Origin: Bacillota bacterium
Lineage (GTDB): Bacteria > Bacillota > Sulfobacillia > JAJZYS01 > JAJZLH01
NCBI GenBank assembly: GCA_021850485.1
Contig: JAJZLY010000014.1
Span: 1 to 64,000, forward strand
Reading direction: 5' to 3'
Length of the DNA: 64,000 bases
In this document: in pieces, positions 1 through 64,000 of the stretch
How the letters are laid out: each line of letters begins with the position of its first letter
Numbering within the stretch: the first letter of the stretch is position 1
Made by a program: the position numbers and the translations under genes
The notes under the pieces: model-generated
What the model was told of the DNA's origin: nothing
What the model saw: only the letters and a program-made list of their open reading frames with translations
The model's database searches: none

Positions 1-92
1 TCTGGAGCAAGCCCCAGAGAATCGCACGACTTGCATGTCTTAGGCACGCCGCCAGCGTTCGTCCTGAGCCAGGATCAAACTCTCAGCCAAAA
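1..92 (-). rRNA. 16S ribosomal RNA, 5' end only (partial)
   Basis: The complement reads GAGTTTGATCCTGGCTCAG at 64-82 followed by GACGAACGCTGGCGGCGTGC, the universally conserved start of bacterial 16S rRNA. The gene is transcribed leftward and leaves the window at position 1, so only about 90 nt are visible. The mature 5' end is placed near 92 by analogy with other 16S genes. The run GACGAACGCTGGCGGC is widespread in Bacillota and related phyla. It lies downstream of lysS, an arrangement well known in Bacillota. Confidence 0.96.
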
Positions 93-190
93 TGGCCGAG
101 GACGTTTCCTCTGGCTTTTATGTGAAATATGCCCCCCCGTGAGGAGGGGACTTGGGTCGGAGTTTACAGACCGTTGGTCGTTCTCTCGCA

Positions 191-260
191 ATGTCCGGTT
201 TTCAAAGACCACAGCCGAGGGCCGGACTTTTACCATACCCCCCGACAGGGGCTCCGTCAA
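191..260 (-). promoter_or_regulatory. rRNA operon promoter and leader box
   Basis: On the complement there is a TTGACG -35 element (255-260), a 17 nt spacer and a TATGGT -10 element (232-237), firing toward the 16S gene. Downstream in the transcript, 191-210 reads GGTCTTTGAAAACCGGACAT, which resembles the TTCTTTGAAAACT leader element that precedes 16S genes in many Bacillota and is linked to antitermination and processing. A weaker second promoter (TTGTGT at 311-316, 17 nt, TAGATT at 288-293) may lie upstream. Two short GC hairpins (251-266, 269-280) sit around the -35 region. The rest of 93-383 shows no gene. Confidence 0.6.
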
Positions 261-383
261 GGGAGCCCGCCGTGAGGCGGCTCGACTAATCTATCAAAGC
301 GGGGGGACCGACACAACACCTAATCCAAAATTCTTCTGTGCGATCTGGCCCAGCCGTGCGGAGTCTCTGCCGCGAGTCCTGTG

Positions 384-728
384 CTAGTTGCCCCAGATCA
401 GGAGGGACAACACGTCCAGACGCATCATGTCCTCTTGGCTGCCCTTGATCCTAAGTGCTCCGGCTAGATACGGCTCGGTCGGCGACGACTGGCCGAGGAA
501 GATCTCGCGCAGGGTCTGCTCGGGTGCCATCAGGACAATGTCCGCACTGGCGCTAAGCCCTGCCTGCACCGCCATATCGCCGCCCTGATAGACCAGGTGC
601 GCAGCTTCTGAGCTGTCGTCTGGCATCAGGTTGATGGTCCGGTTCCAGTCCCGGTTCATCTTCTTGAGACGCTCGTCGGCATTCACCCGCTGGCCAAAGG
701 CGGCCAATGCCTCGCTTAGCGCACTCAC
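384..728 (-). CDS. SCP2 sterol-carrier-domain protein
   Basis: This 114-residue protein resembles a stand-alone SCP-2 sterol-transfer domain: an N-terminal helix, a central DWNRTINLMPDDSSEAAHLV strand-turn region, and a C-terminal lipid-pocket segment (PEQTLREIFLGQSSPTEPYLAGALRIKG, where SCP-2 domains typically have a G-x-L-x-x-x-G turn). Such domains bind hydrophobic ligands; the ligand here is unknown. The start is the second of two GTG codons: AGGAGG at 736-741 lies 7 nt from the GTG at 726-728 but only 1 nt from the GTG at 732-734. It follows the stop of the preceding gene by 2 nt (or overlaps it as GTGA), so it is translated as the last gene of the greA-lysS run before the rRNA operon. 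Confidence 0.7.
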   Translation of the reverse strand: MSALSEALAAFGQRVNADERLKKMNRDWNRTINLMPDDSSEAAHLVYQGGDMAVQAGLSASADIVLMAPEQTLREIFLGQSSPTEPYLAGALRIKGSQEDMMRLDVLSLLIWGN

Positions 729-730
729 CG

Positions 731-1639
731 TCACGCCTCCTGAATCTGAGTTAGGTTCGGGCCCAGGGCCAGACGATCCAGCCAGTCGTCCCAGACCATG
801 GTGTCCAAGTCATCTCGGCCCTTTTCGGCCAAGGCGACGATGGCAGCCTCCAGCATGTTGGTCCCGAAGGACCGGCCATCCACCACTGGCGTGGTGGTCA
901 CCAGCAGCCGGGCGCCGCGCGTTTTGAGCATCTGAACGTCCTCTGCGGTGGTGGTATTGGTCAAGATGATTTTGCCCGCCAGATCGGGCGCCAGATAGCG
1001 GCGGATCAGCAGCCAGTCGCCGGCGATCAGATCCGCCGCCTCGTAGTATTCATTGAACTTGGGGTCCGGCTCGACCTCTTGCGCCTTGCCCTGCGGGTAG
1101 AGCATGGCCAGCGGCAGCTTGGCCATCTCCGGCAGCAGCTTGTGGGCAATCTCGGCCAGTTCCTCCAAGGTGGTGATCGGATAGGGGATGCCCATGGAAA
1201 AGATCATGTCGCCGAAGACGGTTGGGCAGCCCGCCGCCGATAGCGCCTGGGCCATGCCGAAGCGGTCGGCCGCCGACACCATCAGCACCCGGGTGTCAGC
1301 GTCGATCACCCCTTGGCGAACCAGTTCCTGAACCACCCGCCGTTCCAGTGTGGCCTTGATGCTGGACCCGTCGACCACTGGCGTCTTCGTGGCTGCTTCG
1401 ATCAGGCGCATGCCATCGCGCACCACGTAGCGCTGGCCACCGGCGTATAGATAGACGTCCAGCCCGCCGAGCCCGATGGCGTCGACGTGACCGTCCAGCT
1501 CGCGGATCCGGGCCTCGGCTCGGGCAACGTCGCCGTCGGTCCCTTCGCGGGAAATCTCCAGGGTTTCGCCCAAAAAGTTCATTTCAGCCGTCTTGTCCCG
1601 CCGCGCCGAGCCCAGCGAGACGCTGACTACCCGCTTCAC
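731..1639 (-). CDS. Conserved protein annotated in relatives as quinate 5-dehydrogenase-like; function uncertain
   Basis: A 302-residue cytosolic protein beginning VKRVVSVSLGSARRDKTAEM. Related proteins in high-GC Bacillota carry the name quinate 5-dehydrogenase, as I recall it, but I see no N-terminal GxGxxG Rossmann motif and no shikimate-dehydrogenase signature, so the name should not be taken as a proven reaction. The motif IGLGGLDVYLYAGGQRY and the repeated VVDG segments (near residues 90 and 250) suggest a two-lobed alpha/beta fold. The GTG start overlaps the lysS stop as GTGA (1636-1639), with GGAG 5 nt upstream, which shows translational coupling to lysS. Confidence 0.5.
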   Translation of the reverse strand: MKRVVSVSLGSARRDKTAEMNFLGETLEISREGTDGDVARAEARIRELDGHVDAIGLGGLDVYLYAGGQRYVVRDGMRLIEAATKTPVVDGSSIKATLERRVVQELVRQGVIDADTRVLMVSAADRFGMAQALSAAGCPTVFGDMIFSMGIPYPITTLEELAEIAHKLLPEMAKLPLAMLYPQGKAQEVEPDPKFNEYYEAADLIAGDWLLIRRYLAPDLAGKIILTNTTTAEDVQMLKTRGARLLVTTTPVVDGRSFGTNMLEAAIVALAEKGRDDLDTMVWDDWLDRLALGPNLTQIQEA

Positions 1640-3105
1640 AACGGCTCCGGCCGATTGCGCAGCAACGGAAACGGCAGCACATCGCGGATCGACGGCTGGT
1701 CGGTGACCAGCATCACCAGCCGGTCGATGCCGATCCCCAGCCCGCCGGCCGGCGGCATACCGTGCTCCAGCGCGGTCAGGAAATCCTCGTCGAAGGCGTG
1801 CGCCTCTTCATCGCCAGCTCCCCTGGCTGCCTCTTGCTCCACAAAGCGCCGCCGCTGGTCGATCGGGTCATTCAACTCGGCGTAGCCGTTTCCCAGCTCC
1901 CTACCGAGGCAAAAGGGCTCAAAGCGATGGGTGAGGTGGGCGGCCAGTGGCTGCGCCTTGGCCAGCGGACTGATCGCCAGCGGGTAGTCAGTCAGGAACG
2001 AGGGCTGTTGCAGCAAGGGCTCGGCATAGCGTTCGAAGAAGCCGTCGATCACCTTGGCGAAGGACTTGCCGTCGACTGCCAGACCGCGCTGGCGGGCCGC
2101 CTGCCGCCAGTCCTCCTCGGAGGTCAAGGTCGCCAGATCCAGCTGCGCCTCGTCCTGCAGTACCTGAGCCAAAGAGATGCGCCGCCACGGTGCCGTGAAA
2201 TCCAGCCTGGTCCCTTGATAAGTCAAGATCGAGCTGCCCGTCAGACGCTCGATCACGCCACCGATCAGCCGCTCAGTCAGCTCCATCATCACCGTCTCGT
2301 CAGCAAACGCTTGGTAGACCTCGAGCAGAGTGAACTCGGGGTTGTGAAAGCTGTCCAGTCCCTCGTTTCGAAAGATCCGGCCAAGTTCGTAAACCTTGTG
2401 CATGCCACCCACCAGGAGCCGCTTCAGATACAGCTCAGTGGCGATCCGCAGATAGACCTCTTGGTCCAGGGCGTGGTGATGGCTGACGAAGGGGCGAGCC
2501 GCGGTACCGGTGGCGACCGGCGTCAGGATCGGCGTATCGACCTCAACAAAACCCATCTCGTCCAACTCCGTGCGGATCTCGCGCATCACGTCGGCTCGGC
2601 GGCGGAAGATCGCTCTCACCTCAGGGTTGGCGATCATGTCCAGGTAGCGTTGGCGGTAGCGCAGATCCTGATCCTGTAGGCCGTGCCACTTGGCAGGCAG
2701 CGGCCGCAGCGCCTTGGCCAGCATGGTCAAGCCGGACACTTCGAGCGTTGGCTCGCCGCGCCGGGTGCGGATCAGTTCTCCCTCGACCCCCACGATATCG
2801 CCCAGGTCCAGTAGCTCCACCAGTCCATAGTCTGCCTTTAACAGATCGGACTTGAGGTGCAGCTGGAGGAGGGCGGAGCCGTCGTCGAGGTCGGCGAAGG
2901 CGGCAGCGCCATGGCTACGGATGGCCTTCAGCCGGCCCGCTAGCCGATGGTGCTCGCCCAGGTGCTGATCGAAGGCAGCAAGTAGATCTGCGGCTTCGGC
3001 GCTGATCAGGTAACGGGCGCCATAGGGCTCAATGCCGCGGGCGTAAAGCGCCTGAAGCCGCTCCAGGCGAGACGGCTCCTCCCATTCCGGCGGCTTGCGG
3101 CCCAC
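1636..3105 (-). CDS. lysS: Lysyl-tRNA synthetase, class II
   Basis: Charges tRNA-Lys with lysine in the cytoplasm. The 489-residue product has the N-terminal OB-fold anticodon-binding domain (about residues 50-135) and the class II catalytic core. Motif 2 is ELGRIFRNEG (about 240-249) and motif 3 is GGLGIGIDRLVML near the C-terminus, with the NPEFTLLEVYQAF stretch after motif 2 typical of LysRS. The start is GTG at 3103-3105, immediately after greA. Its stop overlaps the next gene as GTGA. The position upstream of a 16S gene is a Bacillota hallmark. Length is normal for the family. Confidence 0.97.
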   Translation of the reverse strand: MGRKPPEWEEPSRLERLQALYARGIEPYGARYLISAEAADLLAAFDQHLGEHHRLAGRLKAIRSHGAAAFADLDDGSALLQLHLKSDLLKADYGLVELLDLGDIVGVEGELIRTRRGEPTLEVSGLTMLAKALRPLPAKWHGLQDQDLRYRQRYLDMIANPEVRAIFRRRADVMREIRTELDEMGFVEVDTPILTPVATGTAARPFVSHHHALDQEVYLRIATELYLKRLLVGGMHKVYELGRIFRNEGLDSFHNPEFTLLEVYQAFADETVMMELTERLIGGVIERLTGSSILTYQGTRLDFTAPWRRISLAQVLQDEAQLDLATLTSEEDWRQAARQRGLAVDGKSFAKVIDGFFERYAEPLLQQPSFLTDYPLAISPLAKAQPLAAHLTHRFEPFCLGRELGNGYAELNDPIDQRRRFVEQEAARGAGDEEAHAFDEDFLTALEHGMPPAGGLGIGIDRLVMLVTDQPSIRDVLPFPLLRNRPEPL

Positions 3106-3111
3106 AGCGCA

Positions 3112-3594
3112 CTACCCCTTCTTGACAGCCACGACCTTGAGTTTGAACGTCCCGCCGGGAGCCGGCACGGAGACTTCATCGCCGGGCTTGTGTCCGAGTA
3201 GCGCCCGCCCTACCGGCGACTCATTGGAGATGCGGTTGTGGTCAGGGTCGGCCTCGGCCGAACCGACGATGGTGTAGGTCAACGTCTGTCCCAATACCTT
3301 GTCTTCCACCGTGACCTGAGCGCCAACCGCCACCTCGTGCGGGCGACCTTTTGGCATCTCAATCAGCACCGCGTTGCGGATCATTCGATCCAATGTCAAG
3401 ATGCGACCCTCAATGAACGCCTGCTCGTTCTTGGCGTCTTCATACTCCGAGTTCTCCGAGATGTCACCCAGCTCGCGGGCCTGCCGGATGCGCTCGGCGA
3501 CTTCGCCGCGGCGCACTGTCTTGAGGGTCTCCAACTCATCTTCCAGCTTCTTCAGTCCCTCTGGCGAGAGCAGGACTTCTTTGTCCACGCTCAT
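3112..3594 (-). CDS. greA: Transcription elongation factor GreA
   Basis: GreA rescues backtracked RNA polymerase by stimulating transcript cleavage. The 160-residue protein has the N-terminal coiled coil (about residues 5-75) with the signature GDISENSEYEDAKNEQAFIEGRI, whose acidic D and E residues at the coiled-coil tip reach the polymerase active site. The C-terminal FKBP-like domain ends in SPVGRALLGHKPGDEV. The ATG at 3592-3594 is chosen because AGGAGG lies 8 nt upstream; a longer reading frame to 3630 would include the ribosome binding site. It starts a greA-lysS-731..1639-SCP2 run and has its own strong promoter at 3676-3705. Confidence 0.97.
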   Translation of the reverse strand: MSVDKEVLLSPEGLKKLEDELETLKTVRRGEVAERIRQARELGDISENSEYEDAKNEQAFIEGRILTLDRMIRNAVLIEMPKGRPHEVAVGAQVTVEDKVLGQTLTYTIVGSAEADPDHNRISNESPVGRALLGHKPGDEVSVPAPGGTFKLKVVAVKKG

Positions 3595-3644
3595 AACTCT
3601 GGCCTCCTGTTGTGACGAGCACCGACACAATGATAAGGAGCGAA

Positions 3645-3662
3645 GAGGGGCCAGTGCCCCTC
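3645..3662 (-). promoter_or_regulatory. Hairpin in the greA 5' untranslated region
   Basis: A 7 bp stem (3645-3651 with 3656-3662) and a 4 nt loop, GAGGGGC-ACTG-GCCCCTC on the transcript strand, begins only a few nt after the predicted greA start site. It has no T-run and so is not a terminator. It could stabilise the 5' end of the mRNA; function not shown. Confidence 0.35.
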
Positions 3663-3675
3663 CTCATCCGGGCGA

Positions 3676-3705
3676 ATTATAGGGAACTGACGGGGGACCT
3701 GTCAA
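3676..3705 (-). promoter_or_regulatory. Consensus sigma-70-type promoter of greA-lysS
   Basis: On the complement, TTGACA (3700-3705) and TATAAT (3676-3681) are separated by 18 nt, a perfect match to both housekeeping boxes. Transcription would start near 3669 and read into greA. It is the best promoter in the window. Confidence 0.85.
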
Positions 3706-3731
3706 CGAAGCCACACGCCAACTTGGGCGCC

Positions 3732-5684
3732 TCAGGGGAGCTCGATCCAGGTGTGGCCGCCATCTGTGGTCTCGAACAACCTTCCGTTGGCGGTGGTCAG
3801 AAATCCCTGGCGGAGCGAGAGGAAAGAGAACGAGAAGACGTTGAACCGGCCGGTCGGCAGCGCCTGACTGGACCAGTTGCGACTACCGATCGTGGCGCTG
3901 AGCAGCTGGCCGTTGGGAGCGTTTGCCGCTCCTGTGAAGGCGACGGCAATCGCCGCCTGGCCGCCGGGGACCGCTGCCAGCAGCCCGTAGGTCCCCTGCC
4001 TCCACGCCGGCAGACCAGTCTCGAAGGCTGGATTGGCCAGCGCCGCCGCACACGCCAGCATCGGATAGCCCCAGGTCAAGGCGAACATCACCAGCGGCGA
4101 GTTCTCTGTCAATTGGGTCCAGTGGCGGCCACCGTCTCTAGTCGCCCATAGCACACTGGCTCCAGCTGGGCTGAACATGCTGGCACACCCGGCTTGCGGC
4201 GAAGCAAAAGCGATGGCGTCGAGCTGGCCTGCCTGAGCCATGGCGGCCACCGGCTGCCAACTGCGGCCACCGTTTCGAGTTTCCGACAAGGCGCCGTTCA
4301 CACCGGCTCCGAAGCCAGTGCTGGCACTGACGAAGGCTAGGGAGAAGGCGCTGGCGTCGCCAGCAAAGGGCGCACCCGCACCTGAACCGGGGGTTCCGGC
4401 CGGCAGCTGTCCGACCTGGTGCCAGGTCCTGCCGCCGTCCGCTGTCTTCAGCACCGCCCTGCCGTCGGTGGCAGTTGCCAGTCCAAATCCAATCTGGGGA
4501 CTGACGAAGGAGATGCCGCCCACCGGGTTTGGCGACACCAGACGAGAGGCCACCTGCCACGTCTGTCCTCCGTCTTCGGTGGTGAGAATCAGTGACAGCC
4601 CGGGACTTGGATAGGCCACGATCATGCCCGTCTCAGCGTTTGCAAAGCTCATGCCAATGGGACTCATGCCGGACAGCCCCGCCATGGCGGTGGCGCTAGA
4701 GGTGAAACTATGGCCACCGTCTTGAGTGAAGCCAAAGAACACCGTACCTCCGTTACCACAGGCTTCACAGCTGCCGAGCACATACGCCGACTGGCTACCC
4801 ACAGCCACCATGGTGACAGGAGAAGAGCCGGGCGCCTGAGCCGCGCCTTGCGGGTTGCCAGGCGCCGGTCCGCCGCCGGCGGTCGAGTCCACGGCCACCG
4901 CGTTCCAGCTGTGGCCGCCATTTGTCGAATGGAAGATGTCGTATGACTCCTGACTCATCCCAGCCTGACCATACAATTCCATCCACAGCCCGGATGCGGC
5001 GCAGTGGAGCTCTCCCGATAGCCAGTTGCCGGGCACCGTGTTCAGGCTCTGCCAGCTGTCTCCGCCATCTCCAGTGGTGTAAAGCGTGCCTGGCGCGTCT
5101 GTGCCCTGGGTGGTGGCCGAGGGTGCGCCCAGGGCGAAGCCGATGCGACTGGATGTGAAGCACATGGAGACAGCGTGGATCGGTGTGCTCAATGGCGACC
5201 AGCTGGCTCCCCCGTCGGCGGTGACAACAACTGGACCAGGCGTCATCGGACTGACTCCCAAGCGCAGCCCGAACCCGCGAGTGGCGTTCAAGAAGACCAC
5301 CTGGGTGAACTGGGCTTTCGGGTTTACGGCCCGCCAGGTCGCACCGGCGTCTTGGCTTTGGTACAGGGCGCGATTGGTGAGGGCGAACACCAGTTGCGCG
5401 CTGACTTGGTCGAAACTGCTCACGCTCCCAGATGGATAAGCCACCGGCACCCAACTGCGCCCATCGTTGCTGGTTCTCAAGATGACGCCGAGTCCTCCTG
5501 CCAGGCTGACGGTCGGGCTCAGCATCGCCACCGCCGCCAGCTCTGGAGTCTTGGCCGGCGGCCGCACGGCGAGCGACGTCTCAAGCGCCGGTCGGCTGGG
5601 CGGCGGGCTGGCGACGCTGCCGCAGGCGGAAAGCACCAAGAGGATGCATGCGACGGTCGACCAGCGAACGGGATGCATGCTCAT
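3732..5684 (-). CDS. Lipoprotein with YCF48/BNR-type beta-propeller repeats
   Basis: A secreted lipoprotein of 650 residues. The N-terminus (MSMHPVRWSTVACILLVLSACGS) is a signal peptide with a lipobox ending in Cys. The rest is built from roughly a dozen repeats of the Asp-box/BNR type: T-x-D-G-G-x-(S/T)-W is recognisable as TADGGASW, TGDGGDSW, TEDGGQTW, TADGGRTW, TRDGGRHW and TTDGGHTW. Such proteins fold as one or two beta-propellers on the outer face of the membrane; the YCF48/HCF136 family is the best-known relative. No substrate can be inferred. The start at 5684 has GGAGG 10 nt upstream. It lies 138 nt before greA, which has its own promoter. Confidence 0.8.
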   Translation of the reverse strand: MSMHPVRWSTVACILLVLSACGSVASPPPSRPALETSLAVRPPAKTPELAAVAMLSPTVSLAGGLGVILRTSNDGRSWVPVAYPSGSVSSFDQVSAQLVFALTNRALYQSQDAGATWRAVNPKAQFTQVVFLNATRGFGLRLGVSPMTPGPVVVTADGGASWSPLSTPIHAVSMCFTSSRIGFALGAPSATTQGTDAPGTLYTTGDGGDSWQSLNTVPGNWLSGELHCAASGLWMELYGQAGMSQESYDIFHSTNGGHSWNAVAVDSTAGGGPAPGNPQGAAQAPGSSPVTMVAVGSQSAYVLGSCEACGNGGTVFFGFTQDGGHSFTSSATAMAGLSGMSPIGMSFANAETGMIVAYPSPGLSLILTTEDGGQTWQVASRLVSPNPVGGISFVSPQIGFGLATATDGRAVLKTADGGRTWHQVGQLPAGTPGSGAGAPFAGDASAFSLAFVSASTGFGAGVNGALSETRNGGRSWQPVAAMAQAGQLDAIAFASPQAGCASMFSPAGASVLWATRDGGRHWTQLTENSPLVMFALTWGYPMLACAAALANPAFETGLPAWRQGTYGLLAAVPGGQAAIAVAFTGAANAPNGQLLSATIGSRNWSSQALPTGRFNVFSFSFLSLRQGFLTTANGRLFETTDGGHTWIELP

Positions 5685-5871
5685 CGGCGTTAGGCCTCCA
5701 TAGCGTGGGGACACGAAGACTGACCACGAGATGGACCCATTCTACTGATCAGATCCGCTCACCTGGACTCAAGGTTCCCGTGCAGTCCAGCCGTAGTGCC
5801 GACAGGGATCATTCGCCCGGCCTTCGAAGCTAAGAGCCTTGGGTCAGTCGCAGTCGTTAGGAGGACCACTG

Positions 5872-6540
5872 ATGCAGTTGCGCTATCTGGGGCACGCTGC
5901 AGCTCACCTCACGGTAGGTGGGGCTGCGATTTATGTCGATCCCTTTTTGACCGGCAATCCCCTCGCCCCGCCCGGTGCCGCAGACCTGCCGTGCGATTTC
6001 GTCCTGCTCAGCCACTACCACTCAGACCATCTGGGCGACACGGTCGAACTCGCCAAGCGCAACCAGGCCACTGTGCTCACGACCAACGAGATCGCCCTGG
6101 AGTTGCAGAGTCAGGGCGTGCAGGCCGTCGGCATGCACATCGGCGGGCACAAGGACTTCCCGTTCGGTCACCTCAAACTGGTGCTCGCCCAGCACGGCTC
6201 CGGCATCAGCGGCGGACTTGCCGCCGGCTTCGTGGTGGGGTCGGAGGGAAAGAAGGTGTACTTCGCCGGCGACACAGCGCTGTACAGCGACATGAAGCTA
6301 CTGAGACAACTGTGGGGCCCGATCGATCTCGCTCTGCTGCCGATCGGCTCGCACTACACCATGGACGCCAAAGACGCCCAGGTGGCAGTGGAGTGGATCG
6401 ATCCAACCTACGTGATTCCCATTCACTACGACACCTTTCCGGCCATCGAAGCGGACGGCGAGGCCTTCAAGCGGGCCGTCGAGTCCACCGGCCGCAGCCA
6501 CGTTGTGCTGCTGGCGCCCGGCGCCACCTTCGACCTCTGA
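5872..6540 (+). CDS. UPF0173 family metal-dependent hydrolase (metallo-beta-lactamase fold)
   Basis: A 222-residue cytosolic protein of the UlaG-like branch of the MBL superfamily. The metal-binding signature SHYHSDHLGD (about residue 45-54) gives HxHxDH, and further ligands are likely in FAGDTALYSDM (Asp) and IPIHYDTFP (His). The reaction is unknown for the family. The ATG at 5872 follows AGGAGG by 7 nt; a longer upstream frame lacks a ribosome binding site. It is divergent from the 3732-5684 lipoprotein and is followed at once by glycerate kinase. Confidence 0.88.
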   Translation: MQLRYLGHAAAHLTVGGAAIYVDPFLTGNPLAPPGAADLPCDFVLLSHYHSDHLGDTVELAKRNQATVLTTNEIALELQSQGVQAVGMHIGGHKDFPFGHLKLVLAQHGSGISGGLAAGFVVGSEGKKVYFAGDTALYSDMKLLRQLWGPIDLALLPIGSHYTMDAKDAQVAVEWIDPTYVIPIHYDTFPAIEADGEAFKRAVESTGRSHVVLLAPGATFDL

Positions 6541-6545
6541 GTGAA

Positions 6546-7664
6546 ATTCGGCCCCAGGTTTTGGTATGCCCCGCTTCGTACAAGGGGTTCGCGCTCGCCC
6601 ATGAGGCGGCCCGGGCCATGGCAGACGGTGTCCGCCAGGCTGGGGCCGATCCGATTGTGCTGCCGCTGGCTGACGGCGGAGAGGGCACGCTGTGGGCGCT
6701 GCACCGGGCCCGCGGCGGGTCCTGGCTAGCGGTTGAGACGGTCAACCCCTGGGGCCGGCGGATCACGGCCGCCCTCTTGCACTGGCCGCGAGACTCTACC
6801 GTGGTGGTGGAACTGGCACAGGCTGCCGGCTGGGCCACCGCCCACCGCCGGCAGCGGGCACCGCTAACCGCATCCACCTATGGGGTCGGCCTGTTACTTC
6901 GCGCCGCCCTTGATACAGGTGCCGCCAGGGTGATGGTGGCCCTGGGCGGCTCGCTGACCACCGACGCCGGCAGCGGTCTGATGAGTGCTCTGGGCGTGCG
7001 ATTTCTCGACGCCCGGGGGCAGGTTCTGCCGCCGGGCGGAGCTGCCCTCGCCGACCTTGAGTCAATCGACTGGTCAGGTCTTGATCGTCGGCTGGGCTCG
7101 GTGCAACTGGTCGCCCTTACCGATGTAGACAACCCGTTGACCGGGGTGGACGGGGCGGCTCGCACCTTCGCCCGCCAAAAGGGGGCCAGCGCCGATGATG
7201 TCGAGATCTTGGAACTGGCGCTGTGTCGGTTTCAGGAAGTGGCCGGAGGCGCTCACGTCGCAAGCGGCTCGGGCACCGGCGCAGCCGGCGGTAGCGGTGC
7301 GGCGCTGAAACTGCTGGGCGCCACTGTGACGCCGGGCAGCCGTAGCATCATGGAGTTGATCGACTTTGTCGGCCAGTTGACACTGGCCCAGGCGCTGATC
7401 ACCGGTGAAGGTCGCTTCGACCATCAGAGCCTACACGGCAAGGCGCCAGCTGTGGCCCTAGCCGCCGCCCAGGCCGCCGCAAAACCGAGTTGCCTGATCG
7501 TCGGCAAGCGCAGTTTTGAGCTGCACGAAGAGGACGCCGCCACCTTCGTCTTGGATTTGGCGCCACCGCAGATGGCCCTGCCTGAGGTCCGACGGCAGAT
7601 CCAGGGCCTGTTTCGACAGCGCGCTGAGCAGGCAACCCGCTGGCTACTGGCCTCGGCTGGCTAG
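6546..7664 (+). CDS. Glycerate kinase (GarK/GlxK type), start codon non-canonical or frameshifted
   Basis: Phosphorylates D-glycerate (2- or 3-phosphoglycerate product). Family motifs are VLVCPASYKG at the N-terminus (equivalent to IVIAPDSFKG), VLPLADGGEGT, MVALGGSLTTDAGSG, TDVDNPLTG and ITGEGRFDHQSLHGKAP. About 372 residues, near the usual length. No ATG, GTG or TTG lies in frame near the expected start: candidates are CTG at 6537 (forming CTGA with the previous stop), ATT at 6546 (listed here), or TTG at 6561, which would cut into the first strand. The GTG at 6541 is out of frame, but one more A in the following AAA run would give V-K-I-R-P-Q-V-L-V. It shares the palindromic CTAG (7661-7664) with the opposing M50 protease gene, both stops being TAG. 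Confidence 0.85.
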   Translation: MRPQVLVCPASYKGFALAHEAARAMADGVRQAGADPIVLPLADGGEGTLWALHRARGGSWLAVETVNPWGRRITAALLHWPRDSTVVVELAQAAGWATAHRRQRAPLTASTYGVGLLLRAALDTGAARVMVALGGSLTTDAGSGLMSALGVRFLDARGQVLPPGGAALADLESIDWSGLDRRLGSVQLVALTDVDNPLTGVDGAARTFARQKGASADDVEILELALCRFQEVAGGAHVASGSGTGAAGGSGAALKLLGATVTPGSRSIMELIDFVGQLTLAQALITGEGRFDHQSLHGKAPAVALAAAQAAAKPSCLIVGKRSFELHEEDAATFVLDLAPPQMALPEVRRQIQGLFRQRAEQATRWLLASAG

Positions 7665-8392
7665 GCAATCCCTTGCAGCATCACCATGCCGATCACCGAC
7701 AGCACCAGCAGGCTGAGCCAGACCACTAGGGCCAAGATCCGGTCCCTGGCCGAGACCTGGTAGTAGCGGGGATCGGCCGGGGCGCGCACCCGGGCGAAGA
7801 ACTCGACGCCGATGATGATGGCGATCAGCACGGCGAAGAAGGAGTGAATGAAGATCACGACGGCCGCCAGCACCGGTAGCCCCACCCACCACAGCCGGCG
7901 GTCGACCGCTGCCACCATGCGGCCGCCATCCAGCGGCGAGATCGGGATCAGGTTGAAGGCCTGCAGGAAAAACCCGATATAGGCGATCGTGCCAAAGAGC
8001 GGATTGCCGGTGGAGATGAACAACCAGGCCGCCAGCGCCGACGCCAGCCATCCGGCTACCGGTCCGCCACCGGCCACGAACGCCTCGTCGGCCGCTGACT
8101 GCGGATTGCGGCTTAGGAAGATGGCCGCCCCCATGAACGGGACAAACACAGGAGGCGGCGCTGGCAAGCCCTTGATCCGCAACGCCGCCACGTGGCCCAT
8201 CTCGTGGATGGCCAAGATCAGGACAAAGCCTATGGCGAACGGGAACCCAAAGGCCCAGCCGTAGACAAAGACAGAACCCAGCACACTGAGCAGGCTGAAC
8301 AGGAGCTTGAACTTCACGGCGAAGGCCACCACGGCGCTCAGCCAGCCAGCCCACCAGCGGCGTTTTACCGGCTGCGCCGGCTGGTACTCCAC
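7661..8392 (-). CDS. Site-2-protease family (M50) intramembrane metalloprotease
   Basis: A 243-residue polytopic membrane protein. The zinc motif HEMGH (about residues 63-67) lies in a membrane segment and the third ligand motif NLIPISPLDGGR near residue 147 matches the NxxPxxxLDGG signature. No PDZ domain is present, so it belongs to the compact group rather than RseP. About six hydrophobic segments are visible. Substrate unknown; relatives cleave membrane-bound regulators. The GTG start lies 5 nt after the etfA stop without a strong Shine-Dalgarno, so it may be translated by coupling. Confidence 0.88.
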   Translation of the reverse strand: MEYQPAQPVKRRWWAGWLSAVVAFAVKFKLLFSLLSVLGSVFVYGWAFGFPFAIGFVLILAIHEMGHVAALRIKGLPAPPPVFVPFMGAAIFLSRNPQSAADEAFVAGGGPVAGWLASALAAWLFISTGNPLFGTIAYIGFFLQAFNLIPISPLDGGRMVAAVDRRLWWVGLPVLAAVVIFIHSFFAVLIAIIIGVEFFARVRAPADPRYYQVSARDRILALVVWLSLLVLSVIGMVMLQGIA

Positions 8393-8397
8393 TGCGG

Positions 8398-9354
8398 CTA
8401 TGCTCTCAGCTGGCGGACAGCCTCAGTCATCGCTGGTAATACTTCGCTGGCATCACCGACCACTCCGTAGTCGGCGGCCTGGAAGATCGGTGCCTCTGGG
8501 TCCTTGTTGATGGCGACGATCAATTTCGAAGACGACATGCCGGCCATATGCTGAACGGCCCCGGAGATCCCACAGGCAATGTACAGGGCGGGTGACACCG
8601 TCTTTCCGGTCTGTCCCACCTGCTCGGCGTGCGGCCGCCAGCCGGCGTCCACCACGGCCCGACTGGCCCCCACGGCGGCGCCTAGCTCCTTGGCCAACTC
8701 CTCGATCAGATGGAAGTTCTCCGGGCCTTTGAGGCCACGGCCTCCGGAGACGATGATCTCGGCTTCGGTCAATTCGACTTGGCCACCGGCTCCGACTTCG
8801 TAGCCGGTGCTGTGGCCGTCGGTGTCGCCCGGTTCAAAGCTGACCGCAAGAGCCTCGATCGAAGCGGCCGAAGCTGCCGGCTTGGCCGCAGAAAACGCGT
8901 TCGGACGCAAGGTGGCGATACCGACCGGACTGGTCAGGCGCACCTCGGCAAAGGCCTTGCCTGCATACACCGGCCGCCTGTACACCCAGCCGCCATCGTC
9001 CTTGCTGATGGCGGTCACATCTGCCGCCAATCCAGCCTTCAGACGGCCCGCCAGCCTGGCCGCCACCTCTTTGCCCTGACTGGTGGCACCAAGCAGCACC
9101 AAGGTCGCTCCCGTCGCTGTCACTGCCGCCTGCACGGCGCGCACCCAGGCCCGCGGGGCATAGGATGTCACCTCTGGGCCGTCTACGGTCAGCACCTGGC
9201 TGACCCCCAGCTGGCTGGCCTCCGCCGCAAGCTTGCCCGCGTCCTTTCCCACCGCCACCGCCGCCACGTCCTCGCCCAGGGCGAGGGCGGCACCGATCAC
9301 TTCATAGGAGATCTTGCGCAGTCGATCCTCGCCTTCAAGCACTACGAGGTGCAT
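8398..9354 (-). CDS. etfA: Electron transfer flavoprotein alpha subunit
   Basis: ETF accepts electrons from acyl-CoA dehydrogenases and passes them to the quinone pool. The 318-residue product has the ETF alpha C-terminal FAD-binding domain: SGGRGLKGPENF, AVVDAGWRP, GQTGKTVSP, CGISGAVQH and INKDPEAPIFQ. The start is the second of two consecutive ATG codons (9352-9354), 7 nt after AGGAGG; that ribosome binding site overlaps the etfB stop. The electron donor is plausibly the acyl-CoA dehydrogenase at 15664-16812. Confidence 0.96.
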   Translation of the reverse strand: MHLVVLEGEDRLRKISYEVIGAALALGEDVAAVAVGKDAGKLAAEASQLGVSQVLTVDGPEVTSYAPRAWVRAVQAAVTATGATLVLLGATSQGKEVAARLAGRLKAGLAADVTAISKDDGGWVYRRPVYAGKAFAEVRLTSPVGIATLRPNAFSAAKPAASAASIEALAVSFEPGDTDGHSTGYEVGAGGQVELTEAEIIVSGGRGLKGPENFHLIEELAKELGAAVGASRAVVDAGWRPHAEQVGQTGKTVSPALYIACGISGAVQHMAGMSSSKLIVAINKDPEAPIFQAADYGVVGDASEVLPAMTEAVRQLRA

Positions 9355-9366
9355 CATTCGTCCTCC

Positions 9367-10125
9367 TCAAATCGCCTTGGCGTCTTCATGCAACAGCCGG
9401 ATCAGTTCCCGCCCAGCGTCGGCGCCAGGCAGGTCCTTCAGCAGCGTCCCCGCCTTCCTGGGCGCAGGTGGCGTCAGGCGGACCAACTCCACTCCCGCCG
9501 CAATGCCCAAATCAGCCGCCTGCACAGTGATCTCCTTGCGTTTGGCCTTCATGATCCCCGGCAAGGACGGATAGCGCGGCTCATTCAGTCCCTTTTGGGC
9601 CGTGACCACCGCCGGCAGGGAAAACGCGATCTGCTGCACGCCGCCCTCCACCTCGCGCTTGGCTTGGCCGCTGTGCGCCGCCGGATCGACCGACAGGGAA
9701 ACCGCCACCGTCACTTGAGGCAGATTCAAAAACTCGGCGACCAGCACCCCGACTTCAGCCTGATCATCATCAACCGCCTGCTTGCCACACAGGATCAAGT
9801 CAGGGGCCAATGCCTTGGCCGCCTGGGCCAGGGCCCATCCGGCCTGCAGCGCATCCGCCGGCTGGCCATCGACCCGAACTGCCTCGTCCGCCCCCATCGC
9901 CAGGGCGCTGCGCAGCGCCTCGTCGGCCTTGGCCGGGCCTAGGGTCAGCACGGTCACGGTTCCGCCATGCAATTCCTTGAGCAATAGCGCCTCTTCCACG
10001 GCGTACTCATCGTAGGGATTGAGGACCCAGGTCAGGCCATCGCGCTGGATGTCCTTGCCATCAGCGTCGATCTTGATCCGGGTCGCGGTATCAGGCACCT
10101 GTTTGACCAACACCAATATCTGCAT
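9367..10125 (-). CDS. etfB: Electron transfer flavoprotein beta subunit
   Basis: The AMP-binding partner of EtfA. The 252-residue protein opens with the family start MQILVLVKQVPDTATRIKID, followed by NPYDEYAVEEALLLKE, the LILCGKQAVDDDQAEVG nucleotide loop and MKAKRKEI near the C-terminus. Start codons GTG and ATG occur in tandem; the ATG at 10125 is preferred since AGGAGG lies 7 nt away. etfB and etfA are 12 nt apart and surely co-transcribed. Confidence 0.96.
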   Translation of the reverse strand: MQILVLVKQVPDTATRIKIDADGKDIQRDGLTWVLNPYDEYAVEEALLLKELHGGTVTVLTLGPAKADEALRSALAMGADEAVRVDGQPADALQAGWALAQAAKALAPDLILCGKQAVDDDQAEVGVLVAEFLNLPQVTVAVSLSVDPAAHSGQAKREVEGGVQQIAFSLPAVVTAQKGLNEPRYPSLPGIMKAKRKEITVQAADLGIAAGVELVRLTPPAPRKAGTLLKDLPGADAGRELIRLLHEDAKAI

Positions 10126-10184
10126 CACCAGGCCTCCTTGATCACAGGCAATGGGAGCGGACGGTCAAAGCCGGATCGAGTCTA

Positions 10185-11039
10185 TCACAGCCATTCGGCA
10201 ACCGGAGCCTTGGCCAGCGGCTGCAGAACCTCCAACAGGCCGCCTTGGTCCTGCGGCGCGACCACCCGCGACGCCTCGTGGCGCAGTTCGGCTGTTGCCT
10301 GCCCCATCGCCACGCCCAATCCGGCGACCGCCAACATGTCCCGGTCGTTAGCCCCGTCACCGACTGCCCAGACCTGATCCCAGGTCAGGCCGAGATCACC
10401 GATCAGCGCCGCCAGCCCGGTGGCCTTGGAGAGACCGGTGCGGATAAACTCGTTGGCGTCGTCCGCCGGTGTGGTGAACGCCATACCCAAGGCGGCGATG
10501 GCAGGGCGCAGGTAGGCACTGTGCACTCCGATCAAAGAACCCTTGTAGAGGCGAGGAGCATGGAACTGAAAGCGGCCAAGGCGGGCGGGAAACCGCCAGG
10601 TATTCCACGCCTCAGGGGGCAGGCCACCACCCATTTGCCGCCGCCCGATGCGCCCGCTCCAACAGTGCAGGTCCGCCTCGCCGGGTCTGGCCATGGCGGT
10701 GACCGTGGCACCGTAAAAGCGGATCTCAATACCAGCCTGGCGGGCCAGGGCCCAGGCCCGATGCCACTGGATGGTGCTCAGCGGTCGGTCCACCAGCCGC
10801 CGTCCATCGGCCGCCGTTACCACCGCACCATCCGCCGCTACCAGTGGTGCCCCGCCGATGCCAAGTCGCTCGGACCACCAGCGGGCGTTGTTCAACCGCC
10901 GCCCAGTGGCCAACACGACCACCACGCCCTGGCTGCGGATGGCTTGCAACAGGGGAGCAATGTCCGGAGACAGCGCCTCCCTGGCACCGAGAATTGTGCC
11001 ATCAAGATCCAGAGCGAGTAAGCGCGGCCGCGTTGTCAT
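10185..11039 (-). CDS. HAD-superfamily (Cof-type) phosphatase
   Basis: A cytosolic phosphatase of 284 residues. HAD motif I is ALDLDGTILG with the nucleophile Asp, motif II is VLATGRR, and motif IV is WAVGDGANDRDMLAVAG with the metal-binding Asp pair; the C2-type cap between them marks the Cof/YidA subgroup. These enzymes act on sugar phosphates or flavin precursors, but the substrate cannot be told from sequence. The start is uncertain: ATG 11039 or ATG 11048, neither with ideal spacing. It lies 59 nt before etfB and downstream of the ABC importer. Confidence 0.85.
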   Translation of the reverse strand: MTTRPRLLALDLDGTILGAREALSPDIAPLLQAIRSQGVVVVLATGRRLNNARWWSERLGIGGAPLVAADGAVVTAADGRRLVDRPLSTIQWHRAWALARQAGIEIRFYGATVTAMARPGEADLHCWSGRIGRRQMGGGLPPEAWNTWRFPARLGRFQFHAPRLYKGSLIGVHSAYLRPAIAALGMAFTTPADDANEFIRTGLSKATGLAALIGDLGLTWDQVWAVGDGANDRDMLAVAGLGVAMGQATAELRHEASRVVAPQDQGGLLEVLQPLAKAPVAEWL

Positions 11040-11102
11040 TGCCCTCATTGTGCCTGATCCCGCGTGGCAAGGAAACAGCGTCACCTGGGTTCTTGGCCCC
11101 TC

Positions 11103-11891
11103 CTAACGGCGGGGCAGTACCACCGGTGCTCCACCGTCCGGGTTGGCCATGACGCTGAGCTGGCCCCCATATACCTGCTGTACCAGTGGCCCTGTCAACA
11201 CCTGACTCGGTTCGCCAACGGCCACCAGCCGACCCTGATCCATCAGCAACATGCGGTCGGCAAAGGCCGCGGCAAGCGTCAGGTCGTGCATCGCCGCCAC
11301 CACCCCGTGGCCGCTCTCGGCCTGTGCCGCCAGGCACGCCATCATGGTTTGGGCATGGCCTGGGTCGAGGTGTGCCTCCGGTTCATCGAGCAGCAGCCAA
11401 CGCGCCTCCTGGGCCAGAGCTACCGCCAGACGAGCCCGGCTGCGCTCGCCTCCTGAGAGCTCCCGAAATGGTCGCTTGGCGAGCTCGCCGACATCAGCGG
11501 CGCTCAGCGCCCGGTCGATCGCCGACTGATCTGCAGCGCTGAGCGGGCTGAGCAGGAGGCGTTGGCGCAGACTGAGCCGGGTGAGCCGTCCCAGCGCCAC
11601 CAACTCTTCGACCGGCATGTCGTGGGCAGCCTCGCTCATCTGCGGCACCAGCGTGACCTGGCGAGCGCGCTCCTGCGGTCGCAGGGACCGCACGGGCGCC
11701 CCACCCAGCAGCACCTGGCCGCTGTCCGGCTCGAACCATCCGGACAGCAGCCGCAAAAGCGTCGACTTGCCAGCTCCGTTGGGGCCGACCACCGCCAGCA
11801 GCTGGCCCGGGTGGATCGTGATCGACATGTCGGCGACCACCAGCCGGCGGTGATAGGCGAACGAGAGCCGACGGGTCTCCAGCACGCTCAT
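11103..11891 (-). CDS. btuD: Corrinoid (vitamin B12) ABC importer, ATP-binding subunit
   Basis: The ATPase of a BtuFCD/FecE-type importer, 262 residues. Walker A is VGPNGAGKST, the ABC signature is ELSGGERSRARLAVALAQ, and Walker B is WLLLDEPEAHLD with the switch His in AAMHDL. The ATG start overlaps the permease stop as ATGA. The ligand assignment as corrinoid rests on the cobalamin riboswitch upstream of the operon (13966-14134), since FecE-like ATPases alone cannot distinguish B12 from siderophores. Confidence 0.88.
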   Translation of the reverse strand: MSVLETRRLSFAYHRRLVVADMSITIHPGQLLAVVGPNGAGKSTLLRLLSGWFEPDSGQVLLGGAPVRSLRPQERARQVTLVPQMSEAAHDMPVEELVALGRLTRLSLRQRLLLSPLSAADQSAIDRALSAADVGELAKRPFRELSGGERSRARLAVALAQEARWLLLDEPEAHLDPGHAQTMMACLAAQAESGHGVVAAMHDLTLAAAFADRMLLMDQGRLVAVGEPSQVLTGPLVQQVYGGQLSVMANPDGGAPVVLPRR

Positions 11892-12877
11892 CGCCCACCC
11901 TCCAGCCGGGTGGTGCGCAGTAGCAGCACGATGAAAAAGGGGCCACCTAAGAGCGCGGTGACGATGCCGACGGGGATTTCTCCGATGTTTGGCACCGACC
12001 GGGCAATGGTATCGGCCAGGATCAGAAACGACGCTCCGCCCAGCACGGCAACTGGCAGGGCGTAGCGGTGCAAGGAACCCACCAGCCGGCGAGCCACATG
12101 CGGCGCCACCAGCCCGACGAAGCCGATCAACCCAGACGCAGAGACGGCCACTGCCGTGACCAGCCCGGCGAGGATGATCAGCTGCCAGCGCAGGCGCCTG
12201 ACATCGATGCCGAGCGCATGGGCCTCCTCTTCGCCGATGGCCACCGCATCCAGCTCACGGTGCAGGTACAAAACCCCAACCACGCCAACGGCCAAGGCCA
12301 CCGCCAGCTCCGTGACCTGCGGCCACAGCACGCCGCCTAAACCCCCCAACTCCCAAAAGAAGATGGTCTGCAAGTCGTTGGCGTGCAAGGTCAGGAGCAG
12401 GGCGGTGGTGGCACCCAGAATCACCGATAGGGCGTAGCCGACCAAGATGACGGTCACGACCGAGGTGCCGCCCCGCCGCCTGGCTGCGGCGGTGGCGGCG
12501 AACACGGCCGCCACCGCCCCGATGAATGCACCGACCGGGATGACGGCCATCGCTGGGAAGAGCAGTAGCATCAACGTGGCGCCCAAACTGGCACCAGACG
12601 AGGTACCGATCAGGTAAGGATCGGCCAGAGGATTTTTGAGCAGGGCCTGAAACACCAGGCCGGCCAGGGCCAAACTGCCGCCGACCAAGGCGGCGGCCAG
12701 CACCCGAGGCAGGCGGATCTGCCAGATGATCACACTGATCAGAGATTGATTGGGGTGCACCAGGGACCACGTCAATTGGGACAACGACACTGGCGTGGGC
12801 CCGGTCCACAACCCGACGACCAAAGAGACCACAAGCGCCAGCGCGCTGAGCAGCAACACTCGGCGCGGATGTGTCAT
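11888..12877 (-). CDS. btuC: Corrinoid ABC importer, FecCD/BtuC-type permease
   Basis: A 329-residue membrane protein with about ten hydrophobic segments. Family landmarks are WQIRLPRVLAAALVGGSLALAG, FQALLKNPLADPYLIGTSSGAS and the cytoplasmic coupling region GLIGFVGLVAPHVARRLVG. It forms the dimeric channel for the BtuF/BtuD system around it. It lies 19 nt after the binding-protein gene and overlaps btuD by 4 nt. Confidence 0.92.
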   Translation of the reverse strand: MTHPRRVLLLSALALVVSLVVGLWTGPTPVSLSQLTWSLVHPNQSLISVIIWQIRLPRVLAAALVGGSLALAGLVFQALLKNPLADPYLIGTSSGASLGATLMLLLFPAMAVIPVGAFIGAVAAVFAATAAARRRGGTSVVTVILVGYALSVILGATTALLLTLHANDLQTIFFWELGGLGGVLWPQVTELAVALAVGVVGVLYLHRELDAVAIGEEEAHALGIDVRRLRWQLIILAGLVTAVAVSASGLIGFVGLVAPHVARRLVGSLHRYALPVAVLGGASFLILADTIARSVPNIGEIPVGIVTALLGGPFFIVLLLRTTRLEGGR

Positions 12878-12896
12878 GGCCGTCAGTCGCCCACCA

Positions 12897-13856
12897 TCAG
12901 GGAACGATCCCCGGCACCTGAAGTCCGGGGTGCAGAGCTTGGGCTAGCTGCAGCAGCCCTTGAACCACACTCGGCCCCGGGTTGGAGAGCAAGTTTGGGT
13001 TCACCGAACTGACGATCCGGTGACTCTTGACGGCGGCGATGACACTCCAGCCAGGACGGCCGGCCACACCCGCAACCGTTCCGCCAAATCCCTGGTCTTG
13101 CAGAATGATCACCTGAGGGTCGGCGGCGATCACCTGCTCGGAGCTCACTTCCGGGTAGGCGCTGCTGGAGATCTTGTCGACGACATTGACGCCACCGGCC
13201 AGGGACACCAGCTGGTCGATATAACTTCCCGGCCCGACCGTGTACAGGGTGGGCGGCGGGTTTAACTCCACGAAGGTCGAGACTGCTGGTCCTGCGGCCT
13301 TGGCTGCTTGGGCGATGGCGTTGATCTGGCTGGTCAGTTTGGCGGCCAAGGCTGTGGCTCCCGCACTGTCGCCGGTGGCCAAGCCCACGTCTTTGATGTC
13401 GGCGATGATGCCCGCCACCGAGGTGGGATCCAACACCGCCACCGGGATGCCAAGGGACTGGATCTTGGCGACGTAAGAGCCCGGGTAGACCACCAGCACC
13501 AGACCTGGATGCAGCGCCTTGATCGCTTCGAGATTGGGCGTGCTGCCGGCAGCGTTGCCCACGTTCTTGATGCCCTTAAGCTGGGATAGATAGGAGGCCG
13601 GCAGGTACTGGAAGGAGGCGGCGTCGGCGCCGACCAGGTCCTTTTTCAATCCGAGGGCCAGCACGATTTCGGTATCAGACGGCCCCAGCGCTACGATGCG
13701 GGTGACTGGAGCCTTCAGCCGGATCACCGCACCGGCATCATCTTTGAACTGCACCGCCGTCGACACCGGTTTGGCCGGCGCGCCGCAGCCGGCCAGGGCC
13801 AAAACGGACACCAGCACCAAGGGAACCAGAGCCAAAGGCCATCCGCGAGCCTTCAC
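12897..13856 (-). CDS. btuF: Corrinoid ABC importer, substrate-binding lipoprotein
   Basis: A 319-residue lipoprotein of the BtuF/FepB type: the signal peptide VKARGWPLALVPLVLVSVLALAGCG ends in a lipobox (LAGC), then RIVALGPSDTEIVLALGLKKDLVG and PNLEAIKALHPGLVLV are typical of the cluster A-II/III binding proteins. The GTG at 13856 is chosen because it starts directly before the signal peptide and has GAGGGG about 9 nt upstream; a longer frame to 13964 would run into the riboswitch. It captures the ligand outside the membrane and is the first gene of the riboswitch-controlled operon. Confidence 0.9.
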   Translation of the reverse strand: MKARGWPLALVPLVLVSVLALAGCGAPAKPVSTAVQFKDDAGAVIRLKAPVTRIVALGPSDTEIVLALGLKKDLVGADAASFQYLPASYLSQLKGIKNVGNAAGSTPNLEAIKALHPGLVLVVYPGSYVAKIQSLGIPVAVLDPTSVAGIIADIKDVGLATGDSAGATALAAKLTSQINAIAQAAKAAGPAVSTFVELNPPPTLYTVGPGSYIDQLVSLAGGVNVVDKISSSAYPEVSSEQVIAADPQVIILQDQGFGGTVAGVAGRPGWSVIAAVKSHRIVSSVNPNLLSNPGPSVVQGLLQLAQALHPGLQVPGIVP

Positions 13857-13883
13857 ACAGGTCCACCCCTCTAGGAACAGATT

Positions 13884-13907
13884 CCGCCTCGGCATCTCCC
13901 GAGGCGG
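13884..13907 (-). promoter_or_regulatory. Hairpin between cobalamin riboswitch and btuF (expression platform candidate)
   Basis: A 9 bp perfect stem (13884-13892 with 13899-13907) and a 6 nt loop lies just upstream of the GAGGGG ribosome binding site of btuF. A second hairpin (GAGGG/CCCTC around AAGGT-TC-ACCTT, about 13909-13932) precedes it. There is no T-run, so control of translation or of Rho access is more likely than intrinsic termination. This is inference from layout. Confidence 0.45.
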
Positions 13908-13965
13908 ACGAGGGCAAGGTGAACCTTCCCTCGGCAGACCTTCTTCACCGGAAGTCGCCGACAAG

Positions 13966-14134
13966 AACAGGCAGGTCTCCTGGCTCGCCGATCCGGTGCG
14001 CCCCTTCCCGCCCCGAGGGGCAGTGGTCTGGCGACCTTCATCTCCGGCATACAGTGGCGGGACCGCTCAGGCATCGCACCTGATTCCCTCTTCGCTCCCA
14101 GACGGGAGCACCTGTTCCGCTATACGGTTTGACG
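13966..14134 (-). promoter_or_regulatory. Cobalamin riboswitch (AdoCbl type)
   Basis: The complement carries the conserved riboswitch blocks in order: GGAACAGGTGCTCCC and GCGAAGAGGGAATCAGGTGC, then GGTCCCGCCACTGTATGCC, a GCCACTG-like core with a GC-rich peripheral stem, and finally the B12 box AGCCAGGAGACCTGCC at 13970-13985. It lies in the leader of the BtuFCD-type operon and should lower its expression when adenosylcobalamin is abundant. Ends are approximate. Confidence 0.93.
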
Positions 14135-14137
14135 CCA

Positions 14138-14166
14138 ATTATCCAGGCTCCAGCTACGGACCGCAA
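14138..14166 (-). promoter_or_regulatory. Promoter of the corrinoid transporter operon
   Basis: On the complement, TTGCGG (14161-14166) and GATAAT (14138-14143) are separated by 17 nt, and the predicted start falls just upstream of the riboswitch. The spacing and position support it; the -35 box is only partly consensus. Confidence 0.6.
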
Positions 14167-14184
14167 GCCTGCCTGGCACAGAAC

Positions 14185-14913
14185 TTAGACCTGTTGCGCC
14201 AGGAACTCTGCGATCGCCGCAGCCACCTTCTGCGGTGCTTCTAGAGGCAACAGATGGCCGGCTCCTTCGACCACCACCAACTGGGCGCCAATGGCGTCGA
14301 CCAGGGCGTTGGCGTATTTCAAGGGTGTGTACTGGTCGTCTGTGCCGGCCAGGACCAGCGCTGGCATCCCCTTCAGCGCCGCTAGGTCGTCCAGCCGATC
14401 AAAGCCATCGCACGCCAGGAAATCACCGTACGTGACCGCGACCGGTGCGCTACCCATTCGATCGAGAAGGGCAACTGGCGTCTGGGGAGACAAATAGGCC
14501 CTTCGGAAATTCTCCAAAAACACCCCTGCCGCCAGGCTGCTCAGCAGCTGGGCATTGACGCGCAGCCTGCCGCCGGTGGCGATCAGGACCAGGGCCTTGG
14601 GCCGAAACGGCCCGTCTAGGGCCAAGGTGAGGCTGATGGCTCCGCCCAGCGAGTGGCCGCCCACTGTTCGCGGCGTCCACCCGCCCGCTGTCAGCAGGCG
14701 GCTCACCCAGCTGGCGTACGATGCGACGGTGTTCAGGCCTGGCCCCTCGCTTTGGCCATGGCCTGGGAGATCCGGAGCAAACGCATCTGGGAGCCGTTCG
14801 AGCAGATCCGAAAAAACATCAGCGCTCTCGCCTGCGCCATGCAACAACAAAAGGCCGTCCCCGGGCCGGCCATGGATGGTGACTCGCCTTTCGTCCACCA
14901 TCAACTCAGGCAC
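14185..14913 (-). CDS. Alpha/beta hydrolase
   Basis: A cytosolic serine hydrolase of 242 residues. The nucleophile elbow is GGHSLGGAIS (Ser), the acid is likely in LAGTDDQYTP and the His in VEGAGHLLPLEAP. The oxyanion-hole region is LLLLHGAGESAD. Substrate unknown; position at the end of an acyl-CoA dehydrogenase / hydratase-like operon suggests an ester or thioester of an acyl intermediate. The GTG start overlaps the previous gene by 8 nt. Confidence 0.85.
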   Translation of the reverse strand: MPELMVDERRVTIHGRPGDGLLLLHGAGESADVFSDLLERLPDAFAPDLPGHGQSEGPGLNTVASYASWVSRLLTAGGWTPRTVGGHSLGGAISLTLALDGPFRPKALVLIATGGRLRVNAQLLSSLAAGVFLENFRRAYLSPQTPVALLDRMGSAPVAVTYGDFLACDGFDRLDDLAALKGMPALVLAGTDDQYTPLKYANALVDAIGAQLVVVEGAGHLLPLEAPQKVAAAIAEFLAQQV

Positions 14914-15667
14914 CTGCCTCGCCCCCCGCCTGGTCGTCAGACGCCCCCGATTGCGCAGTGGTTGGGTTCCGGCTGGCCTTGAACCGGGCCACCGCCTGCT
15001 GATGTGCCGGCCCTTCCCAGAGCCTGGCGAATAGACCCGGACTCACGGCGCTTTCCCGCTTGATCGCCGCCACAGCATCGGGGGCGAGTTCAGCCAATTG
15101 ATCCGCCTGGTGCCGGGCTGTCACTAAATCCGCTACCACCCGATCGGCCAAGCCTGCGGCCAGGGCTTGTTCGGCGCCAATCCACTGAGGGTCCAGAAAT
15201 AGGCTCCGACCGCGAGCGGCACCTAGCCGCCCGATCGCTCGCTCGAGACCTCCCCAGCCCGGGACCAGCCCCATCTCCAACTGTGCGGCCCGCAGTCGGG
15301 CCTGCGGGTGCATCCAGATCAAGTCGGCGGCCAGGGCCAACTCAACGCCACCGCCCAAAGCCACACCCTCCACCCAGGCCACGCTCAGGGCCGACGCTCG
15401 GGAGAGGTCTAGCAATGCCTCCTGGACCTGCGCCATGGTCGCTTGCAGATCGGCGGCAGCCAGGCCATGCAGCTCATCCAGATCTCCGCCCGAGCAAAAA
15501 CTGCCGCCCTCCCCGCGCAACAAGACCACCGGCGCCTGCAGGCTGGCCGAAACGGCCGCACGGAACTCGACTGCCGCCTGGCGATTCAGGGCGTTCTTGC
15601 GCTGCGGCCGGTTGAGCACGATCTCCACCCGGCCGCCCGCAAACTTCTGGCAAAAGACGCTGCTCAC
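14906..15667 (-). CDS. Enoyl-CoA hydratase/isomerase (crotonase) family protein, altered catalytic residue
   Basis: A 253-residue crotonase-fold protein. The CoA-binding and oxyanion loops are present: NRPQRKNAL, GGSFCSGGDLDEL and GVALGGGVELALAADL. In classic hydratases two Glu residues 20 positions apart act on water; here the first is kept (GGGVE) but position +20 is Gln (AAQLEMGLVPGWGG), with a Glu two residues later. The reaction may therefore differ from simple hydration. The GTG start overlaps the dehydrogenase stop as GTGA. Confidence 0.85.
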   Translation of the reverse strand: MSSVFCQKFAGGRVEIVLNRPQRKNALNRQAAVEFRAAVSASLQAPVVLLRGEGGSFCSGGDLDELHGLAAADLQATMAQVQEALLDLSRASALSVAWVEGVALGGGVELALAADLIWMHPQARLRAAQLEMGLVPGWGGLERAIGRLGAARGRSLFLDPQWIGAEQALAAGLADRVVADLVTARHQADQLAELAPDAVAAIKRESAVSPGLFARLWEGPAHQQAVARFKASRNPTTAQSGASDDQAGGEAGA

Positions 15668-16812
15668 TGGCGATCCTCTTTGGCCAGCCAGCGGGCTACT
15701 ACCATCCGTTGAATTTGGTTCGTCCCTTCGAAGATCTGATAGATCTTGGCGTCTCGAAAGAGCTTCTCCACCGGATATTCCGCCATGTATCCATAGCCAC
15801 CAAACACCTGCACCGCTCGATCTGCAGCCCGCATGGCGCTGTCCGAGGCAAACGCCTTGGCCATCGAGGCTTGCGCCGAGAACTCCAAGCCCTGATCGGC
15901 CCGCCAGGCAGCCTGCACGGTGAGCAGATGGGCGGCCTCCATTTCCATGGCGCTATCGGCCAGCATGGCGGCGACCATCTCATGTTCGATGATCGGCCGG
16001 CCGAACTGACGGCGCTCCTTGGCATAGCCGACGGCTTCGTCGGTGGCCCGCCGGCCGATGCCCACAGCGTGGGCGGCGATGTTGGCCCGGGACAGATCCA
16101 AGGTGCGCAGCGCCACCTTGAAGCCATCCCCCTCCGCACCCAGGCGCAGATCTTCAGGCACGAAGGCGTCCTCAAACACCACCTCCGTGGTGTTTGAGGC
16201 CCTGATGCCCAACTTGTGTTCCACCTTGCCCGCCGTCACGCCAGGCGTCGTGGCCGGAACGGCCAGGGCCAAAACTCCCTTGGCGCCCAGCGCCGGATCC
16301 GTGGTTGCGAACACGCTGTAGAGATCGGCCACGCCGCCGTTTGTGATAAACCGTTTGACCCCGTTCAGCCGATATCCACCCGCCACTCGCTCGGCTCGGG
16401 TGGCCAGTGCCACCGCGTCCGAACCCGACCCGGCTTCAGTCAGACAGAATGCGGCGAACTGAAGTTTCTGTGTGAACCCGGTGAGCAGCCGCTGTTGTTG
16501 CTCGCGGGTGCCGGCCACCAGGATCGGGGTCAGGCCCAGATTGTTGGCAGTCTTGGCCAGCGTAATGCCAGCACAGCCCCAGGCCAGCTCCTCGGTCACC
16601 AAGGCGTCCACCCAGCGGGCCAGGCCAGCACCACCCAGCGCCTCCGGGATCTCCGGGTCGAGCAGACCGGCGTCGAACACGCGTTGCAATTCTGGGCGAG
16701 CAAACGCCCCGCTTTGGTCGTAGCCTGCGGCGGCCGGTGCCAACACCTCGCGGCCAAGGCGGCGGGCCACCGACACGACCTGACTCGCCACATCGTCTAG
16801 ATGAAAGTCCAC
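15664..16812 (-). CDS. Acyl-CoA dehydrogenase
   Basis: FAD-dependent alpha,beta-dehydrogenation of an acyl-CoA, with electrons to ETF. The 382-residue product has the signatures FCLTEAGSGSDAVALATRAE, LNGVKRFITNG, HKLGIRASNTTEV, ERRQFGRPIIEHEMV and the C-terminal QVFGGYGYMAEYPVEKLFRDAKI; the catalytic Glu is in YQIFEGTNQIQR. The GTG at 16812 is selected because GAGGGGG lies 8 nt upstream and the length then fits the family; the open frame upstream is non-homologous. First gene of a three-gene operon, divergent from the flavin reductase. Confidence 0.95.
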   Translation of the reverse strand: MDFHLDDVASQVVSVARRLGREVLAPAAAGYDQSGAFARPELQRVFDAGLLDPEIPEALGGAGLARWVDALVTEELAWGCAGITLAKTANNLGLTPILVAGTREQQQRLLTGFTQKLQFAAFCLTEAGSGSDAVALATRAERVAGGYRLNGVKRFITNGGVADLYSVFATTDPALGAKGVLALAVPATTPGVTAGKVEHKLGIRASNTTEVVFEDAFVPEDLRLGAEGDGFKVALRTLDLSRANIAAHAVGIGRRATDEAVGYAKERRQFGRPIIEHEMVAAMLADSAMEMEAAHLLTVQAAWRADQGLEFSAQASMAKAFASDSAMRAADRAVQVFGGYGYMAEYPVEKLFRDAKIYQIFEGTNQIQRMVVARWLAKEDRQ

Positions 16813-16886
16813 CTGATATGCCCCCTCGATCCCTGTTTCACTGAAAACCAGCTTCCTTCTTGGTCTGGCCGTCCCCTGCTCACCTG

Positions 16887-16895
16887 TGCGACAAT
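16887..16895 (+). promoter_or_regulatory. Extended -10 promoter candidate for the flavin reductase
   Basis: TGC followed by GACAAT (16890-16895) fits an extended -10 element; no good -35 box is seen. If used, transcription starts near 16902, which would exclude the ATG at 16894 as a start codon and leave the ATC at 16936. Confidence 0.35.
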
Positions 16896-16935
16896 GCCTG
16901 ACGGTTGTCCGCCACACTCTGGGGAGGGACTCACT

Positions 16936-17451
16936 ATCGCCAAGTCAAAGGTCGAAGAGCGGGCTTTTTATCGCTTTTTGAATCCCGTCGGCATCGTCAC
17001 CGCCTGCCATGACGGACGGTGCAACGCCATGAGCGCGGAGTGGACCAGCCTGATCTCGCTCAAGCCCTATCTGCTCGGAGTCTACGTGGCTCGCCAGCGC
17101 TACACCCATAGCCTGATCGAACACGAAGAGGTGTTCTCGGTCAGCCTGCTTCGAAACGACCAGGCGGCGCTGGCTGTATTGTTCGGCAACTCCACCGCCT
17201 GGGAGGTGGACAAGACACCGCTACTCGATCAGTACACGGAACCTTCTCCAGTGGGCGGGGGTCCCTTGGTCAAAGGGGCGAATGCTCACTTCGTGTGCAA
17301 GATCCAAGCTCGCCATGCGGTCGGGTCACACACGCTACTGGTCGGCGAGCCACTGTACGCCAAGGCTGTGGCGGAAGACCAGCCGCTGGCCTACCACGGT
17401 GGCCGTTTTTACCGTTTGGGCGAGCAGTTGCGGCGACCCCGAGCCGGCTAG
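16936..17451 (+). CDS. Flavin reductase-like FMN-binding protein, apparent ATC start
   Basis: A 171-residue split-barrel protein of the flavin reductase-like family, which binds FMN and in some members reduces it with NAD(P)H. The segment FLNPVGIVTACHDGRCNAMSAEWTSLIS matches the FMN-binding N-terminus, and GVYVARQRYTHSLIEHEEVFSVSLL follows as usual. The natural start is ATC-GCC-AAG-TCA-AAG at 16936, 7 nt after GGGGAGGG (16921-16928). The nearest ATG (16894) adds 14 residues that overlap a promoter-like element and lacks a ribosome binding site. Divergent from the acyl-CoA dehydrogenase and followed by a small membrane protein. Confidence 0.85.
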   Translation: MAKSKVEERAFYRFLNPVGIVTACHDGRCNAMSAEWTSLISLKPYLLGVYVARQRYTHSLIEHEEVFSVSLLRNDQAALAVLFGNSTAWEVDKTPLLDQYTEPSPVGGGPLVKGANAHFVCKIQARHAVGSHTLLVGEPLYAKAVAEDQPLAYHGGRFYRLGEQLRRPRAG

Positions 17452-17473
17452 ATGACTGTAGGGAGGGACGTCT

Positions 17474-17662
17474 GTGTTGCGTCTAGTCCTGTCGGACGTG
17501 TTCTTGGTGCTGGGCGCCATCTGGTTCCTGCAGGGCGTCGGCGCCCTGCCAGGCAGCTTCATGAGCCACAGCATTGTATGGGCGGTGATTGGTGCCGTCG
17601 TGGTCATGCTCGCCGCTCAAATGCAGCGTCGACTCGTCAGCACTGGGGCCAGGCAGAAGTGA
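17474..17662 (+). CDS. Small membrane protein, two transmembrane segments
   Basis: A 62-residue hydrophobic protein: segment 1 about residues 5-24 (LSDVFLVLGAIWFLQGVGAL), a short loop PGSFMSHS, and segment 2 about 33-50, then a basic tail QMQRRLVSTGARQK. Short proteins with the loop GSFM between two helices are common in bacteria and have no known function. GTG start with GGGAGGG 6 nt upstream, 22 nt after the flavin reductase stop. Confidence 0.7.
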   Translation: MLRLVLSDVFLVLGAIWFLQGVGALPGSFMSHSIVWAVIGAVVVMLAAQMQRRLVSTGARQK

Positions 17663-17741
17663 TTTCTCCCGCCCTCCACAGCCGAGCAGGTAAAATGAAG
17701 GCGCGTCTTAGGGCTCCATCGGTGACAGGAGGCATGGCCAG

Positions 17742-18908
17742 GTGACAACGCCCCCTCTGCGTAGCTGCCTGTTGCTCTTGGGCACAGCACTGTTGGTGTC
17801 GCTTTCCGGCTGTGGACTGGGTAGCGGTGTCGTCCCACCGCCAAGCGGGACGTCGCCGAGTGCCACCGCGAGCACCAAGCCGAGCAGTGCGCCCAAAGCC
17901 CAGTTGGCTTGGCACAGCCACCACACCAATCCGTACCTGCCCGGTGATGTCCTGATCGCTGACGCGGACAACAACCGCATCTTGCTGGTCACGCCGGGAA
18001 AGCGCATCGTCTGGCAATTTCCCAAAGCCGGCCAGCCTTCGCCGCTTCTCGACAACGACGATGTCTTCTTCGGGCCGCACTTCGATGAGATCATCACCAA
18101 TCAGGAGAACAACCAGGTGATCTCGATCATCAACTTCGCCCAAGAAAAGATCGTTTGGAACTACGGCCATGCTGGCGTCCCGGGGACGGCTCCAGGCTAT
18201 TTGCACACTCCGGACGATGCCTTCTTATACGACCACGCCGGCAATCAAGTCATCACGGTCGCCGATATCTACAACCAGCGCATCTTGTTCATCAGCCGGG
18301 CCACCCACCAAATCATCAAGCAGTATGGTCAGACCCGGGTCTACAGCAACAATCCCCCTGCAACCTACGCCGCACCCAACGGCGACTTCCCAGCCCCCAA
18401 CGGCGGCATGCTGATCACCTCGATCGGTGGCAACGACGCCATCTTGGTGAACAAGCAGGGCCAGGTGGTATGGACTGTCCATTTTCCGTCCAATCTCAGC
18501 CCCGGCAATATTCCCTATCCGTCGGACGCCAACTTTACGCCGCACGGAAATATCATCGTCGCCTTCTACAACAACCCTGGCGCTGTTTTGAAAATTTCCC
18601 CACAGGGCAAAGTCCTGTGGGAGTACCACCCAAGCAGCGGCCCTGGAGCCTTGAACAAGCCGTCCTTGGCGATGGAGTTGCCAAACGGCCTAGTGATGTT
18701 GAACGACGACCACAATGATCGGGTAATCATCATCAATCCCAAGACCAACCAGATCGTGTGGCAATATGGACACACCGGCGTTCCGGGAACGGCACCTGGC
18801 TATTTGAGCGATCCCGACGGCATAGACCTATTGCCAATCGGTGTCACACCTGGTGGCAACAACCCCATCGGCGCCCAGATGTGGAGCTACCCTGGCAACG
18901 GTTACTAG
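17742..18908 (+). CDS. Lipoprotein with PQQ/NHL-like beta-propeller
   Basis: A 388-residue secreted lipoprotein. The signal peptide (TTPPLRSCLLLLGTALLVSLSGCG) ends in a lipobox LSGC. The body has repeats of the type D-V-L-I-A-D-A-D-N-N-R-I and I-V-W-x-Y-G-H-x-G-V-P-G-T-A-P-G-Y-L; the last occurs twice (about residues 143 and 344), so the chain closes a propeller. Relatives are annotated as PQQ-binding-like or NHL propellers, but no cofactor residues can be named. GTG start 9 nt after AGGAGG. Directly followed by the DUF929-VKOR pair, which may oxidise exported proteins. Confidence 0.75.
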   Translation: MTTPPLRSCLLLLGTALLVSLSGCGLGSGVVPPPSGTSPSATASTKPSSAPKAQLAWHSHHTNPYLPGDVLIADADNNRILLVTPGKRIVWQFPKAGQPSPLLDNDDVFFGPHFDEIITNQENNQVISIINFAQEKIVWNYGHAGVPGTAPGYLHTPDDAFLYDHAGNQVITVADIYNQRILFISRATHQIIKQYGQTRVYSNNPPATYAAPNGDFPAPNGGMLITSIGGNDAILVNKQGQVVWTVHFPSNLSPGNIPYPSDANFTPHGNIIVAFYNNPGAVLKISPQGKVLWEYHPSSGPGALNKPSLAMELPNGLVMLNDDHNDRVIIINPKTNQIVWQYGHTGVPGTAPGYLSDPDGIDLLPIGVTPGGNNPIGAQMWSYPGNGY

Positions 18909-18938
18909 TAGCATCTCGATACCGAGAGGAGATCAGCG

Positions 18939-19841
18939 ATGGATCGCCCGACCTCGTCCAAGAAGACTGCTGTAGGTCGCCACCCGACTGCCCGAAAGGC
19001 TGCGCCGAGTCGCACCAACCTGTACCTGGTGGGGGCCCTGGTCGCCGTCTTGTTGGTGCTGGTCGGGATCCGCTTTTTATCGGCGCCAGCCGCCCCCACG
19101 GCGCTGGACGGGCAGACGGCACCAGCCAGCTTGGTCAGGCAGCTGGTCCAGGCCGGCCACAATCCCGCTGGCTACTCGGTGGCCGGTGGCGGAACTGCGC
19201 CCTATACGATCGCTGCCAGCACGCCGACCTTGAAGCTGAGTGGCAAGCCGGCGGTTGTGTTCGTCGGCGCCGAATTCTGCCCCTATTGCGCTGCCTTGCG
19301 CTGGTCTTTGATCATCGCCCTCAGCCGTTTTGGCACATTTTCCGGCCTGACCTACATGACCTCGTCCACCACCGATGTATACCCCGACACGCACACCTTC
19401 TCGTTCGCCAAGAGCCGCTACACCAGTCCTTATCTCACCTTTCTCAGCGATGAGATTGAGGGCAACGTGGCCAATGCGAGCGGCCAGTACCCCCTGCTCC
19501 AGCCGCCGACCCAATTGGAGGCGCAGCTGCTCAGCCAGTACGATGCGGCTCCCTACGTGCAGGCGACGACGTCCGGCGGCGTGCCGTTCGTGGACGTGGC
19601 CAATCGCTTCATCTGGGGGGGGTCGGTGTACGACCCGGGCCTGCTGGCTGGCCTGACCTGGGCCCAAATCGCCCAACAGCTGGCCTCTCCTGGGAGTACC
19701 CAGATCTCGGTGGCGGTCATGTCTAACGCCAATTTGTTCACCGCCGGCATCTGCAAGGCAGACGGCCAGCAGCCCGGCTCCGTCTGCCAACTGCCTGGGA
19801 TCACGCAACTGGAGGCAACGCTGCCGCCAGCCGGTCAATGA
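18939..19841 (+). CDS. DUF929-type membrane-anchored thioredoxin-fold protein
   Basis: A 300-residue protein with a basic cytosolic tail, one transmembrane anchor (about 28-46) and an extracytoplasmic domain. The motif [15 protein letters not shown] has a CxxC (Cys114, Cys117) and GGVPFVDV supplies the cis-Pro of a thioredoxin fold; two further Cys lie near the C-terminus ([14 protein letters not shown]). DUF929 proteins are annotated in archaea and some bacteria. Because VKOR follows with a 4 nt overlap, a role as DsbA-like oxidase that is recharged by VKOR is likely. Start ATG after GAGAGGAG. Confidence 0.82.
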
Positions 19842-20248
19842 CGACGTCCCGCCGCTGGCTACTCGGTCTCAGCGCCCTTGGCGTACTCGACACCATCTAC
19901 CTGACGATCGTCCACTTTCAAGCCGGTGCCTTGGTGTGTAGTTCATCCGGAGTGGTGGACTGCCATGCTGTGCTGTCCAGTGCCTATAGCGTGATCGCCG
20001 GCGTCCCAACTTCGGTCTACGGGCTGATCTGGTTTTGCGTGATCGGCCTGCTGGTCTGGAAGACGCCCAACTGGTCAGCCGCCCTGCGCCTGATCAGTTG
20101 GCTTGGTGCTCTGGTGGTCATCGCCCTGGTCTACATAGAGCTGTTCTTGGTGGGCGCCATCTGTGTGTACTGCTCGATTGCCCATCTGCTGGTGCTGGCC
20201 ATTTTGGTGATCGTAGAGTGGCATCAAGGTCGACTGGCGGCTGACTGA
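19838..20248 (+). CDS. Vitamin K epoxide reductase (VKOR) family protein, DsbB-like
   Basis: A 136-residue, four-helix membrane protein that passes electrons from a disulfide partner to quinone. The loop cysteines are Cys34 and Cys42 ([14 protein letters not shown]) and the quinone-side CxxC is Cys109-Cys112 ([13 protein letters not shown]). Length fits bacterial VKOR without fused thioredoxin. ATG overlaps the DUF929 stop as ATGA, so both are made in fixed ratio. Confidence 0.92.
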
Positions 20249-20304
20249 GGCGTCTGTGCCGATTATGGTAGACTTCACGGCGAGGCAAGTTCCCAAAACG
20301 CACA

Positions 20305-20332
20305 GCCAGACCCCAGCTCGATCCGGTCTGGC
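20305..20332 (+). promoter_or_regulatory. Hairpin upstream of the penicillin-binding protein gene
   Basis: GCCAGACC (20305-20312) and GGTCTGGC (20325-20332) form an 8 bp stem with a 12 nt loop in the 119 nt gap between VKOR and the penicillin-binding protein. A promoter-like pair CTGACT / TATGGT with 17 nt spacing (about 20241-20269) precedes it. No T-run. Role unknown. Confidence 0.3.
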
Positions 20333-20367
20333 GCCTCCACCATCGACCCCGCAGAGAGGGGGATCTG

Positions 20368-22506
20368 ATGCGACTCGGACGGCTCACCATCTTGGGGCTC
20401 GTGTTCAGCGCACTGGCAGCGATCTTGCTCATTCGACTGGCCGAGGTGCAGCTGGTGATCGGTCCCACCTTGGCCGCCCAGGGCGCAGCGGAGGTCAACC
20501 GCACCATCTCCCTGACGCCGCTGCGCGGCGAGATCTTAGATAGCAATGGCCAGCCTTTGGCCCTGGAGACCCCGGCCACCTTGATCTACGTGATTACGCC
20601 CGAGGTCACCGACGCCAAAGGCGAGGCCACGGCCATGGCCCCGATCTTGCACGTGCCAGAGGCGACCTTGCAGGCCGAACTGTCCGCCCAGGGTTGGTAC
20701 CATGTGATCGAGCGTGCCGCCACCGCCGCCCAGGTCAACGCCCTCAAGCAGCTGTTCTTGCCGGGCATCGGTTATACGGCGGAACAGGTCCGCAAGTACC
20801 CGGACGGGGTGATCGGTCAGCCGGTCGTCGGCTGGGTTAGTGGCAGCCAAGTGGGTATCGCCGGCGTCGAGCAATCCTATAACCAGATCCTCTCCGGCAC
20901 CCCTGGTCAGGCCAAGGTGAAGGTGGACGCCCTGGGTCAACCGCTGCCGTCTTACGGCATCCAGGTCACTCGCCAGCCGATCCCTGGCAAGAGCGTTCAG
21001 CTGACGATCAATGGCACCCTCCAGGCGTACGCTCAGGCTACGATCACGGCCGACGTGACAGGGCACAAGGGGACCAGCGGCCGCATCATCATCATGGACC
21101 CGAGCAACGGAGCGATCTTGGCGATGGCTCAGTACCCCACGGTCAACCCGAATCAGTGGCAGACCGCTCCCGTTCAAGCGCTAGCCAATCAGTCCGTGCA
21201 GTACGCCTACCAGCCGGGGTCCATCTTCAAGCCGATGGTGGCCGCCTTGGCCCTGATGGACCATGTGGCCACCTTGCAAAGCCGCTACTACGACCCCGGA
21301 TATAAGATCGTGGATGGACTGAAGATCCACACCTGGAAGCGCAATGGCTACGGCTGGCTCAGTTTCGATGGCATCTTGGCCTATTCCAGCGACGTCGGCT
21401 TCATGGACCTCGGACTGGCCCTCGGGCTCAACAATTTCTATGCCGGGTTGCATCTGTTTCACCTGGACCGACCGACCGGCATCGACCTGCCGGGAGAAGC
21501 GACCGGAGTGTGGCCACCCCTTGCCAGCGCCAATATCCTAGATTTAGCTGAGATGTCCTTTGGCCAGACCCTGGCCATCACGGCGATCCAAGAGGCGGCA
21601 GCCGTGGCCTCCATCGCTGACGGCGGCGTCTGGCACACCCCGCACGTTGCGCAAGCGATCATTTCACCGAACGGTCAAAAGCAAACCCTGACCTTCCCGT
21701 CCAAGCGAATTCTGCCCACGTGGGTGGCCACGGACGAGATGCAGGGCATGCTGCAGGTGGTGTCGAGCCAAGGCGATGCGGCCAACGCCGAGGTTGCCGG
21801 CTACGTGGTGGCTGGTAAGACCGGAACGTCCCAGCTGTCACCGCGGGCCAAGGTGCAGACGTACATGGCCTCGTTCATCGGCGTCGCGCCAGTGCCCAAT
21901 CCGAAGGTATTGATCCTGCTCGAGGTCAACAACCCGCAAAACGTGGCCAATCAGCCGGGATACTACTATTACGGAGATCAGGTGGTGGTGCCGACCTTCC
22001 CGCAGCTGATGTCCAACGTCCTGCGCGTGCTCGGCATCCCACCCCAGACACCCGTTCCGGCACCGGTAGTGGCCGTCAGCGTGCCAAACCTGAGCGGCGT
22101 CGCGGTCTCCACTGCCCAGGCGGACGCCTCCTTGTTTGGTCTGCACCTGCAGGTGAGCGGGACCGGCCAAGTCGTGTCCAACCAGTTTCCTACGGCCGGG
22201 GCCCAGGTCTCCGTCGGCTCCACGCTTCGGGTGAACACCACCAGCGTCGTGACTGGACAGGGCGTGGTGCCGGATCTTCTGGGCCTGACCATGCGCCAGG
22301 CCGCCATCCAGCTCTCGGCTGTCGGCCTAACATTCTGGCCGCACGGGGCTGGACTGGCGGTGAGTCAGACCCCGACCGCCGGCACCAAACTGGCAGCCGG
22401 CGCGCCGGTGCAGGTCACCTTCACCATTCCAGAGGCGCCGGCCCCGACCGTGTCTGCGGCGAAGACGGCGCGTGGAGGTTCCGCCGCCAGCCCGGCCTAT
22501 CCCTAG
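20368..22506 (+). CDS. Class B penicillin-binding protein with PASTA domains (FtsI/SpoVD type)
   Basis: A peptidoglycan transpeptidase of 712 residues: one N-terminal transmembrane helix (about 5-25), dimerisation domain with LTPLRGEILDSNGQPLA, transpeptidase domain, and two C-terminal PASTA repeats (about 572-635 and 640-695). Active-site motifs are SIFK (in YQPGSIFKPM) and KTGT (VAGKTGTSQ). The SxN motif reads SSD (AYSSDVGFM), with Asp where Asn is usual. GGGGG lies 5 nt before the ATG. It would act in septal or spore-type cell wall synthesis. The stop is shared with the opposing recD2 in a CTAG palindrome. Confidence 0.9.
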   Translation: MRLGRLTILGLVFSALAAILLIRLAEVQLVIGPTLAAQGAAEVNRTISLTPLRGEILDSNGQPLALETPATLIYVITPEVTDAKGEATAMAPILHVPEATLQAELSAQGWYHVIERAATAAQVNALKQLFLPGIGYTAEQVRKYPDGVIGQPVVGWVSGSQVGIAGVEQSYNQILSGTPGQAKVKVDALGQPLPSYGIQVTRQPIPGKSVQLTINGTLQAYAQATITADVTGHKGTSGRIIIMDPSNGAILAMAQYPTVNPNQWQTAPVQALANQSVQYAYQPGSIFKPMVAALALMDHVATLQSRYYDPGYKIVDGLKIHTWKRNGYGWLSFDGILAYSSDVGFMDLGLALGLNNFYAGLHLFHLDRPTGIDLPGEATGVWPPLASANILDLAEMSFGQTLAITAIQEAAAVASIADGGVWHTPHVAQAIISPNGQKQTLTFPSKRILPTWVATDEMQGMLQVVSSQGDAANAEVAGYVVAGKTGTSQLSPRAKVQTYMASFIGVAPVPNPKVLILLEVNNPQNVANQPGYYYYGDQVVVPTFPQLMSNVLRVLGIPPQTPVPAPVVAVSVPNLSGVAVSTAQADASLFGLHLQVSGTGQVVSNQFPTAGAQVSVGSTLRVNTTSVVTGQGVVPDLLGLTMRQAAIQLSAVGLTFWPHGAGLAVSQTPTAGTKLAAGAPVQVTFTIPEAPAPTVSAAKTARGGSAASPAYP

Positions 22507-24602
22507 GCCTCTTCCATCACAGCGGCCAGCCGCTGCACCAGTCGCCCGCGCCGGATTTGATCTTGATCATTGCGAATGGCCGTGGCCAGCACCTTGGGCG
22601 CGGCCACTAAGTGCAGGCGCACCTTGGCCCGGGTCACCGCCGTATAGAGCAGGTTGCGCCTGAGCAGCGGGTAGTGCTGACTGGACAGCACGACCACCAC
22701 CACTGGAAATTCCGAGCCCTGGGCTTTGTGCACGGTGAGTGCGTAGCCCAGGCTGAGATCCGCGATGTCCGAGCGATCGTAGGCCACTGTCATCTCACCT
22801 TCCGGCGCCGGATAGCGCACCTGCGCGCTGTTCTCAGACACCGCCACCACCCGGCCGACCTCTCCGTTGAACACGCCTTTTTGGTAGTCGTTGCGCCGGT
22901 GCAAGACCTTGTCGCCGACGGCCAGGCGCAGGTCTCCGATCGCCCGCTTCGGCTGGCGGGCGTTGAGGGCGTCTTGCAACCGCTCGTTCAGCGTCTCGGC
23001 GCCGAGCAGACCGCGGTTTCCGGCCGTGAGCACGACCACATCGTCCGGGCCAAAGCGCTCTCCTTCCTCGCCGGCCAGCTGCAAGATCGTGGCCAGTACC
23101 TTTTCCGGGTCGTCTTGGCGGTGCCAGACAAAATCCCGACCGCCCCCTTCCGGGAACTGGCCGCTGAGGATGCGGCGGGCATTTTCATGCAGCAGCCCGG
23201 CGGCGTCTTGCCGATACAGCTCGGTCAGGCGGGTGGTGGGCACGAGCCCGCTGCGGATTAGATCGCCAAACGGGGCGCCCGGGCCCACCGGCGGCAGCTG
23301 GTCTACGTCGCCGACCAGAAAGAGGGTGGCATCCGGGGGCACCGCCTGCATCAGGCTGGAGAACAAAAACAGATCCAGCATCGACGCCTCGTCGACCACG
23401 ACCACGTCGGCCTGCAGCAATTCAGGACGTGCACCTTGATAGGGCTTGAGCTTGAGGGCGCGGTGCAAGGTGCGGGCGCTGTGGCCCGTGACTTCCACCA
23501 GGCGGCGGGCAGCGCGCCCGGAAGGAGCCATCAACTCCAGGCGCAGACCGAGTTCTCGAGTCGCCTCAACCACACCGGTCAACGTCGTGGTCTTGCCGGT
23601 GCCCGGTCCACCCGTGAGCAGGGACAACGGCGTGCTGATCGCCGACCGCACGGCCGCCGCTTGCTCGGCGGACAATTGAGGGAGCTCGGGCAAGCGGGCT
23701 ACCTGATGCGCGCTGTGGCCGATCCGCTCAGCGACCATGTGCGCCACCGCACCCTCTGTCCGGCCCAGGGCCGGCAGGTACAAACGATCGTCCTCAACGA
23801 TCAGGTCACCGCCGCTCGCCCACTGCGCCAGCTGTGCAGCGGAGGGCTCGGCCACGCCCAGTGCCAGCACTCGGCGCCCAATCTCCGCCAGCTCCTGATA
23901 GACGTGCCCCTCACCCTCCGCGTCTTTGAGCCCGTAGAGCACCGCCGCCCGGATGCGTCTGGGATCATCGCCGCTAATTCCAACGGCGCGCGCCACCTGA
24001 TCGGCTCGCTTGAAGCCGATGCCCTCCACCGCTTCAGCGAGCTTGTAGGGGTCGTCTCGGATCTTGTCGCCAGCCTCGGCTCCCAGTGCTTGCCTGACTC
24101 GGCGCAGTAGCTTAGGGCCCAGGCCAGCCGATACCAACAGCACCTCCAGGCGCGCCTCCTCCTCGGCGGACCGAAAGGCACGGGCCAACGCCTGGGCCTT
24201 CTTGGCCGCCATCCCAGGCACTGCGGCCAGGGCCTGGGGGTCCTTGCCTCGCTCCAGCACGTCTTGTCCGAACACGTCCACCAGCCGGGCCGCCATCACC
24301 TTGCCGACTCCGGGAAAGCGCGGCCCGGACAAAAAGGCGATCAGACCGTCGCGGCTAGTTGGGGCACACAGTTCGTAGCCCTCGACCGCGATCTGGGGAC
24401 CGTAGCTGGGATGCTGGCTCCACTGGCCCCAAGCTCGGATCCTCTCGCCTTGGGCCACTGTGGCCAGCGCTCCGGTCACGGTGACGATGCGACCGCCATC
24501 GACCCGTAGCCGCAGCACTGCGAAGTCGCCGCCGGTTGCCCGGTAGACGACCCGGGTGACCGCCCCTTCCACCCGCGCCGCTTCACCGGAGAACAACCCC
24601 AT
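22503..24602 (-). CDS. recD2: RecD2-type ATP-dependent DNA helicase
   Basis: A 5'-3' superfamily 1B helicase of 699 residues involved in DNA repair, without RecBC. The N-terminal OB-like domain and a helix-hairpin-helix region (FPGVGKVMAARLVDVFG, AVPGMAAKKAQALARAF) precede the motor. Walker A is GGPGTGKT (331-338), Walker B is VVVDEASMLDLFLFS, and motif VI region is YALTVHKAQGSEFPVVVVVL near the C-terminus. The ATG shares its A with the stop of the M24 peptidase gene (TGATG). Last gene of the long tilS-recD2 series. Confidence 0.93.
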   Translation of the reverse strand: MGLFSGEAARVEGAVTRVVYRATGGDFAVLRLRVDGGRIVTVTGALATVAQGERIRAWGQWSQHPSYGPQIAVEGYELCAPTSRDGLIAFLSGPRFPGVGKVMAARLVDVFGQDVLERGKDPQALAAVPGMAAKKAQALARAFRSAEEEARLEVLLVSAGLGPKLLRRVRQALGAEAGDKIRDDPYKLAEAVEGIGFKRADQVARAVGISGDDPRRIRAAVLYGLKDAEGEGHVYQELAEIGRRVLALGVAEPSAAQLAQWASGGDLIVEDDRLYLPALGRTEGAVAHMVAERIGHSAHQVARLPELPQLSAEQAAAVRSAISTPLSLLTGGPGTGKTTTLTGVVEATRELGLRLELMAPSGRAARRLVEVTGHSARTLHRALKLKPYQGARPELLQADVVVVDEASMLDLFLFSSLMQAVPPDATLFLVGDVDQLPPVGPGAPFGDLIRSGLVPTTRLTELYRQDAAGLLHENARRILSGQFPEGGGRDFVWHRQDDPEKVLATILQLAGEEGERFGPDDVVVLTAGNRGLLGAETLNERLQDALNARQPKRAIGDLRLAVGDKVLHRRNDYQKGVFNGEVGRVVAVSENSAQVRYPAPEGEMTVAYDRSDIADLSLGYALTVHKAQGSEFPVVVVVLSSQHYPLLRRNLLYTAVTRAKVRLHLVAAPKVLATAIRNDQDQIRRGRLVQRLAAVMEEA

Positions 24603-25780
24603 CAGTCTTGCCCCAGGGCGATCACTCCGTCTGGATAGTCAGCCAGGGCGAGGGGCGGGCCCTCTCGGACCAGATAGGTGTTCTCCAGGCCCACGGCGCC
24701 TTGGCCCGGAAACACGAACTTCGGCTCCACGGCGATCACCATCCCGGCCACCAATGCCTGACTGGAGCTGGCAAGCAGCACCGGCAATTCGTCCAGTTCA
24801 AGCCCGACGCCATGGCCCAGAAATTTCACCCGGTCCGGCCCATAACCCATGAAGTGCTCGCTCAGCCCGGCCTCCTCGGCCAGGCCAAAGGCCGCCTGGG
24901 TGACCTGGGCCACAGTGCCGCCAGCCCGCAGGTGCGTGTCCAGCATCTGGTGCACCTGCCGACAGACATCGTAGGCCCCTCTGAGCGACCGGCTGAGTGC
25001 GCCCCAGACGAAGGTGCGGGTGCCATCGTACACATAGCCGTCTTTGGCACAGGCGTAGTCCGCCAAGACCGGATCTCCCGGCCCCACCGGCCGGTGGCCT
25101 GCCCCTTGAGCGGTGGCCGGATGGACACCCGGACCGCCAGTCGGCCCGTCAAAGCGGGTGGGTACGGCCCCGTGCGGTCCGCTGAGCAGATGGCCCAAGA
25201 AGATCTCAAAGTCCAGGGCGTGGGTCCGGACCAGACCCTGGTGACCAGCCGCCCGGCTGGCGGCTTCCACCCTTAGCGCCAGATCATATTCGTCCACGTT
25301 TGGCTGAAATGACTGCAAGATCGCCTGCATCGTCTTGACCCACACCTCGCCTGTGCGCTGGATGGCGGCCACCTCGGAATGATCCTTGACCATGCGCAGG
25401 CGGCGCAGCGGCCCGCCCACGTCCACCGGGCGGGCAGCCGGGAATAGTCCAAGCAACCGCTCTACGCTTTGATAGGGCAGACGGTCCAGCTCCAGGCCAA
25501 TGACGGCGGGCTGACTGACGCCCCAGGCCGCCAGCATCGCTGGCAAGTCCCTGGGACTAGGCAACGGCGTGATCTGCACACCGGAGGCGGCGGCCTCCTG
25601 CTGTGCCCGCTGCAATCCCTTGCGGACCGCCAAGAGCGGTGGCCTGCCGGGGGCTACCGCCAGAAAACCGGGCTGAATCGTCCCAGTCAGGTAATAGGAG
25701 TTGACCATCCCCTGGATCAGGGCGACGTCACAGCCCAGTTTGGCGACCACCGCCTGCAGGGCCTGCAAGCGCTCAGTCAC
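24602..25780 (-). CDS. M24 family metallopeptidase (Xaa-Pro dipeptidase-like)
   Basis: A creatinase/prolidase-like protein of 392 residues: N-terminal creatinase domain (1-150) and C-terminal pita-bread domain. Metal ligands are visible as Asp in VLADYACAKDG and DGTRTF, His in FLGHGVGLELDELP, and Glu in VIAVEPKF and VGLENTY. Substrate could be Xaa-Pro peptides, but related proteins act on other small amides. GTG start overlaps the coaX stop as GTGA. Confidence 0.88.
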   Translation of the reverse strand: MTERLQALQAVVAKLGCDVALIQGMVNSYYLTGTIQPGFLAVAPGRPPLLAVRKGLQRAQQEAAASGVQITPLPSPRDLPAMLAAWGVSQPAVIGLELDRLPYQSVERLLGLFPAARPVDVGGPLRRLRMVKDHSEVAAIQRTGEVWVKTMQAILQSFQPNVDEYDLALRVEAASRAAGHQGLVRTHALDFEIFLGHLLSGPHGAVPTRFDGPTGGPGVHPATAQGAGHRPVGPGDPVLADYACAKDGYVYDGTRTFVWGALSRSLRGAYDVCRQVHQMLDTHLRAGGTVAQVTQAAFGLAEEAGLSEHFMGYGPDRVKFLGHGVGLELDELPVLLASSSQALVAGMVIAVEPKFVFPGQGAVGLENTYLVREGPPLALADYPDGVIALGQD

Positions 25781-26541
25781 GCCTCTGTCTCCAAGGCGCC
25801 GAACAGACGGTACAAACCATCCACCGTCAGGTCCTGATCCACCTCCTGGATCGTCCGGCTGGCACCGGCAATCAGTTGCGCATAGCCACCGGTAGCGATC
25901 ACCAGGCAGGGCGCACCCAGCTCAGCCTGGATCCGTTCCACGATGGCGTCGACCAATCCGGCAAAGCCAAACACCGCCCCCACCTGTAGGCAGGTGGTGG
26001 TGGTCCGGCCGATTGCCGACGCAGGCATTTCCAGCAAAAATCCAGGGAGCTGGCTGGCCTTGGCCAAGAGCGCATCAGTGGCCACCCCCACGCCAGGGGC
26101 GATGGCTCCGCCAATGTAGGCACCTGTGGCGTCGACCACATCGATGTTGGTGGCAGTGCCGAAGTCGACGATGATCGCCGGCGCCCGGCCCGCTCGACTG
26201 ATACTGACCGCGTTGATCAGGCGGTCGGCGCCAACCGAGGCAGGATCCACCACGTCGACCAAGATTCCAGGCGTGCGGTGGTCGACTCGTTCCACGGGAG
26301 TGCCAAACGCCCGCTCGACGGCCTCTGACAGGGCCAAGGTGGCATCCGGCACTACCGACGCCAGAGCCACCCGGTCGATCGGCGCGTGGGCGGCGAGCAG
26401 TCCCGTCAGCAGCACCCACCACTCGTCAGCGGTGCGGCGAGCGTCGGTGGAAAGCCGCCAGCTGCCGGCCTTGTGCCCCGCCTTGTACAGACCGATGGTG
26501 AGGTGGCTGTTGCCCAAATCCAGTGCCAGGAACGATCCCAT
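25777..26541 (-). CDS. coaX: Type III pantothenate kinase
   Basis: First step of coenzyme A synthesis, ATP-dependent phosphorylation of pantothenate. The 254-residue product starts MGSFLALDLGNSHLTIGLY (phosphate loop), with GADRLINAVS, IIVDFGTATNIDVVDATG and GGAIAPGV motifs of the CoaX family. The ATG at 26541 shares its A with the birA stop (TGATG); the longer frame to 26715 is an out-of-family extension over birA. coaX near ftsH and fol genes is a conserved Bacillota arrangement. Confidence 0.95.
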   Translation of the reverse strand: MGSFLALDLGNSHLTIGLYKAGHKAGSWRLSTDARRTADEWWVLLTGLLAAHAPIDRVALASVVPDATLALSEAVERAFGTPVERVDHRTPGILVDVVDPASVGADRLINAVSISRAGRAPAIIVDFGTATNIDVVDATGAYIGGAIAPGVGVATDALLAKASQLPGFLLEMPASAIGRTTTTCLQVGAVFGFAGLVDAIVERIQAELGAPCLVIATGGYAQLIAGASRTIQEVDQDLTVDGLYRLFGALETEA

Positions 26542-27368
26542 CACGCCATCTCCTCCCCGGTTGAAACCTCGCCGGCCAGGGCCCGCACCAATCCGTCTGC
26601 GGTGTCCAGCACTAGGCGACCGTCGCTGTCGATGTCGACGGCCCGGCCGCGCACGGTGCTGGTGCCTGCCCGTAACACCACATCTTGGCCGAGGGTGGCC
26701 GAGTGCTGGCGGCACTCCGCCAGCAGTGCCGCGCCGTCACCCGCCGAAAGGGCCTGGTAGCGTTGGTGCATGCCCGCCAAAATGGCCGCCAGGAGCGTGA
26801 ATCTGGGGTGGTTCTGACCAGTCAGGCCCCAAATGGAAGTAGCTCGATCCGTCGCAAACGTCTGCTGGTTGACGTTCACGCCGATGCCGGCGATCACCGC
26901 CTCCAGCCGGTTTCCCTCCAAGAGCGATTCGGCCAAGACGCCGCTCAGCTTCTTTCCGCCGACCAATACGTCATTTGGCCATTTGATGGCAGCGTCCAAG
27001 CCTGTGCTCTCGGCCACCGCCTGCCTTACGGCCGCAGCTGCCAGCAGCGCGATCAAGGCCGCCTTAGCTGGCTCGATCTTCGGTCTGAGCACTAAGGAGA
27101 ATAAGAGGGCGCTACCGGCCGGTGCCACCCAAGCACGCCCAAAGCGACCACGACCGTGGCTTTGGTGATCGGCCACCACCAGCGATCCTTCCCTGGCGCC
27201 GCTGCGCGCCCAGACTTTGGCCCGTTCGTTGGTTGAGGTGATCTGTGCGTGAAACTCCAAAGGGTGCCCCCACACCGTGCCGGCGAGGGCCGCCGTCAGT
27301 TCTGCCTGGTCTGGGGATACCAGCTTGCGGCTGCGACCAGCACCAGGGAATGGGCGTCGCTCAGGCAT
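26541..27368 (-). CDS. birA: Biotin--[acetyl-CoA-carboxylase] ligase, no HTH domain
   Basis: Attaches biotin to carrier proteins. Catalytic motifs: TSTNERAKVWA, the biotin loop VADHQSHGRGRFGRAWVAPAGS (GRGRxGR), IKWPNDVLVGGKKLSGVL and GIGVNVNQ. It lacks the DNA-binding domain, so it does not repress like E. coli BirA. ATG 27368 has GAGGTGG 7 nt upstream and yields 275 residues, overlapping folK by 73 nt; a CTG at 27299 in a CTGA overlap with the folK stop is the alternative. Confidence 0.9.
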   Translation of the reverse strand: MPERRPFPGAGRSRKLVSPDQAELTAALAGTVWGHPLEFHAQITSTNERAKVWARSGAREGSLVVADHQSHGRGRFGRAWVAPAGSALLFSLVLRPKIEPAKAALIALLAAAAVRQAVAESTGLDAAIKWPNDVLVGGKKLSGVLAESLLEGNRLEAVIAGIGVNVNQQTFATDRATSIWGLTGQNHPRFTLLAAILAGMHQRYQALSAGDGAALLAECRQHSATLGQDVVLRAGTSTVRGRAVDIDSDGRLVLDTADGLVRALAGEVSTGEEMA

Positions 27369-27790
27369 CTTTGGACCACCTCTTCCGACAGCGGAATTCC
27401 GGCACGGGGCCACACTTCGAGCAGCGGTACCAGCACAAACGCCCGCTGTCCAATCTCGGGGTGGGGCAACTGGACATGGGGGCTTGCGGTCACCGGACCG
27501 GCCATCAGCAACAGATCGAGGTCAACCGTGCGCGGCCCTTTGGGGGTGACCCGGCGGCGGCCGCAAGCCCGTTCTACCGACAACATGCGAGCCAGGAGCC
27601 CGACCGGGTCAGCCGGCGTATCGATCACCGCCACCGCATTGAGGAACCGGCCTTGGGCGATCGGCCCCACTGGCTCCGTGTCGTAGATGGGAGAGACGGC
27701 CAGCACGGGCAGGTCCAGCAACTCAAGCGCCAGTTCCAGCCAGCGTCGGCGGTTGCCCAGGTTAGAGCCCAGCGCAATGGCAGCCCTCAC
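27296..27790 (-). CDS. folK: 2-amino-4-hydroxy-6-hydroxymethyldihydropteridine pyrophosphokinase (HPPK)
   Basis: Transfers pyrophosphate to 6-hydroxymethyl-dihydropterin in folate synthesis. The 164-residue product starts VRAAIALGSNLGNR and has SPIYDTEPVG, RFLNAVAVIDT and the metal-binding GPRTVDLDLLLMAG, plus PHPEIGQRAFVLVPLLEV. GTG start in a GTGA overlap with folB. Confidence 0.95.
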   Translation of the reverse strand: MRAAIALGSNLGNRRRWLELALELLDLPVLAVSPIYDTEPVGPIAQGRFLNAVAVIDTPADPVGLLARMLSVERACGRRRVTPKGPRTVDLDLLLMAGPVTASPHVQLPHPEIGQRAFVLVPLLEVWPRAGIPLSEEVVQRCLSDAHSLVLVAAASWYPQTRQN

Positions 27791-28143
27791 CGCTCGTGCA
27801 CCGACTCCGCCTCCGTGTGCTGGGACAGCCCGCCCAAGGGAGCCCAGGGCTTACGCACCCGCACCACCACCTTGTCCACGAGCAAGAATGTCGCCAGCAC
27901 ATCGCGGCCAATCCGCTCGGCCATCGCTTCGATCAGCCGCATCGGCTCCCCTTCCATGGTCTTGGCGACCACGGTATACACAGCGCGGTAGTCCAGAGCA
28001 TCGGCCAAGCGATCCGAGCCGTCTTTTGCCTGGTACGTGATTTCCACATCAACGACAAAGGGCTGGCCGTTTTGCTGCTCGTGGCGGTAGGCACCATGGT
28101 GGGCGTAAAAGGTGAGCCCGGCCAACCGGATCAGTCGCTTCAT
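27787..28143 (-). CDS. folB: Dihydroneopterin aldolase
   Basis: Cleaves 7,8-dihydroneopterin in folate synthesis. The 118-residue product has LTFYAHHGAYRHEQQNGQPFVVDVEI, DALDYRAVYTVV and RLIEAMAERIG, all typical of DHNA. ATG overlaps the folP stop as ATGA. Confidence 0.95.
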   Translation of the reverse strand: MKRLIRLAGLTFYAHHGAYRHEQQNGQPFVVDVEITYQAKDGSDRLADALDYRAVYTVVAKTMEGEPMRLIEAMAERIGRDVLATFLLVDKVVVRVRKPWAPLGGLSQHTEAESVHER

Positions 28144-28961
28144 CGGACCATGGCGTCTGCCACCCGCACCGCCTCCGTAACTTCGGCCACATCATGCACC
28201 CGCACCGCGTCCGCACCAAGGGCCACCGCTAAGGCACTGGCAACAGCCGTAGCCTGGGCTCGGTCCTCGACGGACCGACCCGTCAGGTGCCCGAGCACCC
28301 GCTTGCGGCTGACACCCACCAACACCCGCCAGTCGTGGCGGACCAACTGCGGGATCAGTCTCAGAGCCGCAACGCTCTCTTGCGCGTTCTTGCCAAAGCC
28401 AATGCCCGGATCGACCAGGATCTGCTCCGGTGCGATTCCGGACTCTTCGGCAATCTCCTGCGAGCGCTCCAGGAAGGTGACGATCTCGGCCGCCAGATCG
28501 CCCTGGCCTTCATGCAGTCGGTTATGCATCAAGACCACACCCGCCCGCTGGCGGCCGACCACCGCAGCCAGGTCAGGGTGCCGCTGCAGTCCCCACACGT
28601 CGTTCACGACGTGAAAACCGTGAGCCAAGGCTGCCTCTGCCACCTCTGGCTGGGAGGTGTCGATCGACCATACTGCCCCTGCCACCTCGTCCAAGCGAGC
28701 CAGTAGCGGTCCCAGGCGGGCCAATTGATCGGCAGCCGAGACCGGCTGCGCGCCTGGGCGGGTGGACTCGGCGCCGACGTCGATCACCTCGGCTCCGGCA
28801 CCCAGCATCTGGCGGGCGTGGGCCACAGCCATCTCCGGGTCGAGGTAGAGGCCGCCATCGGAAAAAGAGTCCGGCGTCAGGTTCAAGATGCCCATCACCA
28901 GGGTGCGTTCACCCAGTGGCAAGGACAGATCTCGGCAGCGCCACCAGGAGCGCGCAGCCAT
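28140..28961 (-). CDS. folP: Dihydropteroate synthase
   Basis: Condenses p-aminobenzoate with the pterin pyrophosphate made by FolK. The 273-residue TIM barrel has MGILNLTPDSFSDGG, AEVIDVGAESTRPGAQPV, SIDTSQPEV, HVVNDVWG, VDPGIGFGKN and LVGVSRKRVLG. ATG shares its A with the fhs stop (TGATG). Usual length. Confidence 0.97.
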   Translation of the reverse strand: MAARSWWRCRDLSLPLGERTLVMGILNLTPDSFSDGGLYLDPEMAVAHARQMLGAGAEVIDVGAESTRPGAQPVSAADQLARLGPLLARLDEVAGAVWSIDTSQPEVAEAALAHGFHVVNDVWGLQRHPDLAAVVGRQRAGVVLMHNRLHEGQGDLAAEIVTFLERSQEIAEESGIAPEQILVDPGIGFGKNAQESVAALRLIPQLVRHDWRVLVGVSRKRVLGHLTGRSVEDRAQATAVASALAVALGADAVRVHDVAEVTEAVRVADAMVR

Positions 28962-30628
28962 CAGAAGAGGCCGCGAATGTGGCCGTCAGGGCTCAGATCG
29001 ATGCGCTCCGCCGCCGGCTCTTTGGGCAGGCCCGGCATCTGCATCACCGAGCCCAGCAGGGCTACCACAAAACCGGCACCTGCCGCCAGGCGGACCTCCT
29101 TGACCGTCACCGTAAAGCCGTGCGGCCGGCCCAGACGGCTTGGGTCGTCGGTCAGCGAGTACTGGGTCTTGGCCAGGCATACCGGCAGATGTCCATAGCC
29201 CATGGCCGTGATCTGATCCAGGCGGCGGCGGGCGGCAGGCGAGAACTCGACGCCGTCGGCGCCGTACACTTGGCGCACCACAGTTTGCATTTTTTCGACC
29301 AGCGATTGGTCGGCGGTGTACAGGGCGTGCGGCTGCGACAGCTGATCCGCAGCATCCACCACCCGGTGCGCCAAGGCGATCGTGCCCTGACCTCCCTGGG
29401 CGAAGGCATCCACCTGCTCGGCGGCCACACCGCGGGCCCGGGCATGGGCCAGCACCAGATCGCGCTCGGCTGGGGAGTCGGTCGGAAACACGTTCAGAGC
29501 CACCACCGGTGGCAGTCCGTAGGCCAAGACGTTGTCGATATGCCGGTCCAAGTTCACCAAACCGGCCTGCAGAGCGCTCAAATTCTCCTCCTTGAGATCG
29601 GCCGGGCGGACCCCGCCTTGCAGCTTGAGCGCCCGGACGGTGGTCACAACTACCGCTGCCGCTGGCCACAGACCCGAGAGCGGAGCCACAATATCCATGA
29701 ATTTCTCAGCGCCCAGGTCCGAGCCAAAGCCACACTCTACGACGGCATAGTCGCGCAGCTCAAGCGCCAGCCGGGTGGCCAAGATGGAGTTTGTGCCATG
29801 CGCGATGTTGGCGAAGGGGCCGCCATGGATGAAGGCAGGTGTGTGCTCCAAGGTCTGAACCAAGTTCGGCTTGATCGCATCTTTCAATAGCGCCGCCATG
29901 GCTCCCGCAGCACCGAGGTCGCGGCTGGTCACCGGCGAGCCGTCCGTACGGTAGGCGACGATGATGTCGCCCAGCCGCTGCTTAAGGTCCCCGATATCGG
30001 ATGCCAGGCACAAGATGGCCATCACCTCGGAGGCCACCGTGATGACAAAGCCACTTTCCCTGGGAACTCCTTCGCTCCGGCCCCCGAGTCCGATCACAAT
30101 CTGGCGCAAGGCACGGTCATTCATATCCAGGGCCCGCGGCCAGGTAATCTGGCGGATGTCGATATTGAGCGCGTTTCCCTGGTGCAGATGGTTGTCGAGC
30201 ATGGCGGCCAGCAGGTTATGGGCGGTGGTGATGGCGTGGAAGTCACCTGTGAAGTGGAGGTTGATGTCTTCCATCGGCACCACCTGGCTGAAGCCGCCGC
30301 CAGCGGCACCGCCTTTGAGGCCCATGCACGGCCCCAGGGACGGCTCGCGCAGGCAAACCGCTGCCTGCTTGCCGATCAGGGCCAGGGCCTGACCCAGGCC
30401 CACCGAGACCGTCGTCTTGCCTTCACCAGCTGTGGTTGGATTGGTACCTGTGACCAAGATCAGCTTGCCCCGGCCCCGGCCCTTTCTGCGCTCGATGGCA
30501 GACAGCGCCACCTTGGCCTTATAGCGGCCATAGGTCTCGATCTCGTCGTCGTCCAGACCGATCTCTCTGGCGATCTCGATGATCGGCCGTAGTGTGGCCT
30601 GTTCGGCGATCTCTACATCGGACAACAT
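28961..30628 (-). CDS. fhs: Formate--tetrahydrofolate ligase
   Basis: Makes 10-formyl-THF from formate, THF and ATP, feeding purine synthesis or a one-carbon branch. The 555-residue product (family about 556) has the ATP loop NPTTAGEGKTTVSVGL, REPSLGPCMGLKGGAAGGG, FTGDFHAITTAHNLLAAMLDN, FANIAHGTNS and the C-terminal MPGLPKEPAAERID. ATG start follows GGGGAGG by about 10 nt. It precedes folP directly, so folate synthesis and use are in one unit. Confidence 0.97.
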   Translation of the reverse strand: MLSDVEIAEQATLRPIIEIAREIGLDDDEIETYGRYKAKVALSAIERRKGRGRGKLILVTGTNPTTAGEGKTTVSVGLGQALALIGKQAAVCLREPSLGPCMGLKGGAAGGGFSQVVPMEDINLHFTGDFHAITTAHNLLAAMLDNHLHQGNALNIDIRQITWPRALDMNDRALRQIVIGLGGRSEGVPRESGFVITVASEVMAILCLASDIGDLKQRLGDIIVAYRTDGSPVTSRDLGAAGAMAALLKDAIKPNLVQTLEHTPAFIHGGPFANIAHGTNSILATRLALELRDYAVVECGFGSDLGAEKFMDIVAPLSGLWPAAAVVVTTVRALKLQGGVRPADLKEENLSALQAGLVNLDRHIDNVLAYGLPPVVALNVFPTDSPAERDLVLAHARARGVAAEQVDAFAQGGQGTIALAHRVVDAADQLSQPHALYTADQSLVEKMQTVVRQVYGADGVEFSPAARRRLDQITAMGYGHLPVCLAKTQYSLTDDPSRLGRPHGFTVTVKEVRLAAGAGFVVALLGSVMQMPGLPKEPAAERIDLSPDGHIRGLF

Positions 30629-30666
30629 GTCGATTCAGCCTCCCCGTTGGCTCGACGATCTGTGGC

Positions 30667-31809
30667 CTACAGATTGGGCGGCAGCTGCTGCAAGGTCACT
30701 GTGAAGGTGCGCTTGAGCGGGCCGCGGGCCACCACCACAGCCACTTTAGCCCCCGGCTGGAAGTCACTAATCGCGCTTTCCAGGCTGGTGACCCCGGTCA
30801 CCGGGTGGCCCCCCAGCGAGGTGATCACGTCGCCGATCCGGATGCCGGCAAGCTGGGCTGGACCACCCTTAGAGACAGCCAGAACCACCGCTCCATGCGC
30901 CACCGTGGTCTGCAGCTTCTTAGCGATCTGGGCGGTGAGATCCGTGATCTCCACGCCGAGGTAGGCGTGGGTGACAAACCCCTGGCTAATCAACTGACCG
31001 ACCGCCGAGCGGACCGTCGACACCGGGATGGCGAACCCGATGCCCTGGGCCTGGCTGGCAAGCGCCGTGTTCACACCCACCATCTGGCCGTAGAGGTTGA
31101 GCAAGGGGCCGCCGGAGTTGCCCGGATTAATCGCGGCGTCCGTCTGCAGCAGATCACTGTAGACACGGGTTGGTCCATTTGACACCGGGATGCTGATCGG
31201 CCGCCCAGTCGCCGAGATCACGCCCATGGTTACGGTGTGCGACAGGCCGTATGGGTTGCCGATCGCCACCACCCACTGCCCAACCTGGATGGCAGTGGAC
31301 GGCGCAAAGGGAATGACCGGCAGTGGTTTGGGCGCCGAGATCTTGAGCACTGCCAAGTCCAGGCTGTAGTCCTGGCCGACCAGCCTGGCCGTGAACGGCC
31401 GCGTATAACCGGCCACCGTGACCGTGATCCGGTTTGCCCCGTTCACCACGTGCTGATTGGTCAAGATATACCCATTAGCCGAGATGATCGATCCAGAACC
31501 CAAAAACACCTGGGTGGTGGTCGTGGTGGTTGGTGCCTGTAGCGGGTTGAAGGGGTTGAAGGTGGCGGTCGACGTGGGCACATAGGCGGTGACCAGAACC
31601 ACCGCTGGGCTGGCCTTGGCCACTACGGTCGGCACCGTAGCCAGCGAGAGGCCCTGAGATTTGACCAAAGGCTGACTGAGGATGTTCGGCGGTGCCTGCA
31701 ACCACGGGTTGAGCAAGCGCTGGGCGATCAGGTCCCCACCGCCAAATGCTACTCCGGCCAGGAGCGACAGCAATAACACAGCCAAGGCTCTGCGACCCCA
31801 GACTCTCAT
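30667..31809 (-). CDS. htrA: HtrA/DegP-type serine protease with PDZ domain
   Basis: A membrane-anchored, extracytoplasmic quality-control protease, 380 residues. N-terminal anchor RALAVLLLSLLAGVAFGGG, trypsin-like domain with His in ILTNQHVVNG, Asp in DYSLDLAVLKI and Ser in NPGNSGGPLLN, then one PDZ domain (YLGVEITDL ... GIRIGDVITSLGGHPV). The ATG at 31809 is chosen because AAGGAGGT lies 7 nt upstream. Sits between the M16 pair and fhs, with 18 and 38 nt gaps. Confidence 0.95.
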   Translation of the reverse strand: MRVWGRRALAVLLLSLLAGVAFGGGDLIAQRLLNPWLQAPPNILSQPLVKSQGLSLATVPTVVAKASPAVVLVTAYVPTSTATFNPFNPLQAPTTTTTTQVFLGSGSIISANGYILTNQHVVNGANRITVTVAGYTRPFTARLVGQDYSLDLAVLKISAPKPLPVIPFAPSTAIQVGQWVVAIGNPYGLSHTVTMGVISATGRPISIPVSNGPTRVYSDLLQTDAAINPGNSGGPLLNLYGQMVGVNTALASQAQGIGFAIPVSTVRSAVGQLISQGFVTHAYLGVEITDLTAQIAKKLQTTVAHGAVVLAVSKGGPAQLAGIRIGDVITSLGGHPVTGVTSLESAISDFQPGAKVAVVVARGPLKRTFTVTLQQLPPNL

Positions 31810-31827
31810 CGGAAAGACCTCCTTCAC

Positions 31828-33084
31828 CTAGCTGGCGTCACGGACAACCGAAACGGACGCCTGGGCCGGAGTCAGTAGTTCCAGCCGGTGGTCCACCTCG
31901 GATACGCTGATCGACGCCAAGAGATCTGGCAATTGGAATAGATCTTGCCCATGAAACGCCATGCCCAGCCAGGCGTGCGCCAGAGCCTCTGGGCGGTCGA
32001 ACAGCCCCCAGAACTGGCCTATTTGCCGCCGGCGCAGGCGCTCCACCCGGGTGCGATCCAAACCGCTCTTGCGAATCGTGTCGATGCCACGCCACAACTC
32101 TTCTTCCAACCTCTGCGGGTCGACGGTCTCGCCACCGACTGCCACCAGACCAAAACCAGGCCCGGTGAAAGATTGCGCTCCGAAGCCGTCCGTGATCAGA
32201 CCCAGCCGATATAACTCCAAGTACAGGTCGCTTGACTCGCCGAACAGGGCCTCGGCCATCAATCCGGTGGCCGTCTCTTGGCGCAGCTCGGTACTGGGCT
32301 CGGGGTCTTTGAAGCCAATCTCCAAAATGGGCACCGACACGGCCATGGCGGTGTCAACCCGTGGCTGACGAATTCCCGTCGGCTCTGCCGGCGGCTGGAA
32401 ACCTGGAGCCGGACCAGACGGCTCGGGGAAGGCTCTCTCTGCCAGCGCAGCCACAGCCTGTGGATCGACGTCTCCGACCACCACCAGCCGCATGTTGCTC
32501 GGCCGGTAGAAGGCCCGGTGGCACTCGATCAACAGTTCGGCCGTGATCTCCGCCACCGACTCCTCGCTGCCGCCGATCTCTTGGCGGACCGGGTGGTAGT
32601 GGTAGAGGGCATTGAGCAGCGCGTTCCAGGACCGATGTTCCGGCATGTCCTGATACATGCGCAACTCTTGGACGATGATGCCGCGTTCTTTGTCGACGCC
32701 GGCAGCCGTCAGGTACGGGTGTTGCACAAAGGTGAGCAGATGATCCAAGCAGGCTTCCTCTTCGGAGGTCGCAGAAAAGAGATAGGCCGTTTGGAAGTAG
32801 TCCGTAAAGGCATTGTACGAGGCTCCCAGTACGGCGAAACGGTCCATGGCGTTGCCGTCCTTGGACTCGAACAGCCGATGCTCCAAGAAGTGGGCAGTGC
32901 CGGCAGGGATGGCCCGCCTACCGCCGTCCACTGGCACTTGGGTGTCCATCGATCCGTAGCGGACTCCCAGCAGGGCATAGGTCTTGGCAAACCCAGGCAA
33001 TACCAGCGTGGACACCGTCAGGCCAGATCTCAACTGGCTGTGGTAGTGCCGGAGGTCAACGCGCGCCAGGCGCTGTTCGATCAT
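31828..33084 (-). CDS. M16 zinc peptidase, catalytically intact (YmfH-like)
   Basis: A 418-residue insulinase-family protein. The inverted zinc motif HFLEH (in AGTAHFLEHRLFE) and the downstream Glu in ERGIIVQELRMYQD make an intact active site. It pairs with the preceding gene, whose product lacks the motif; such active/inactive pairs form M16B heterodimers, and B. subtilis YmfF-YmfH is the closest model I know. ATG shares its A with the upstream stop (TGATG). Confidence 0.9.
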   Translation of the reverse strand: MIEQRLARVDLRHYHSQLRSGLTVSTLVLPGFAKTYALLGVRYGSMDTQVPVDGGRRAIPAGTAHFLEHRLFESKDGNAMDRFAVLGASYNAFTDYFQTAYLFSATSEEEACLDHLLTFVQHPYLTAAGVDKERGIIVQELRMYQDMPEHRSWNALLNALYHYHPVRQEIGGSEESVAEITAELLIECHRAFYRPSNMRLVVVGDVDPQAVAALAERAFPEPSGPAPGFQPPAEPTGIRQPRVDTAMAVSVPILEIGFKDPEPSTELRQETATGLMAEALFGESSDLYLELYRLGLITDGFGAQSFTGPGFGLVAVGGETVDPQRLEEELWRGIDTIRKSGLDRTRVERLRRRQIGQFWGLFDRPEALAHAWLGMAFHGQDLFQLPDLLASISVSEVDHRLELLTPAQASVSVVRDAS

Positions 33085-34415
33085 CAGGGCTTAGCCTCCT
33101 GCGGCCGAGACATGAAGTACACCGTGTCCAGCGCTATGTCGGAGAAGGCGCGCTGCACGTCTTGCCGGGAGATGGCGCCGAGCGCCGCCCGTTCTAGCTC
33201 CGGGCGGTACGGCTCACCGAGCAGGTCAAGGTCGTAGGCCTGGCCCAAGACCGCCTCAGGACGGTCGGTCTGGGCCGCCAATTCGTTGAGCAGTGCCCGC
33301 TTGGTCATCTCCAGCTCGTCATCGGAGAAGTCGCCGTGGCGCACGGCCTCGACCTGTTGTTCGATAATCTGCTGGGCCGCCAGCTGCTTGGTCGGATCGA
33401 TACCGCTGTGCACGATCAGGAGTCCTTTGAACAGGTCCAGCTGGCTGGCCGCATAGTAGGCCAACGACGCCTCTTCGCGCACATGGCGAAATAGCAGCGA
33501 GTGCGGGTAGCGCCCAAGCACGGCGTTTGCGACCCGGGCGGCGAGTCGGTCCTGATCGCCGGCGTGGCGGCCTACCTGATAGCCCATGACCAGCTTGCTC
33601 TGGTCGACCGGCTGAAACTCCTCAACTCGGCGGACTGTCGACTTCGGCCGCTCCTGTGGCGGCTGATATGGGTCACCTGCGCGCCCTGGCAGGTCGCCAA
33701 ACAGCCGTTCAATCTGGCGGATCATGTCGTCTGCGTCCATGTCGCCACTGGCGGCCACCGTGATCGGTGCCTGGGCCAGGAGTTCATGGTAGGCGGCTGC
33801 CACCTCTTGGGGCCCGGTCTGGTCCAACTGCTCGATGGTTCCATAGGCCGTCTGGCAGTATGGGTCTCCCTCGAACATCGCTTCCAGCATCCGGATTTGG
33901 GCGTACTCGGTCTTATTGTTAAAGATGCCTTGCAGCTCACTGGAGATGGATCGCCGCTCCTCCTCCAGATAGCCGGCGTGGAAACCGTCGCCGTCTATCA
34001 GCGGCTCGCGCAGCACCTCGGCCCACAGGCCGAGGGCCTTGTCCCAGATCGGTTCAGGCAGGATGCGATCCGATACGCAGCCTAGCCTCAGATGCAACAG
34101 ATGGGCGTTACCGAGCTTGCTGGCGGCGCCAGTCAGGGACGCCCCGTAGAGGCTGTCCAGGAGTGCGCGCAGCTGCAAGGTCTCCGGGACGCGGCTACTT
34201 CCCCGCACCAAGACGGCAGGGACCAACGCCTGAGCCGCAGTCTGACTTCCCAGCCGCAAGCGGCAGGTGAGCATGATGCTCCGCCGGCGGAACTTACGGC
34301 TGGGCAGCAGCAAGATGCGGATGCCATTGCTCAAGTGGTGGGTCACCAGCCGGCTGGAAATCGCCGATTGGGTCCCCTCTTTGCGTTGCGGGTGAAGGGG
34401 TGAGAAAGCGCTCAA
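33084..34415 (-). CDS. M16 family protein lacking the zinc motif (YmfF-like)
   Basis: A 443-residue M16 fold protein. Where HxxEH should be, it has [14 protein letters not shown], so it cannot bind zinc in the usual way. The R/Y pair of the second domain is kept ([17 protein letters not shown]), which in heterodimers completes the active site of the partner. The TTG start overlaps the ftsH stop as TTGA (34412-34415), with GGAGAGAAGG just upstream. Confidence 0.88.
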
Positions 34416-36223
34416 CTGGCCTTCTCTCCGACACCCATCAGCTGCTCAAACTCCGGCCCCTCTAGGGTTTCTTTCTCAAGCAACTCGGCCGAGATCTTGT
34501 CCAGCTGCTCACGGTGCGCCACCAGCAGGTCCTTGGCCTTCTGATAGCACTCGCCGACGATGCGCCTGGTCTCGTCGTCAATGGTGGCCGCCACCTTTTC
34601 GGAGTAGTTCCGGTCGCGCAGGAAGTCGCGTCCCATGAACACGGTATCTTGCTTGGTGCCGTAGGTCATGGGGCCCAGCGCGTCTGACATGCCGAACTCG
34701 GTAATCATCCGCCGCACCATCTTGGTCGCCTTGTCGAGGTCGTCGCTGGCACCAGTGGTGATCTCGCCAAACACCACTTCCTCGGCTGCCCGCCCGCCCA
34801 GAGCGGCGGTCACCCGGTCGGTGAACTCCTCCTTGGAGACCAGATAGCGATCTTCTCTCGGCATTTGCATGGTATAGCCCAGTCCCATCCCGCGCGGAAT
34901 GATCGTCACCTTGACCACCGGATCAGCATGCTCCAAGACGGTGGCGACCAGGGCGTGACCGACTTCGTGAAAGGCCACGACGCGCCGTTCTTTCTCGTTC
35001 ATGACCCGAGCCTTGCGCTGGGGGCCGGCGATCACCCGCTCCACAGCCTCGCGCAACTCGTCCATGCCGACCCGCTTCTTGCGACGGCGTGCGGTCAAAA
35101 GGGCGCCTTCGTTCAGCATGTTGGCCAAATCGGCACCGGTAAATCCCGGTGTCATCCGGGCGATGTCTCCAAGGTCGACCTCTTTTTCAAGCGGCTTGTT
35201 GCGGGCGTGCACGTCCAAAATCTCCTGCCGGCTCTTCAGGTCCGGCCGGTGGATGACCACCTGGCGGTCGAAGCGGCCGGGACGCAACAGGGCTGGATCC
35301 AGCACGTCCGGGCGGTTGGTGGCGGCCATCACGATGATGCCCTCGTTGACACCAAAGCCGTCCATCTCTACCAGCAACTGATTCAGCGTCTGCTCTCGCT
35401 CGTCGTGACCGCCACCGTACCCAGCACCACGCATCCGGCCCACCGCATCGATCTCATCGATGAACACGATGCAGGGCGAGCTCCGCTTTGCCTGATCAAA
35501 CAGGTCGCGGACCCGGGAGGCGCCGACGCCCACAAACATCTCGACGAAGTCGGAGCCAGAAATCGAGAAAAACGGCACCCCAGCTTCGCCAGCCACGGCA
35601 CGAGCCAAAAGCGTCTTGCCGGTGCCCGGTTCGCCGAACAGCAACACACCCTTGGGGATGCGCGCCCCTACCTCCAGATATCGGCGCGGGTGCTTTAGGA
35701 AGTCGATGATCTCGGCCAGCTCTTCTTTGACTTCGTCGACGCCGGCCACATCCTTAAAGGTCACCCGCGTCTTCTCGTCGTTGTTGTGCATGCGCGCCCG
35801 GCTGCGTCCGAACTGCATGACCCGATTCCCGCCACCTTGGCTCTGTTGCATCATGAAGAAGAACAATCCGCCGATGACCAGGGTCGGCAGCAGGTAGATG
35901 AGGAGCGTGGACCACCACGGGCTCTGGGCCGGCGTGGCGATCGAAAACGCCACGTGCTTGGCCGCAAGCAGCGAGATCAGGCTGCTGTCGGAGGTGGGAA
36001 GCACCGCCTGGAACTGCTGGCCGTTGACCAGGGTTCCGGTCATGATCTGGGTCTGCTCGTTCAGCTGGGCACTCTTCAACGATCCCGCCTGCACCGCGGT
36101 CAACATGTGGCTGTACGACCATGTCGGCAGGACAGGGGTCGGCGTCGACACGTACTTGGCCAAGGCCAAGAAGAAAACAATGGCCAACAGGGGGACAATC
36201 AGGCGCCGGAGCATGTTGTTCAT
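34412..36223 (-). CDS. ftsH: ATP-dependent zinc metalloprotease FtsH
   Basis: Membrane AAA+ protease, 603 residues. Two transmembrane helices (about 7-23 and 104-126) flank an extracytoplasmic loop. Walker A reads GEPGTGKT (197-204; Pro is usual at the second place), Walker B is [14 protein letters not shown] is [13 protein letters not shown], and the zinc site is HEVGH (419-423; HEAGH is usual) with a later Asp. Overlaps tilS as ATGA. The tilS-ftsH order is conserved in Bacillota, although hpt, often between them, is missing here. Confidence 0.97.
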
Positions 36224-37596
36224 AAGCGGGCGGACGCCCCTTTCCTGACGGGCCTACCCCTAGCCACACGGTGTTTCGGCGCAGGTTTCTTAAGATTACC
36301 ACAATCGCTCGCTGCCGCACCCAGCCCAACAAGAGGTAGGCGCCTGTCCCTCAGCGTGGCGCGCTCGGCGGAAAACTCCAGTTCGCCCTCGCCCTGCCAT
36401 GGGCCACGCACGCCCAGCACCGCGGCCACCCCATGCTCGGTCACGATCAGGGGCACTCTGGTGCGCAGCGGCATCGGCACGCCAGCGCCGTCCCAAACGT
36501 CGGCCAGGCCCCCGCCGGAGGTCAGCCGATCCCCGGGCTGCCAGCCACGGATCCACATCGGCGTAGCGATGTCGGCCAGTTGCATGTCCGCCAGGCCAGG
36601 CGGCAACGGCGCCGGAATGCAGATGGTCTGGCCGGGGCCGGGGGCCGCCTGCAGCGGCAATTCTGGCCGCACGCCGCTAGGTCCCAACCACACGCTGGCG
36701 CCCATCTTTCCCACCCAAAGTCCGCGCCCGCCGCCGCCACCGGTCGCCAGGGCACGGCCAAGCGCCGTCACCTGCCCCTCTGTCGGCCTCCGATTCAGAC
36801 GTACCAAGAGGGCGTAGGCGATGCGAGAGACTACTGCGCTGGGCAGCCCCTCGGGCAGATCGAGGACCAAGCCACCGCACACCGGTCGCACCGTGGCCAG
36901 AGACCGCTCGGCCTGCTCACCCAAGGCATCGTCGTCCCATGCGGCCAGCCGAGCCGCCCGCCCCAAAATCCGCTCGATCTGCGGCTGGCGTGTTGCTATC
37001 GCCGGCAGCAGTTCCAGCCGGATCCAATTGCGCAGGCGCACTTGGTCGACATTGGTCGGGTCGTCCTCATAGGGGATGTGTGCGGCATCGGCCCACCGCC
37101 GCAACTCGCCGCCGGGGACGTCGATCAGGGGACGTAGCCACAAGCCTTCCGACCACTGGCGCATGCCCCGAATGCCATGGCTGGTGGTGCCCTGGATCAG
37201 GTGGGCAAGCACCGTTTCTGCCTGATCCGACCCATGGTGGGCCAAGATCACGGCCTGGGCGTCCACGACGGCGGCCACATGGGCGAGAAATCGCCTGCGC
37301 TCCAGGCGTGCGCGCTCCTCTGTCGCCGCCCACCTGGCCGGAAGGTGACCGACGCTCAAAGGCAGCCCGAGGAGCTGGGCGCGGGCGGCGACCAGTTGTG
37401 GTGCCCGACTTTTCCGCCAGCCGTGATCCAGGCAGGCGATATGCAGAAAAAGCCCGATCTGCGGTGCGATCTGGGCCATCGCCTCGAGCAGCGCCATGGA
37501 GTCGGCCCCGCCACTCACCGCAACCACGGCGTGAGGCTGAATCCTGTCAGCGAAAGCCGCCTGCACCCGCTGACGCAGCGTCAACATCCAGTCCAT
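36220..37596 (-). CDS. tilS: tRNA(Ile)-lysidine synthase
   Basis: Modifies C34 of tRNA-Ile(CAU) to lysidine so that it reads AUA. The 458-residue protein has the PP-loop SGGADS (28-33), [25 protein letters not shown] and [28 protein letters not shown], then the C-terminal TilS domain ([14 protein letters not shown]). It ends in a basic tail ([18 protein letters not shown]) that I do not recognise. Likely transcribed with the tRNA-Glu gene upstream. Confidence 0.95.
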
Positions 37597-37692
37597 AGTC
37601 CGCTGTTCGCCAGCCCTTCTCCGCTGCCCTGTGCCAGCTCTCGAAAGCAGTCAGGCCGGACCTCTGCGGTCCAGCCTGGCCAAGATGCGCAT

Positions 37693-37768
37693 TGGTGACC
37701 CCACCGGGATTCGAACCCGGGTCTTCACCGTGAAAGGGTGACGTCCTAGGCCTCTAGACGATGGGGTC
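37693..37768 (-). tRNA. tRNA-Glu (anticodon TTC), CCA encoded
   Basis: The complement folds as a cloverleaf: acceptor GACCCCA/TGGGGTC, D arm TCGTCTAGAGGCCTAGGA, anticodon loop CTTTCAC with anticodon TTC, T arm CCGGGTTCGAATCCCGG, discriminator A and encoded CCA (37693-37695). It lies 96 nt before tilS on the same strand. Confidence 0.97.
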
Positions 37769-37777
37769 TGGCGGAAC

Positions 37778-37786
37778 ATTATAGCA
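37778..37786 (-). promoter_or_regulatory. Extended -10 promoter of the tRNA-Glu/tilS unit
   Basis: On the complement, TGCTATAAT has a perfect -10 hexamer (37778-37783) with the TGn extension and no clear -35. Transcription would start about 37771, three nt before the tRNA. Confidence 0.7.
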
Positions 37787-37810
37787 TGGTTCCAGAGATC
37801 GCCCGTCTGC

Positions 37811-38857
37811 CTAGGCCGCCCCCACCTTGCGGACTCCCTGGACCAGGGCCTGTAGCTTGCGCACGGCCTGCCAGCGGGGTGTTTGCGAAAATCCGCAGTC
37901 CGTGGTCAGGCTGAGGTCCTCGGCCGCAACGTGGCGCAGAAGGGTTTGCACCCGCCACGCCACATCGTCTGGGGTCTCGATGTACGAACTCTTGACGTCG
38001 ACCACCCCGGCTGCCAGGAACAGATGCCGGCCAGCCTGATCCAGCCACTGCGGCCACAACTCCACCTCTGCCATCTCTCGGTTGGCGAACTCCAGCACCC
38101 ACTCGTCTGCCGGGATCTTCACTAGTTCCCGGACCAGTGGGTCGTAGCGGCGCCAGGCAAACGGCCGCCCCTGATTGTCGCCAAAACAGATGTGGACGGA
38201 TTTGGCGACGTCGATTCCTGCGAGCGCTCGCTGAGCGGCCTCCACCGCCAGCAGTGGGTCCTGGTCGCGCGCGATCATCGGTTCATCGATCTGCACGTGG
38301 CTGGCCCCGGCCCGGATCAGGGCCTTCAACTCGCGATTGACCAGATCGGCCAATGCGAGCACGGCGTCGGGGCGGCTGGGGTAGCCGGCCGTGACCTCGA
38401 TCGGAGTGGCCAGCGTGATCGGGCCAGCTACGGTCGCCTTCACCGGACGCGATGCAAAGGATTTGGCTACGGTCCAGGTCTCCACGGCGCCCAGCGTGAC
38501 CTCCGTTGACAGGGCGGCACTCAGTTTGCGCTGGGGCATCTGGTCGTAGCCAAAGGGGCCCAGCCGACGAGCCACCGGCTGCAACGGCATGCCAAGCGCA
38601 TCGTAGTACTGACCGAGGAAGCCACCGGCAACGTAGATCTCTCCACTGCCGATCTCATCGAGACCTGCTCCCTCCTGGTCGATAACCGCCAGGTGCGTGG
38701 CATCGCGGGCGGCCTCAGCCAAATCTGCCGGGCCGACCGACGGATCCTGTAGCGCCCGCACCCGCAAGGAGATGAGCCAGCCTGGCGCCGACATGCTGCC
38801 TACGGCTGTCGTCCTCAGCCCCCCGAAGGCATGGTTTCCCGGCCGCACTGCGTCCAC
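37811..38857 (-). CDS. MetE-core type methyltransferase (short methionine synthase-like)
   Basis: A single-barrel protein of 348 residues equal to the catalytic half of cobalamin-independent methionine synthase. Zinc-site candidates are His and Cys in VHICFGDNQG, Glu in VLEFANREMAE and Cys in TTDCGFSQTPR; HVQIDEP is the substrate loop. Short MetE-like proteins lack the folate-binding N-terminal barrel; some archaeal ones take the methyl group from a corrinoid protein. GTG 38857 has GGGAGGG 7 nt upstream and starts the homologous part (TTAVGSM); a longer frame exists to 38905. Divergent from the selenoprotein. Confidence 0.8.
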   Translation of the reverse strand: MDAVRPGNHAFGGLRTTAVGSMSAPGWLISLRVRALQDPSVGPADLAEAARDATHLAVIDQEGAGLDEIGSGEIYVAGGFLGQYYDALGMPLQPVARRLGPFGYDQMPQRKLSAALSTEVTLGAVETWTVAKSFASRPVKATVAGPITLATPIEVTAGYPSRPDAVLALADLVNRELKALIRAGASHVQIDEPMIARDQDPLLAVEAAQRALAGIDVAKSVHICFGDNQGRPFAWRRYDPLVRELVKIPADEWVLEFANREMAEVELWPQWLDQAGRHLFLAAGVVDVKSSYIETPDDVAWRVQTLLRHVAAEDLSLTTDCGFSQTPRWQAVRKLQALVQGVRKVGAA

Positions 38858-39004
38858 TTGCGTTCCCTCCCGCATTCGTGTGCTGAACGGACCATTCGTG
38901 ATCAACTGGCTCGATCCCGCGCCGGCTGTGGCAGATGCCCCACCGAGAGACTATGCTGAGATGTAAACTCTGGCTCGCTAGGGCAACCTGAGGAGGTAGG
39001 CGCC

Positions 39005-39472
39005 ATGGCTCAGTTGACCCTCTATCAGTTCGACACCTGACCCTATTGCGTATTGGTTCGCCGCCGGCTCGGAGAGCTCGGCCTCGCCTTCCAGGTGATC
39101 ACCATCCCCCGTCCGCGCAGTGAGCGTCAAGAGGTTCTGGCCGTGAGCGGACAGCCCACGGTACCAGTCCTGGTCACCGACGATGGCGTCTTTGCTGATG
39201 AAAACGACATCTTGGCCTATCTGGAGCGGACCTATGGCCCGGCGCCCAAACGGCCGCAGGCCAAGGCCGAGCTATGGCCAACCGACTTAGCGGCCAAGCT
39301 AGATGCCCTGGCCACACGCCTAGCCGAGAGCAGCGAAGAGCTTTTGGCCATCTCCCGCGCTGCCCAAGTTCATCAGGCCGTGGACCTCACCAACGTGTTG
39401 CAGGTCGCTGGCCAGGCGGCTGCCGATGCCGCCCGCTGGACGGCCGGACAGGCGGAGTCAGCGCGCTCCTGA
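39005..39472 (+). CDS. Glutaredoxin-like selenoprotein with U-P-Y-C redox motif (in-frame TGA)
   Basis: The frame opens with ATG 39005, preceded by AGGAGG (38991-38996) with ideal 8 nt spacing, and reads M-A-Q-L-T-L-Y-Q-F-D-T-U12-P-Y-C15. TGA at 39038-39040 falls exactly where glutaredoxin/GST-N proteins have the first Cys of CxxC; the frame then runs for 143 more codons. The C-terminal side is clearly in family: VRRRLGELGLAFQVITIPRP, cis-Pro in QPTVPVLV (Pro54) and FADENDILAYLERTYG. A bSECIS-like hairpin lies 30 nt behind the TGA. The tail (about 85-155) is helical and unfamiliar. It probably reduces disulfides, peroxides or similar substrates. A TGC-to-TGA null allele is the alternative, but reading frame, ribosome binding site and hairpin argue for selenocysteine. 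Confidence 0.87.
39063..39082 (+). promoter_or_regulatory. Bacterial SECIS-like hairpin
   Basis: Stem 39063-39070 pairs with 39074-39082 (8 bp) with one bulged T at 39078, four base pairs below a GGA triloop (39071-39073). The loop begins 31 nt after the TGA. Bacterial SECIS elements lie in the coding region about 16-37 nt behind UGA, with a small loop starting in G and, in E. coli fdhF, a bulged U in the stem, so distance and shape fit; the bulge here is on the 3' side. Confidence 0.65.
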
Positions 39473-39581
39473 GGCCCGGGAGTGGCTATACCGCGACCCA
39501 GAAAACCCCTCTCCCCAGTCTTGGTCCCGAGCCGCCGGCGACGAAGCGCTCCGGCCTCTGGCCTCACCCTGTGGCGCTGAG

Positions 39582-40751
39582 CTAGGCATGTGGGCCTAAG
39601 AGCTCGGCGCCGTCATTAGCACATAGCTGGGCAAGGAGTCGGGCGGCTGGGCGCCAGGAAAAGCGCTGCCCAGCGCTCGGTGGCGGGCAAAGCCCGAAGG
39701 CCGGGCCCCAGCCTTCTCGCCACTCGAAATTGTCCCAAAGCGTCCAGTACAGGTAGCCCGCGACATCCAACCCCTGCTGCCTTGCCTCCAGCAGCACCCG
39801 CACGTGGCTGCGCAGATAATCGCAGCGCAAGTCCTCATCCAGCGTGGCGATGCCGTTTTCGGTGATCAGCACGGGCAGACCCATCGGCTTGAGCCAGGAC
39901 AAAACGGCAGCCAGATCGGCGCTGTCCGTCACCCAACCCATCTGGCTGAGTCGTTCTCCCGGCCTGCTGCGGCGCACCTGGGTCAGGCCACGGGCATAAC
40001 TGCGGGCATAGAAGTTGACACCCAAGAAGTCATGAGTGCCTGCGGTCCACTGGTAGAAGTACTGGTTGAACACCGCGTCCTGCAGGCGGCTGCCCAGCTG
40101 GTCCATCAGGTGGTGCGGGCGATGGGGCCAGATCCGGGTCAGATGTTTGGCGACACCCACGCGCCTGGCCGGGTCGATCTGATGCAAGATTTGAAAAGCC
40201 TGCCGATGGGCCCGTGCCAATGCGCGCCCTACCCGATTCACCTCGGTCAGAGAGCGACGACCCGGGGGCCACTCACCGAGCAGGTAACCCATCACCGCCA
40301 GCACCATCGGCTCGTTGATGGTCACCCACCAGGTGGCATCGAGCGCGCTGCCCACCACCTTGCACAGGCGGGCGAAGTGAGTCGTGAAGTTTGGGCTGAG
40401 CACGCCGCCCTCTGCCTCCAGCCACTTGGGCAGTGTGAAGTGGTGCAGCGTGACCACCGGTTCCAATCCGCAGTTCCTGGCCGTATCCACCATCTGCCGA
40501 TAGTGGGCCAGGGCCGCCTGGTCCGTGGCACCAGGCGCCGGCTCGATCCGGCTCCACTCCACCGAAAAGCGATAGGCATTCAATCCCAAGGCCGCCACCT
40601 GACGAATGTCGTCCAGTGCATGCAGGTAGTGCTCGCAAGCCTTCCCCGCACCTTGGAACCCAGGTGTGATCGTCCGCTCGAATCTGGACCAGTCGGCGTG
40701 GTCGATGTTGCCTTCTACCTGGTACGAAGAGGTCCCGACGCCCCAAAGCAC
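39582..40751 (-). CDS. Glycoside hydrolase family 1 (beta-glucosidase/galactosidase-like)
   Basis: A retaining beta-glycosidase of 389 residues, cytosolic (no signal). The N-terminus VLWGVGTSSYQVEG is typical. The acid/base Glu is in WWVTINEPMV and the nucleophile Glu in PVLITENGIAT; LHHFTLPKWL and GYLYWTLWDNFEWREGW (aglycone/glycone sites) are also kept. Sugar preference is unclear. The GTG at 40751 is taken since AGGAGGG lies about 6 nt upstream. At 389 residues it is shorter than the usual 440-480, so some loops are reduced. Confidence 0.92.
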   Translation of the reverse strand: MLWGVGTSSYQVEGNIDHADWSRFERTITPGFQGAGKACEHYLHALDDIRQVAALGLNAYRFSVEWSRIEPAPGATDQAALAHYRQMVDTARNCGLEPVVTLHHFTLPKWLEAEGGVLSPNFTTHFARLCKVVGSALDATWWVTINEPMVLAVMGYLLGEWPPGRRSLTEVNRVGRALARAHRQAFQILHQIDPARRVGVAKHLTRIWPHRPHHLMDQLGSRLQDAVFNQYFYQWTAGTHDFLGVNFYARSYARGLTQVRRSRPGERLSQMGWVTDSADLAAVLSWLKPMGLPVLITENGIATLDEDLRCDYLRSHVRVLLEARQQGLDVAGYLYWTLWDNFEWREGWGPAFGLCPPPSAGQRFSWRPAARLLAQLCANDGAELLGPHA

Positions 40752-40841
40752 GCCCACCCCTCCTCGCCGTTGCGCCGACAGGTTTTCGCTTCAGCCAAGG
40801 CGAACGCCTTCGCACTTCGCCCAGGCGCCTGAGGAGGCATC

Positions 40842-41453
40842 ATCACGCCAGGCACCCTGATCGCCGTCGAGGGCATTGATGGCAGCGGAATCAGCACCCA
40901 GTCCCAATCCCTGGTCCAGTGGCTGCAAGGCACGGGGCGTCCCGCCCTTGGCACCAAGGAGCCCAGCGATGGTCCCGTCGGTCAACTGATTCGCCGTGCC
41001 CTGCAGGCCCAGGGAGAGGCGGCCCAGGTCAGCGAGCCGGTCCTGGCCGCCTTGTTCGCCGCCGACCGCATCGACCACTTGCAGCGGGTGATCGAGCCGG
41101 CCCTGACCAGTGGCCAGATCGTGGTCTGTGACCGCTATCTTCTCTCTTCGTTTGCCTACCAGTCCCTGGCCGTGGACATGGATTGGCTACGCCAACTCAA
41201 CCGCCAGGCCCGGCGCCCGGACCTCACGCTGTGGCTCACCGTCTCCCCGGCCACCAGCCGCCGCCGCCGCTGGCAGCGGCCGGCTGACGAACGCTATGAG
41301 GCGGACGACCACCTGGCCAGGGTCGCAGCTCAGATGGGTGACGTCTCAAGGCAGCTGAGGTCCGAGCTCCAGATCGTGGCCGTGGACGGTGAAGGCAGTG
41401 CCCAGGAGGTACTCACCCGCCTGCAAGCGGCGGTGATGGAAAGGCTGCGCTGA
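40842..41453 (+). CDS. tmk: Thymidylate kinase, no canonical start codon, altered P-loop
   Basis: Phosphorylates dTMP to dTDP. About 203 residues, usual length. LIAVEGIDGSGISTQ is the P-loop; the Walker Lys (GSGKST) is replaced by Ile (codon ATC). The DR(Y/H) motif is VVCDRYLLSSFAYQ, with TKEPSDGPVGQLIRR before it and a lid RRRRWQRPADERYE. The in-frame stop TGA at 40830-40832 lies next to AGGAGG (40832-40837), and from there to the P-loop there is no ATG, GTG or TTG: the codons are GGA GGC ATC ATC ACG CCA. ATC 40842 (4 nt after AGGAGG) is listed; ATC 40839 or ACG 40845 are alternatives. The 3' end overlaps the opposing methyltransferase gene by 41 nt. Confidence 0.88.
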   Translation: MTPGTLIAVEGIDGSGISTQSQSLVQWLQGTGRPALGTKEPSDGPVGQLIRRALQAQGEAAQVSEPVLAALFAADRIDHLQRVIEPALTSGQIVVCDRYLLSSFAYQSLAVDMDWLRQLNRQARRPDLTLWLTVSPATSRRRRWQRPADERYEADDHLARVAAQMGDVSRQLRSELQIVAVDGEGSAQEVLTRLQAAVMERLR

Positions 41454-42306
41454 TGCGAGCGTTGGCAAGGCGTACGTAGTCCGCATCCGATTCCACGCCC
41501 AATCCCTTTCGTCCCCGCCGCATGGCGGCAATCACAGTCTGGCCACTGCCGGCGAACGGGTCCAGCACCACATCATCGGGATAGGTGTACAGCTCGATCA
41601 ATCGCCCGGGCAGTTCCTCAGGGAAGGGTGCTGGGTGGCCGACCCGCCGGGCCGAGACCGATGGGAAGTGCCAAACGCTGCGGGTGAGCTCGGTGAACCG
41701 GGCAGCCTCCAGGGTTCCGTCTTGATCGCCCTTTCGGCCGTAGCTTTCCTTGGAGAACACCAGCACGTACTCGTGGACATCGCGCAGCGTCGGATTGGCC
41801 GGCTGCCGCCAGCTGCCCCAGGCGGTGGAAACCCCGGCGCTGGCGCCCTTGTCCCACACCACCTCACCGCGCATCAGGTAGCCGATGTCGATCAGGTCGA
41901 GGGCGATGTAACTGGCCAATGGGATGTACGGCCGTCGGCCCAAGTTGGCAACATTCACCGCCAGCCGGCCACCGGGCACCAACAGCCGATAGATTTGGGT
42001 GAAGACCTGCCGCAATAGGAGCCGATACTCGGGCAAGGTGAGATCAAGGTCGTAATCCTTTCCAGCGTTGTACGGCGGTGACGTGACGACCAGGTGGCAG
42101 CAGCCATCGGGCAAGAAGTCCAGCTGGCGGCTGTCGGCGGCAATCACTTTGCCGAGGAGTTCAGGAGCGATCTGACCGCCCGGGCCAGATTCCGGTGGTG
42201 CCTCGCTGGCGGTAGGACCGTAGAGCTTGCGCTGATAGAAAGCGGCGGCGTCATGTCCCTGTCGCCCAGGCATGCCAAAGGTCTCCGTCTTGGTCCGCCG
42301 TCGCAT
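41413..42306 (-). CDS. Solitary DNA methyltransferase (N6-adenine/N4-cytosine, beta class)
   Basis: A 297-residue amino-methyltransferase. Motif IV is VTSPPYN, followed by a target-recognition region, and motif I is DPFAGSGQTVIAAMRRGRKGLGVE at the C-terminus, so the order IV then I marks the beta class. SPPY is common to N4-cytosine and N6-adenine enzymes. No restriction endonuclease gene is nearby. ATG 42306 has GGGGAG 8 nt upstream; an open frame to 42480 is not conserved. Its 3' end overlaps tmk by 41 nt. Confidence 0.9.
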   Translation of the reverse strand: MRRRTKTETFGMPGRQGHDAAAFYQRKLYGPTASEAPPESGPGGQIAPELLGKVIAADSRQLDFLPDGCCHLVVTSPPYNAGKDYDLDLTLPEYRLLLRQVFTQIYRLLVPGGRLAVNVANLGRRPYIPLASYIALDLIDIGYLMRGEVVWDKGASAGVSTAWGSWRQPANPTLRDVHEYVLVFSKESYGRKGDQDGTLEAARFTELTRSVWHFPSVSARRVGHPAPFPEELPGRLIELYTYPDDVVLDPFAGSGQTVIAAMRRGRKGLGVESDADYVRLANARISAAFPSPPLAGG

Positions 42307-42452
42307 GGCCTCATCTCCCCGCTCAGAAGTTCGCGTCTTAGTGGCTGCCTCCTTGTCCTGCTGTCCTGGCCAAACGGTTTCGCTGAAGGTGCCCTGCGCC
42401 GACCTGAATGTGTACAATGTGGGACGTGTCCGCAAGGAGGCGTCGGCTGCCG

Positions 42453-43928
42453 ATGGACGCGGTTTCGCACTCCGCCTCACCTACTCCACCTGCTGCACCC
42501 CAACCGGTCAACTACTGGCGAGTGGTTGGTACTGTCTGTATCGGTGCCTTCATGGCCGCTCTCGACGCTAGCATCATCACCGTCGCCATCCCCACCCTGC
42601 ACACGTACTTCCACGCCCCGGTTGGCGTAGTCGGATGGGTCGCAATCGCCTACCTGCTCACGCTCAGTTCTCTGCTGATCATCTTCGGCCACTTGGCCGA
42701 CCGGATCGGCCGGGCCCGCATGTACGCCTATGGCTTTACCGTATTCATCATCGGTTCGGCCCTGTGCGGCGTGGCACCGACGATCATGGTTTTGATTATC
42801 GCCCGTATCTTCCAGGCATCGGGTGCTGCGATGCTGCAGGCCAACAGCGTAGCCTTGGTCACGGCCTACACACCGCCTCGTCAACGTGGCCGGGCGATCG
42901 GCATTCAGGCCGCCGCCCAGGCGCTCGGTCTGTCAGCAGGCCCGGCGGTGGGCGGTGGCCTGTTAGCTCTCTTCACCTGGCGGGCGCTATTCTACGTCAA
43001 TGTGCCGATCGGCATCATCGGCACCCTGCTGGCCTTGCGCTTTTTGCCCAAGGACCCAGAAGGTACTCCCAGTGAGCCCTTCGATTATGCGGGGGCGGGG
43101 TTGATGATTCTGTGTCTGGTGCTATTCATGTGGGCACTCAACCAGGGCTACCTCTTGGGCTGGGGATCACTGCCGATCATCCTCAGCTTTCTGGTGTCAG
43201 TGGCCGCCGGCTACCTGTTCGTCCACCGTCAACTCGGCATTTCCCATCCGATCCTGGACCTGACCATGTTTCGTAACTGGGTGTTCTCCTCCGGGAACGT
43301 CTCCGGAATGCTGTCCTATACCCTACTTTATGGCACCTTGTTCCTCGGCCCCTTCGAACTTCAACTAGTCCAGCACCTACCGATCTCTCAAGAGGGATTG
43401 GTATTGACCGCCGTGCCGGTGGCCATGACCGCCTTGTCACCGATCAGCGGGCGACTGGCCGACCGTTGGAGCGCCAAGGACCTGTCTCTTCTCGGCATGG
43501 CGATCGGCACCGTTGGTGCCTTTGTGTTGGCGTTCACTGCCGGCGCCGCCTCGATCGGCGCCACCCTGGCCGGGTTGATGCTGGTCGGCGTCGGCATGGG
43601 CCTGTTCACCCCGCCTAACAACTCTTCGGTGATGGGCGTAGTCCCTCGAGCCCGGCTCAGTTCAGCCGGAGGCTTCTTGAACATGGCCCGCTCGCTGGGC
43701 ATGAGCATCGGCGTAGCGGTGGCAGGCTCCTTGTACGCCGGCATGCTGCTCTCCACCATCGGCAACGATAACCCCAGCCGGGCCCAGTCTCCGGCCGTGG
43801 GTCATGCGCTGATGATCGCCTTTATCGGCATTGGTGTGGCCGCCTTGATCGCCACCATAATTTCTGCCATCAAACCGAACTTCAAGGTGGAACATCATGG
43901 CGACGCTGAGCCGCAGGATCTGATGTGA
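42453..43928 (+). CDS. MFS multidrug/efflux transporter, DHA2 family (14 TM)
   Basis: A proton-coupled exporter of 491 residues with about 14 hydrophobic segments. Signatures: VCIGAFMAALDASIITVAIPTL (motif D1), GHLADRIGRARMY (motif A), IFQASGAAMLQANSVALV and GPAVGGGLLALFTWRALFYVNVPIG (motif C), all of the EmrB/QacA subgroup. AAGGAGG (42434-42440) lies 12 nt from ATG 42453; a CTG at 42447 has the better 6 nt spacing. Substrate unknown. Confidence 0.92.
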   Translation: MDAVSHSASPTPPAAPQPVNYWRVVGTVCIGAFMAALDASIITVAIPTLHTYFHAPVGVVGWVAIAYLLTLSSLLIIFGHLADRIGRARMYAYGFTVFIIGSALCGVAPTIMVLIIARIFQASGAAMLQANSVALVTAYTPPRQRGRAIGIQAAAQALGLSAGPAVGGGLLALFTWRALFYVNVPIGIIGTLLALRFLPKDPEGTPSEPFDYAGAGLMILCLVLFMWALNQGYLLGWGSLPIILSFLVSVAAGYLFVHRQLGISHPILDLTMFRNWVFSSGNVSGMLSYTLLYGTLFLGPFELQLVQHLPISQEGLVLTAVPVAMTALSPISGRLADRWSAKDLSLLGMAIGTVGAFVLAFTAGAASIGATLAGLMLVGVGMGLFTPPNNSSVMGVVPRARLSSAGGFLNMARSLGMSIGVAVAGSLYAGMLLSTIGNDNPSRAQSPAVGHALMIAFIGIGVAALIATIISAIKPNFKVEHHGDAEPQDLM

Positions 43929-43962
43929 GGACAACAGCCGTGGGGCCAGGATTCTGACTCCG

Positions 43963-45237
43963 GTGCTCAGCCTGCTCCTGTTCCTGGCGGTCGTGGTGGC
44001 CAGCGTGCTCCGGCCCTGGCGGCTTTCTCCGGGCTTATTCGCCGGCGCAGGCGCCGTGGTGGCGGTGGCCGCCGGCTTCACTGCGCTGCACAGCCTACCC
44101 ACCATCTGGTCGTTGATCTGGGACCCCACCTTGGCCTTCGTGGCCGCAATCGTCATGTCGCTGGTGCTGGATCAGATCGGTGTCTTCGCCTGGGCCGCCC
44201 GCCACGTACTTCGCTCCGCCCGCGGGCATACGGCTTTGGCGTTCGGTGGACTCTTGCTGTTGACTGCGGCAGTCAGCATGCTCTTCAACAACGACGGCGC
44301 AGCCCTGATCATGACCCCAATCGCCCTCGAGCTGGCAGCACTCTATGCACTGGGACCGGGTCCGGCCATGGCGTTGCTCCTGGCGGTCGGGTTCATGGTG
44401 GATGCTGCCTCCTTGCCGTTACCGGTCAGCAATCTGGTGAACATCCTAGCCACCGACGCTGCCCACATCAGCTTTCTAGCGTTTGCCCATATCATGATGC
44501 CGGTCGACGTGGCGGTGGTCGCTGTCAGCGTGGTGCTCTCCTGGGCGCTGCTTGGCCGTAGGCTTCCAGAGGACGTGGCGGCGCAGATCCCTGACCCGGC
44601 GGCCACCCTGCCGGACCTTACGCTGTTTCGCCGCGCCCTGCTCTTGGTGGCAGGGCTGGTGGTCGCCTACGTGGCCAGCGGCGCCCACCCCTTCCCTGTA
44701 TCCGTGCCGGCGTCCGTGGCCGCCATCTTGCTGGTCGCCATGGCCTGGCAGCGCGGCCTGCTCCGCCCCAAGGCACTCCTGGCCACCGGTCCGTGGCAGG
44801 TCGTCGTCTTCTCGGTGGGAATGTATGTGTTGGTCTTCGCCTTGGCCCAGAGCGGCTGGCTGGGCAGCCTGCAGGCCGCCCTGGCTTGGGCCAGCCGACT
44901 TCCTCCCGCTGCCGGTGTGTTCGCGGTTGGCCTCATCACCGCTACCTTAGCTGCGGTGCTGAACAACTTGCCGGCGATCATGGCGGTGATGCTCAGTCTT
45001 GGCCACTTGGCACTGTCGCATCCGGCCAGCCTATCTTTGACCGCCGCCGCGACCATCGGTGCCGACATCGGCCCCAAGGTCTCGCCCATCGGGTCTCTGG
45101 CTACGTTAATCTGGCTGCATCGACTGGAACGGCACGGGATTTCGATCAACTGGCGGACCTATGTCGGCGTAGGGGTGGTTCTCACGGTGCCGGTGCTGCT
45201 GGTGGCCCTGACCACCCTGGCGTCGATCCCAGGCTGA
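43963..45237 (+). CDS. ArsB/NhaD-type permease of the ion transporter superfamily
   Basis: A 424-residue membrane protein with about eleven hydrophobic segments. SMLFNNDGAALIMTPIALEL in the first half and AAVLNNLPAIMAVMLSLGHL plus AATIGADIGPKVSPIGSLATLIWLHRL in the second are the paired signatures of ArsB-like pumps. It could export arsenite or another anion; no arsR or arsC is next to it, so the ligand is open. The GTG at 43963 has only a weak AGGA upstream; ATT 43951 and CTG 43954 are possible. Confidence 0.85.
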   Translation: MLSLLLFLAVVVASVLRPWRLSPGLFAGAGAVVAVAAGFTALHSLPTIWSLIWDPTLAFVAAIVMSLVLDQIGVFAWAARHVLRSARGHTALAFGGLLLLTAAVSMLFNNDGAALIMTPIALELAALYALGPGPAMALLLAVGFMVDAASLPLPVSNLVNILATDAAHISFLAFAHIMMPVDVAVVAVSVVLSWALLGRRLPEDVAAQIPDPAATLPDLTLFRRALLLVAGLVVAYVASGAHPFPVSVPASVAAILLVAMAWQRGLLRPKALLATGPWQVVVFSVGMYVLVFALAQSGWLGSLQAALAWASRLPPAAGVFAVGLITATLAAVLNNLPAIMAVMLSLGHLALSHPASLSLTAAATIGADIGPKVSPIGSLATLIWLHRLERHGISINWRTYVGVGVVLTVPVLLVALTTLASIPG

Positions 45238-45275
45238 AGCGGTCCGCTGGTAGGCCCCCGAAGGAGGAGCTGGCA

Positions 45276-46250
45276 ATCGACACATCGGCCTGGCCCAGCA
45301 TAGAGCAGATGCGCGAGGCGCATCTGGCCTTCTCAGCCGGCGGCGGGCTGCGCACACCGACTCTGTCCGCACCCGGACTGGCCGCCCAATTGCACCTGGA
45401 CGCGCTCTATCTCAAGGCCGAGTGCCTGCAGGTGACCGGCTCCTTCAAGTTTCGTGGGGCCTTCACCAAGGTGCATCGGGTGGCGCCGGCCCTAAATGGG
45501 CGCGGGGTCGTCACCTATTCGTCCGGCAATCACGGTCAGGCGGTGGCCGCGGCAGCCCAGCGCCACGGTCTGGCTGCCGTCGTGGTCATGCCGGAAGATG
45601 CCGTCGCCGAAAAGGTCGCCGGCGCCATGGCCCTGGGGGCAGAGGTGCGGTTTTCGGGTACGACTTCGGTGGCGAGGCAGGTTACCGCAGAGGCGATTGC
45701 CCAAGAGCGCGACTGGGTGGTCATTCCTCCCTTCGACGACCCCTGGGTGATTGCCGGTCAGGCCACCATCGGCCTGGAGATCGCCGAAGATGCACCCGAT
45801 ACGGACGCGGTGCTGGTACCGATCGGCGGCGGCGGCATGGCGTCCGGCATCAGTCTGGCGCTCGCCCAAGTCCGCCCGCACTGTCCGGTGTTCGGGGTCG
45901 AGCCCGCTGGCGCAGACGACGCCCGGCGGTCTCTGGCAGCTGGTGAACTGGTCAGCTTGGACCACCCGGACACGGTCTGCGACGGTCTGCGTACCAGTCG
46001 CCTCGGGCAGCTGCCGTTTGCCATCCTCTGCGCACACCTGCGCCAGGTGCTCAGCGTCTCCGATCAGCAGGTCGGGCAAGCCGTTCTCCGCCTGCTCCAA
46101 GAGGCCAAGCTGGTGGTGGAGCCGTCCGGCGCGGTCGGTCTGGCTGCCCTGTGGGCCGGCTTGGCTGGTCCAACCCGCCGACCGACGGTGGTGCTCTCCG
46201 GCGGCAACATCTCCGGGTCTTACCTGAGCGCTCTGCTCGCCGGCGCCTAA
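45276..46250 (+). CDS. Threonine/serine dehydratase-like PLP enzyme, apparent ATC start
   Basis: A fold-type II PLP enzyme of 324 residues, the catalytic domain of catabolic threonine dehydratase or serine racemase. The PLP Lys is in GSFKFRGA, the substrate loop is SSGNHGQAVA, the phosphate loop is IGGGGMASG and the C-terminal Ser region is VVLSGGNISG. No ACT domain, so not the isoleucine-regulated form. ATC 45276 lies 8 nt after GGAGG (AAGGAGG just upstream); the first ATG (45309) would cut 11 residues and has no ribosome binding site. It follows the ArsB gene by 38 nt. Confidence 0.9.
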   Translation: MDTSAWPSIEQMREAHLAFSAGGGLRTPTLSAPGLAAQLHLDALYLKAECLQVTGSFKFRGAFTKVHRVAPALNGRGVVTYSSGNHGQAVAAAAQRHGLAAVVVMPEDAVAEKVAGAMALGAEVRFSGTTSVARQVTAEAIAQERDWVVIPPFDDPWVIAGQATIGLEIAEDAPDTDAVLVPIGGGGMASGISLALAQVRPHCPVFGVEPAGADDARRSLAAGELVSLDHPDTVCDGLRTSRLGQLPFAILCAHLRQVLSVSDQQVGQAVLRLLQEAKLVVEPSGAVGLAALWAGLAGPTRRPTVVLSGGNISGSYLSALLAGA

Positions 46251-46316
46251 TTCCAGACAGGACATTTTCTGGCTGGTCCGAAAAAGAATGAACAGGGGTC
46301 CCACCGGCGGGGGCTC

Positions 46317-48551
46317 ATGCATTCGGCGCTGACGCCAGAGGAAGCGATGTTGGTGGCCACAGGCTTGGGCCCCCGGGGCCGGCTGAGCGAACTCTCCAAC
46401 AGCGACCTGCAGACCTTGATCCAAACCTGCAGCGAGATCTGCCAGACTGCCACCAGCCTGGCGGCAGGGTTAGCCGCTCTGCGACCAATCCAGACCCTGA
46501 CGGCTGCCCAGTCTGCTGCGGTCTATCTCTACGTGCCGCCGCACCAGCTGTCGGCTCTAGCGGCGAGCGGCGATCCGCCCGCTCTGATCCCGGTTGACGA
46601 CTCTGCGCCATCACTCGAAGCCGAAGTGTACAGGACAGGGCGCTCGGTGGTGTGGGGCGGCGGCCCGGATGAGACCCCAGGCCTCAGACCCGCGGCGCCT
46701 GGCGCAAGCTCGGCGATCATCACGCCCTTACAGGTGCAAGATCAGATCTGGGGCGTCCTAGCGGCATACCGGGAACACACCGGGTTCACCGACCGCGACC
46801 TGGCTGTTTTGGAAACAGTCGGGCAGGCGGTCGCGGTGGTGGTGGCGCTGCGGGCCTCGATCAGCCAGCAAGAGAGTTTGTGGGCGGGCGCCCCCTTGGG
46901 CATGGCTTCGTTCGACTTGGAGGGCCGGTTCATCAACGCCAACGACACCCAGGCCAAGATACTGGGCGTGCCGCTGACGGAGTTGATCGGCCGCTCGATG
47001 ATGGACTTTGTGGGCACCTCAGATGCAGTGCGCGTTCGCCAGCTCTTCACGGATCAGACGCTCGACACGAACCCGCACAGCCACCTGCTTACGGCGCACC
47101 GGGCCGATGGGAGCCCTTTGGTGGTGGAAGCCTGGACAGCACCGCTGACGGTAGCCGGAGCGACAGTCGGCGTCCAGGTGGCACTGCGGGACCTGACCGC
47201 CGAGCGCCATGCCACCGAGCGCCTGGAGTGGCTGGCCACCCACGACCCGCTCACGGCCCTGGGCAACCGCCGCTGGCTGGAGCATGGCTTTGCCACGATG
47301 CTGGCCGACGATGCGCAACGGCGGCTGACATTGATCTACATCGACGTGCTCAACTTCTCGTACATCAACGAGACCTACAATCACGACATTGGTGACCACC
47401 TGTTGGCTGAACTGGGAAGGCGGCTGACCCGGGTCTTGTCGGATCGTGCCATCTGTGCTCGGGTCGGAAGCGACGACTTTGCGGTGCTGCTGGGCGAGTC
47501 CGCCGACGACCCGCCGTTTTTGCAGCTGCTCGAGGGCATCAAGAGCTGCTTCGAGCAGCCGTTGACCGTCGACGATCAGGTGGTCTCCCTGCGACCGGCC
47601 ATCGGTGTCGCCCTCTATCCGCGCCACGCGCCAGACTGGCACACGTTGTTACGAATGGCTGCGGTGGCCGCGTCCCAGGTCCAGGCCACAGGACCGGCTG
47701 TGGTCTTTCATGCCGAGGGTGCCAGCGGGCATCAGAGCGCAGCCGCTGAGATTGCCCAGCGCCTGCCCAGGGCCCTGGCGGCTGGCTACCTGGAGCCTTT
47801 TTACCAGCCGATCGTCGACCTAAAGACCTCGAAAGTGGTGGCCGCAGAGGCGCTGTGCAGATGGCACGATCCGGATCTCGGCCTGATCTATCCCTCGCGG
47901 TTTATCCCGCTGGCAGAAGAGAGCGGGCTGATCGTCAGCATCGGGCGCTTCATGTTGCAGGCCGCTTGTCGGCAGCTGAAGCAGTGGCAGACCGAATTCG
48001 CTCGGCCAAGCAGAGTGCAGGTCAACGTGTCCGCTCGGCAGTTCGAGGAGCCAGATTTCCCGGAATTGGTTGCCGAGATCATCCGAACAGCGGGCCTGCC
48101 GCCAGGCTCCGTGGCGCTGGAGTTGACCGAGAGCGTGCTGGTGCGCATCCGGGAGTCGACCGTTGACCCGCTCCAAGCCCTAGCCCGGCACCAGGTTCCG
48201 GTGATCATCGACGACTTCGGCATCGGCTTCTCATCGCTGAGTTATCTACACCAGTTCAAGGTGGACGAGCTAAAGCTTGACCGCTCATTTCTCGAGCCAG
48301 CTCAAAATGGCATGTCGTCAAGGGACCTGCTGACGGCCATCGCCGAGTTTGCCAAGCGCCTGGGCATGCTGATCACGGTCGAGGGCGTGGAGCACTTCGA
48401 CCAGATCGCAGCCTTGCGTCGACTCGGCTTCCAGCGTGCCCAGGGCTATGCCCTGGCCCCGCCGGCAAGTGCACCAGCCTGTGCCAGTTGGCTGGAGCAA
48501 GGCAAGATCAATCCCGCCAAGCCGGCGAAAGCCGCCGGAATCGACGCCTAA
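46317..48551 (+). CDS. GAF-PAS-GGDEF-EAL signalling protein (c-di-GMP phosphodiesterase likely)
   Basis: A soluble 744-residue protein. GAF domain about 30-180, PAS about 190-300 (APLGMASFDLEGRFINANDTQAKILG), degenerate GGDEF about 300-460 and EAL about 480-735. The GGDEF signature reads GSDDF (ARVGSDDFAVLL), so cyclase activity is doubtful. The EAL site is complete: EAL in AAEALCRWHD, Asn in QVNVSARQF, Glu in LELTESVL, DDFGIGFSSLSYL, KLDRSF and Glu in TVEGVEH. It is thus expected to degrade c-di-GMP in response to signals bound by GAF/PAS. ATG follows GGCGGGGG. Confidence 0.93.
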   Translation: MHSALTPEEAMLVATGLGPRGRLSELSNSDLQTLIQTCSEICQTATSLAAGLAALRPIQTLTAAQSAAVYLYVPPHQLSALAASGDPPALIPVDDSAPSLEAEVYRTGRSVVWGGGPDETPGLRPAAPGASSAIITPLQVQDQIWGVLAAYREHTGFTDRDLAVLETVGQAVAVVVALRASISQQESLWAGAPLGMASFDLEGRFINANDTQAKILGVPLTELIGRSMMDFVGTSDAVRVRQLFTDQTLDTNPHSHLLTAHRADGSPLVVEAWTAPLTVAGATVGVQVALRDLTAERHATERLEWLATHDPLTALGNRRWLEHGFATMLADDAQRRLTLIYIDVLNFSYINETYNHDIGDHLLAELGRRLTRVLSDRAICARVGSDDFAVLLGESADDPPFLQLLEGIKSCFEQPLTVDDQVVSLRPAIGVALYPRHAPDWHTLLRMAAVAASQVQATGPAVVFHAEGASGHQSAAAEIAQRLPRALAAGYLEPFYQPIVDLKTSKVVAAEALCRWHDPDLGLIYPSRFIPLAEESGLIVSIGRFMLQAACRQLKQWQTEFARPSRVQVNVSARQFEEPDFPELVAEIIRTAGLPPGSVALELTESVLVRIRESTVDPLQALARHQVPVIIDDFGIGFSSLSYLHQFKVDELKLDRSFLEPAQNGMSSRDLLTAIAEFAKRLGMLITVEGVEHFDQIAALRRLGFQRAQGYALAPPASAPACASWLEQGKINPAKPAKAAGIDA

Positions 48552-49165
48552 TCTGCTCTTGGCTGGTGCCAGGGAGGTCCATGGCCGGTCAGCAACCAAC
48601 TGGGACCAATGGCCATAAGACGTGTGGCACTAGCTCTGGCCTGCTCTTGATCCTCGTTCAGCCAGGACCGAGGCATGATCGGGCCCTGGCGGCCAACGAC
48701 CAGGGCATCGCCAGCGATCACCACCCGATCCGCCAGCCGCACCAGCGACAGGTGCCCAGCCGTATGACCAGGTGTGTGCCAAACTGCGAAGCCGGCTACC
48801 TCGGCCCCAGGGTCAAGCCAGCGGTCGACCGCCACCGGCCGCATCAGCTGAGCCATCACCCGCCGGACCAGGCGCCGCGGCCGCAAGGCGCCTTCCAGAA
48901 ACGAGCGCTCCTCGCTACCAGCCCACACCTGCGCACCTAGGGCTGAGGCCAGTTGCGCCGCCTGGCCTCGATGGTCCACATCACCATGAGTCAAGACCAC
49001 GGCATCCAGGCGCCATCCGCTCTCGGACAGCCAGCGACTGATCTCCTGGCGATCGCTGGGCATCCCGGCGTCCACCAGCACGGTCAGCGTCTTGTCGTGA
49101 ACCAGATAGCAATTCGACTGCCGCAGGCGGGGACCAGCGAACACCCCGGGCACTAGCTCCACCAC
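48548..49165 (-). CDS. MBL-fold metallohydrolase
   Basis: A 205-residue metallo-beta-lactamase-fold protein. Zinc ligands: LTHGDVDHRGQ (HxDxDH), WHTPGHTAGHLSL (His), IAGDALVVG (Asp) and LLTGHGPPW (His), a glyoxalase II-like set. Substrate unknown. GTG 49165 with GGGGGAG 5 nt upstream; an upstream frame is unsupported. It follows addA by 23 nt. Its TAG stop interlocks with the TAA of the opposing GGDEF-EAL gene (CTAA, 48548-48551). Confidence 0.88.
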   Translation of the reverse strand: MVELVPGVFAGPRLRQSNCYLVHDKTLTVLVDAGMPSDRQEISRWLSESGWRLDAVVLTHGDVDHRGQAAQLASALGAQVWAGSEERSFLEGALRPRRLVRRVMAQLMRPVAVDRWLDPGAEVAGFAVWHTPGHTAGHLSLVRLADRVVIAGDALVVGRQGPIMPRSWLNEDQEQARASATRLMAIGPSWLLTGHGPPWHQPRAD

Positions 49166-49188
49166 GCCTACTCCCCCTCGCCCAGTTC

Positions 49189-52100
49189 CTATGCCAGGTC
49201 GGCCAGGTCCGGATCGATGATCATCTGCTGAATCTGGCTGAAATACAGGCACACGGTGACCGTCCGTCCCGGATAAAGCGCCATGACCGCTCGCCGGTAG
49301 CTGTGCATCTGCGGCTTGTACTGGCTGGCACGACGGCTGGCATCTTGGGCGCTGATGCGGTCTGTCTTCAGATCCACCACCAGCACATCATCCATGCCCA
49401 CCAGCAGGGCGTCGATCTGTCCGTGCAACAGCGAGCCGGCGAGCGCCACCGGTTCCTCGGCCAGCAGCGTAAACGGCACCTCGCGCTGGACAAGGTGATG
49501 CTCCGCCGCCAGCCGTCGGCCGACGGGGGTGACGAACAGTGCTGCCAGACCCGCAATATCGATATGGCTTGCCTCGTCAGGCAATAATACCTCGGCTGCG
49601 ACCAGTTCCTGGCACTGCCGGGTGATCTCAGCCACGGCATCCGCCTTCGGGTAGCGCAGGTGCCGCAACAGGAGATGGGTGGCGGTGCCGACGGCCGCTG
49701 GCTGCAGGGCCGCTGCCCCGGGCAAGGCCACCACGGACTGGTGGTGGCTTTCAAGTTCCACCTCCAAGTCCCCTTCGGCCAGGGAGGTGGCGGTCACCAC
49801 CTCTGGTGCACCTGGGTCGGCCAACTCGAGTCGTTCGTCCCACAGGTCCTGCGGCCAGGCCGGCGGCGGACTCGCGGCCGGCGCCGAAAAACCGGATGCA
49901 GGAGCGGTCGTGGGCCAGGACAAGGACACGATGCCAGGGGTCTGCAGCGCCACCGGCGCCACCCAGTCCAGATAGGAGCGGCCGCTCGCCCAGCGTCTGG
50001 CAGGCTGCAGGCGGCCGGCCGCCCGCCAATTGCCGATGGCGCGCATGCGGTCTCGCACCGTGCCCACAACCACCAGCCGATCTTGGGCCCTGGTCATGGC
50101 CACGTACAGCAGACGCGCCTCTTCCTGGCGATCTTCTTGGGCCAATGCCGTCTCGATGCCGGTGGCCAGCGGGGTCAGACGGCGCACCGCTCGCTCGGGA
50201 TCGGGGGCCAGCAGGCCGATCCCGAGGTGACGGTGGATGGCGAGATACGGCGCCTTGCGGCGGTGACTCAAAAACGGCAACTCCACGCCAGACGCGGCCA
50301 GCACCACCACCGGGAACTCCAGACCCTTGGCCTGATGGATGGTTAGAATCTGGACGGCGTCAGGCGTCCCGGCCTGTGGCCGGTCATGAAAGACATCACC
50401 TGCGCCCTCCCTGCTGGCCTCCACAAAGGCCTGGGGGCCACCAGGCCATCCCTGACTGAACGCCTCGGCCCAGTCCAAGAATGCCAACAGGTGATGGTGG
50501 CGCCTGGGCCCGTGGGCCATGTTCAGCACCCGGTCGGCGTAAGCGGTCTCGTGAAGCAGACGAGCCACCAGTTCCCCGACCGGCAGCCACCGCCAACTCT
50601 GCCAGGTGCGGATGCGGCCGGCGGTCCGAGCGTCCAGCTCGCTGACACCAGCCGCCAAGCCACCTGGGCCGCCGCTGAGCACCATGGCGGCCAGCTCGTC
50701 CAGCCCTACACCAACGATCGGCGAGCGCAGCACGGCGGCCAGATCTAATTCCGTGTAGGTGTCCGCCGCCACCGCCACCAGGCTCTCCATGGTCTGCCAT
50801 TCCAGAGACTGCCGGGGCCGCCGCCCGCTGCGGATCTGGCTGGGGAGTCCCAACTCGGAGAATACTTCCTGAAAGACACCTACCGACTGTGCGCTACGCA
50901 CCAGCACCGCCACATCGGAGGGCCGCATCGGCCGCAGACCTACCTGGCGGTCAAAGATCAGCTCGCCGTCCGCGCACCACCGGCCGATGGCGCGGCCGAT
51001 CACCCCGGCTTCAGCTTCCGGCCGCTCCAGCACTGCGGCCTGGTCGTCCTCAACCTCGGCGGCGTCGCCGGGTGCGCGCTCCAGTGCCCAGACCTCCACG
51101 AACGGCGGCTGCACGTGCGGATAACTGCTGGCATCTCGGGCCGGCACGAGTGGAGCCGCGCCCTCGATACCGGGAAAATCACCGGTAACCGCCTGCACTG
51201 CGGCCAAGATCTCGGGCCGGCTGCGGAAGTTCTCAGCCATTTCCAAACGCTGGCCTCGGACTGGCAGGCGCTCGGCCAAGGTCGCCAGCAGTTCGGGCAG
51301 GGCATGCCGGAACCGGTAGATGGACTGCCGATGGTCCCCCACCACCAACAGTCGTGGTGGGGTGGAAGTGGCTCTCAGAATGCGGTCGAGCAGGGCATCT
51401 TGCAGCGGATTGGTGTCCTGGTACTCGTCGACGAGGACGACATCGAGGCCAGCTGCCAACTCCCTGGCCACCGCCGACGGCGCTCCGTCGGTGGTGAGGA
51501 TCTGATACGCCAACTGCAATTGGTCATCGTAATCGATCAGCCTGCGCTGACGCTTGATGCCCTGGTAGGCCGCGAGCCAGGCCACACTGAGTTCGCTGAC
51601 GGCGCTGGCGACCGGAGCTAAGGCCATGGCCTCGGCCGCCAGCGCCCCCGGCAGGGTCGATGCTCGAAGTCCGCGAGCGGTCTCTCTGGCCGTCTTGGCG
51701 ATGGCGCGCAGTTGGTCCCACACCTCGCGGTCGCTTTCCGTCAGGCCAGCGAGCCGCTTGGGCAAGGTGTCTTCTGACACAGCCTGCCAGTTGCCGTCGG
51801 CCAGCTCGGCCAAGGCGGCGGCGAGGCGACTTGTCGCCTGGCCCAGAGTGCGGTCGGCGATCGGAGTGTCCGCCAGTTGTGCGACTTGGCCTTGCCATTG
51901 CCCGGCTTGCCGGCTGAGGTCGGTGGTCAGCACATCGATCAGGGCGTGCAGCCTCTGCTCATCGCTGAACTCACTGCCTAGATGTCCCAGGAAGCCCTCC
52001 GGGTCCGGCATCGAACGAGCGAACTCGATCAGGCGGCGCAGCGCCTGCCGGGTCAGAGGCTGCGTTCGCTCGTCCCAATGCCGGGCCAGCCGCACCCGCT

Positions 52101-52542
52101 GATCCGGGTGTCTGCTGACCGCCTCCTGCCAGGCATCTAGCCACAGCTGGGCCTGGGTCAGGGGATCGACCACCGACAATTGCTGCGGCTGGCCGATGGT
52201 ATGCCCGTAGCGCCGGATCAGGTGATTTCCGAAGGCATGAAACGTCTCCACCTGTGCGTGAGGCAGGAGTTCGAGTTGGCTCTGTGCGATGGCATTGCGG
52301 GCCGGGTCGGCCAGCGCGGCGATCAGCTCTTGGCCAAGGCGCGACCGCATCTCCTGTGCCGCCTTGTCCGTGAACGTAACGATCAGGGCCCGGTTCAAGG
52401 ACGCGCCCTGACCCTGCTCCAAGTAGCGCATCACCCTGGCCACCAGCACCGCTGTCTTCCCAGAGCCGGCCGCGGCGGTCAGCACCAGTGCGCCTCGCCT
52501 TGCCGCGGCCAGTGCCGCCTCCTGATCCGGTGATAAGTTCAT
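49189..52542 (-). CDS. addA: Helicase-nuclease subunit AddA (RexA)
   Basis: Large subunit of the AddAB double-strand break processing enzyme (1117 residues), functional equivalent of RecBCD. UvrD-type motor with Walker A AAAGSGKTAVL, DVVLVDEYQDTN, VGDHRQSIYRFRHA and the motif VI region EARLLYVAMTRAQDRLVV. The C-terminal RecB-like nuclease has GQIDALLVGMDDVLVVDLKTDR with the catalytic D..DLK. ATG overlaps the addB stop as ATGA. Confidence 0.95.
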   Translation of the reverse strand: MNLSPDQEAALAAARRGALVLTAAAGSGKTAVLVARVMRYLEQGQGASLNRALIVTFTDKAAQEMRSRLGQELIAALADPARNAIAQSQLELLPHAQVETFHAFGNHLIRRYGHTIGQPQQLSVVDPLTQAQLWLDAWQEAVSRHPDQRVRLARHWDERTQPLTRQALRRLIEFARSMPDPEGFLGHLGSEFSDEQRLHALIDVLTTDLSRQAGQWQGQVAQLADTPIADRTLGQATSRLAAALAELADGNWQAVSEDTLPKRLAGLTESDREVWDQLRAIAKTARETARGLRASTLPGALAAEAMALAPVASAVSELSVAWLAAYQGIKRQRRLIDYDDQLQLAYQILTTDGAPSAVARELAAGLDVVLVDEYQDTNPLQDALLDRILRATSTPPRLLVVGDHRQSIYRFRHALPELLATLAERLPVRGQRLEMAENFRSRPEILAAVQAVTGDFPGIEGAAPLVPARDASSYPHVQPPFVEVWALERAPGDAAEVEDDQAAVLERPEAEAGVIGRAIGRWCADGELIFDRQVGLRPMRPSDVAVLVRSAQSVGVFQEVFSELGLPSQIRSGRRPRQSLEWQTMESLVAVAADTYTELDLAAVLRSPIVGVGLDELAAMVLSGGPGGLAAGVSELDARTAGRIRTWQSWRWLPVGELVARLLHETAYADRVLNMAHGPRRHHHLLAFLDWAEAFSQGWPGGPQAFVEASREGAGDVFHDRPQAGTPDAVQILTIHQAKGLEFPVVVLAASGVELPFLSHRRKAPYLAIHRHLGIGLLAPDPERAVRRLTPLATGIETALAQEDRQEEARLLYVAMTRAQDRLVVVGTVRDRMRAIGNWRAAGRLQPARRWASGRSYLDWVAPVALQTPGIVSLSWPTTAPASGFSAPAASPPPAWPQDLWDERLELADPGAPEVVTATSLAEGDLEVELESHHQSVVALPGAAALQPAAVGTATHLLLRHLRYPKADAVAEITRQCQELVAAEVLLPDEASHIDIAGLAALFVTPVGRRLAAEHHLVQREVPFTLLAEEPVALAGSLLHGQIDALLVGMDDVLVVDLKTDRISAQDASRRASQYKPQMHSYRRAVMALYPGRTVTVCLYFSQIQQMIIDPDLADLA

Positions 52543-55418
52543 GCGTCGATCCAGCTCACAAACTGGGTGCGCGTGACCGACGGCACCTGACGCTCTCCTG
52601 TTCCCTCGTACCGGCAGATCGGTTGCAGCGGGCAACTGTCGCAGGTGAGCGTCCGGCCCAACCGGATCGGATCGGGAGCGCTGGCACCGCTCCTGGCAGC
52701 AGCAACGAGATCGGTCAGGCGCAGTAAAGTCAGGTCAATCAGCCGGGCCAGCTGATCAGGTGCCAGGGCACCGCCGCGCTGGGACACCGTACCATCGGGA
52801 TTGACCAACCGTTGGCCCTCATGGCTGCCGAGCACCGCCTCCAGACCCGGGTGTGCGGCATACAACCCAATTCGGCTCAGCGTCTCGTGCACCTCGCCGG
52901 CATCTTCGTCATTGCTCCAAGGCGTGGCCAAAGACACATACTCCAGGGCGAGTGGTATCAGGCCCTGTTGCCTGACGGCCAGTCCATAGGCCAGCAACTG
53001 AAGGTCAACCTGGGCGCGCAGCCGGGTCCAGCGACCGGCGCGCAAGGTGTTCACCGCCGCGCTCTTATAGTCCACCACCCTGGCGGACTCGCCGAAGCGA
53101 TCCAGCCGGTCGATCCGTCCACGCACCCGGACGGCGCTGCCGTCGGCGAGCGTGAGGCTAATTCCGCCACCCTCTTGGTCCGAACCGAAGGCAATCTCCT
53201 GAGTGCTCTCGTCACACTGCGAGCGCTCCAGCTCACGTCTGATCTGCGGCGCCAGTGTACTGATCACCTCAGTGATCCTGGACTGCCAGTGGGCGCGTTC
53301 GGCGGGGTCAGTCAGTTCTGGGACGGCCAGCGTGTCCAGCGCACGGGCGACTTCGGCCACCCAGTCCACGGTCGAAGAACTGGCCGCCTTTGCCAACAGG
53401 CCATGCATGACGATCCCCCAGGCTCGGGCGTCCATGCCGTCTGCGGGTTCTTGCCAGCCCAGAGTGCGCACCAGATGACGGGTGGGGCACTTGGCCCGCT
53501 CCTCCAAGTCGGTCACCGAGAATGAGCCGCCGAACAGGCGCTGCGCCAGGTCGGCCGTGAGGTCCTCGTGGCCCCTGGCGACCTGCGGGCCGAGTCTTAG
53601 GCCCCACTCCGCCACCTCAGGCATCGCTGGCACTGCATCGAGGTCTGGCCCGCTCTCGCTGCTCACTGATCCGCCGCCTTGTAGGGCCATGATCCGCCCC
53701 ACCTGCTGGACAGACGATACAGTAGCGGCCCGCCCCAGCGTGCTCGTCTCAGCCACGGCCACGCCTTGCTGGCGCAATTCCTCCACCCACAGGGCCGGCG
53801 TGCACTGGGCACCATCGGCGTCACGCCTGGGGTAGCTGGCCCAGACCTCGCCAGTCGCAGCGGCTAACAGGCGGGCCACCAGCGCCTTCTCTCGCTCTTC
53901 TTGTTCGTCGAGCCACGACCGCCAGCGACCGTCTGCGGCAACGGGCAACTGGCGGTCAGCCGTGGCGGGCAGGGTTCCGGCCACCAAACCGCTGAGCCAC
54001 AGCAGATCAGACGGCAGGCCCACCGCCTGGCTCAAGGTCACAAGCTGCACTTGGTGACGGCCGCCAGGCACATCCGCAAGCGCCAGCGCCGGCAGGCTTT
54101 CGCGCAGCATATCGGCCCACCTTTGGCGGGACACGGTATGCGTTCGCGCCACCTGAGCCAGCTGACGCAGCAGTGCCAGATGGTGGTTCAACGCCGAAAC
54201 CGCCTCCGGCCCAAGGTCTTCGACCCGGTTCACCAAGTTGGCGTCGCCAAACACCGAAAACAGCCGTTCCATGTGCTGCTCGACCGTGGCCGCAGCCGGC
54301 CAGGTCAGCAGATCGGACAAGGAGGCCGGCGGCGAGCGGAGCCAGCCAGCCAGGGTCAATTTCCGCAGCAGCCGACTGCCAGCCGGTGGCGGCACGTCCG
54401 AGGACGCCAGGCCACTATCGGTCAACCCCTGCCAGGCATCCACCCGGGTGGGCTCGTGAATCAGACCTGCCACAGCACTCAGCCAGCGCTGTCCTGCCCA
54501 GTTCGGGCGCAGGCCGTGGCGGCACAGCGGCCGCAAGCCGGCAGCGGTCAACGCCCGAGCCATGGCCGGCAGCTGACTTTCCAGTGCGACCGCCACCACA
54601 ACCCGTTCCGGATCCATCCCTGCCCGAACGGCCCGCCGTACCGTGGCCGCCACCAGTTGCGCCTCGGTGCCGACATCATCTGCGGCCAGCAGCGAAAGGT
54701 GGTCCGGTGTGCCAGTCGGGCGCCCAGATCGCAGCTGGTCGGCCAAATTCTCTCCTGGCGTCGGGGCACCGGTCAGCTCGGTTGCGGCCAGGTGCACTGG
54801 CAGCGTGAGGGTCTCCATGTTCGCTCTGGACGCTGCCTGCGCCATCGCCTGCTGACTGGCCGATGTATCGTCCAACATCAGCAGCCGTCCACGCTGGTTG
54901 CCCTCCATGGAGATCAGAGCGTCTCGGCCCAGCCGGTGCAGATCGGCCGGCATCTTCAGTCGCGCCAGGTGCGCGACCGCCGCCTGCTCCAGTTGGAGAG
55001 CGCTGGTGCGCCAGGGTTCGGCCAGTTCTTGCAGCCAGGCAGCGGCCGACGCGCCCAGACTCGCCTCGTGCGCAGACCAGACCAAGTCGGCCGCCACCGG
55101 CACCGACCCCGGCCCCTCCGCCGCCAGCGCCAAGCTGATCACTCGCCAACTGCTGCGGTCCAGGGCCTCCGGGACGGGCCGGCGTGCCTGAGCCAGCCAC
55201 TCCTGGCTGAGCCGCGTCCCAGAGCGCAGACGGATTCGGTTTGAGACCGAAATCCCGGCCTTGGCTAAGAGCCACCGCTCCAACGGTGCCTGAGCCGCGG
55301 CCGCAGGGTCAACCCACAAAATCGGCCCGGACTGGGACCCGAGCTCGGTGAGCCACCCGCTCAGCCGCTGGTAGGCCCGCTCTCGGCCCTCTGGCGCTGG
55401 CGTGGGCGCTTTTTTCAC
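52539..55418 (-). CDS. addB: AddB/RexB-like nuclease subunit, no Walker A
   Basis: Second subunit of the AddAB/RexAB complex, 959 residues. The nuclease core VRGRIDRLDRFG ... ARVVDYKSAA has the D-(x)n-DYK residues. Four iron-sulfur cysteines are visible as Cys in EERAKCPTRHL and CDSCPLQPIC near the C-terminus, as in AddB. The N-terminus has no GxGKT P-loop, so the motor is not active, as reported for RexB. GTG start without a clear ribosome binding site, 10 nt after the aspartase stop. Confidence 0.88.
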   Translation of the reverse strand: MKKAPTPAPEGRERAYQRLSGWLTELGSQSGPILWVDPAAAAQAPLERWLLAKAGISVSNRIRLRSGTRLSQEWLAQARRPVPEALDRSSWRVISLALAAEGPGSVPVAADLVWSAHEASLGASAAAWLQELAEPWRTSALQLEQAAVAHLARLKMPADLHRLGRDALISMEGNQRGRLLMLDDTSASQQAMAQAASRANMETLTLPVHLAATELTGAPTPGENLADQLRSGRPTGTPDHLSLLAADDVGTEAQLVAATVRRAVRAGMDPERVVVAVALESQLPAMARALTAAGLRPLCRHGLRPNWAGQRWLSAVAGLIHEPTRVDAWQGLTDSGLASSDVPPPAGSRLLRKLTLAGWLRSPPASLSDLLTWPAAATVEQHMERLFSVFGDANLVNRVEDLGPEAVSALNHHLALLRQLAQVARTHTVSRQRWADMLRESLPALALADVPGGRHQVQLVTLSQAVGLPSDLLWLSGLVAGTLPATADRQLPVAADGRWRSWLDEQEEREKALVARLLAAATGEVWASYPRRDADGAQCTPALWVEELRQQGVAVAETSTLGRAATVSSVQQVGRIMALQGGGSVSSESGPDLDAVPAMPEVAEWGLRLGPQVARGHEDLTADLAQRLFGGSFSVTDLEERAKCPTRHLVRTLGWQEPADGMDARAWGIVMHGLLAKAASSSTVDWVAEVARALDTLAVPELTDPAERAHWQSRITEVISTLAPQIRRELERSQCDESTQEIAFGSDQEGGGISLTLADGSAVRVRGRIDRLDRFGESARVVDYKSAAVNTLRAGRWTRLRAQVDLQLLAYGLAVRQQGLIPLALEYVSLATPWSNDEDAGEVHETLSRIGLYAAHPGLEAVLGSHEGQRLVNPDGTVSQRGGALAPDQLARLIDLTLLRLTDLVAAARSGASAPDPIRLGRTLTCDSCPLQPICRYEGTGERQVPSVTRTQFVSWIDA

Positions 55419-55428
55419 CGCCCGGCGC

Positions 55429-56814
55429 CTACTCGGTCTTGCCCAGCAGGTTGATCACGACGGCCTGGAACAATTTCTCGTAGGTGGCTTCGTCAACGTA
55501 CTCTGGCACTGCGACCTGACGAATGGTGCGGCCGGTTGCCAGCACCTTCTTGGCTAATTCGGCGGCCTTCAGGTAGCCGATCACGGGAGCGAGGGCGGTG
55601 GCCAGGGCGTTTGACGTTTCGAAGTAGCGGTGACAGACCTCACGGTTGGCCTCGATGCCTTTGAGACAGCGCTCGGTCAGGGCACTGAGGCCGTTAGCCA
55701 AAATCCGCATCGAGAACAACATGGCGTAGGCGACCAGCGGCATCATCACATTGAGTTCCAGCTGGCCGGCTTCGACGGCAAAGCTGACCGCCGTCTCCTG
55801 GCCGATCACCTCAAAACAGACCATGTTCATCATCTCGAGCATGGAGGGATTGACCTTGCCCGGCATGATCGATGACCCGGGTTGCACGGCCGGAAGTGTC
55901 AGCTCGCGCAGGCCCGTGGTGGGGCCAGATGCGAGCAGCCGCAGGTCCGAACATACCTTCGACACCTCGATCGCCAGACTCTTCAGGGCCGCCATGTAGC
56001 GGCCAAAGTCGAGTAGGCTCTGGGTGATTTGGAAGGGGTTGTCCGCAGGCTGCAGGGGCAAGTCGGTGAGCTCAGCCAGTGCTTTTACCACCGCCTGGCG
56101 ATATCCCGGCGGCGTGTTCAAGCCGCTGCCGATGGCGGTTGCGCCCAGGTTTAGCTCCAACAGGCTGGTCCTGGCCTCTTGCAGATGGTTCAGCGCACGT
56201 TTCAGAGTTGCCGCATAGCCGCCGAACTCTTGGCCAAGTGTCATGGGGACGGCGTCTTGAAGATGGGTGCGCCCGGACTTCAAGATATCCGCGAATGCCT
56301 GAGCCCGATCGCCCAGGGCCTCCACGGCGTCTGTCACCGCACGCTCCAAGGTGGGGTGCAAGTCCAAACAGGCCAGCCGAATGGCCGTTGGGAAGGCGTC
56401 GTTGGTGGACTGCGACATGTTCACGTGGTCGTTGGGAGAGAGTTCCTCGTACTCGCCGCGCTTATGGCCCAGGATCTCCAGGGCGCGATTGGCCAGCACC
56501 TCATTGGTGTTCATGTTGTGAGAGGTCCCGGCGCCCGCCTGGAACACATCGACGATAAACTGGTCTCGATGGTGTCCGGAGAGGACCTCATCGGCGGCCT
56601 TGACGATGGCCTTGCCCTTGTCCTTGGCCAAGACGCCCAGCGCCATGTGGGTGAGTGCCGCCGCCTTCTTGATCCGGACCATGGCATCGACCATCAGCGG
56701 ATCGGGGCCTAGTTGACTGATCGGGAAGTTGGCCTTGGCCCGGGCCGTCTGGATCCCGTACAAGGCCTCGTCCGGCAACTCCATCATGCCCAGTGAGTCT
56801 TTTTCTTGGCGCAC
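55429..56814 (-). CDS. aspA: Aspartate ammonia-lyase (aspartase/fumarase superfamily)
   Basis: Splits L-aspartate to fumarate and ammonia. The 461-residue product has SLGMMELPDEALYGIQT, the QAGAGTSHNMNTNEV and NMSQSTNDAFPTA segments, SGRTHLQDAVPMTLGQEF and the catalytic-loop signature GSSIMPGKVNP. QDAVPMTLGQEF and the overall pattern favour aspartase; class II fumarase has QDATPLTLGQE. GTG start 6 nt after GGAGGG. Gap of 77 nt to the kdp operon. Confidence 0.85.
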   Translation of the reverse strand: MRQEKDSLGMMELPDEALYGIQTARAKANFPISQLGPDPLMVDAMVRIKKAAALTHMALGVLAKDKGKAIVKAADEVLSGHHRDQFIVDVFQAGAGTSHNMNTNEVLANRALEILGHKRGEYEELSPNDHVNMSQSTNDAFPTAIRLACLDLHPTLERAVTDAVEALGDRAQAFADILKSGRTHLQDAVPMTLGQEFGGYAATLKRALNHLQEARTSLLELNLGATAIGSGLNTPPGYRQAVVKALAELTDLPLQPADNPFQITQSLLDFGRYMAALKSLAIEVSKVCSDLRLLASGPTTGLRELTLPAVQPGSSIMPGKVNPSMLEMMNMVCFEVIGQETAVSFAVEAGQLELNVMMPLVAYAMLFSMRILANGLSALTERCLKGIEANREVCHRYFETSNALATALAPVIGYLKAAELAKKVLATGRTIRQVAVPEYVDEATYEKLFQAVVINLLGKTE

Positions 56815-56891
56815 CTCGGGCCCTCCTCACAGCAGTATTAAGGGCGACAACAACGCTCGCCTTGACCAGTATAGCCGAGCCCTGGGACGAC

Positions 56892-58022
56892 TCAGCGGGC
56901 CACGATCAAGACGTCGGCCCGGGTCGTCTCCTTGAGAATCTTCCAGATCACCGATCCGTGTCGCAACTCTTGCCACCGGCTTTGGGCAGATTCCCCGAGC
57001 ACGATCTGGGTGGCTTTGGCCTGGTTGGCGATCTCGACGAGTCGACTAGCCACCCGGACGTCTTGAGCCTGGACCACGGTGGCTCCCAGCTCGTGTGCCA
57101 GTTTGAGGTTGAGGTCCAAACCGGTCGCCCGCTCCAGATCCATCGGGTGGCTTGGGTCGGTGACGGTGGCGACGTAGAAGTCGCCCTTGAGGCGCTGCGC
57201 CATGCGATAGCCGCGACGGATCAGGACCTGGCCGCTGGGGCTGGGCGTGACACAGACCAAGACGCACTCTTTGGTCCGCCATGGTCCCTGGATGTTCTTG
57301 GCCCGCATATAGGCGTCCAAATCTTCTTCGGCGGTATCGGCCACCGTCCGCAACACCAACTCGCGTAGGGCCGTTAAATTGCCCAGGCGAAAAAAGTTCT
57401 GCAAGGCCTGCTTGGCCTGTTCTTCGCCGTAAATCTTGCCCTGCTTCAAGCGGCTGATCAGAGCCTCAGGCGCCAAGTCAATCAGCCGGATTTCCTGAGC
57501 CTCTTGGACCACCGAGTCGGGCACCGTCTCCCGGACCCGCACGCCCGTGATCTCGAACACGACGTCGTTCAGGCTCTCCAGGTGCTGAATGTTCAGCGTG
57601 GAGTGGACGTTGATGCCCGCTTCCAAGATCTCCTGAACATCCTCGAAGCGCTTGCGGTGGTTGCCGCCAGGTGCATTGGTATGGGCCAGCTCATCGACCA
57701 GCACCACGTCCGGTTGACGGCGAATCACGGCGGCCACGTCCAGCTCCGGCAGGGTCATGCCATGGTAGGGAACCTGCAAGGTGGGCACCATCTCCAGCCC
57801 GGCGAGCAGAGCCTCGGTTTCCGGCCGGTGGTGCGGCTCGATGATCCCCGCTACCACATCGACGTCGCTGTGCCGCAAGCTTTCGGCCTCGGATAACATG
57901 GCGTAAGTCTTGCCCACTCCGGCGGCCGCTCCCAAAAAGATCTTGTGGCGCGCCTTGCGCAGGCGCTCGATTTCCCGGAGCACCTCTTCTGAGGTTCGCC
58001 GACGGTACTGGGTCAGGCCCAT
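56892..58022 (-). CDS. kdpD: KdpD-like sensor without histidine kinase (KdpD-N plus USP domain)
   Basis: A soluble 376-residue protein corresponding to the N-terminal part of KdpD: Walker A GAAAGVGKTYAML, Walker B VVLVDELAHTNAPG, NVHSTLNIQHLESLND, then a universal-stress-protein domain (about 250-376). It lacks the four membrane helices, the GAF and the histidine kinase. In Staphylococcus the KdpD USP domain binds c-di-AMP; short KdpD forms are found in several Bacillota and cyanobacteria. No kdpE is seen. It lies 64 nt after kdpF. Confidence 0.9.
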   Translation of the reverse strand: MGLTQYRRRTSEEVLREIERLRKARHKIFLGAAAGVGKTYAMLSEAESLRHSDVDVVAGIIEPHHRPETEALLAGLEMVPTLQVPYHGMTLPELDVAAVIRRQPDVVLVDELAHTNAPGGNHRKRFEDVQEILEAGINVHSTLNIQHLESLNDVVFEITGVRVRETVPDSVVQEAQEIRLIDLAPEALISRLKQGKIYGEEQAKQALQNFFRLGNLTALRELVLRTVADTAEEDLDAYMRAKNIQGPWRTKECVLVCVTPSPSGQVLIRRGYRMAQRLKGDFYVATVTDPSHPMDLERATGLDLNLKLAHELGATVVQAQDVRVASRLVEIANQAKATQIVLGESAQSRWQELRHGSVIWKILKETTRADVLIVAR

Positions 58023-58086
58023 GTCACAGCCGCCGGAACTCTAGCGGCACCGGCGGTCCCCTCCTCTCGCCCAGCAATACCTGATC

Positions 58087-58173
58087 CTAGATCCGCTCCG
58101 GATACAGCAATACGTAAAACAAGTAGACCACGGCCGCAATGCCGAGCACGCTGCCAATCAAGTCAAGACTCAC
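58087..58173 (-). CDS. kdpF: KdpF small subunit of the Kdp potassium ATPase
   Basis: A 28-residue single-helix peptide VSLDLIGSVLGIAAVVYLFYVLLYPERI. The pattern of one helix then a Y-x-x-L-L-(Y)-P-E-R/x end is diagnostic for KdpF, a stabiliser of KdpABC. GTG start with GAAGGTG upstream. It comes after kdpC and a second small peptide, whereas kdpF usually precedes kdpA. Confidence 0.88.
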   Translation of the reverse strand: MSLDLIGSVLGIAAVVYLFYVLLYPERI

Positions 58174-58197
58174 CGGGTCACCTTCTCTCCAGTTCCA

Positions 58198-58281
58198 CTA
58201 AAGCCGGTCGCAGGCCCGGATGTAAAGGGCGCAGACGGCGACGAAGGCAACGACGGCCGCCACGCCCAGCAGGTCGATCAT
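58198..58281 (-). CDS. Small membrane peptide in the kdp operon (27 residues)
   Basis: ATG overlaps the kdpC stop as ATGA and the frame reads [20 protein letters not shown] followed by IRACDRL and TAG. One hydrophobic helix and a short C-terminal R-x-C-D/E-R-L tail. Peptides with a similar helix and a C-terminal (R)x(E/D)RL end occur beside kdpF in some actinobacteria, as I recall. Codon use and exact coupling argue that it is real. It could be a second Kdp accessory subunit. Confidence 0.7.
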   Translation of the reverse strand: MIDLLGVAAVVAFVAVCALYIRACDRL

Positions 58282-58892
58282 CCCTGCCCGCCTCCCCCGC
58301 CGACCAGCGCCTCCAGCTTGAGGTTCAACTCCAGCACGTTGACATGCGGTGCGCCGAACAGGCCAAGGAATCGGCCCCGCTCTTGGCTCTTCACCAGCGC
58401 CAGAACGATGGCTTGGCTCAGCCCGTTTTGAGCTGCCACTCGGGGCACCTGGACCAGGGCAGCTTGAATCGAAATGTCAGGGTCGACACCGCTATCCGAA
58501 CTTTCCACCAGATCGACCGGCACCCGAGCCACGCTCAGACCCGGATTGGCAGCCAGCACCCCTTGCAAGGCAGCTGCCACATCGCTGATCAAGGTCGGAT
58601 TGGTAGGTCCGAGGTTGCTTGCCGAAGAGGCGTTTGCGGCGTAGCCGGTGGCAGACGGCCGCCCCTGGAAGAAGCGGGGGGAGGTGAAGGCCTGGCCGAT
58701 CAAGGCCGATCCCACGACCTGGCCGTTTTGAACGATCAGGCTGCCGTTAGCTTGCGCGGGGAACAGCAGTTGGCCAAGCCCGGTGATGACCAGTGGATAG
58801 ATGAGGCCGGCGATCACCGTGAACACCACGGCCAGCCGCAGGGCGGTCCACAGGTGACGGATGACGCCCGCTTGCTTTTGCATGTCGCTCAT
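58278..58892 (-). CDS. kdpC: Potassium-transporting ATPase KdpC subunit
   Basis: A 204-residue protein with one N-terminal transmembrane helix (about 14-34) and an extracytoplasmic domain; it couples KdpA and KdpB. Signatures: [58 protein letters not shown] and the C-terminal [17 protein letters not shown] overlap with kdpB. Confidence 0.96.
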
Positions 58893-60946
58893 CGCAGTGC
58901 CACCAGGCCAAGCGCCGTGATCATCATGTCCAGCAGCTTGATGCCGATGAAGGGCAAGAACAGGCCACCCAATCCATAGACAAATAGGTTGTTGCGCAAG
59001 GTGGTGGCGGCGCTCTGTGGCCGATAGCGCACACCGCGTAGCGCTAGCGGGATGAGCATCGGAATGATCAGGGCATTGAAGATGACGGCCGACAGCACCG
59101 CCGACTCAGGCGAGGTCAGATGCATCACGTTCAACGCCTCCAGGCCAGGGAAAATCGGTACGAACATGGCTGGCAAGATGGCAAAGTATTTGGCGACGTC
59201 GTTGGCGATGGAAAACGTGGTCAGGGCACCGCGGGTGATCAGGATCTGCTTGCCGATCTCCACGATGTCAATCAGTTTGATCGGGTTCGAGTCAAGATCC
59301 ACCATGTTGGCCGCTTCGCGGGCAGCGGAGGTGCCAGAGTTCATGGCCACCGCCACGTCTGCTGCAGCCAGAGCCGGCGCGTCGTTGGTACCATCTCCGA
59401 CCATCGCCACCAGGTAGCCTTCCGCCTTTTGCTGTTCGATATATTCCAGTTTCTTCTCGGGCGTCGCTTGGGCCAGACATTCGTCGATACCCACCTCGTC
59501 GGCGATGGTGCGGGCCGTGATCGGGTTGTCACCGGTGATCATCACCGTCCGGATGCCACTTTTGCGGATGGCGGCGATGCGGTCCCGGATGCCGACCTTG
59601 ACGATGTCCTTCAGGTGGACGACACCGATCACCCGTCCGCCGTCGGCCACCGCCAAAGGGGTGCCGCCTTGATGTGCGATACCCTCCACGATCTCAGTCA
59701 GGGCCTTCTCCAACTCGGCCGGCACGCCGCCGACGTAGGCGGCCACCGCATCAGGTGCGCCCTTGCGCACCTGATGCGCGCCAAGGTCAACGCCGCTCAT
59801 CCGGGTCTGGGCCGTGAATGGGTGGTAGACCGGCGGCTCGCTGCCGCTTTGCGGATCCTCCAGACCAAATTGCTCTTTGGCCAGAGCCACGATCGATCGC
59901 CCCTCTGGCGTGTCGTCGGCCAGGGAGGCGATTAGGGCGCACTGGGCCAGGTCCCTGATCTCGACACCAGGCAGCGGCATGAATTCGGTGGCCATCCGGT
60001 TGCCGTAGGTGAGGGTACCGGTCTTGTCCAGCATGATCACGTTCACGTCGCCAGCTGCCTCAATCGCCCGCCCGCTCATCGCCAGAACATTGTGTCGCAA
60101 CAGGCGGTCCATCCCGGAGATGCCGATCGCCGACAAAAGGCCGCCGATGGTGGTGGGCGCCAGGCAGACCAACAGCGCCACCAAGATCACCAGCTGCAGG
60201 TGCAGGCCGGAATACTGGGCAAACGCCTCGGTGGTCATCACCACCACCACGAAGATCAGGGTCAACCCGGCCAGCAAGATGGCCAGGGCAATTTCATTGG
60301 GCGTCTTCTGGCGGACCGCTCCTTCGATCAGGCCGATCATGCGGTCCAAGAACGTTTCTCCGGGGTTGGCTGTGACCTCAATCCACACCTCGTCGGAAAG
60401 GATCCTGGTGCCGCCGGTGACTGCGCTCTTGTCACCGCCGGCCTCTCGGATCACCGGAGCAGACTCGCCGGTGATGGCGGACTCGTCGATGGCCGCCGCC
60501 CCCTTGATCACCGTGCCGTCCGACGGGATCAGGTCGCCGGCGGAGCACATCACCACGTCGCCACGGCGCAGTTCGGTGGCCGCCACTTCTTCCCAAATCG
60601 ATCCCTTCTGGCGCTTGGCCGTTGCACTCACCTTGGTGCCGCGCAGTGCCGCTGCCTGGGCGTGCCCCCGCCCTTCGGCCAGGGCCTCGGCAAAGTTGGC
60701 AAACAGCACCGTCAGCCACAGCCAGACGGCGATCTGCATGGTGAAGTCGGCGACCGGGATCTGGCCCTGGGCGTACAGCCGGATCGCCACCACGGTGGAC
60801 AGTGCCGAGCCCACCTCGACCACGAACATCACCGGGTTCTTCACCATCCAGGCCGGGGAGAGTTTGTGAAAGGAATCTCCAAGTGCTCTCCAGATCAACT
60901 GGCGGTCGAACGCACTGGCCTTCTTGCGGGACATTTGCGCACTCAC
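58889..60946 (-). CDS. kdpB: Potassium-transporting P-type ATPase KdpB
   Basis: The ATP-hydrolysing subunit (685 residues). Phosphorylation site DKTGTLT in [14 protein letters not shown], actuator TGES in [20 protein letters not shown], and [23 protein letters not shown]. Several membrane helices. GTG start overlaps the kdpA stop (GTGA), with GGAGGTG 7 nt upstream. Confidence 0.97.
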
Positions 60947-62661
60947 TTAGGTACACCTCCGAACAGGTGGCCGGCCTGCATGGCGAACTGCTCGGCCAGT
61001 GGGCCAAGGGCGAGGGCCGGGAAGAAGACCAGGGCACCGACGATCACCACGGTGCCGATCAGGAGCAACCCGAACAACCAGCCGTTGGTCGGGAAAGTAC
61101 CGATGCTGGGCGGCACCCGTTGCTTCTTGACCATGGACCCGGCGATGGCCAGGGCAGGGATGTACATCGGGAAGCGGCCGATCAGCATGGCGAAGCCCAC
61201 TGTCCAAGTGTAAAAGGGTGAGGCAGCGTTCAGGCCACCCATCGCCGAGCCGTTGTTGCCGACGCCGGAGCTAAAGGCGTAGAGAACTTCAGACAGGCCC
61301 TGCGGGCCTGGGTTGAAGATGCCGCTGACGCCACCTCGGCTGCTCACCGCCCAGGCGGCAAAACCCAAGATCACAAAGGTGGGCACGATCATGGCCAATG
61401 TTGCCATCTTGACCTCGTAAGCCTGGATCTTCTTGCCGAGGTATTCGGGTGTGCGACCGACCATCAGCCCGGCCAGGAAGACGGCCAGGATGGCGAAGGC
61501 CAGCATGCCGATCAGTCCAACCCCCCAGGCGCCGATGATCACCTCGCCGCTCATCATGTTGAACAGCAAGATCAGGCTGCCGATTGGCGTGAAGCTGTCA
61601 TTAGCTGCTGCTGTCGATCCCCAGGAGACAGCCGTGGTGCCGGTCTCGAATAGGGACGAGCCAGCCACTCCGAAGCGCGTCTCTTTGCCTGTCATGTTGG
61701 GCACGGCGTGTTGCAAGAGGTGAGAGACGATCGGATTACCCGCCGCCTCCGCCCAGTACGTGACGAACACACCGAACATAAACATGACCATCATCGCCGC
61801 AAAGATGGTCCAGCCCTGGCGCGTGTCCCCGGCCTTCTTGCCGAAATAGTAGGTGAGCCCGACCGGCACCAAAAAGCCAAGGGTTAACTGGAACATCAAA
61901 GATGCGGCGTTTGGAGTCTCAAACGGGTAGCCGGCGTTGGTATTGAAGTAGCCACCGCCGTTGTCGCCGAATTGCATGATCGAGGTCATGCTGGCCACCG
62001 GGCCTTGCGGCAGTATCTGCTTGGCTCCTTGCAAGGTGTGGACGATGGTGTAAGGGGCGAGGTTCTGCGGTGTGCCGAGTGCAATCAGGACCAATGCGGC
62101 CACGGCGGCAACCGGAAGCGCGATCCACAAAAACGCCCGGGTCAGGTCCACCCAGAAGTTGCCGAGCGTGGTCGCATTCTTGCGGGTCAAGCCACGGATC
62201 AGGGCGAGCACCATGGCTAGGCCGGTGATCGGCGACAGGAACTGCTGCACCGTCAGCCACATCTGGGACAGGTAGCTGAGCGTCGACTCGCCACCGTATG
62301 CTTGCCAGTTCGTATTGGTCACAAAGCTGACGGCCGTGTTCCAGGCGACGTGGGCCCCGACCGCCGGCAGGTGCTGGGGATTTAGCGGCAAGACCCCCTG
62401 CAGGCGGAGCACCGGATAGAGCAGGACAAAGCCCACCAGATTAAAGGCGAGTAGCGCGAACAGGTACTCGGTCCAGCGCATCTCCTTGGCGGGATTGACG
62501 CCGCCAACTTTGTAGATGGCCCGCTCGACAGGGGCTAGGACCGGGTCCAGCCAGGTGCGACCGCCGTCGAACACGTTGTATAGGTAGAGCCCGACCGGCT
62601 TTACCACCAGGGTCACGACCACTAAGAAGAGGACGATGCCACCGATGCCGACAAGGGTCAT
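60943..62661 (-). CDS. kdpA: Potassium-transporting ATPase KdpA subunit (K+ channel-like)
   Basis: The potassium-binding subunit, 572 residues, ten or so helices. Selectivity-loop regions are [56 protein letters not shown] and [17 protein letters not shown], matching the four pore loops of the family. The ATG at 62661 begins the family N-terminus ([18 protein letters not shown]); the open frame to 62706 is not in family. The ribosome binding site is weak (GCGGAAG), which fits control from the riboswitch just upstream. Confidence 0.95.
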
Positions 62662-62727
62662 CTTCCGCAACCCGCATTCGAGACAAGGCGCGACGCTACA
62701 AGGCAAGTCACTATCGAGACCTCCTTG

Positions 62728-62840
62728 GGCTTACGAGGTGAGCTGACGGGCTCGGTTGGAGGTACACCCGGCCACCTGCGGTGGCTTCGCCCCGATTCAT
62801 GGTTCCCCCGTCCGCCAGATGGCGGCTCAGCCCTAACAAA
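62728..62840 (-). promoter_or_regulatory. c-di-AMP riboswitch (ydaO/yuaA type)
   Basis: The complement has the conserved ydaO blocks: outer stem TTAGGGCT ... AGCCCAA, then GCCGCCATCTGGCGGACGGG, GGGAACCATGAATCGGGGCG, and the hallmark CAACCGAGCCCGTCAGCTCA followed by CCTCGTAAGC. It lies in the leader of kdpA. In known cases c-di-AMP binding switches off potassium uptake genes. Ends are approximate. Confidence 0.93.
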
Positions 62841-62848
62841 CATCGGTC

Positions 62849-62876
62849 AGTATACACCCAGCCCGCACCTTGACAA
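62849..62876 (-). promoter_or_regulatory. Promoter of the kdp operon
   Basis: On the complement, TTGTCA (62871-62876) and TATACT (62849-62854) with a 16 nt spacer; the start site would fall at about 62842, right at the riboswitch. The rest of 62877-63014 shows no gene I can support. Confidence 0.65.
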
Positions 62877-63014
62877 GACGACGCACAGGGCGGTTTCAGG
62901 CCTGCGCTGCCATTAGGAGGTGACGGCCTGGCCCGACGCCTGATTCATCACATCTTTATTCGTCTAGAGCCTCATTTTCTCCGCATTCCGTTACTTTTCA
63001 TCGTTCTACCTCAC

Positions 63015-64000
63015 TCAGTTCGCGGGCGCCTCAAGCGCCGCCCTCAACTGCAAGATCGCCGCCAGCACATCGGAGAAGCTGGTGCACAGGGGGCTGGGAC
63101 ACAAGCGGATGATGTCTGGTGGCCGAAAATCCCCGACCACTCCCGCAGCTCGCAAGGCGGGGACGAGTTGTGCGGCGTCGACGTGGTGCAGGGCGACGTG
63201 GCCACCTCTGCGCTGGGGCTCCCGCGGTGTGCCAACGGATACGCCATGGCTGGCCAGCAGCGCATCTGTCAGTTCGATTAAGAAGCCGGTCAGGGCCAAA
63301 GACTTAGCGCGCACCCGGTCAATGCCCGCTTCAGCCAACAACCCCAATGAGCCTTTTAACGGAGCCATCGACAACACGTGCGGTGAGCCGATTTGAAAGG
63401 CACCGGCACCCAAGGCGGGCGTGAAGGCTGGCGACATATCGAACTGGCTGGCCTTGTCTCCACCGAACCAGCCCCACAGGGCCGGCCGCTGGTGGTGGTG
63501 GCGGGGGCTCAGGTAGAGTGCAGCTGGTGCGCCTGGACCGCCATTCAGATACTTATAGGTGCAGAAGACGCAGAAATCGGGATCGAGCTCATCCAGGCGA
63601 TGCGCAACCACGCCTGCTGAATGGGACAAATCCCAACCGATCGGGATTCCTCGGGCCCGGGCTGCTTTGGTGATACGCCCCATGTCCAGCAGCTGCCCGG
63701 TGCGAAACACCACAGAAGGCAGCAACACCAGTGCCACGTCTGGTCCGAGAGCGGCCAAGACGTCGTCTTCCCGGATCAGTCCGTCGGCCCCAGGCGACAC
63801 CAGCCGGAGCGCCGACTCATCTTGGCCGTGCAAGGCCAGCTGACTCTTCAGGGCGTACAGATCGGACGGAAAGTTGAGTGGGTCAGCGACGATCAGGCGA
63901 CGGGTTCCTTGCGGCTTGTAAAAGGTGGCGACCAGTTGATGCAGGTTGACCGTGGTAGAACCAGCCAACACCAGGTCACCGGCGTTGCCTCCGACCAGCG
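63015..64000 (-). CDS. kynU: Kynureninase, N-terminus beyond the window (partial)
   Basis: A PLP enzyme that splits kynurenine to anthranilate and alanine. The visible 328 residues run from LVGGNAGDLVLAGSTTVN at the window edge through GWDLSHSAGVV (PLP Asp), CTYKYLNGGPGAPAALYL (PLP Lys) and GGDKASQFDMSPAFTPALGAGAFQIGSPHVL to the C-terminus. The frame is open to position 64000, so the start lies outside. No other tryptophan-breakdown gene is visible. Confidence 0.92.
   Translation of the reverse strand, partial: LVGGNAGDLVLAGSTTVNLHQLVATFYKPQGTRRLIVADPLNFPSDLYALKSQLALHGQDESALRLVSPGADGLIREDDVLAALGPDVALVLLPSVVFRTGQLLDMGRITKAARARGIPIGWDLSHSAGVVAHRLDELDPDFCVFCTYKYLNGGPGAPAALYLSPRHHHQRPALWGWFGGDKASQFDMSPAFTPALGAGAFQIGSPHVLSMAPLKGSLGLLAEAGIDRVRAKSLALTGFLIELTDALLASHGVSVGTPREPQRRGGHVALHHVDAAQLVPALRAAGVVGDFRPPDIIRLCPSPLCTSFSDVLAAILQLRAALEAPAN

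Follow-up and report, generated by a model that had tools for sequence, protein, structure and literature searches.

Background

VKOR and DsbB oxidise their partners, and in the AssT-DsbL-DsbI set a propeller protein is found beside a private DsbA/DsbB-like pair. VKOR and DsbB are described as doing the same job, the transfer of electrons from a DsbA-like protein to a quinone (PMC4555120, PMC12453122), and the hallmarks given for VKOR are a cysteine pair in a loop, a CXXC motif and a conserved Ser/Thr (PMC4555120). In Actinomyces oris, MdbA is reported to be re-oxidised by a separate VKOR (PMC6381275); the Mycobacterium tuberculosis DsbA, Rv2969c, has been studied with peptides derived from VKOR (PMC3792642). 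A recent survey of disulfide formation, which reports VKOR as common in Actinomycetota, used the Pfam models of DsbA, DsbB and VKOR (PMC12453122).

The DUF929 family was assigned to the thioredoxin-like clan by profile methods in 2010 (PMC3091736). Two DUF929 proteins, either of the CPYC type discussed below or of another, were included in the Picrophilus secretome (PMC8345856).

In this work, we describe a locus in which a DUF929 gene overlaps a vkor gene, located in a 64,000-nucleotide stretch of a Bacillota contig, hereafter referred to as the window, and we analyse the association of the two families in other genomes. DUF929 and VKOR probably make up a two-protein disulfide-forming system for exported proteins, in which DUF929 would do the job of DsbA.

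Results

Organization of the locus

Three genes lie in a row on the plus strand at positions 17742-20248 of the window, in the order lipoprotein, DUF929, VKOR; the sequence bears out the earlier note both on their coordinates and on the 4 nt overlap of the last two. The first gene (17742..18908, +) starts with GTG, has an AGGAGG upstream and encodes a putative propeller lipoprotein of 388 aa, with the lipobox LSGC. The DUF929 gene (18939..19841, +) encodes 300 aa, matching PF06053 with 99.4 bits (cut-off 24.6; E 2.8e-28), and the vkor gene (19838..20248, +) encodes 136 aa, matching PF07884 with 75.8 bits (cut-off 27.5; E 4.7e-21). The DUF929 stop and the VKOR start share the sequence ATGA (19838..19841, +), which suggests that translation of the two proteins may be coupled. 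VKOR-thioredoxin fusions are made as one polypeptide; the window has two genes, overlapping by 4 nt. A promoter scan of the locus found none, and terminator-like sites, three against 1.6 expected by chance, one of them inside vkor, are uninformative.

Conserved residues and predicted folds

The window VKOR features two cysteine pairs, C34/C42 and C109/C112, and the conserved Ser48, as the family requires; these five residues, along with P57, G62 and E101, are invariant in all 47 aligned VKORs. In an alignment to PDB 4nv6 (E 1.1e-6), C34, C42 and CVYC of the window protein fall on C, C and CMYC of the VKOR domain. Both motifs previously noted for the pair, CVYC in VKOR (residues 109-112) and CPYC in DUF929 (residues 114-117), are present.

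The DUF929 protein is composed of a basic N-terminus, a hydrophobic helix (residues 26-45) and a thioredoxin-like domain, with CPYC at 114-117, P216 and a second cysteine pair, C272/C283. As the N-terminus ahead of the helix is basic, the thioredoxin-like domain is predicted to lie outside the membrane; the second pair is most simply taken as a structural disulfide. In an alignment of 86 DUF929 proteins, the window protein and 85 from the fetched loci, the residues C114, P115, C117, R121, W122, F131, G132, S142, S163, E172, P216, C272, P279 and C283 are invariant. Conservation of CPYC is largely built in, as GAEFCPYC, exact in 81 of the 86 sequences, was one of the six search peptides; the invariance of C283, P216 and other residues outside the six peptides is independent of peptide choice. 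DUF929 proteins beside VKOR that were found by other routes vary more, with CPFC, CPYC and, in one case, CTGC.

The predicted DUF929 structure (mean pLDDT 89.2) contains the helix 26-45 and a strand, 103-110, followed by a helix beginning with CPYC, a thioredoxin-like arrangement; the invariant P216 directly precedes strand 217-220. The best PDB match to the model is a thioredoxin (Z 6.2, rmsd 2.3 over 87 residues), a Z score at the level where the structure-comparison tool warns that perhaps only a common arrangement is shared. DsbAs score Z 5.5-5.8, and thioredoxins, TlpA and DsbA together span Z 5.5-6.2. Foldseek searches with the same model gave no match below E 1e-3, and the best hit of a PDB sequence search had an E of only 0.04. 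The protein does not match the DsbA-family profiles PF01323 and PF13462 at E 0.1, and searches of its own genome with these two profiles do not pick out the DUF929 locus.

Linkage of DUF929 and VKOR across genomes

To collect DUF929 loci, six peptides from the window DUF929 were used to scan a set of genomes, one for each species, and the best 80 of 118 loci were retained; these belong to 75 genomes. The window's own loci, L001 and L002, were excluded. Since GAEFCPYC is among the peptides, the linkage counts are valid for the CPYC branch.

In 46 of the 80 loci, VKOR is the immediate same-strand neighbour of DUF929, the domains being 34-342 nt apart. At the domain level, VKOR is downstream of the nearer DUF929 in 40 of these and upstream in 6; in one locus (L070) it sits between two DUF929 genes. 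The VKORs of these 46 linked genomes were called by a profile built from the window VKOR; five were rechecked with PF07884, and all five were positive. When neighbouring frames of at least 90 aa within 3.5 kb were grouped into families by BLAST clustering at 1e-6, the commonest family after VKOR was found in only 7 of the 80 loci. No single frame matching both the DUF929 and the VKOR profile was detected in the 80 loci. With most genomes carrying just one vkor gene, adjacency in 46 of 80 loci is far beyond chance.

Of the 29 genomes with no VKOR in the fetched stretch, 23 carry one elsewhere, and in six of these 23 another DUF929 gene, in one case with CTGC, adjoins VKOR on the same strand; in addition, DUF929 is beside VKOR on the opposite strand in one genome (G311), and a DUF929 fragment is near VKOR in another (G326). 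Overall, VKOR is found in 69 of the 75 DUF929 genomes, and in 52 of 75 the survey of linkage that had been proposed came out with DUF929 and VKOR as immediate same-strand neighbours. VKOR being common in Actinomycetota, its mere presence is weak evidence: it is adjacency that counts. Nineteen of the 75 genomes showed no DUF929 with VKOR or DsbB as its immediate same-strand neighbour; some of them, such as those of L060 and L080, have the fetched DUF929 at a contig end.

Both genes are rare in the sample of the window phylum, DUF929 being found in 2 and VKOR in 10 (8 over the cut-off) of 299 genomes. The two DUF929 genomes belong to the window genus and have VKOR adjoining; the other 8 of the 10 VKOR genomes have no DUF929, so VKOR often has another partner. 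The distance matrices of the two proteins (47 pairs) correlate with an r of 0.867, reached by none of 2000 permutations, shared species history not having been removed: as expected, this agreement fits a partnership, but equally shared descent.

DsbB in place of VKOR

Six of the 75 DUF929 genomes have no VKOR at 1e-3, and all six have a DsbB over the family cut-off. DsbB was searched in these six and in the three window-genus genomes. Four of the six, two labelled Dormibacterota and two Actinomycetota, have the DsbB gene immediately next to that of DUF929 and in the same orientation; it lies downstream in L140 and L141, and upstream in L142 and L145. VKOR or DsbB is thus present in 75 of 75 DUF929 genomes, and is the immediate same-strand neighbour of DUF929 in 56. 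The DsbB-adjacent DUF929 of L082 clusters with VKOR-adjacent Kribbella proteins (100/93 support), apart from the Dormibacterota pair, indicating that the partner of DUF929 has probably changed more than once.

Thiol-redox proteins of the DUF929 genomes

The window genome (97% completeness) has one DUF929 and one VKOR. It has no match to Thioredoxin_4 at E 0.1 and none to DSBA over the cut-off, and DsbB was not found. The stronger of two weak DSBA hits (E 0.04), considered as a hidden DsbA, was discarded, the frame reading by eye as ribosomal protein S7; the other (E 0.09) covers 29 profile positions. Thioredoxin hits were a short thioredoxin, an AhpC-TSA/Redoxin-type protein and a 706-residue frame. 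The AhpC-TSA/Redoxin-type protein has WCGPC and a hydrophobic N-terminus, is TlpA/ResA-like by eye, and is the only other anchored thioredoxin-like protein recognised in this genome. A separate DsbA-VKOR pair, the finding that the earlier note had set against its own proposal, was sought in the window genome and not found.

Thioredoxin_4 was searched, alone and not along with DSBA, in 65 genomes: the window genome and 64 of the 75 DUF929 genomes, omitting 11 (7 Kribbella, 3 Thermogemmatispora and 1 Ktedonobacter). It was detected at 1e-3 in 18 of the 65 (none in 47), and over the cut-off in 14 (none in 51). In well-known control genomes, 9 of 14 gave a match.

Cysteine parity was analysed in 42 predicted single-anchor exported proteins from 464 kb of the genome (20 stretches and the window, 29% of the total), on crude gene and signal calling and with the lipid-bearing cysteine included in some counts: 18 proteins have no cysteine, 13 an even and 11 an odd number, with no clear even bias. 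The sampled sequence offers as possible clients a two-cysteine LytR-CpsA-Psr protein, and lipoproteins whose cysteines, numbering six and about four, come in close pairs. An LCP protein of Actinomyces oris is reported to need a disulfide, and to be less stable without VKOR (PMC6381275).

The propeller lipoprotein

An AlphaFold2 model of the lipoprotein, based on 11 sequences, features 24 strands, forming six blades of four (mean pLDDT 79.9), and NHL propellers are the PDB structures that it matches best (E 2.9e-15); the model thus supports the previous description of the protein as a propeller. In Pfam, it scores one bit below the PQQ_2 cut-off, and no arylsulfotransferase match was found at E 0.1. 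The only cysteines are residue 9, in the signal peptide, and residue 24, which bears the lipid, the mature part being otherwise cysteine-free. The copies in L003 and L004, from the window-genus genomes G281 and G772, likewise have none past the lipobox in their readable parts (L003 contains a masked stretch).

Of 61 genomes from the class, 14 encode relatives of the lipoprotein. Among the 20 loci from this search, DUF929 and VKOR were found within about 1.5 kb only in the window genus (four loci in three genomes); orthologues in other genera of the class have neither within 1.5 kb. Some relatives from other genera (L126-L129) feature two propeller cysteines, 21 residues apart, which are absent in the window genus: this is the reverse of what would be expected for a client of DUF929 and VKOR. 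Conversely, a single-sequence search at 1e-3 detected no relative in 78 of the 80 DUF929 loci, L003 and L004 alone being positive.

The alternative roles assigned to the lipoprotein in the earlier note, client or redox-enzyme scaffold, do not stand up to these data. A client is ruled out by the cysteine count, and a scaffold is unlikely from the distribution, though the protein may act as one in the window genus alone. The lipoprotein is probably an unrelated neighbour, outside the DUF929-VKOR module.

The archaeal branch and the origin of the pair

Locus L081 belongs to a genome labelled Nitrososphaerales, G326; among 398 genomes sampled from the phylum of this genome, 25 gave a PF06053 match. 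Thirty archaeal loci were returned, to which the following counts are confined, and 26 could be aligned to the DUF929 model. In 19 of these, CPxG is found where the window protein has CPYC, and the C-terminal pair is lacking, some keeping one cysteine there; the remaining seven have CPYC or CPFC. VKOR lies beside two of these seven, versus none of the 19 CPxG loci within about 1.5 kb. We take the CPxG proteins to be those of Sulfolobales, judging by the known range of the DUF929 family. The five included in the tree fall apart, on a long branch (2.73). From these sequence features, Pfam DUF929 probably comprises a redox branch and a non-redox CPxG branch, and the best-scoring PF06053 members are probably not oxidases; given this split, the oxidase proposal concerns the CXXC type only.

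In the same tree, a long branch (0.77) unites the window DUF929 with its L003 and L004 counterparts, and the shortest path from there leads to Micrarchaeota-labelled sequences. As the window genus was the only one in the phylum sample with a DUF929, the DUF929-VKOR pair was probably gained from outside by this genus, and placed next to an older lipoprotein gene. Judging by their names, several related bins presumably come from acid mine drainage.

Discussion

The role of DsbA-equivalent, previously suggested for DUF929, is well supported by genome context: the operon-like linkage to VKOR, the exchange of VKOR for DsbB, the residue conservation and the fact that no DsbA could be recognised all point to it. 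The exchange is the strongest evidence: two proteins doing the same job, little alike in sequence, replace each other beside DUF929, which is hard to explain unless DUF929 is a DsbA-like protein.

According to the proposed mechanism, DUF929 would be anchored by its single N-terminal helix, with the thioredoxin-like domain outside the membrane, and would transfer its CPYC disulfide to cysteines in proteins that have just been exported. CPYC, left reduced, would then be re-oxidised by the loop cysteines of VKOR, C34/C42, from which electrons may move to C109/C112 and on to a membrane quinone. Topology, direction of electron flow, quinone and substrates are the parts that we infer.

Other readings of the locus have to be weighed against this oxidase role. 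DUF929 might be a disulfide reductase or isomerase, or a partner of a metallochaperone of the TlpA/Sco type, with VKOR serving otherwise or being linked for regulation. TlpA (Z 6.0) and a TlpA from a ScoI complex (Z 5.7) are indeed among the VIA-align rows tied with the best, ScsC-type proteins are near the top of the Foldseek list, but at E 0.2 or worse, and the second cysteine pair of DUF929 is unusual. It is, however, two oxidising enzymes, VKOR and DsbB, that share one slot beside DUF929, and inspection by eye of the recurring neighbours revealed no conspicuous reductase-type family; we regard such a role as improbable. The true partner of VKOR might instead be the TlpA/ResA-like thioredoxin, leaving a different role to DUF929. 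This protein is encoded in the window genome and has a hydrophobic N-terminus and a thioredoxin-type CXXC, but its gene and vkor are on different contigs (C2 and C19), DUF929 adjoins vkor in the window as well as in 52 of 75 other genomes, and WCGPC proteins are usually reductants, all of which makes this pairing very improbable.

Hardly credible, in turn, is a dedicated set of the AssT-DsbL-DsbI kind, with the propeller lipoprotein as a special client. Gene order and protein classes (propeller, DsbA-like, DsbB-like) are similar; against this, cysteines past the lipobox are missing from the window protein, from L004 and, as far as it can be read, from L003; Pfam gives no match to an arylsulfotransferase at E 0.1, and the lipoprotein orthologues occur without DUF929 and VKOR nearby. 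A more extended reading of all the data is that DUF929 proteins of the CPYC type constitute a disulfide-donor class of their own, using VKOR or DsbB, that C272/C283 forms a second redox centre relaying electrons between CPYC and the quinone reductase, that the pair moved as a unit between acid-dwelling bacteria and archaea, and that the archaeal CPxG branch does a non-oxidase job; taken together, this is a speculative and rather unlikely combination.

If the pairing of DUF929 with VKOR in disulfide formation is correct, DUF929 oxidases would stand in for the missing DsbA of genomes that carry the labels Chloroflexota, Actinomycetota, Dormibacterota, Bacillota and Micrarchaeota. Some members of a family that so far has a number but no function would gain one, and a natural case would be at hand of one oxidase served by two quinone reductases little alike in sequence. 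A survey based on the DsbA, DsbB and VKOR Pfam models would score the window organism as having VKOR without DsbA. The mechanism as such is already known from DsbA-VKOR and DsbA-DsbB; the DUF929 class of oxidases was not found described in the literature searched. In the titles and abstract openings covered, mostly without subscription journals and preprints, no description of a DUF929-VKOR link was found.

Comparison with known systems

The window shares with AssT-DsbL-DsbI a propeller gene next to a DsbA/DsbB-like pair; unlike that system, its propeller has no cysteine to oxidise, and the linkage is seen only in the genus. The archaeal high-scoring PF06053 proteins are similar in Pfam family and in the position of the first cysteine; in contrast to the CPYC and C-terminal pair of the window protein, 19 of 26 have CPxG and lack the pair. 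The VKORC1/thioredoxin domain protein (PDB 3kp9 and 4nv6), which we take to be from Synechococcus, contains a VKOR domain with aligned cysteines, whereas in the window there are two genes, and the partner is not a classical thioredoxin.

The MdbA-VKOR system and the M. tuberculosis DsbA-VKOR system are alike in combining a membrane-bound extracellular thiol oxidase, here predicted, with a separate VKOR. The window differs in that the putative oxidase is a DUF929 protein: it matches no DsbA profile, carries an additional, invariant pair of cysteines and, across genomes, mostly adjoins VKOR. With E. coli DsbA-DsbB, finally, the proposed system has in common a CXXC thiol oxidase and a quinone reductase, and DsbB itself neighbours DUF929 in four loci; in the window, VKOR would stand for DsbB and DUF929 for DsbA.

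Arrangements of DUF929 and VKOR genes

In three loci retrieved by the DUF929 scan (L007, L042 and L070), two DUF929 paralogues flank a single VKOR gene, the three genes lying in a row, an order that reads as if one VKOR were common to two putative oxidases. At a further VKOR locus, L181, the adjoining DUF929 gene (2836-3915), found on the same strand, encodes a protein featuring CTGC instead of CPYC.

Alignment of the archaeal DUF929 proteins of L088-L101, L103, L113-L115 and L117 revealed CPxG in place of CPYC, the first cysteine of the motif being retained and the second lost. The genomes encoding them, probably of Sulfolobales, contain at most 6 DUF929 matches each.

Genes upstream of the module

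Upstream of the module, frames resembling an alpha/beta hydrolase, an enoyl-CoA hydratase and an acyl-CoA dehydrogenase, named by eye, follow one another on the minus strand (14185-16917); the last of these and the flavin reductase gene (at 16801) also adjoin the module in the two other genomes of the genus. The flavin reductase and lipoprotein genes bracket a short plus-strand frame (17474-17662; 62 aa, GTG start), read by eye from the sequence; its product would contain two hydrophobic stretches, and a G-rich site precedes the frame.

Relatives of the propeller lipoprotein in other genera of the class (L126-L129) carry two cysteines spaced 21 residues apart, a pair absent from the propeller lipoprotein of the window's genus.

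Candidate disulfide clients

Within the window's own genome, a lipoprotein (L153:11621-12580) with six cysteines in CXnC spacings, for which a Pfam search returned no match, is a candidate disulfide client. A LytR-CpsA-Psr (LCP) protein of this genome (L146:11923-13173) contains two cysteines; in Actinomyces oris, an LCP protein relies on a disulfide and on VKOR (PMC6381275).

Follow-up and report, generated by a model that had tools for sequence, protein, structure and literature searches.

The window analysed here, a stretch of 64,000 nucleotides taken as a whole, contains on its plus strand (39005–39472) a frame of 155 codons that runs from an ATG at 39005 to a TGA at 39470–39472 and whose sole interruption is another TGA, at codon 12 (39038–39040, +). 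When this internal TGA is translated as selenocysteine (Sec, U), the product is a selenoprotein of 155 aa with a UPYC motif, in which putative Sec12 is embedded in the sequence TLYQFDT-U-PYC, and with a helical C-terminal extension; at the aligned site, relatives carry a cysteine. A Shine-Dalgarno sequence, AGGAGG (38991–38996, +), lies 8 nt 5′ of the ATG, and a GGAGG also precedes the start in two relatives (G001 and G002). Further along the frame, TGC at 39047–39049 (+) encodes Cys15, the resolving cysteine of U-P-Y-C, and Pro54 (39164–39166, +) is the cis-proline of a TVP triplet; both residues are invariant in both family alignments. The initial annotation of this DNA had pointed to a single frame broken by TGA only, to AGGAGG ahead of its ATG and to thioredoxin-fold residues on either side of the TGA, and each of these features was found again.

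An open frame is by itself no proof of a Sec gene: the 64-kb window holds 190 TGA-bridged stretches of more than 150 codons, such frames being common because the genome is rich in G+C. The case thus rests on comparison, that is, on homology that extends to either side of the TGA and on the retention of this codon in relatives. One has to consider, for instance, that the gene might start at the TTG at 39053, the TGA then lying in an untranslated leader. Standard ORF calling (table 11) does return this shorter ORF (39053–39472, +; 139 aa), as the initial annotation had anticipated, and thereby misses the active site; this shortened form, however, lacks the catalytic U and C as well as the first strand, the AGGAGG is placed 8 nt from the ATG at 39005, and codons 1–11 are conserved as protein across genera, with LTLY invariant, which makes a TTG start very improbable.

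Relatives and the state of codon 12

We searched the contigs of 101 related genomes with an alignment query and recovered the protein at full length in two congeners, with 80% and 76% identity, and in nine further genomes, all from a second family within the order. The subfamily is thus present in 12 of the 154 genomes of the class, restricted to two families of one order, while a thirteenth genome (G011) has a short paralogue only; the named relatives are Bacillota metagenome bins. UPYC or CPYC is aligned in all 12 long-form proteins. Aligning cysteine homologues at residue 12, a check proposed in the initial annotation, splits these long forms into two halves: codon 12 is TGA in six of them (the source genome G000, G001, G002, G005, G008, and G010) and TGC in the other six (G006, G007, G009, G012, G013, and G014). 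TGA is kept in both matching congeners and in three genomes of another genus, and a third genus has TGC.

Short paralogues of 80–92 aa from the same order resemble the N-terminal domain of the long forms (about 45–58% identity) but have no helical extension and always show TGC or TGT at codon 12. Across long forms and short paralogues, U/C12, P13, and C15 are invariant and Y14 nearly so. A short glutaredoxin-like gene from another genome of the same class (G047, L045:1501–1671) has a TGA at the same position, in the context TPT-U-PYC, and is a candidate short Sec-glutaredoxin. A second, weak match in the source genome itself (C25:87112), interrupted by one TGA and one TAG, was taken as noise.

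Both arms of the gene are under purifying selection. Within the source genus, dN/dS is 0.19–0.28 for the whole gene, lowest for codons 13–80 (0.07–0.16), and higher for the helical tail (0.27–0.39). In the congeners, the gene is flanked by the same neighbours, upstream a methionine-synthase-like gene of opposite orientation and downstream a GH1 gene, so that these loci can be considered orthologous; the neighbours in the second family differ from those in the source genus.

These data bear directly on whether the TGA could be a true stop, as it would be if a glutaredoxin gene of the Cys type had suffered a nonsense mutation or decayed into a pseudogene, or had been misassembled. A single-base step does separate TGC from TGA, and TGC is what relatives of another genus carry. 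Against this stand the presence of this TGA in five further assemblies from two genera, the selection on both arms with a remaining frame that is intact in all of them, and a source genome that decodes Sec elsewhere (in selD and fdhA, see below). Relatives sharing codon and frame, together with purifying selection, exclude a lone sequencing error or pseudogene, and the sequencing error at 39038–39040 that the initial annotation had named as fatal to its reading is contradicted by independent assemblies of relatives, which carry TGA or TGC at this place. We thus regard a true stop as highly unlikely.

Selenium machinery and the hairpin downstream of UGA

The initial annotation had predicted that selA, selB, selD, and a tRNA-Sec would be encoded elsewhere, and all four were located in the source genome (1.61 Mb, 97.2% complete): tRNA-Sec at C2:2081–2172 (72.7 bits, over the cut-off; anticodon tca according to ARAGORN), SelB at C15:212–2038 (353 bits), SelA at C20:58236–59534 (487 bits), and SelD at C20:57266–58189 on the minus strand (348 bits), the three proteins scoring over their curated cut-offs. 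The selD gene (L018) itself bears a TGA, in KSG-U-GCK, followed by a hairpin, GUGGGUCC-GGA-GGACCUGC, whose loop is also GGA. An FdhA-like gene (C20:87114–88985, minus strand, L177) has a TGA before HAPS and an E. coli-like CGCA-GGUCU-UGCG element. The TGAs of selD and fdhA sit at their known Sec sites, and the source genome has at least two TGA-bearing selenoprotein genes besides the glutaredoxin-like one. The fdhA gene appears to be split, its N-terminal 4Fe-4S part apparently being encoded by an ORF of its own with a ferredoxin domain, at a distance of about 2.4 kb (C20:84529–84690, L180). In G010, which has the TGA form, selA is present and tRNA-Sec was not detected, probably due to the incompleteness of this 360-contig assembly.

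The frame would also open if this lineage had reassigned TGA to a standard residue, Trp or Cys. The gene's final stop, however, is TGA in G000 and G002 and TAG at the same place in G001, a swap which implies that TGA still serves as a stop; moreover, the internal TGA pairs with Cys codons and not with Trp, and the full Sec-decoding set is present. Reassignment is, in our opinion, extremely improbable.

We then come to the RNA signal expected of a gene decoded by SelB. The published model of the bacterial SECIS element (bSECIS) has an apical loop of 3–9 nt with a G in its first two positions, a stem of 4–16 bp, 16–37 nt from UGA to loop, and an MFE of at most −7.5 kcal/mol (PMC13188914). The hairpin GCCG-GCUC-GGA-GAGC-U-CGGC at 39063–39082 (+) complies with all these constraints: it has 8 bp, a 3-nt loop (39071–39073), and an energy of −11.1 kcal/mol, with 22 nt between UGA and stem and 30 nt between UGA and loop. 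Both the GGA loop and the position of the hairpin had been correctly described in the initial annotation; the unpaired U that it had also listed is present (39078) but lies in the 3′ strand of the stem. In the fdhF element of E. coli it is the 5′ strand that carries the bulged U, and our own folding of that element puts it there too.

The core GCUC-GGN-GAGC is found in all six Sec forms and in none of the six Cys forms, in which the stem is always broken. Among Sec forms, alignment columns 27–35 and 37–41 are invariant, silent positions included, the third loop base being the only variable base between them; with a core stem that does not vary, there is no covariation to count. When compared with synonymous recodings, the local hairpin energy gives p of about 0.025 in the source genus and about 0.05 in the second Sec genus, so that the hairpin alone is moderately significant (about 0.025–0.055 per sequence), and no excess is seen in Cys forms (p 0.61–0.998). 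The fold of the 63 nt from UGA is overall unexceptional (z −0.33), and a generic best-hairpin score is not significant, being equalled by about 13–20% of synonymous recodings; the weight of the hairpin evidence thus comes from the local energy and from the contrast between Sec and Cys forms. In the Cys form of G006 (L059:2028–2093), the sequence CGGCTCGGTGAACTCGG is one stem base off the Sec-form core and is possibly a SECIS remnant left after an exchange of Sec for Cys.

The gene tree, (source genus Sec, (second genus Sec, third genus Cys)), was built excluding the distant class-level redoxins, whose inclusion produces an artefact branch of length 6.08. It agrees with the genome families, and a single clade of Sec forms is rejected (p-AU 0.009). 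The idea that Cys forms result from the loss of the Sec machinery was discarded, as most genomes of the Cys genus keep selA and tRNA-Sec. The simplest reading of these sequences would be a Sec-containing ancestor followed by one Sec-to-Cys exchange in the third genus; two Sec gains require the same number of steps, and we infer from the shared hairpin core that a single gain is to be favoured. One bacterial family would offer a clean natural Sec/Cys pair, both genera keeping their Sec machinery, which is useful for asking why thiol oxidoreductases keep or lose Sec.

Fold, mechanism, and redox partner

In Pfam profile searches, for which U12 was entered as Cys, GST_N_3 scores highest (61.6 bits). 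Glutaredoxin (PF00462) also matches, with 49.1 bits for a gathering score of 22.9 and matches in all 12 members; as both alignments begin at residues 5–6, they span codon 12. The AlphaFold2 model (pTM 0.51) shows a glutaredoxin fold over residues 1–80, a low-confidence linker (83–87), and an antiparallel two-helix hairpin made of residues 95–122 and 126–154 (39287–39466, +), with pLDDT mostly above 90 in the helices and block pLDDT of 94–97 over residues 101–140. These two long helices, about 75 extra residues, agree with the initial description of a helical C-terminal half unlike plain glutaredoxins. The best Foldseek matches are GSTs, with TM-scores of 0.42–0.50 obtained mainly through the N-domain; no GST_C family was found by Pfam search in the source protein or in the members, and the protein does not have the GST_N plus all-alpha GST_C composition of GSTs.

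The Sec/Cys pairing, the purifying selection, the complete machinery, and the Sec-linked hairpin, all read from sequence, converge on one explanation, which we hold to be very probable: SelB and tRNA-Sec would decode UGA codon 12 as Sec, under the control of the hairpin that follows after 22 nt, to give a 155-aa thiol-disulfide oxidoreductase with U-P-Y-C on a glutaredoxin/GST-N fold followed by the helical hairpin. We infer that Sec is actually inserted and that the protein is redox-active. The Sec12 selenolate would attack an oxidised substrate, which could be a disulfide, a sulfoxide or a peroxide product, and Cys15 would resolve the selenenylsulfide; the helical hairpin may serve in partner binding or dimerisation.

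As for the re-reduction of the oxidised pair, none of the eight genomes tested has the glutamate-cysteine ligase family GCS2, so that glutathione made via the GCS2 route is unlikely there, and thioredoxin reductase is present (358 bits); a bacillithiol partner was considered and is not supported, BshA giving only paralogue-level scores with none over the cut-off. As the searches gave no ligase family for glutathione synthesis, Sec12/Cys15 would most likely be recycled, as a dithiol-type reductase, by thioredoxin/thioredoxin reductase or by a non-glutathione thiol, a donor argued from missing families. The label "glutaredoxin" of the initial annotation is consequently appropriate for the fold only, as glutathione probably does not drive this protein.

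A selenoprotein whose Sec acts on a metal(loid) such as Hg, As or Te, by binding or reduction, and not on protein disulfides, should also be considered. An ArsB-type arsenical pump membrane protein is encoded in the window at 43963–45237 (+; 264 bits), with an MFS transporter as its neighbour. This pump is 4.5 kb away from the gene, and the isolate codes of the relatives' bins, which we take to denote acid-mine-drainage sites, would suit such a role. Genes on the opposite strand, however, lie in between and place ArsB outside the gene's transcription unit, the gene has other neighbours in the second family, and CxxC/UxxC with the cis-proline of TVP is the generic signature of dithiol reductases; we thus consider a metal(loid) role unlikely, and prefer the thiol-disulfide oxidoreductase.

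Comparison with known systems

Curated NCBIfam models do not recognise the protein, which falls below every one of their cut-offs, including that of the Grx3 equivalog (36.3 bits for a cut-off of 129). The UXX-star family shares a Grx-like fold and a Sec near the N terminus, but the scores are below all four cut-offs (score/cut-off in bits: NF041212, 37.1/66; NF041114, 18.4/72; NF041211, 17.3/100; NF047338, 24.4/97). Mycoredoxin, YruB-family, and NrdH redoxins are not known to require glutathione. These small CxxC redoxins align over residues 4–65, but the protein is likewise under their cut-offs (TIGR02200, 37.3/89.5; TIGR02196, 39.7/88.6; TIGR02194, 17.4/85.8). Members of the subfamily are missed by current NCBIfam models in addition to being truncated by standard gene callers. 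E. coli Grx2 and the GST superfamily also have a GST_N-like N-terminal domain followed by a helical part, but the present protein has two helices only, no GST_C, and 155 aa instead of about 215.

Whether we deal here with an undescribed subfamily restricted to one order, made of minimal GST-like oxidoreductases with Sec as the ancestral state and Cys in one genus, and relying on thioredoxin reductase or on some thiol in bacteria that lack glutathione, is to our mind an even bet. The selenoprotein interpretation of the initial annotation is supported, but its novelty is lower than was suggested, as Sec-containing glutaredoxins with UxxC are already established (PMC13188914, PMC1088965, PMC1794560) and known from the Sargasso Sea, Geobacter, Alkaliphilus, and Moorella; the known families include GST-like selenoproteins as well. 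With the Sec-glutaredoxins (PF00462, e.g., WP_010943784.1, the Sargasso Sea set, and the Grx of Clostridium oremlandii), the present protein shares Sec at the first position of UxxC, a glutaredoxin-fold domain, and a downstream bSECIS; it differs from them by the two-helix hairpin, by GST_N_3 as best Pfam match, and by genomes that, among those tested here, have no GCS2 family. The chemistry and the way of recoding are well established, and the protein represents a new subfamily within the known Sec-glutaredoxin kind.

Follow-up and report, generated by a model that had tools for sequence, protein, structure and literature searches.

To our knowledge, proven non-canonical starts in bacteria are few, and they are overlooked by gene finders. 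A 2017 study by Hecht et al. reportedly dealt with all 64 codons. A literature search of limited coverage returned no natural bacterial ACG start. The non-canonical starts of infC are well known, being ATT in E. coli and ATC in Streptomyces, and the repression of non-canonical starts by IF3 is documented (PMC5472188). A further case is sigR of Streptomyces, whose GTC start lowers expression through IF3 (PMC5472188).

The locus described here is a gene (tmk) for dTMP kinase, an enzyme required in DNA precursor synthesis, and its start is probably an ACG codon. The locus lies in a 64,000-nucleotide stretch of DNA (the window) from the genome G000, which belongs to a small uncultured Bacillota genus and was compared with two genomes of the same genus, G001 and G002. 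The features of the region, in window coordinates, are as follows.

40830..40832 (+): in-frame TGA ending the upstream frame, read from the sequence; CGA in G002
40832..40837 (+): AGGAGG, Shine-Dalgarno-like, its first base being the last of the TGA; read from the sequence and found likewise in the G001 and G002 copies
40845..40847 (+): ACG, proposed start codon, kept behind AGGAGG in G000, G001, and G002
40845..41453 (+): tmk, 202 amino acids as read from the ACG, with TIGR00041 and PF02223 matches
40857..40859 (+): CTG, the competing start candidate, kept in the genus at 19, 22, and 19 nt behind AGGAGG in G000, G001, and G002, respectively
40872..40898 (+): P-loop region GIDGSGIST, in which Ile replaces the Lys, from the sequence and a census of relatives

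Two other kinds of element were seen in the window. An inverted repeat, AAGGCG-AA-CGCCTT (40797-40810), was noticed by eye just 5′ of tmk and is partly kept in G002 and G001. The window also carries c-di-AMP and cobalamin riboswitches (62714-62842 and 13953-14130 (-), respectively).

The tmk frame (40833-41453, +) opens after the TGA, continues with GGA GGC ATC ATC ACG CCA GGC ACC CTG ATC, and ends with a stop codon at 41451-41453. A sequence-only reading of the window had stated that no ATG, GTG, or TTG precedes the P-loop and that AGGAGG stands before the ATC pair; both statements hold, the first canonical codon after the TGA being TTG 41052, which is codon 70 numbered from the ACG and lies beyond the P-loop. 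The genome is GC-rich, and frames of at least 180 codons with no canonical start near their opening are frequent (434/1658) in a sample of 60 stretches plus the window, with loci kept apart, that covers 1,010,803 of the 1,612,407 bases of the genome (63%), and surely most of these 434 are non-coding. The missing start counts at this locus only because homology shows where Tmk begins.

In a profile search, the region 40842-41450 scored 146.4 bits against the dTMP kinase model TIGR00041 (curated cut-off 83.25) and the gene scored 137 bits against PF02223 (Thymidylate_kin). The protein resembles the described family in matching over nearly its whole length above the cut-off and in having the DRY motif, but differs from it in the P-loop, GIDGSGISTQ, where Ile stands in place of the usual Lys. 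The residue is Leu in G001, and Ile, Leu, Val, or Thr at this Walker A position is common in the large branch of Tmk proteins to which this one belongs. Among 104 matched frames from relatives, 45 have no Lys, a count in which two genomes enter twice and one match (L026) looks spurious, so in practice the Lys does not define the dTMP kinase family. A tmk of the Ile/Leu type is the only match in G016, G015, G042, and G033, and in G039 it is accompanied by one weak partial match below the cut-off. These comparisons suggest that a Tmk with no P-loop Lys works.

Two further Thymidylate_kin matches of G000 lie in tandem on C5 (L002 and L003), with the P-loops GSGKSTQ and GAGCTDQ; similar pairs are present elsewhere in the order, and many of its genomes have extra copies. 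L002 and L003 score only 52.2 and 54.8 bits against the dTMP kinase cut-off of 83.25 and were rejected as a second full tmk. The genome-wide profile search thus answers the check proposed in the sequence-only reading: no other complete tmk was found, which leaves the window gene as the only equivalog-level copy in G000 and, by inference, probably essential.

The Tmk proteins of G002 and G001 are 78% and 66% identical to that of the window, and in both genomes the homologous N-terminus likewise has no canonical start. The sequence reads AGGAGG-CATTGCC-ACG-CCA in G002 and AGGAGG-CAGCACCGCC-ACG-TCC in G001. The ACG is identical in G000, G002, and G001, at 7, 7, and 10 nt from AGGAGG, respectively, and a CTG follows four codons later in all three. 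The ATC-ATC pair of G000 is not kept, being ATT-GCC in G002 and ACC-GCC in G001, so that the codon preceding the ACG is ATC, GCC, and GCC in G000, G002, and G001. Since two relatives share the peculiarity, a sequencing error in a single assembly, such as the indel that the first reading had named as its refutation, is unlikely. That tmk is decaying or mis-assembled is the least probable of the explanations weighed here. The related genomes are MAGs, the window genome is in 33 contigs, and the P-loop Lys is replaced; against this, the frame is full-length with third-position bias, the same features recur in two other genomes, and Ile, Leu, Val, or Thr takes the place of the Lys in many relatives.

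An ungapped comparison in the ACG frame indicates where coding begins. Relative to G002, differences at the first, second, and third codon positions number 6, 7, and 5 in the 26 codons upstream of the ACG, and 11, 11, and 26 in the 60 codons downstream; relative to G001, the corresponding counts are 22, 19, and 17 upstream and 11, 15, and 32 downstream. The aligned region upstream also contains gaps not divisible by three, which break the frame. The sequence upstream of the ACG has no coding signature, and the confinement of third-position bias to the downstream part, together with the frame-breaking gaps, supports a start near the ACG.

These data also bear on a longer protein that would begin farther upstream, at TTG 40770 on the far side of the TGA in G000, at an ATG or GTG in G002, and at a TTG in G001, with the TGA read through or decoded as selenocysteine. 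In its favor, the upstream frame is open in G001 and G002, the genome has a tRNA-Sec gene (L035:2077-2172, -), and the DNA upstream of tmk is 77% identical to that of G002. It is nevertheless very unlikely, given the upstream gaps and lack of third-position bias, the overlap of the TGA with AGGAGG, and the presence of a start codon near the P-loop in most relatives outside the genus. The earlier contention that no alternative remains except ATC, ACG, or CTG was too strong insofar as it passed over such readthrough, improbable as it is.

The codon-position pattern alone does not tell the ACG from the CTG; the two are separated in part by their distance from the Shine-Dalgarno sequence and by how the proteins of relatives begin. 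Initiation at CTG 40857, giving a shorter N-terminus (MIAVEG), is the main rival and is unlikely. This codon is conserved as well as the ACG, in all three genomes, which has to be counted against the latter, and infC of the genus very likely also starts at CTG. However, AGGAGG is 19-22 nt away, beyond the usual Shine-Dalgarno spacing, with only AGG or GGA nearer, and a CTG start would remove residues ahead of the first strand that are present in most relatives. A start at the ACG would give MPGTLIAVEG, in good agreement with ATG-started relatives such as MPKGKFIALEG (L008), MPAGRFIVFEG (L009), and MSRGLFIVLEG (L011). Initiation at ATC 40839 or 40842 (ATT in G002) is distinctly improbable: infC is known to start at ATT or ATC (PMC5472188), and ATC 40842 sits 4 nt behind AGGAGG, but its position is GCC in both relatives, while ATC 40839 stands 1 nt from AGGAGG and corresponds to neither ATT nor ATC in G001. 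Initiation at ACG 40845 is therefore retained as the best reading and a reasonably probable one. The proposal of non-canonical initiation in the sequence-only reading thus survives in its general form, with ATC not conserved and ACG favored over CTG.

In the initiation machinery, the initiator tRNA has a normal anticodon loop, GGGCTCATAACCC, with one match in a genome-wide pattern search. An altered initiator tRNA was rejected, as only the CAT anticodon loop was found with the pattern GGGCTNRTAACCC, and a missing IF3 was rejected because the genome search located it. The infC gene of G000 reads GGA GGG GAG AGC CTG AGC ACC AAA, nearly identically in both relatives; in the three genomes (L094, L176, and L177) the conserved CTG lies 5 nt behind the GGAGGGG run and directly before STKEWRINDEIR. 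This CTG is very likely the start of IF3 in the genus.

A wider pattern, at which the first reading had hinted, is not supported by the 63% sample. Among codons counted 5-9 nt behind GGAGG, ATG was enriched 3.6-fold and GTG 1.36-fold. ACG was not clearly enriched (36 observed vs 29.9 expected), as would be expected if ACG starts are rare, and ATC (64 vs 68.8) and CTG (109 vs 108.2) were close to expectation. The method is weak, with even TTG reaching only 55 against 47.2. Since none of ACG, ATC, ATT, ATA, and CTG was enriched behind GGAGG in this sample, genome-wide recoding or odd initiation was rejected at this sensitivity. The counts reveal no general rule of odd starts, but a few real cases would escape such a survey. 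The list of frames with no canonical start, drawn from the same sample, consisted mostly of non-coding frames and yielded nothing. The conclusion on the ACG of tmk is independent of this sample.

Under initiation at ACG 40845, the ordinary initiator tRNA (CAU) would read this codon, which is one transition away from ATG, with the AGGAGG 7 nt before it as a guide, and the product would begin with fMet-PGTLIAVEG; the expected N-terminal peptide is PGTLIAVEGIDGSGISTQ, with or without fMet. Such a weak start may hold Tmk at a low level; other non-canonical starts suggest by analogy that it may also be IF3-sensitive. A weak start is odd on a probably essential gene. It is a long shot that the only full dTMP kinase is held back genus-wide by its ACG, so that the supply of DNA precursors is limited and made dependent on IF3, which itself very probably starts at a conserved CTG; start-codon fidelity and dTTP synthesis would then be coupled. 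As a comparative case, a conserved ACG on a metabolic gene that is probably essential would indicate that starts of this sort can persist outside infC, and the locus carries a warning, as automatic annotation would misplace the tmk start or lose the P-loop.

Compared with the described systems, tmk shares with infC (ATT or ATC; PMC5472188) a non-canonical start on a probably essential gene, but the codon is another one and tmk has no known autoregulation. With sigR of Streptomyces (GTC; PMC5472188) it shares the rarity of its start, whereas sigR encodes a regulatory sigma factor rather than a nucleotide kinase, and its start was proven by experiment, that of tmk being proposed from sequence comparison. 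The putative tmk start falls into a class already described, in which its gene and its codon are both unusual.
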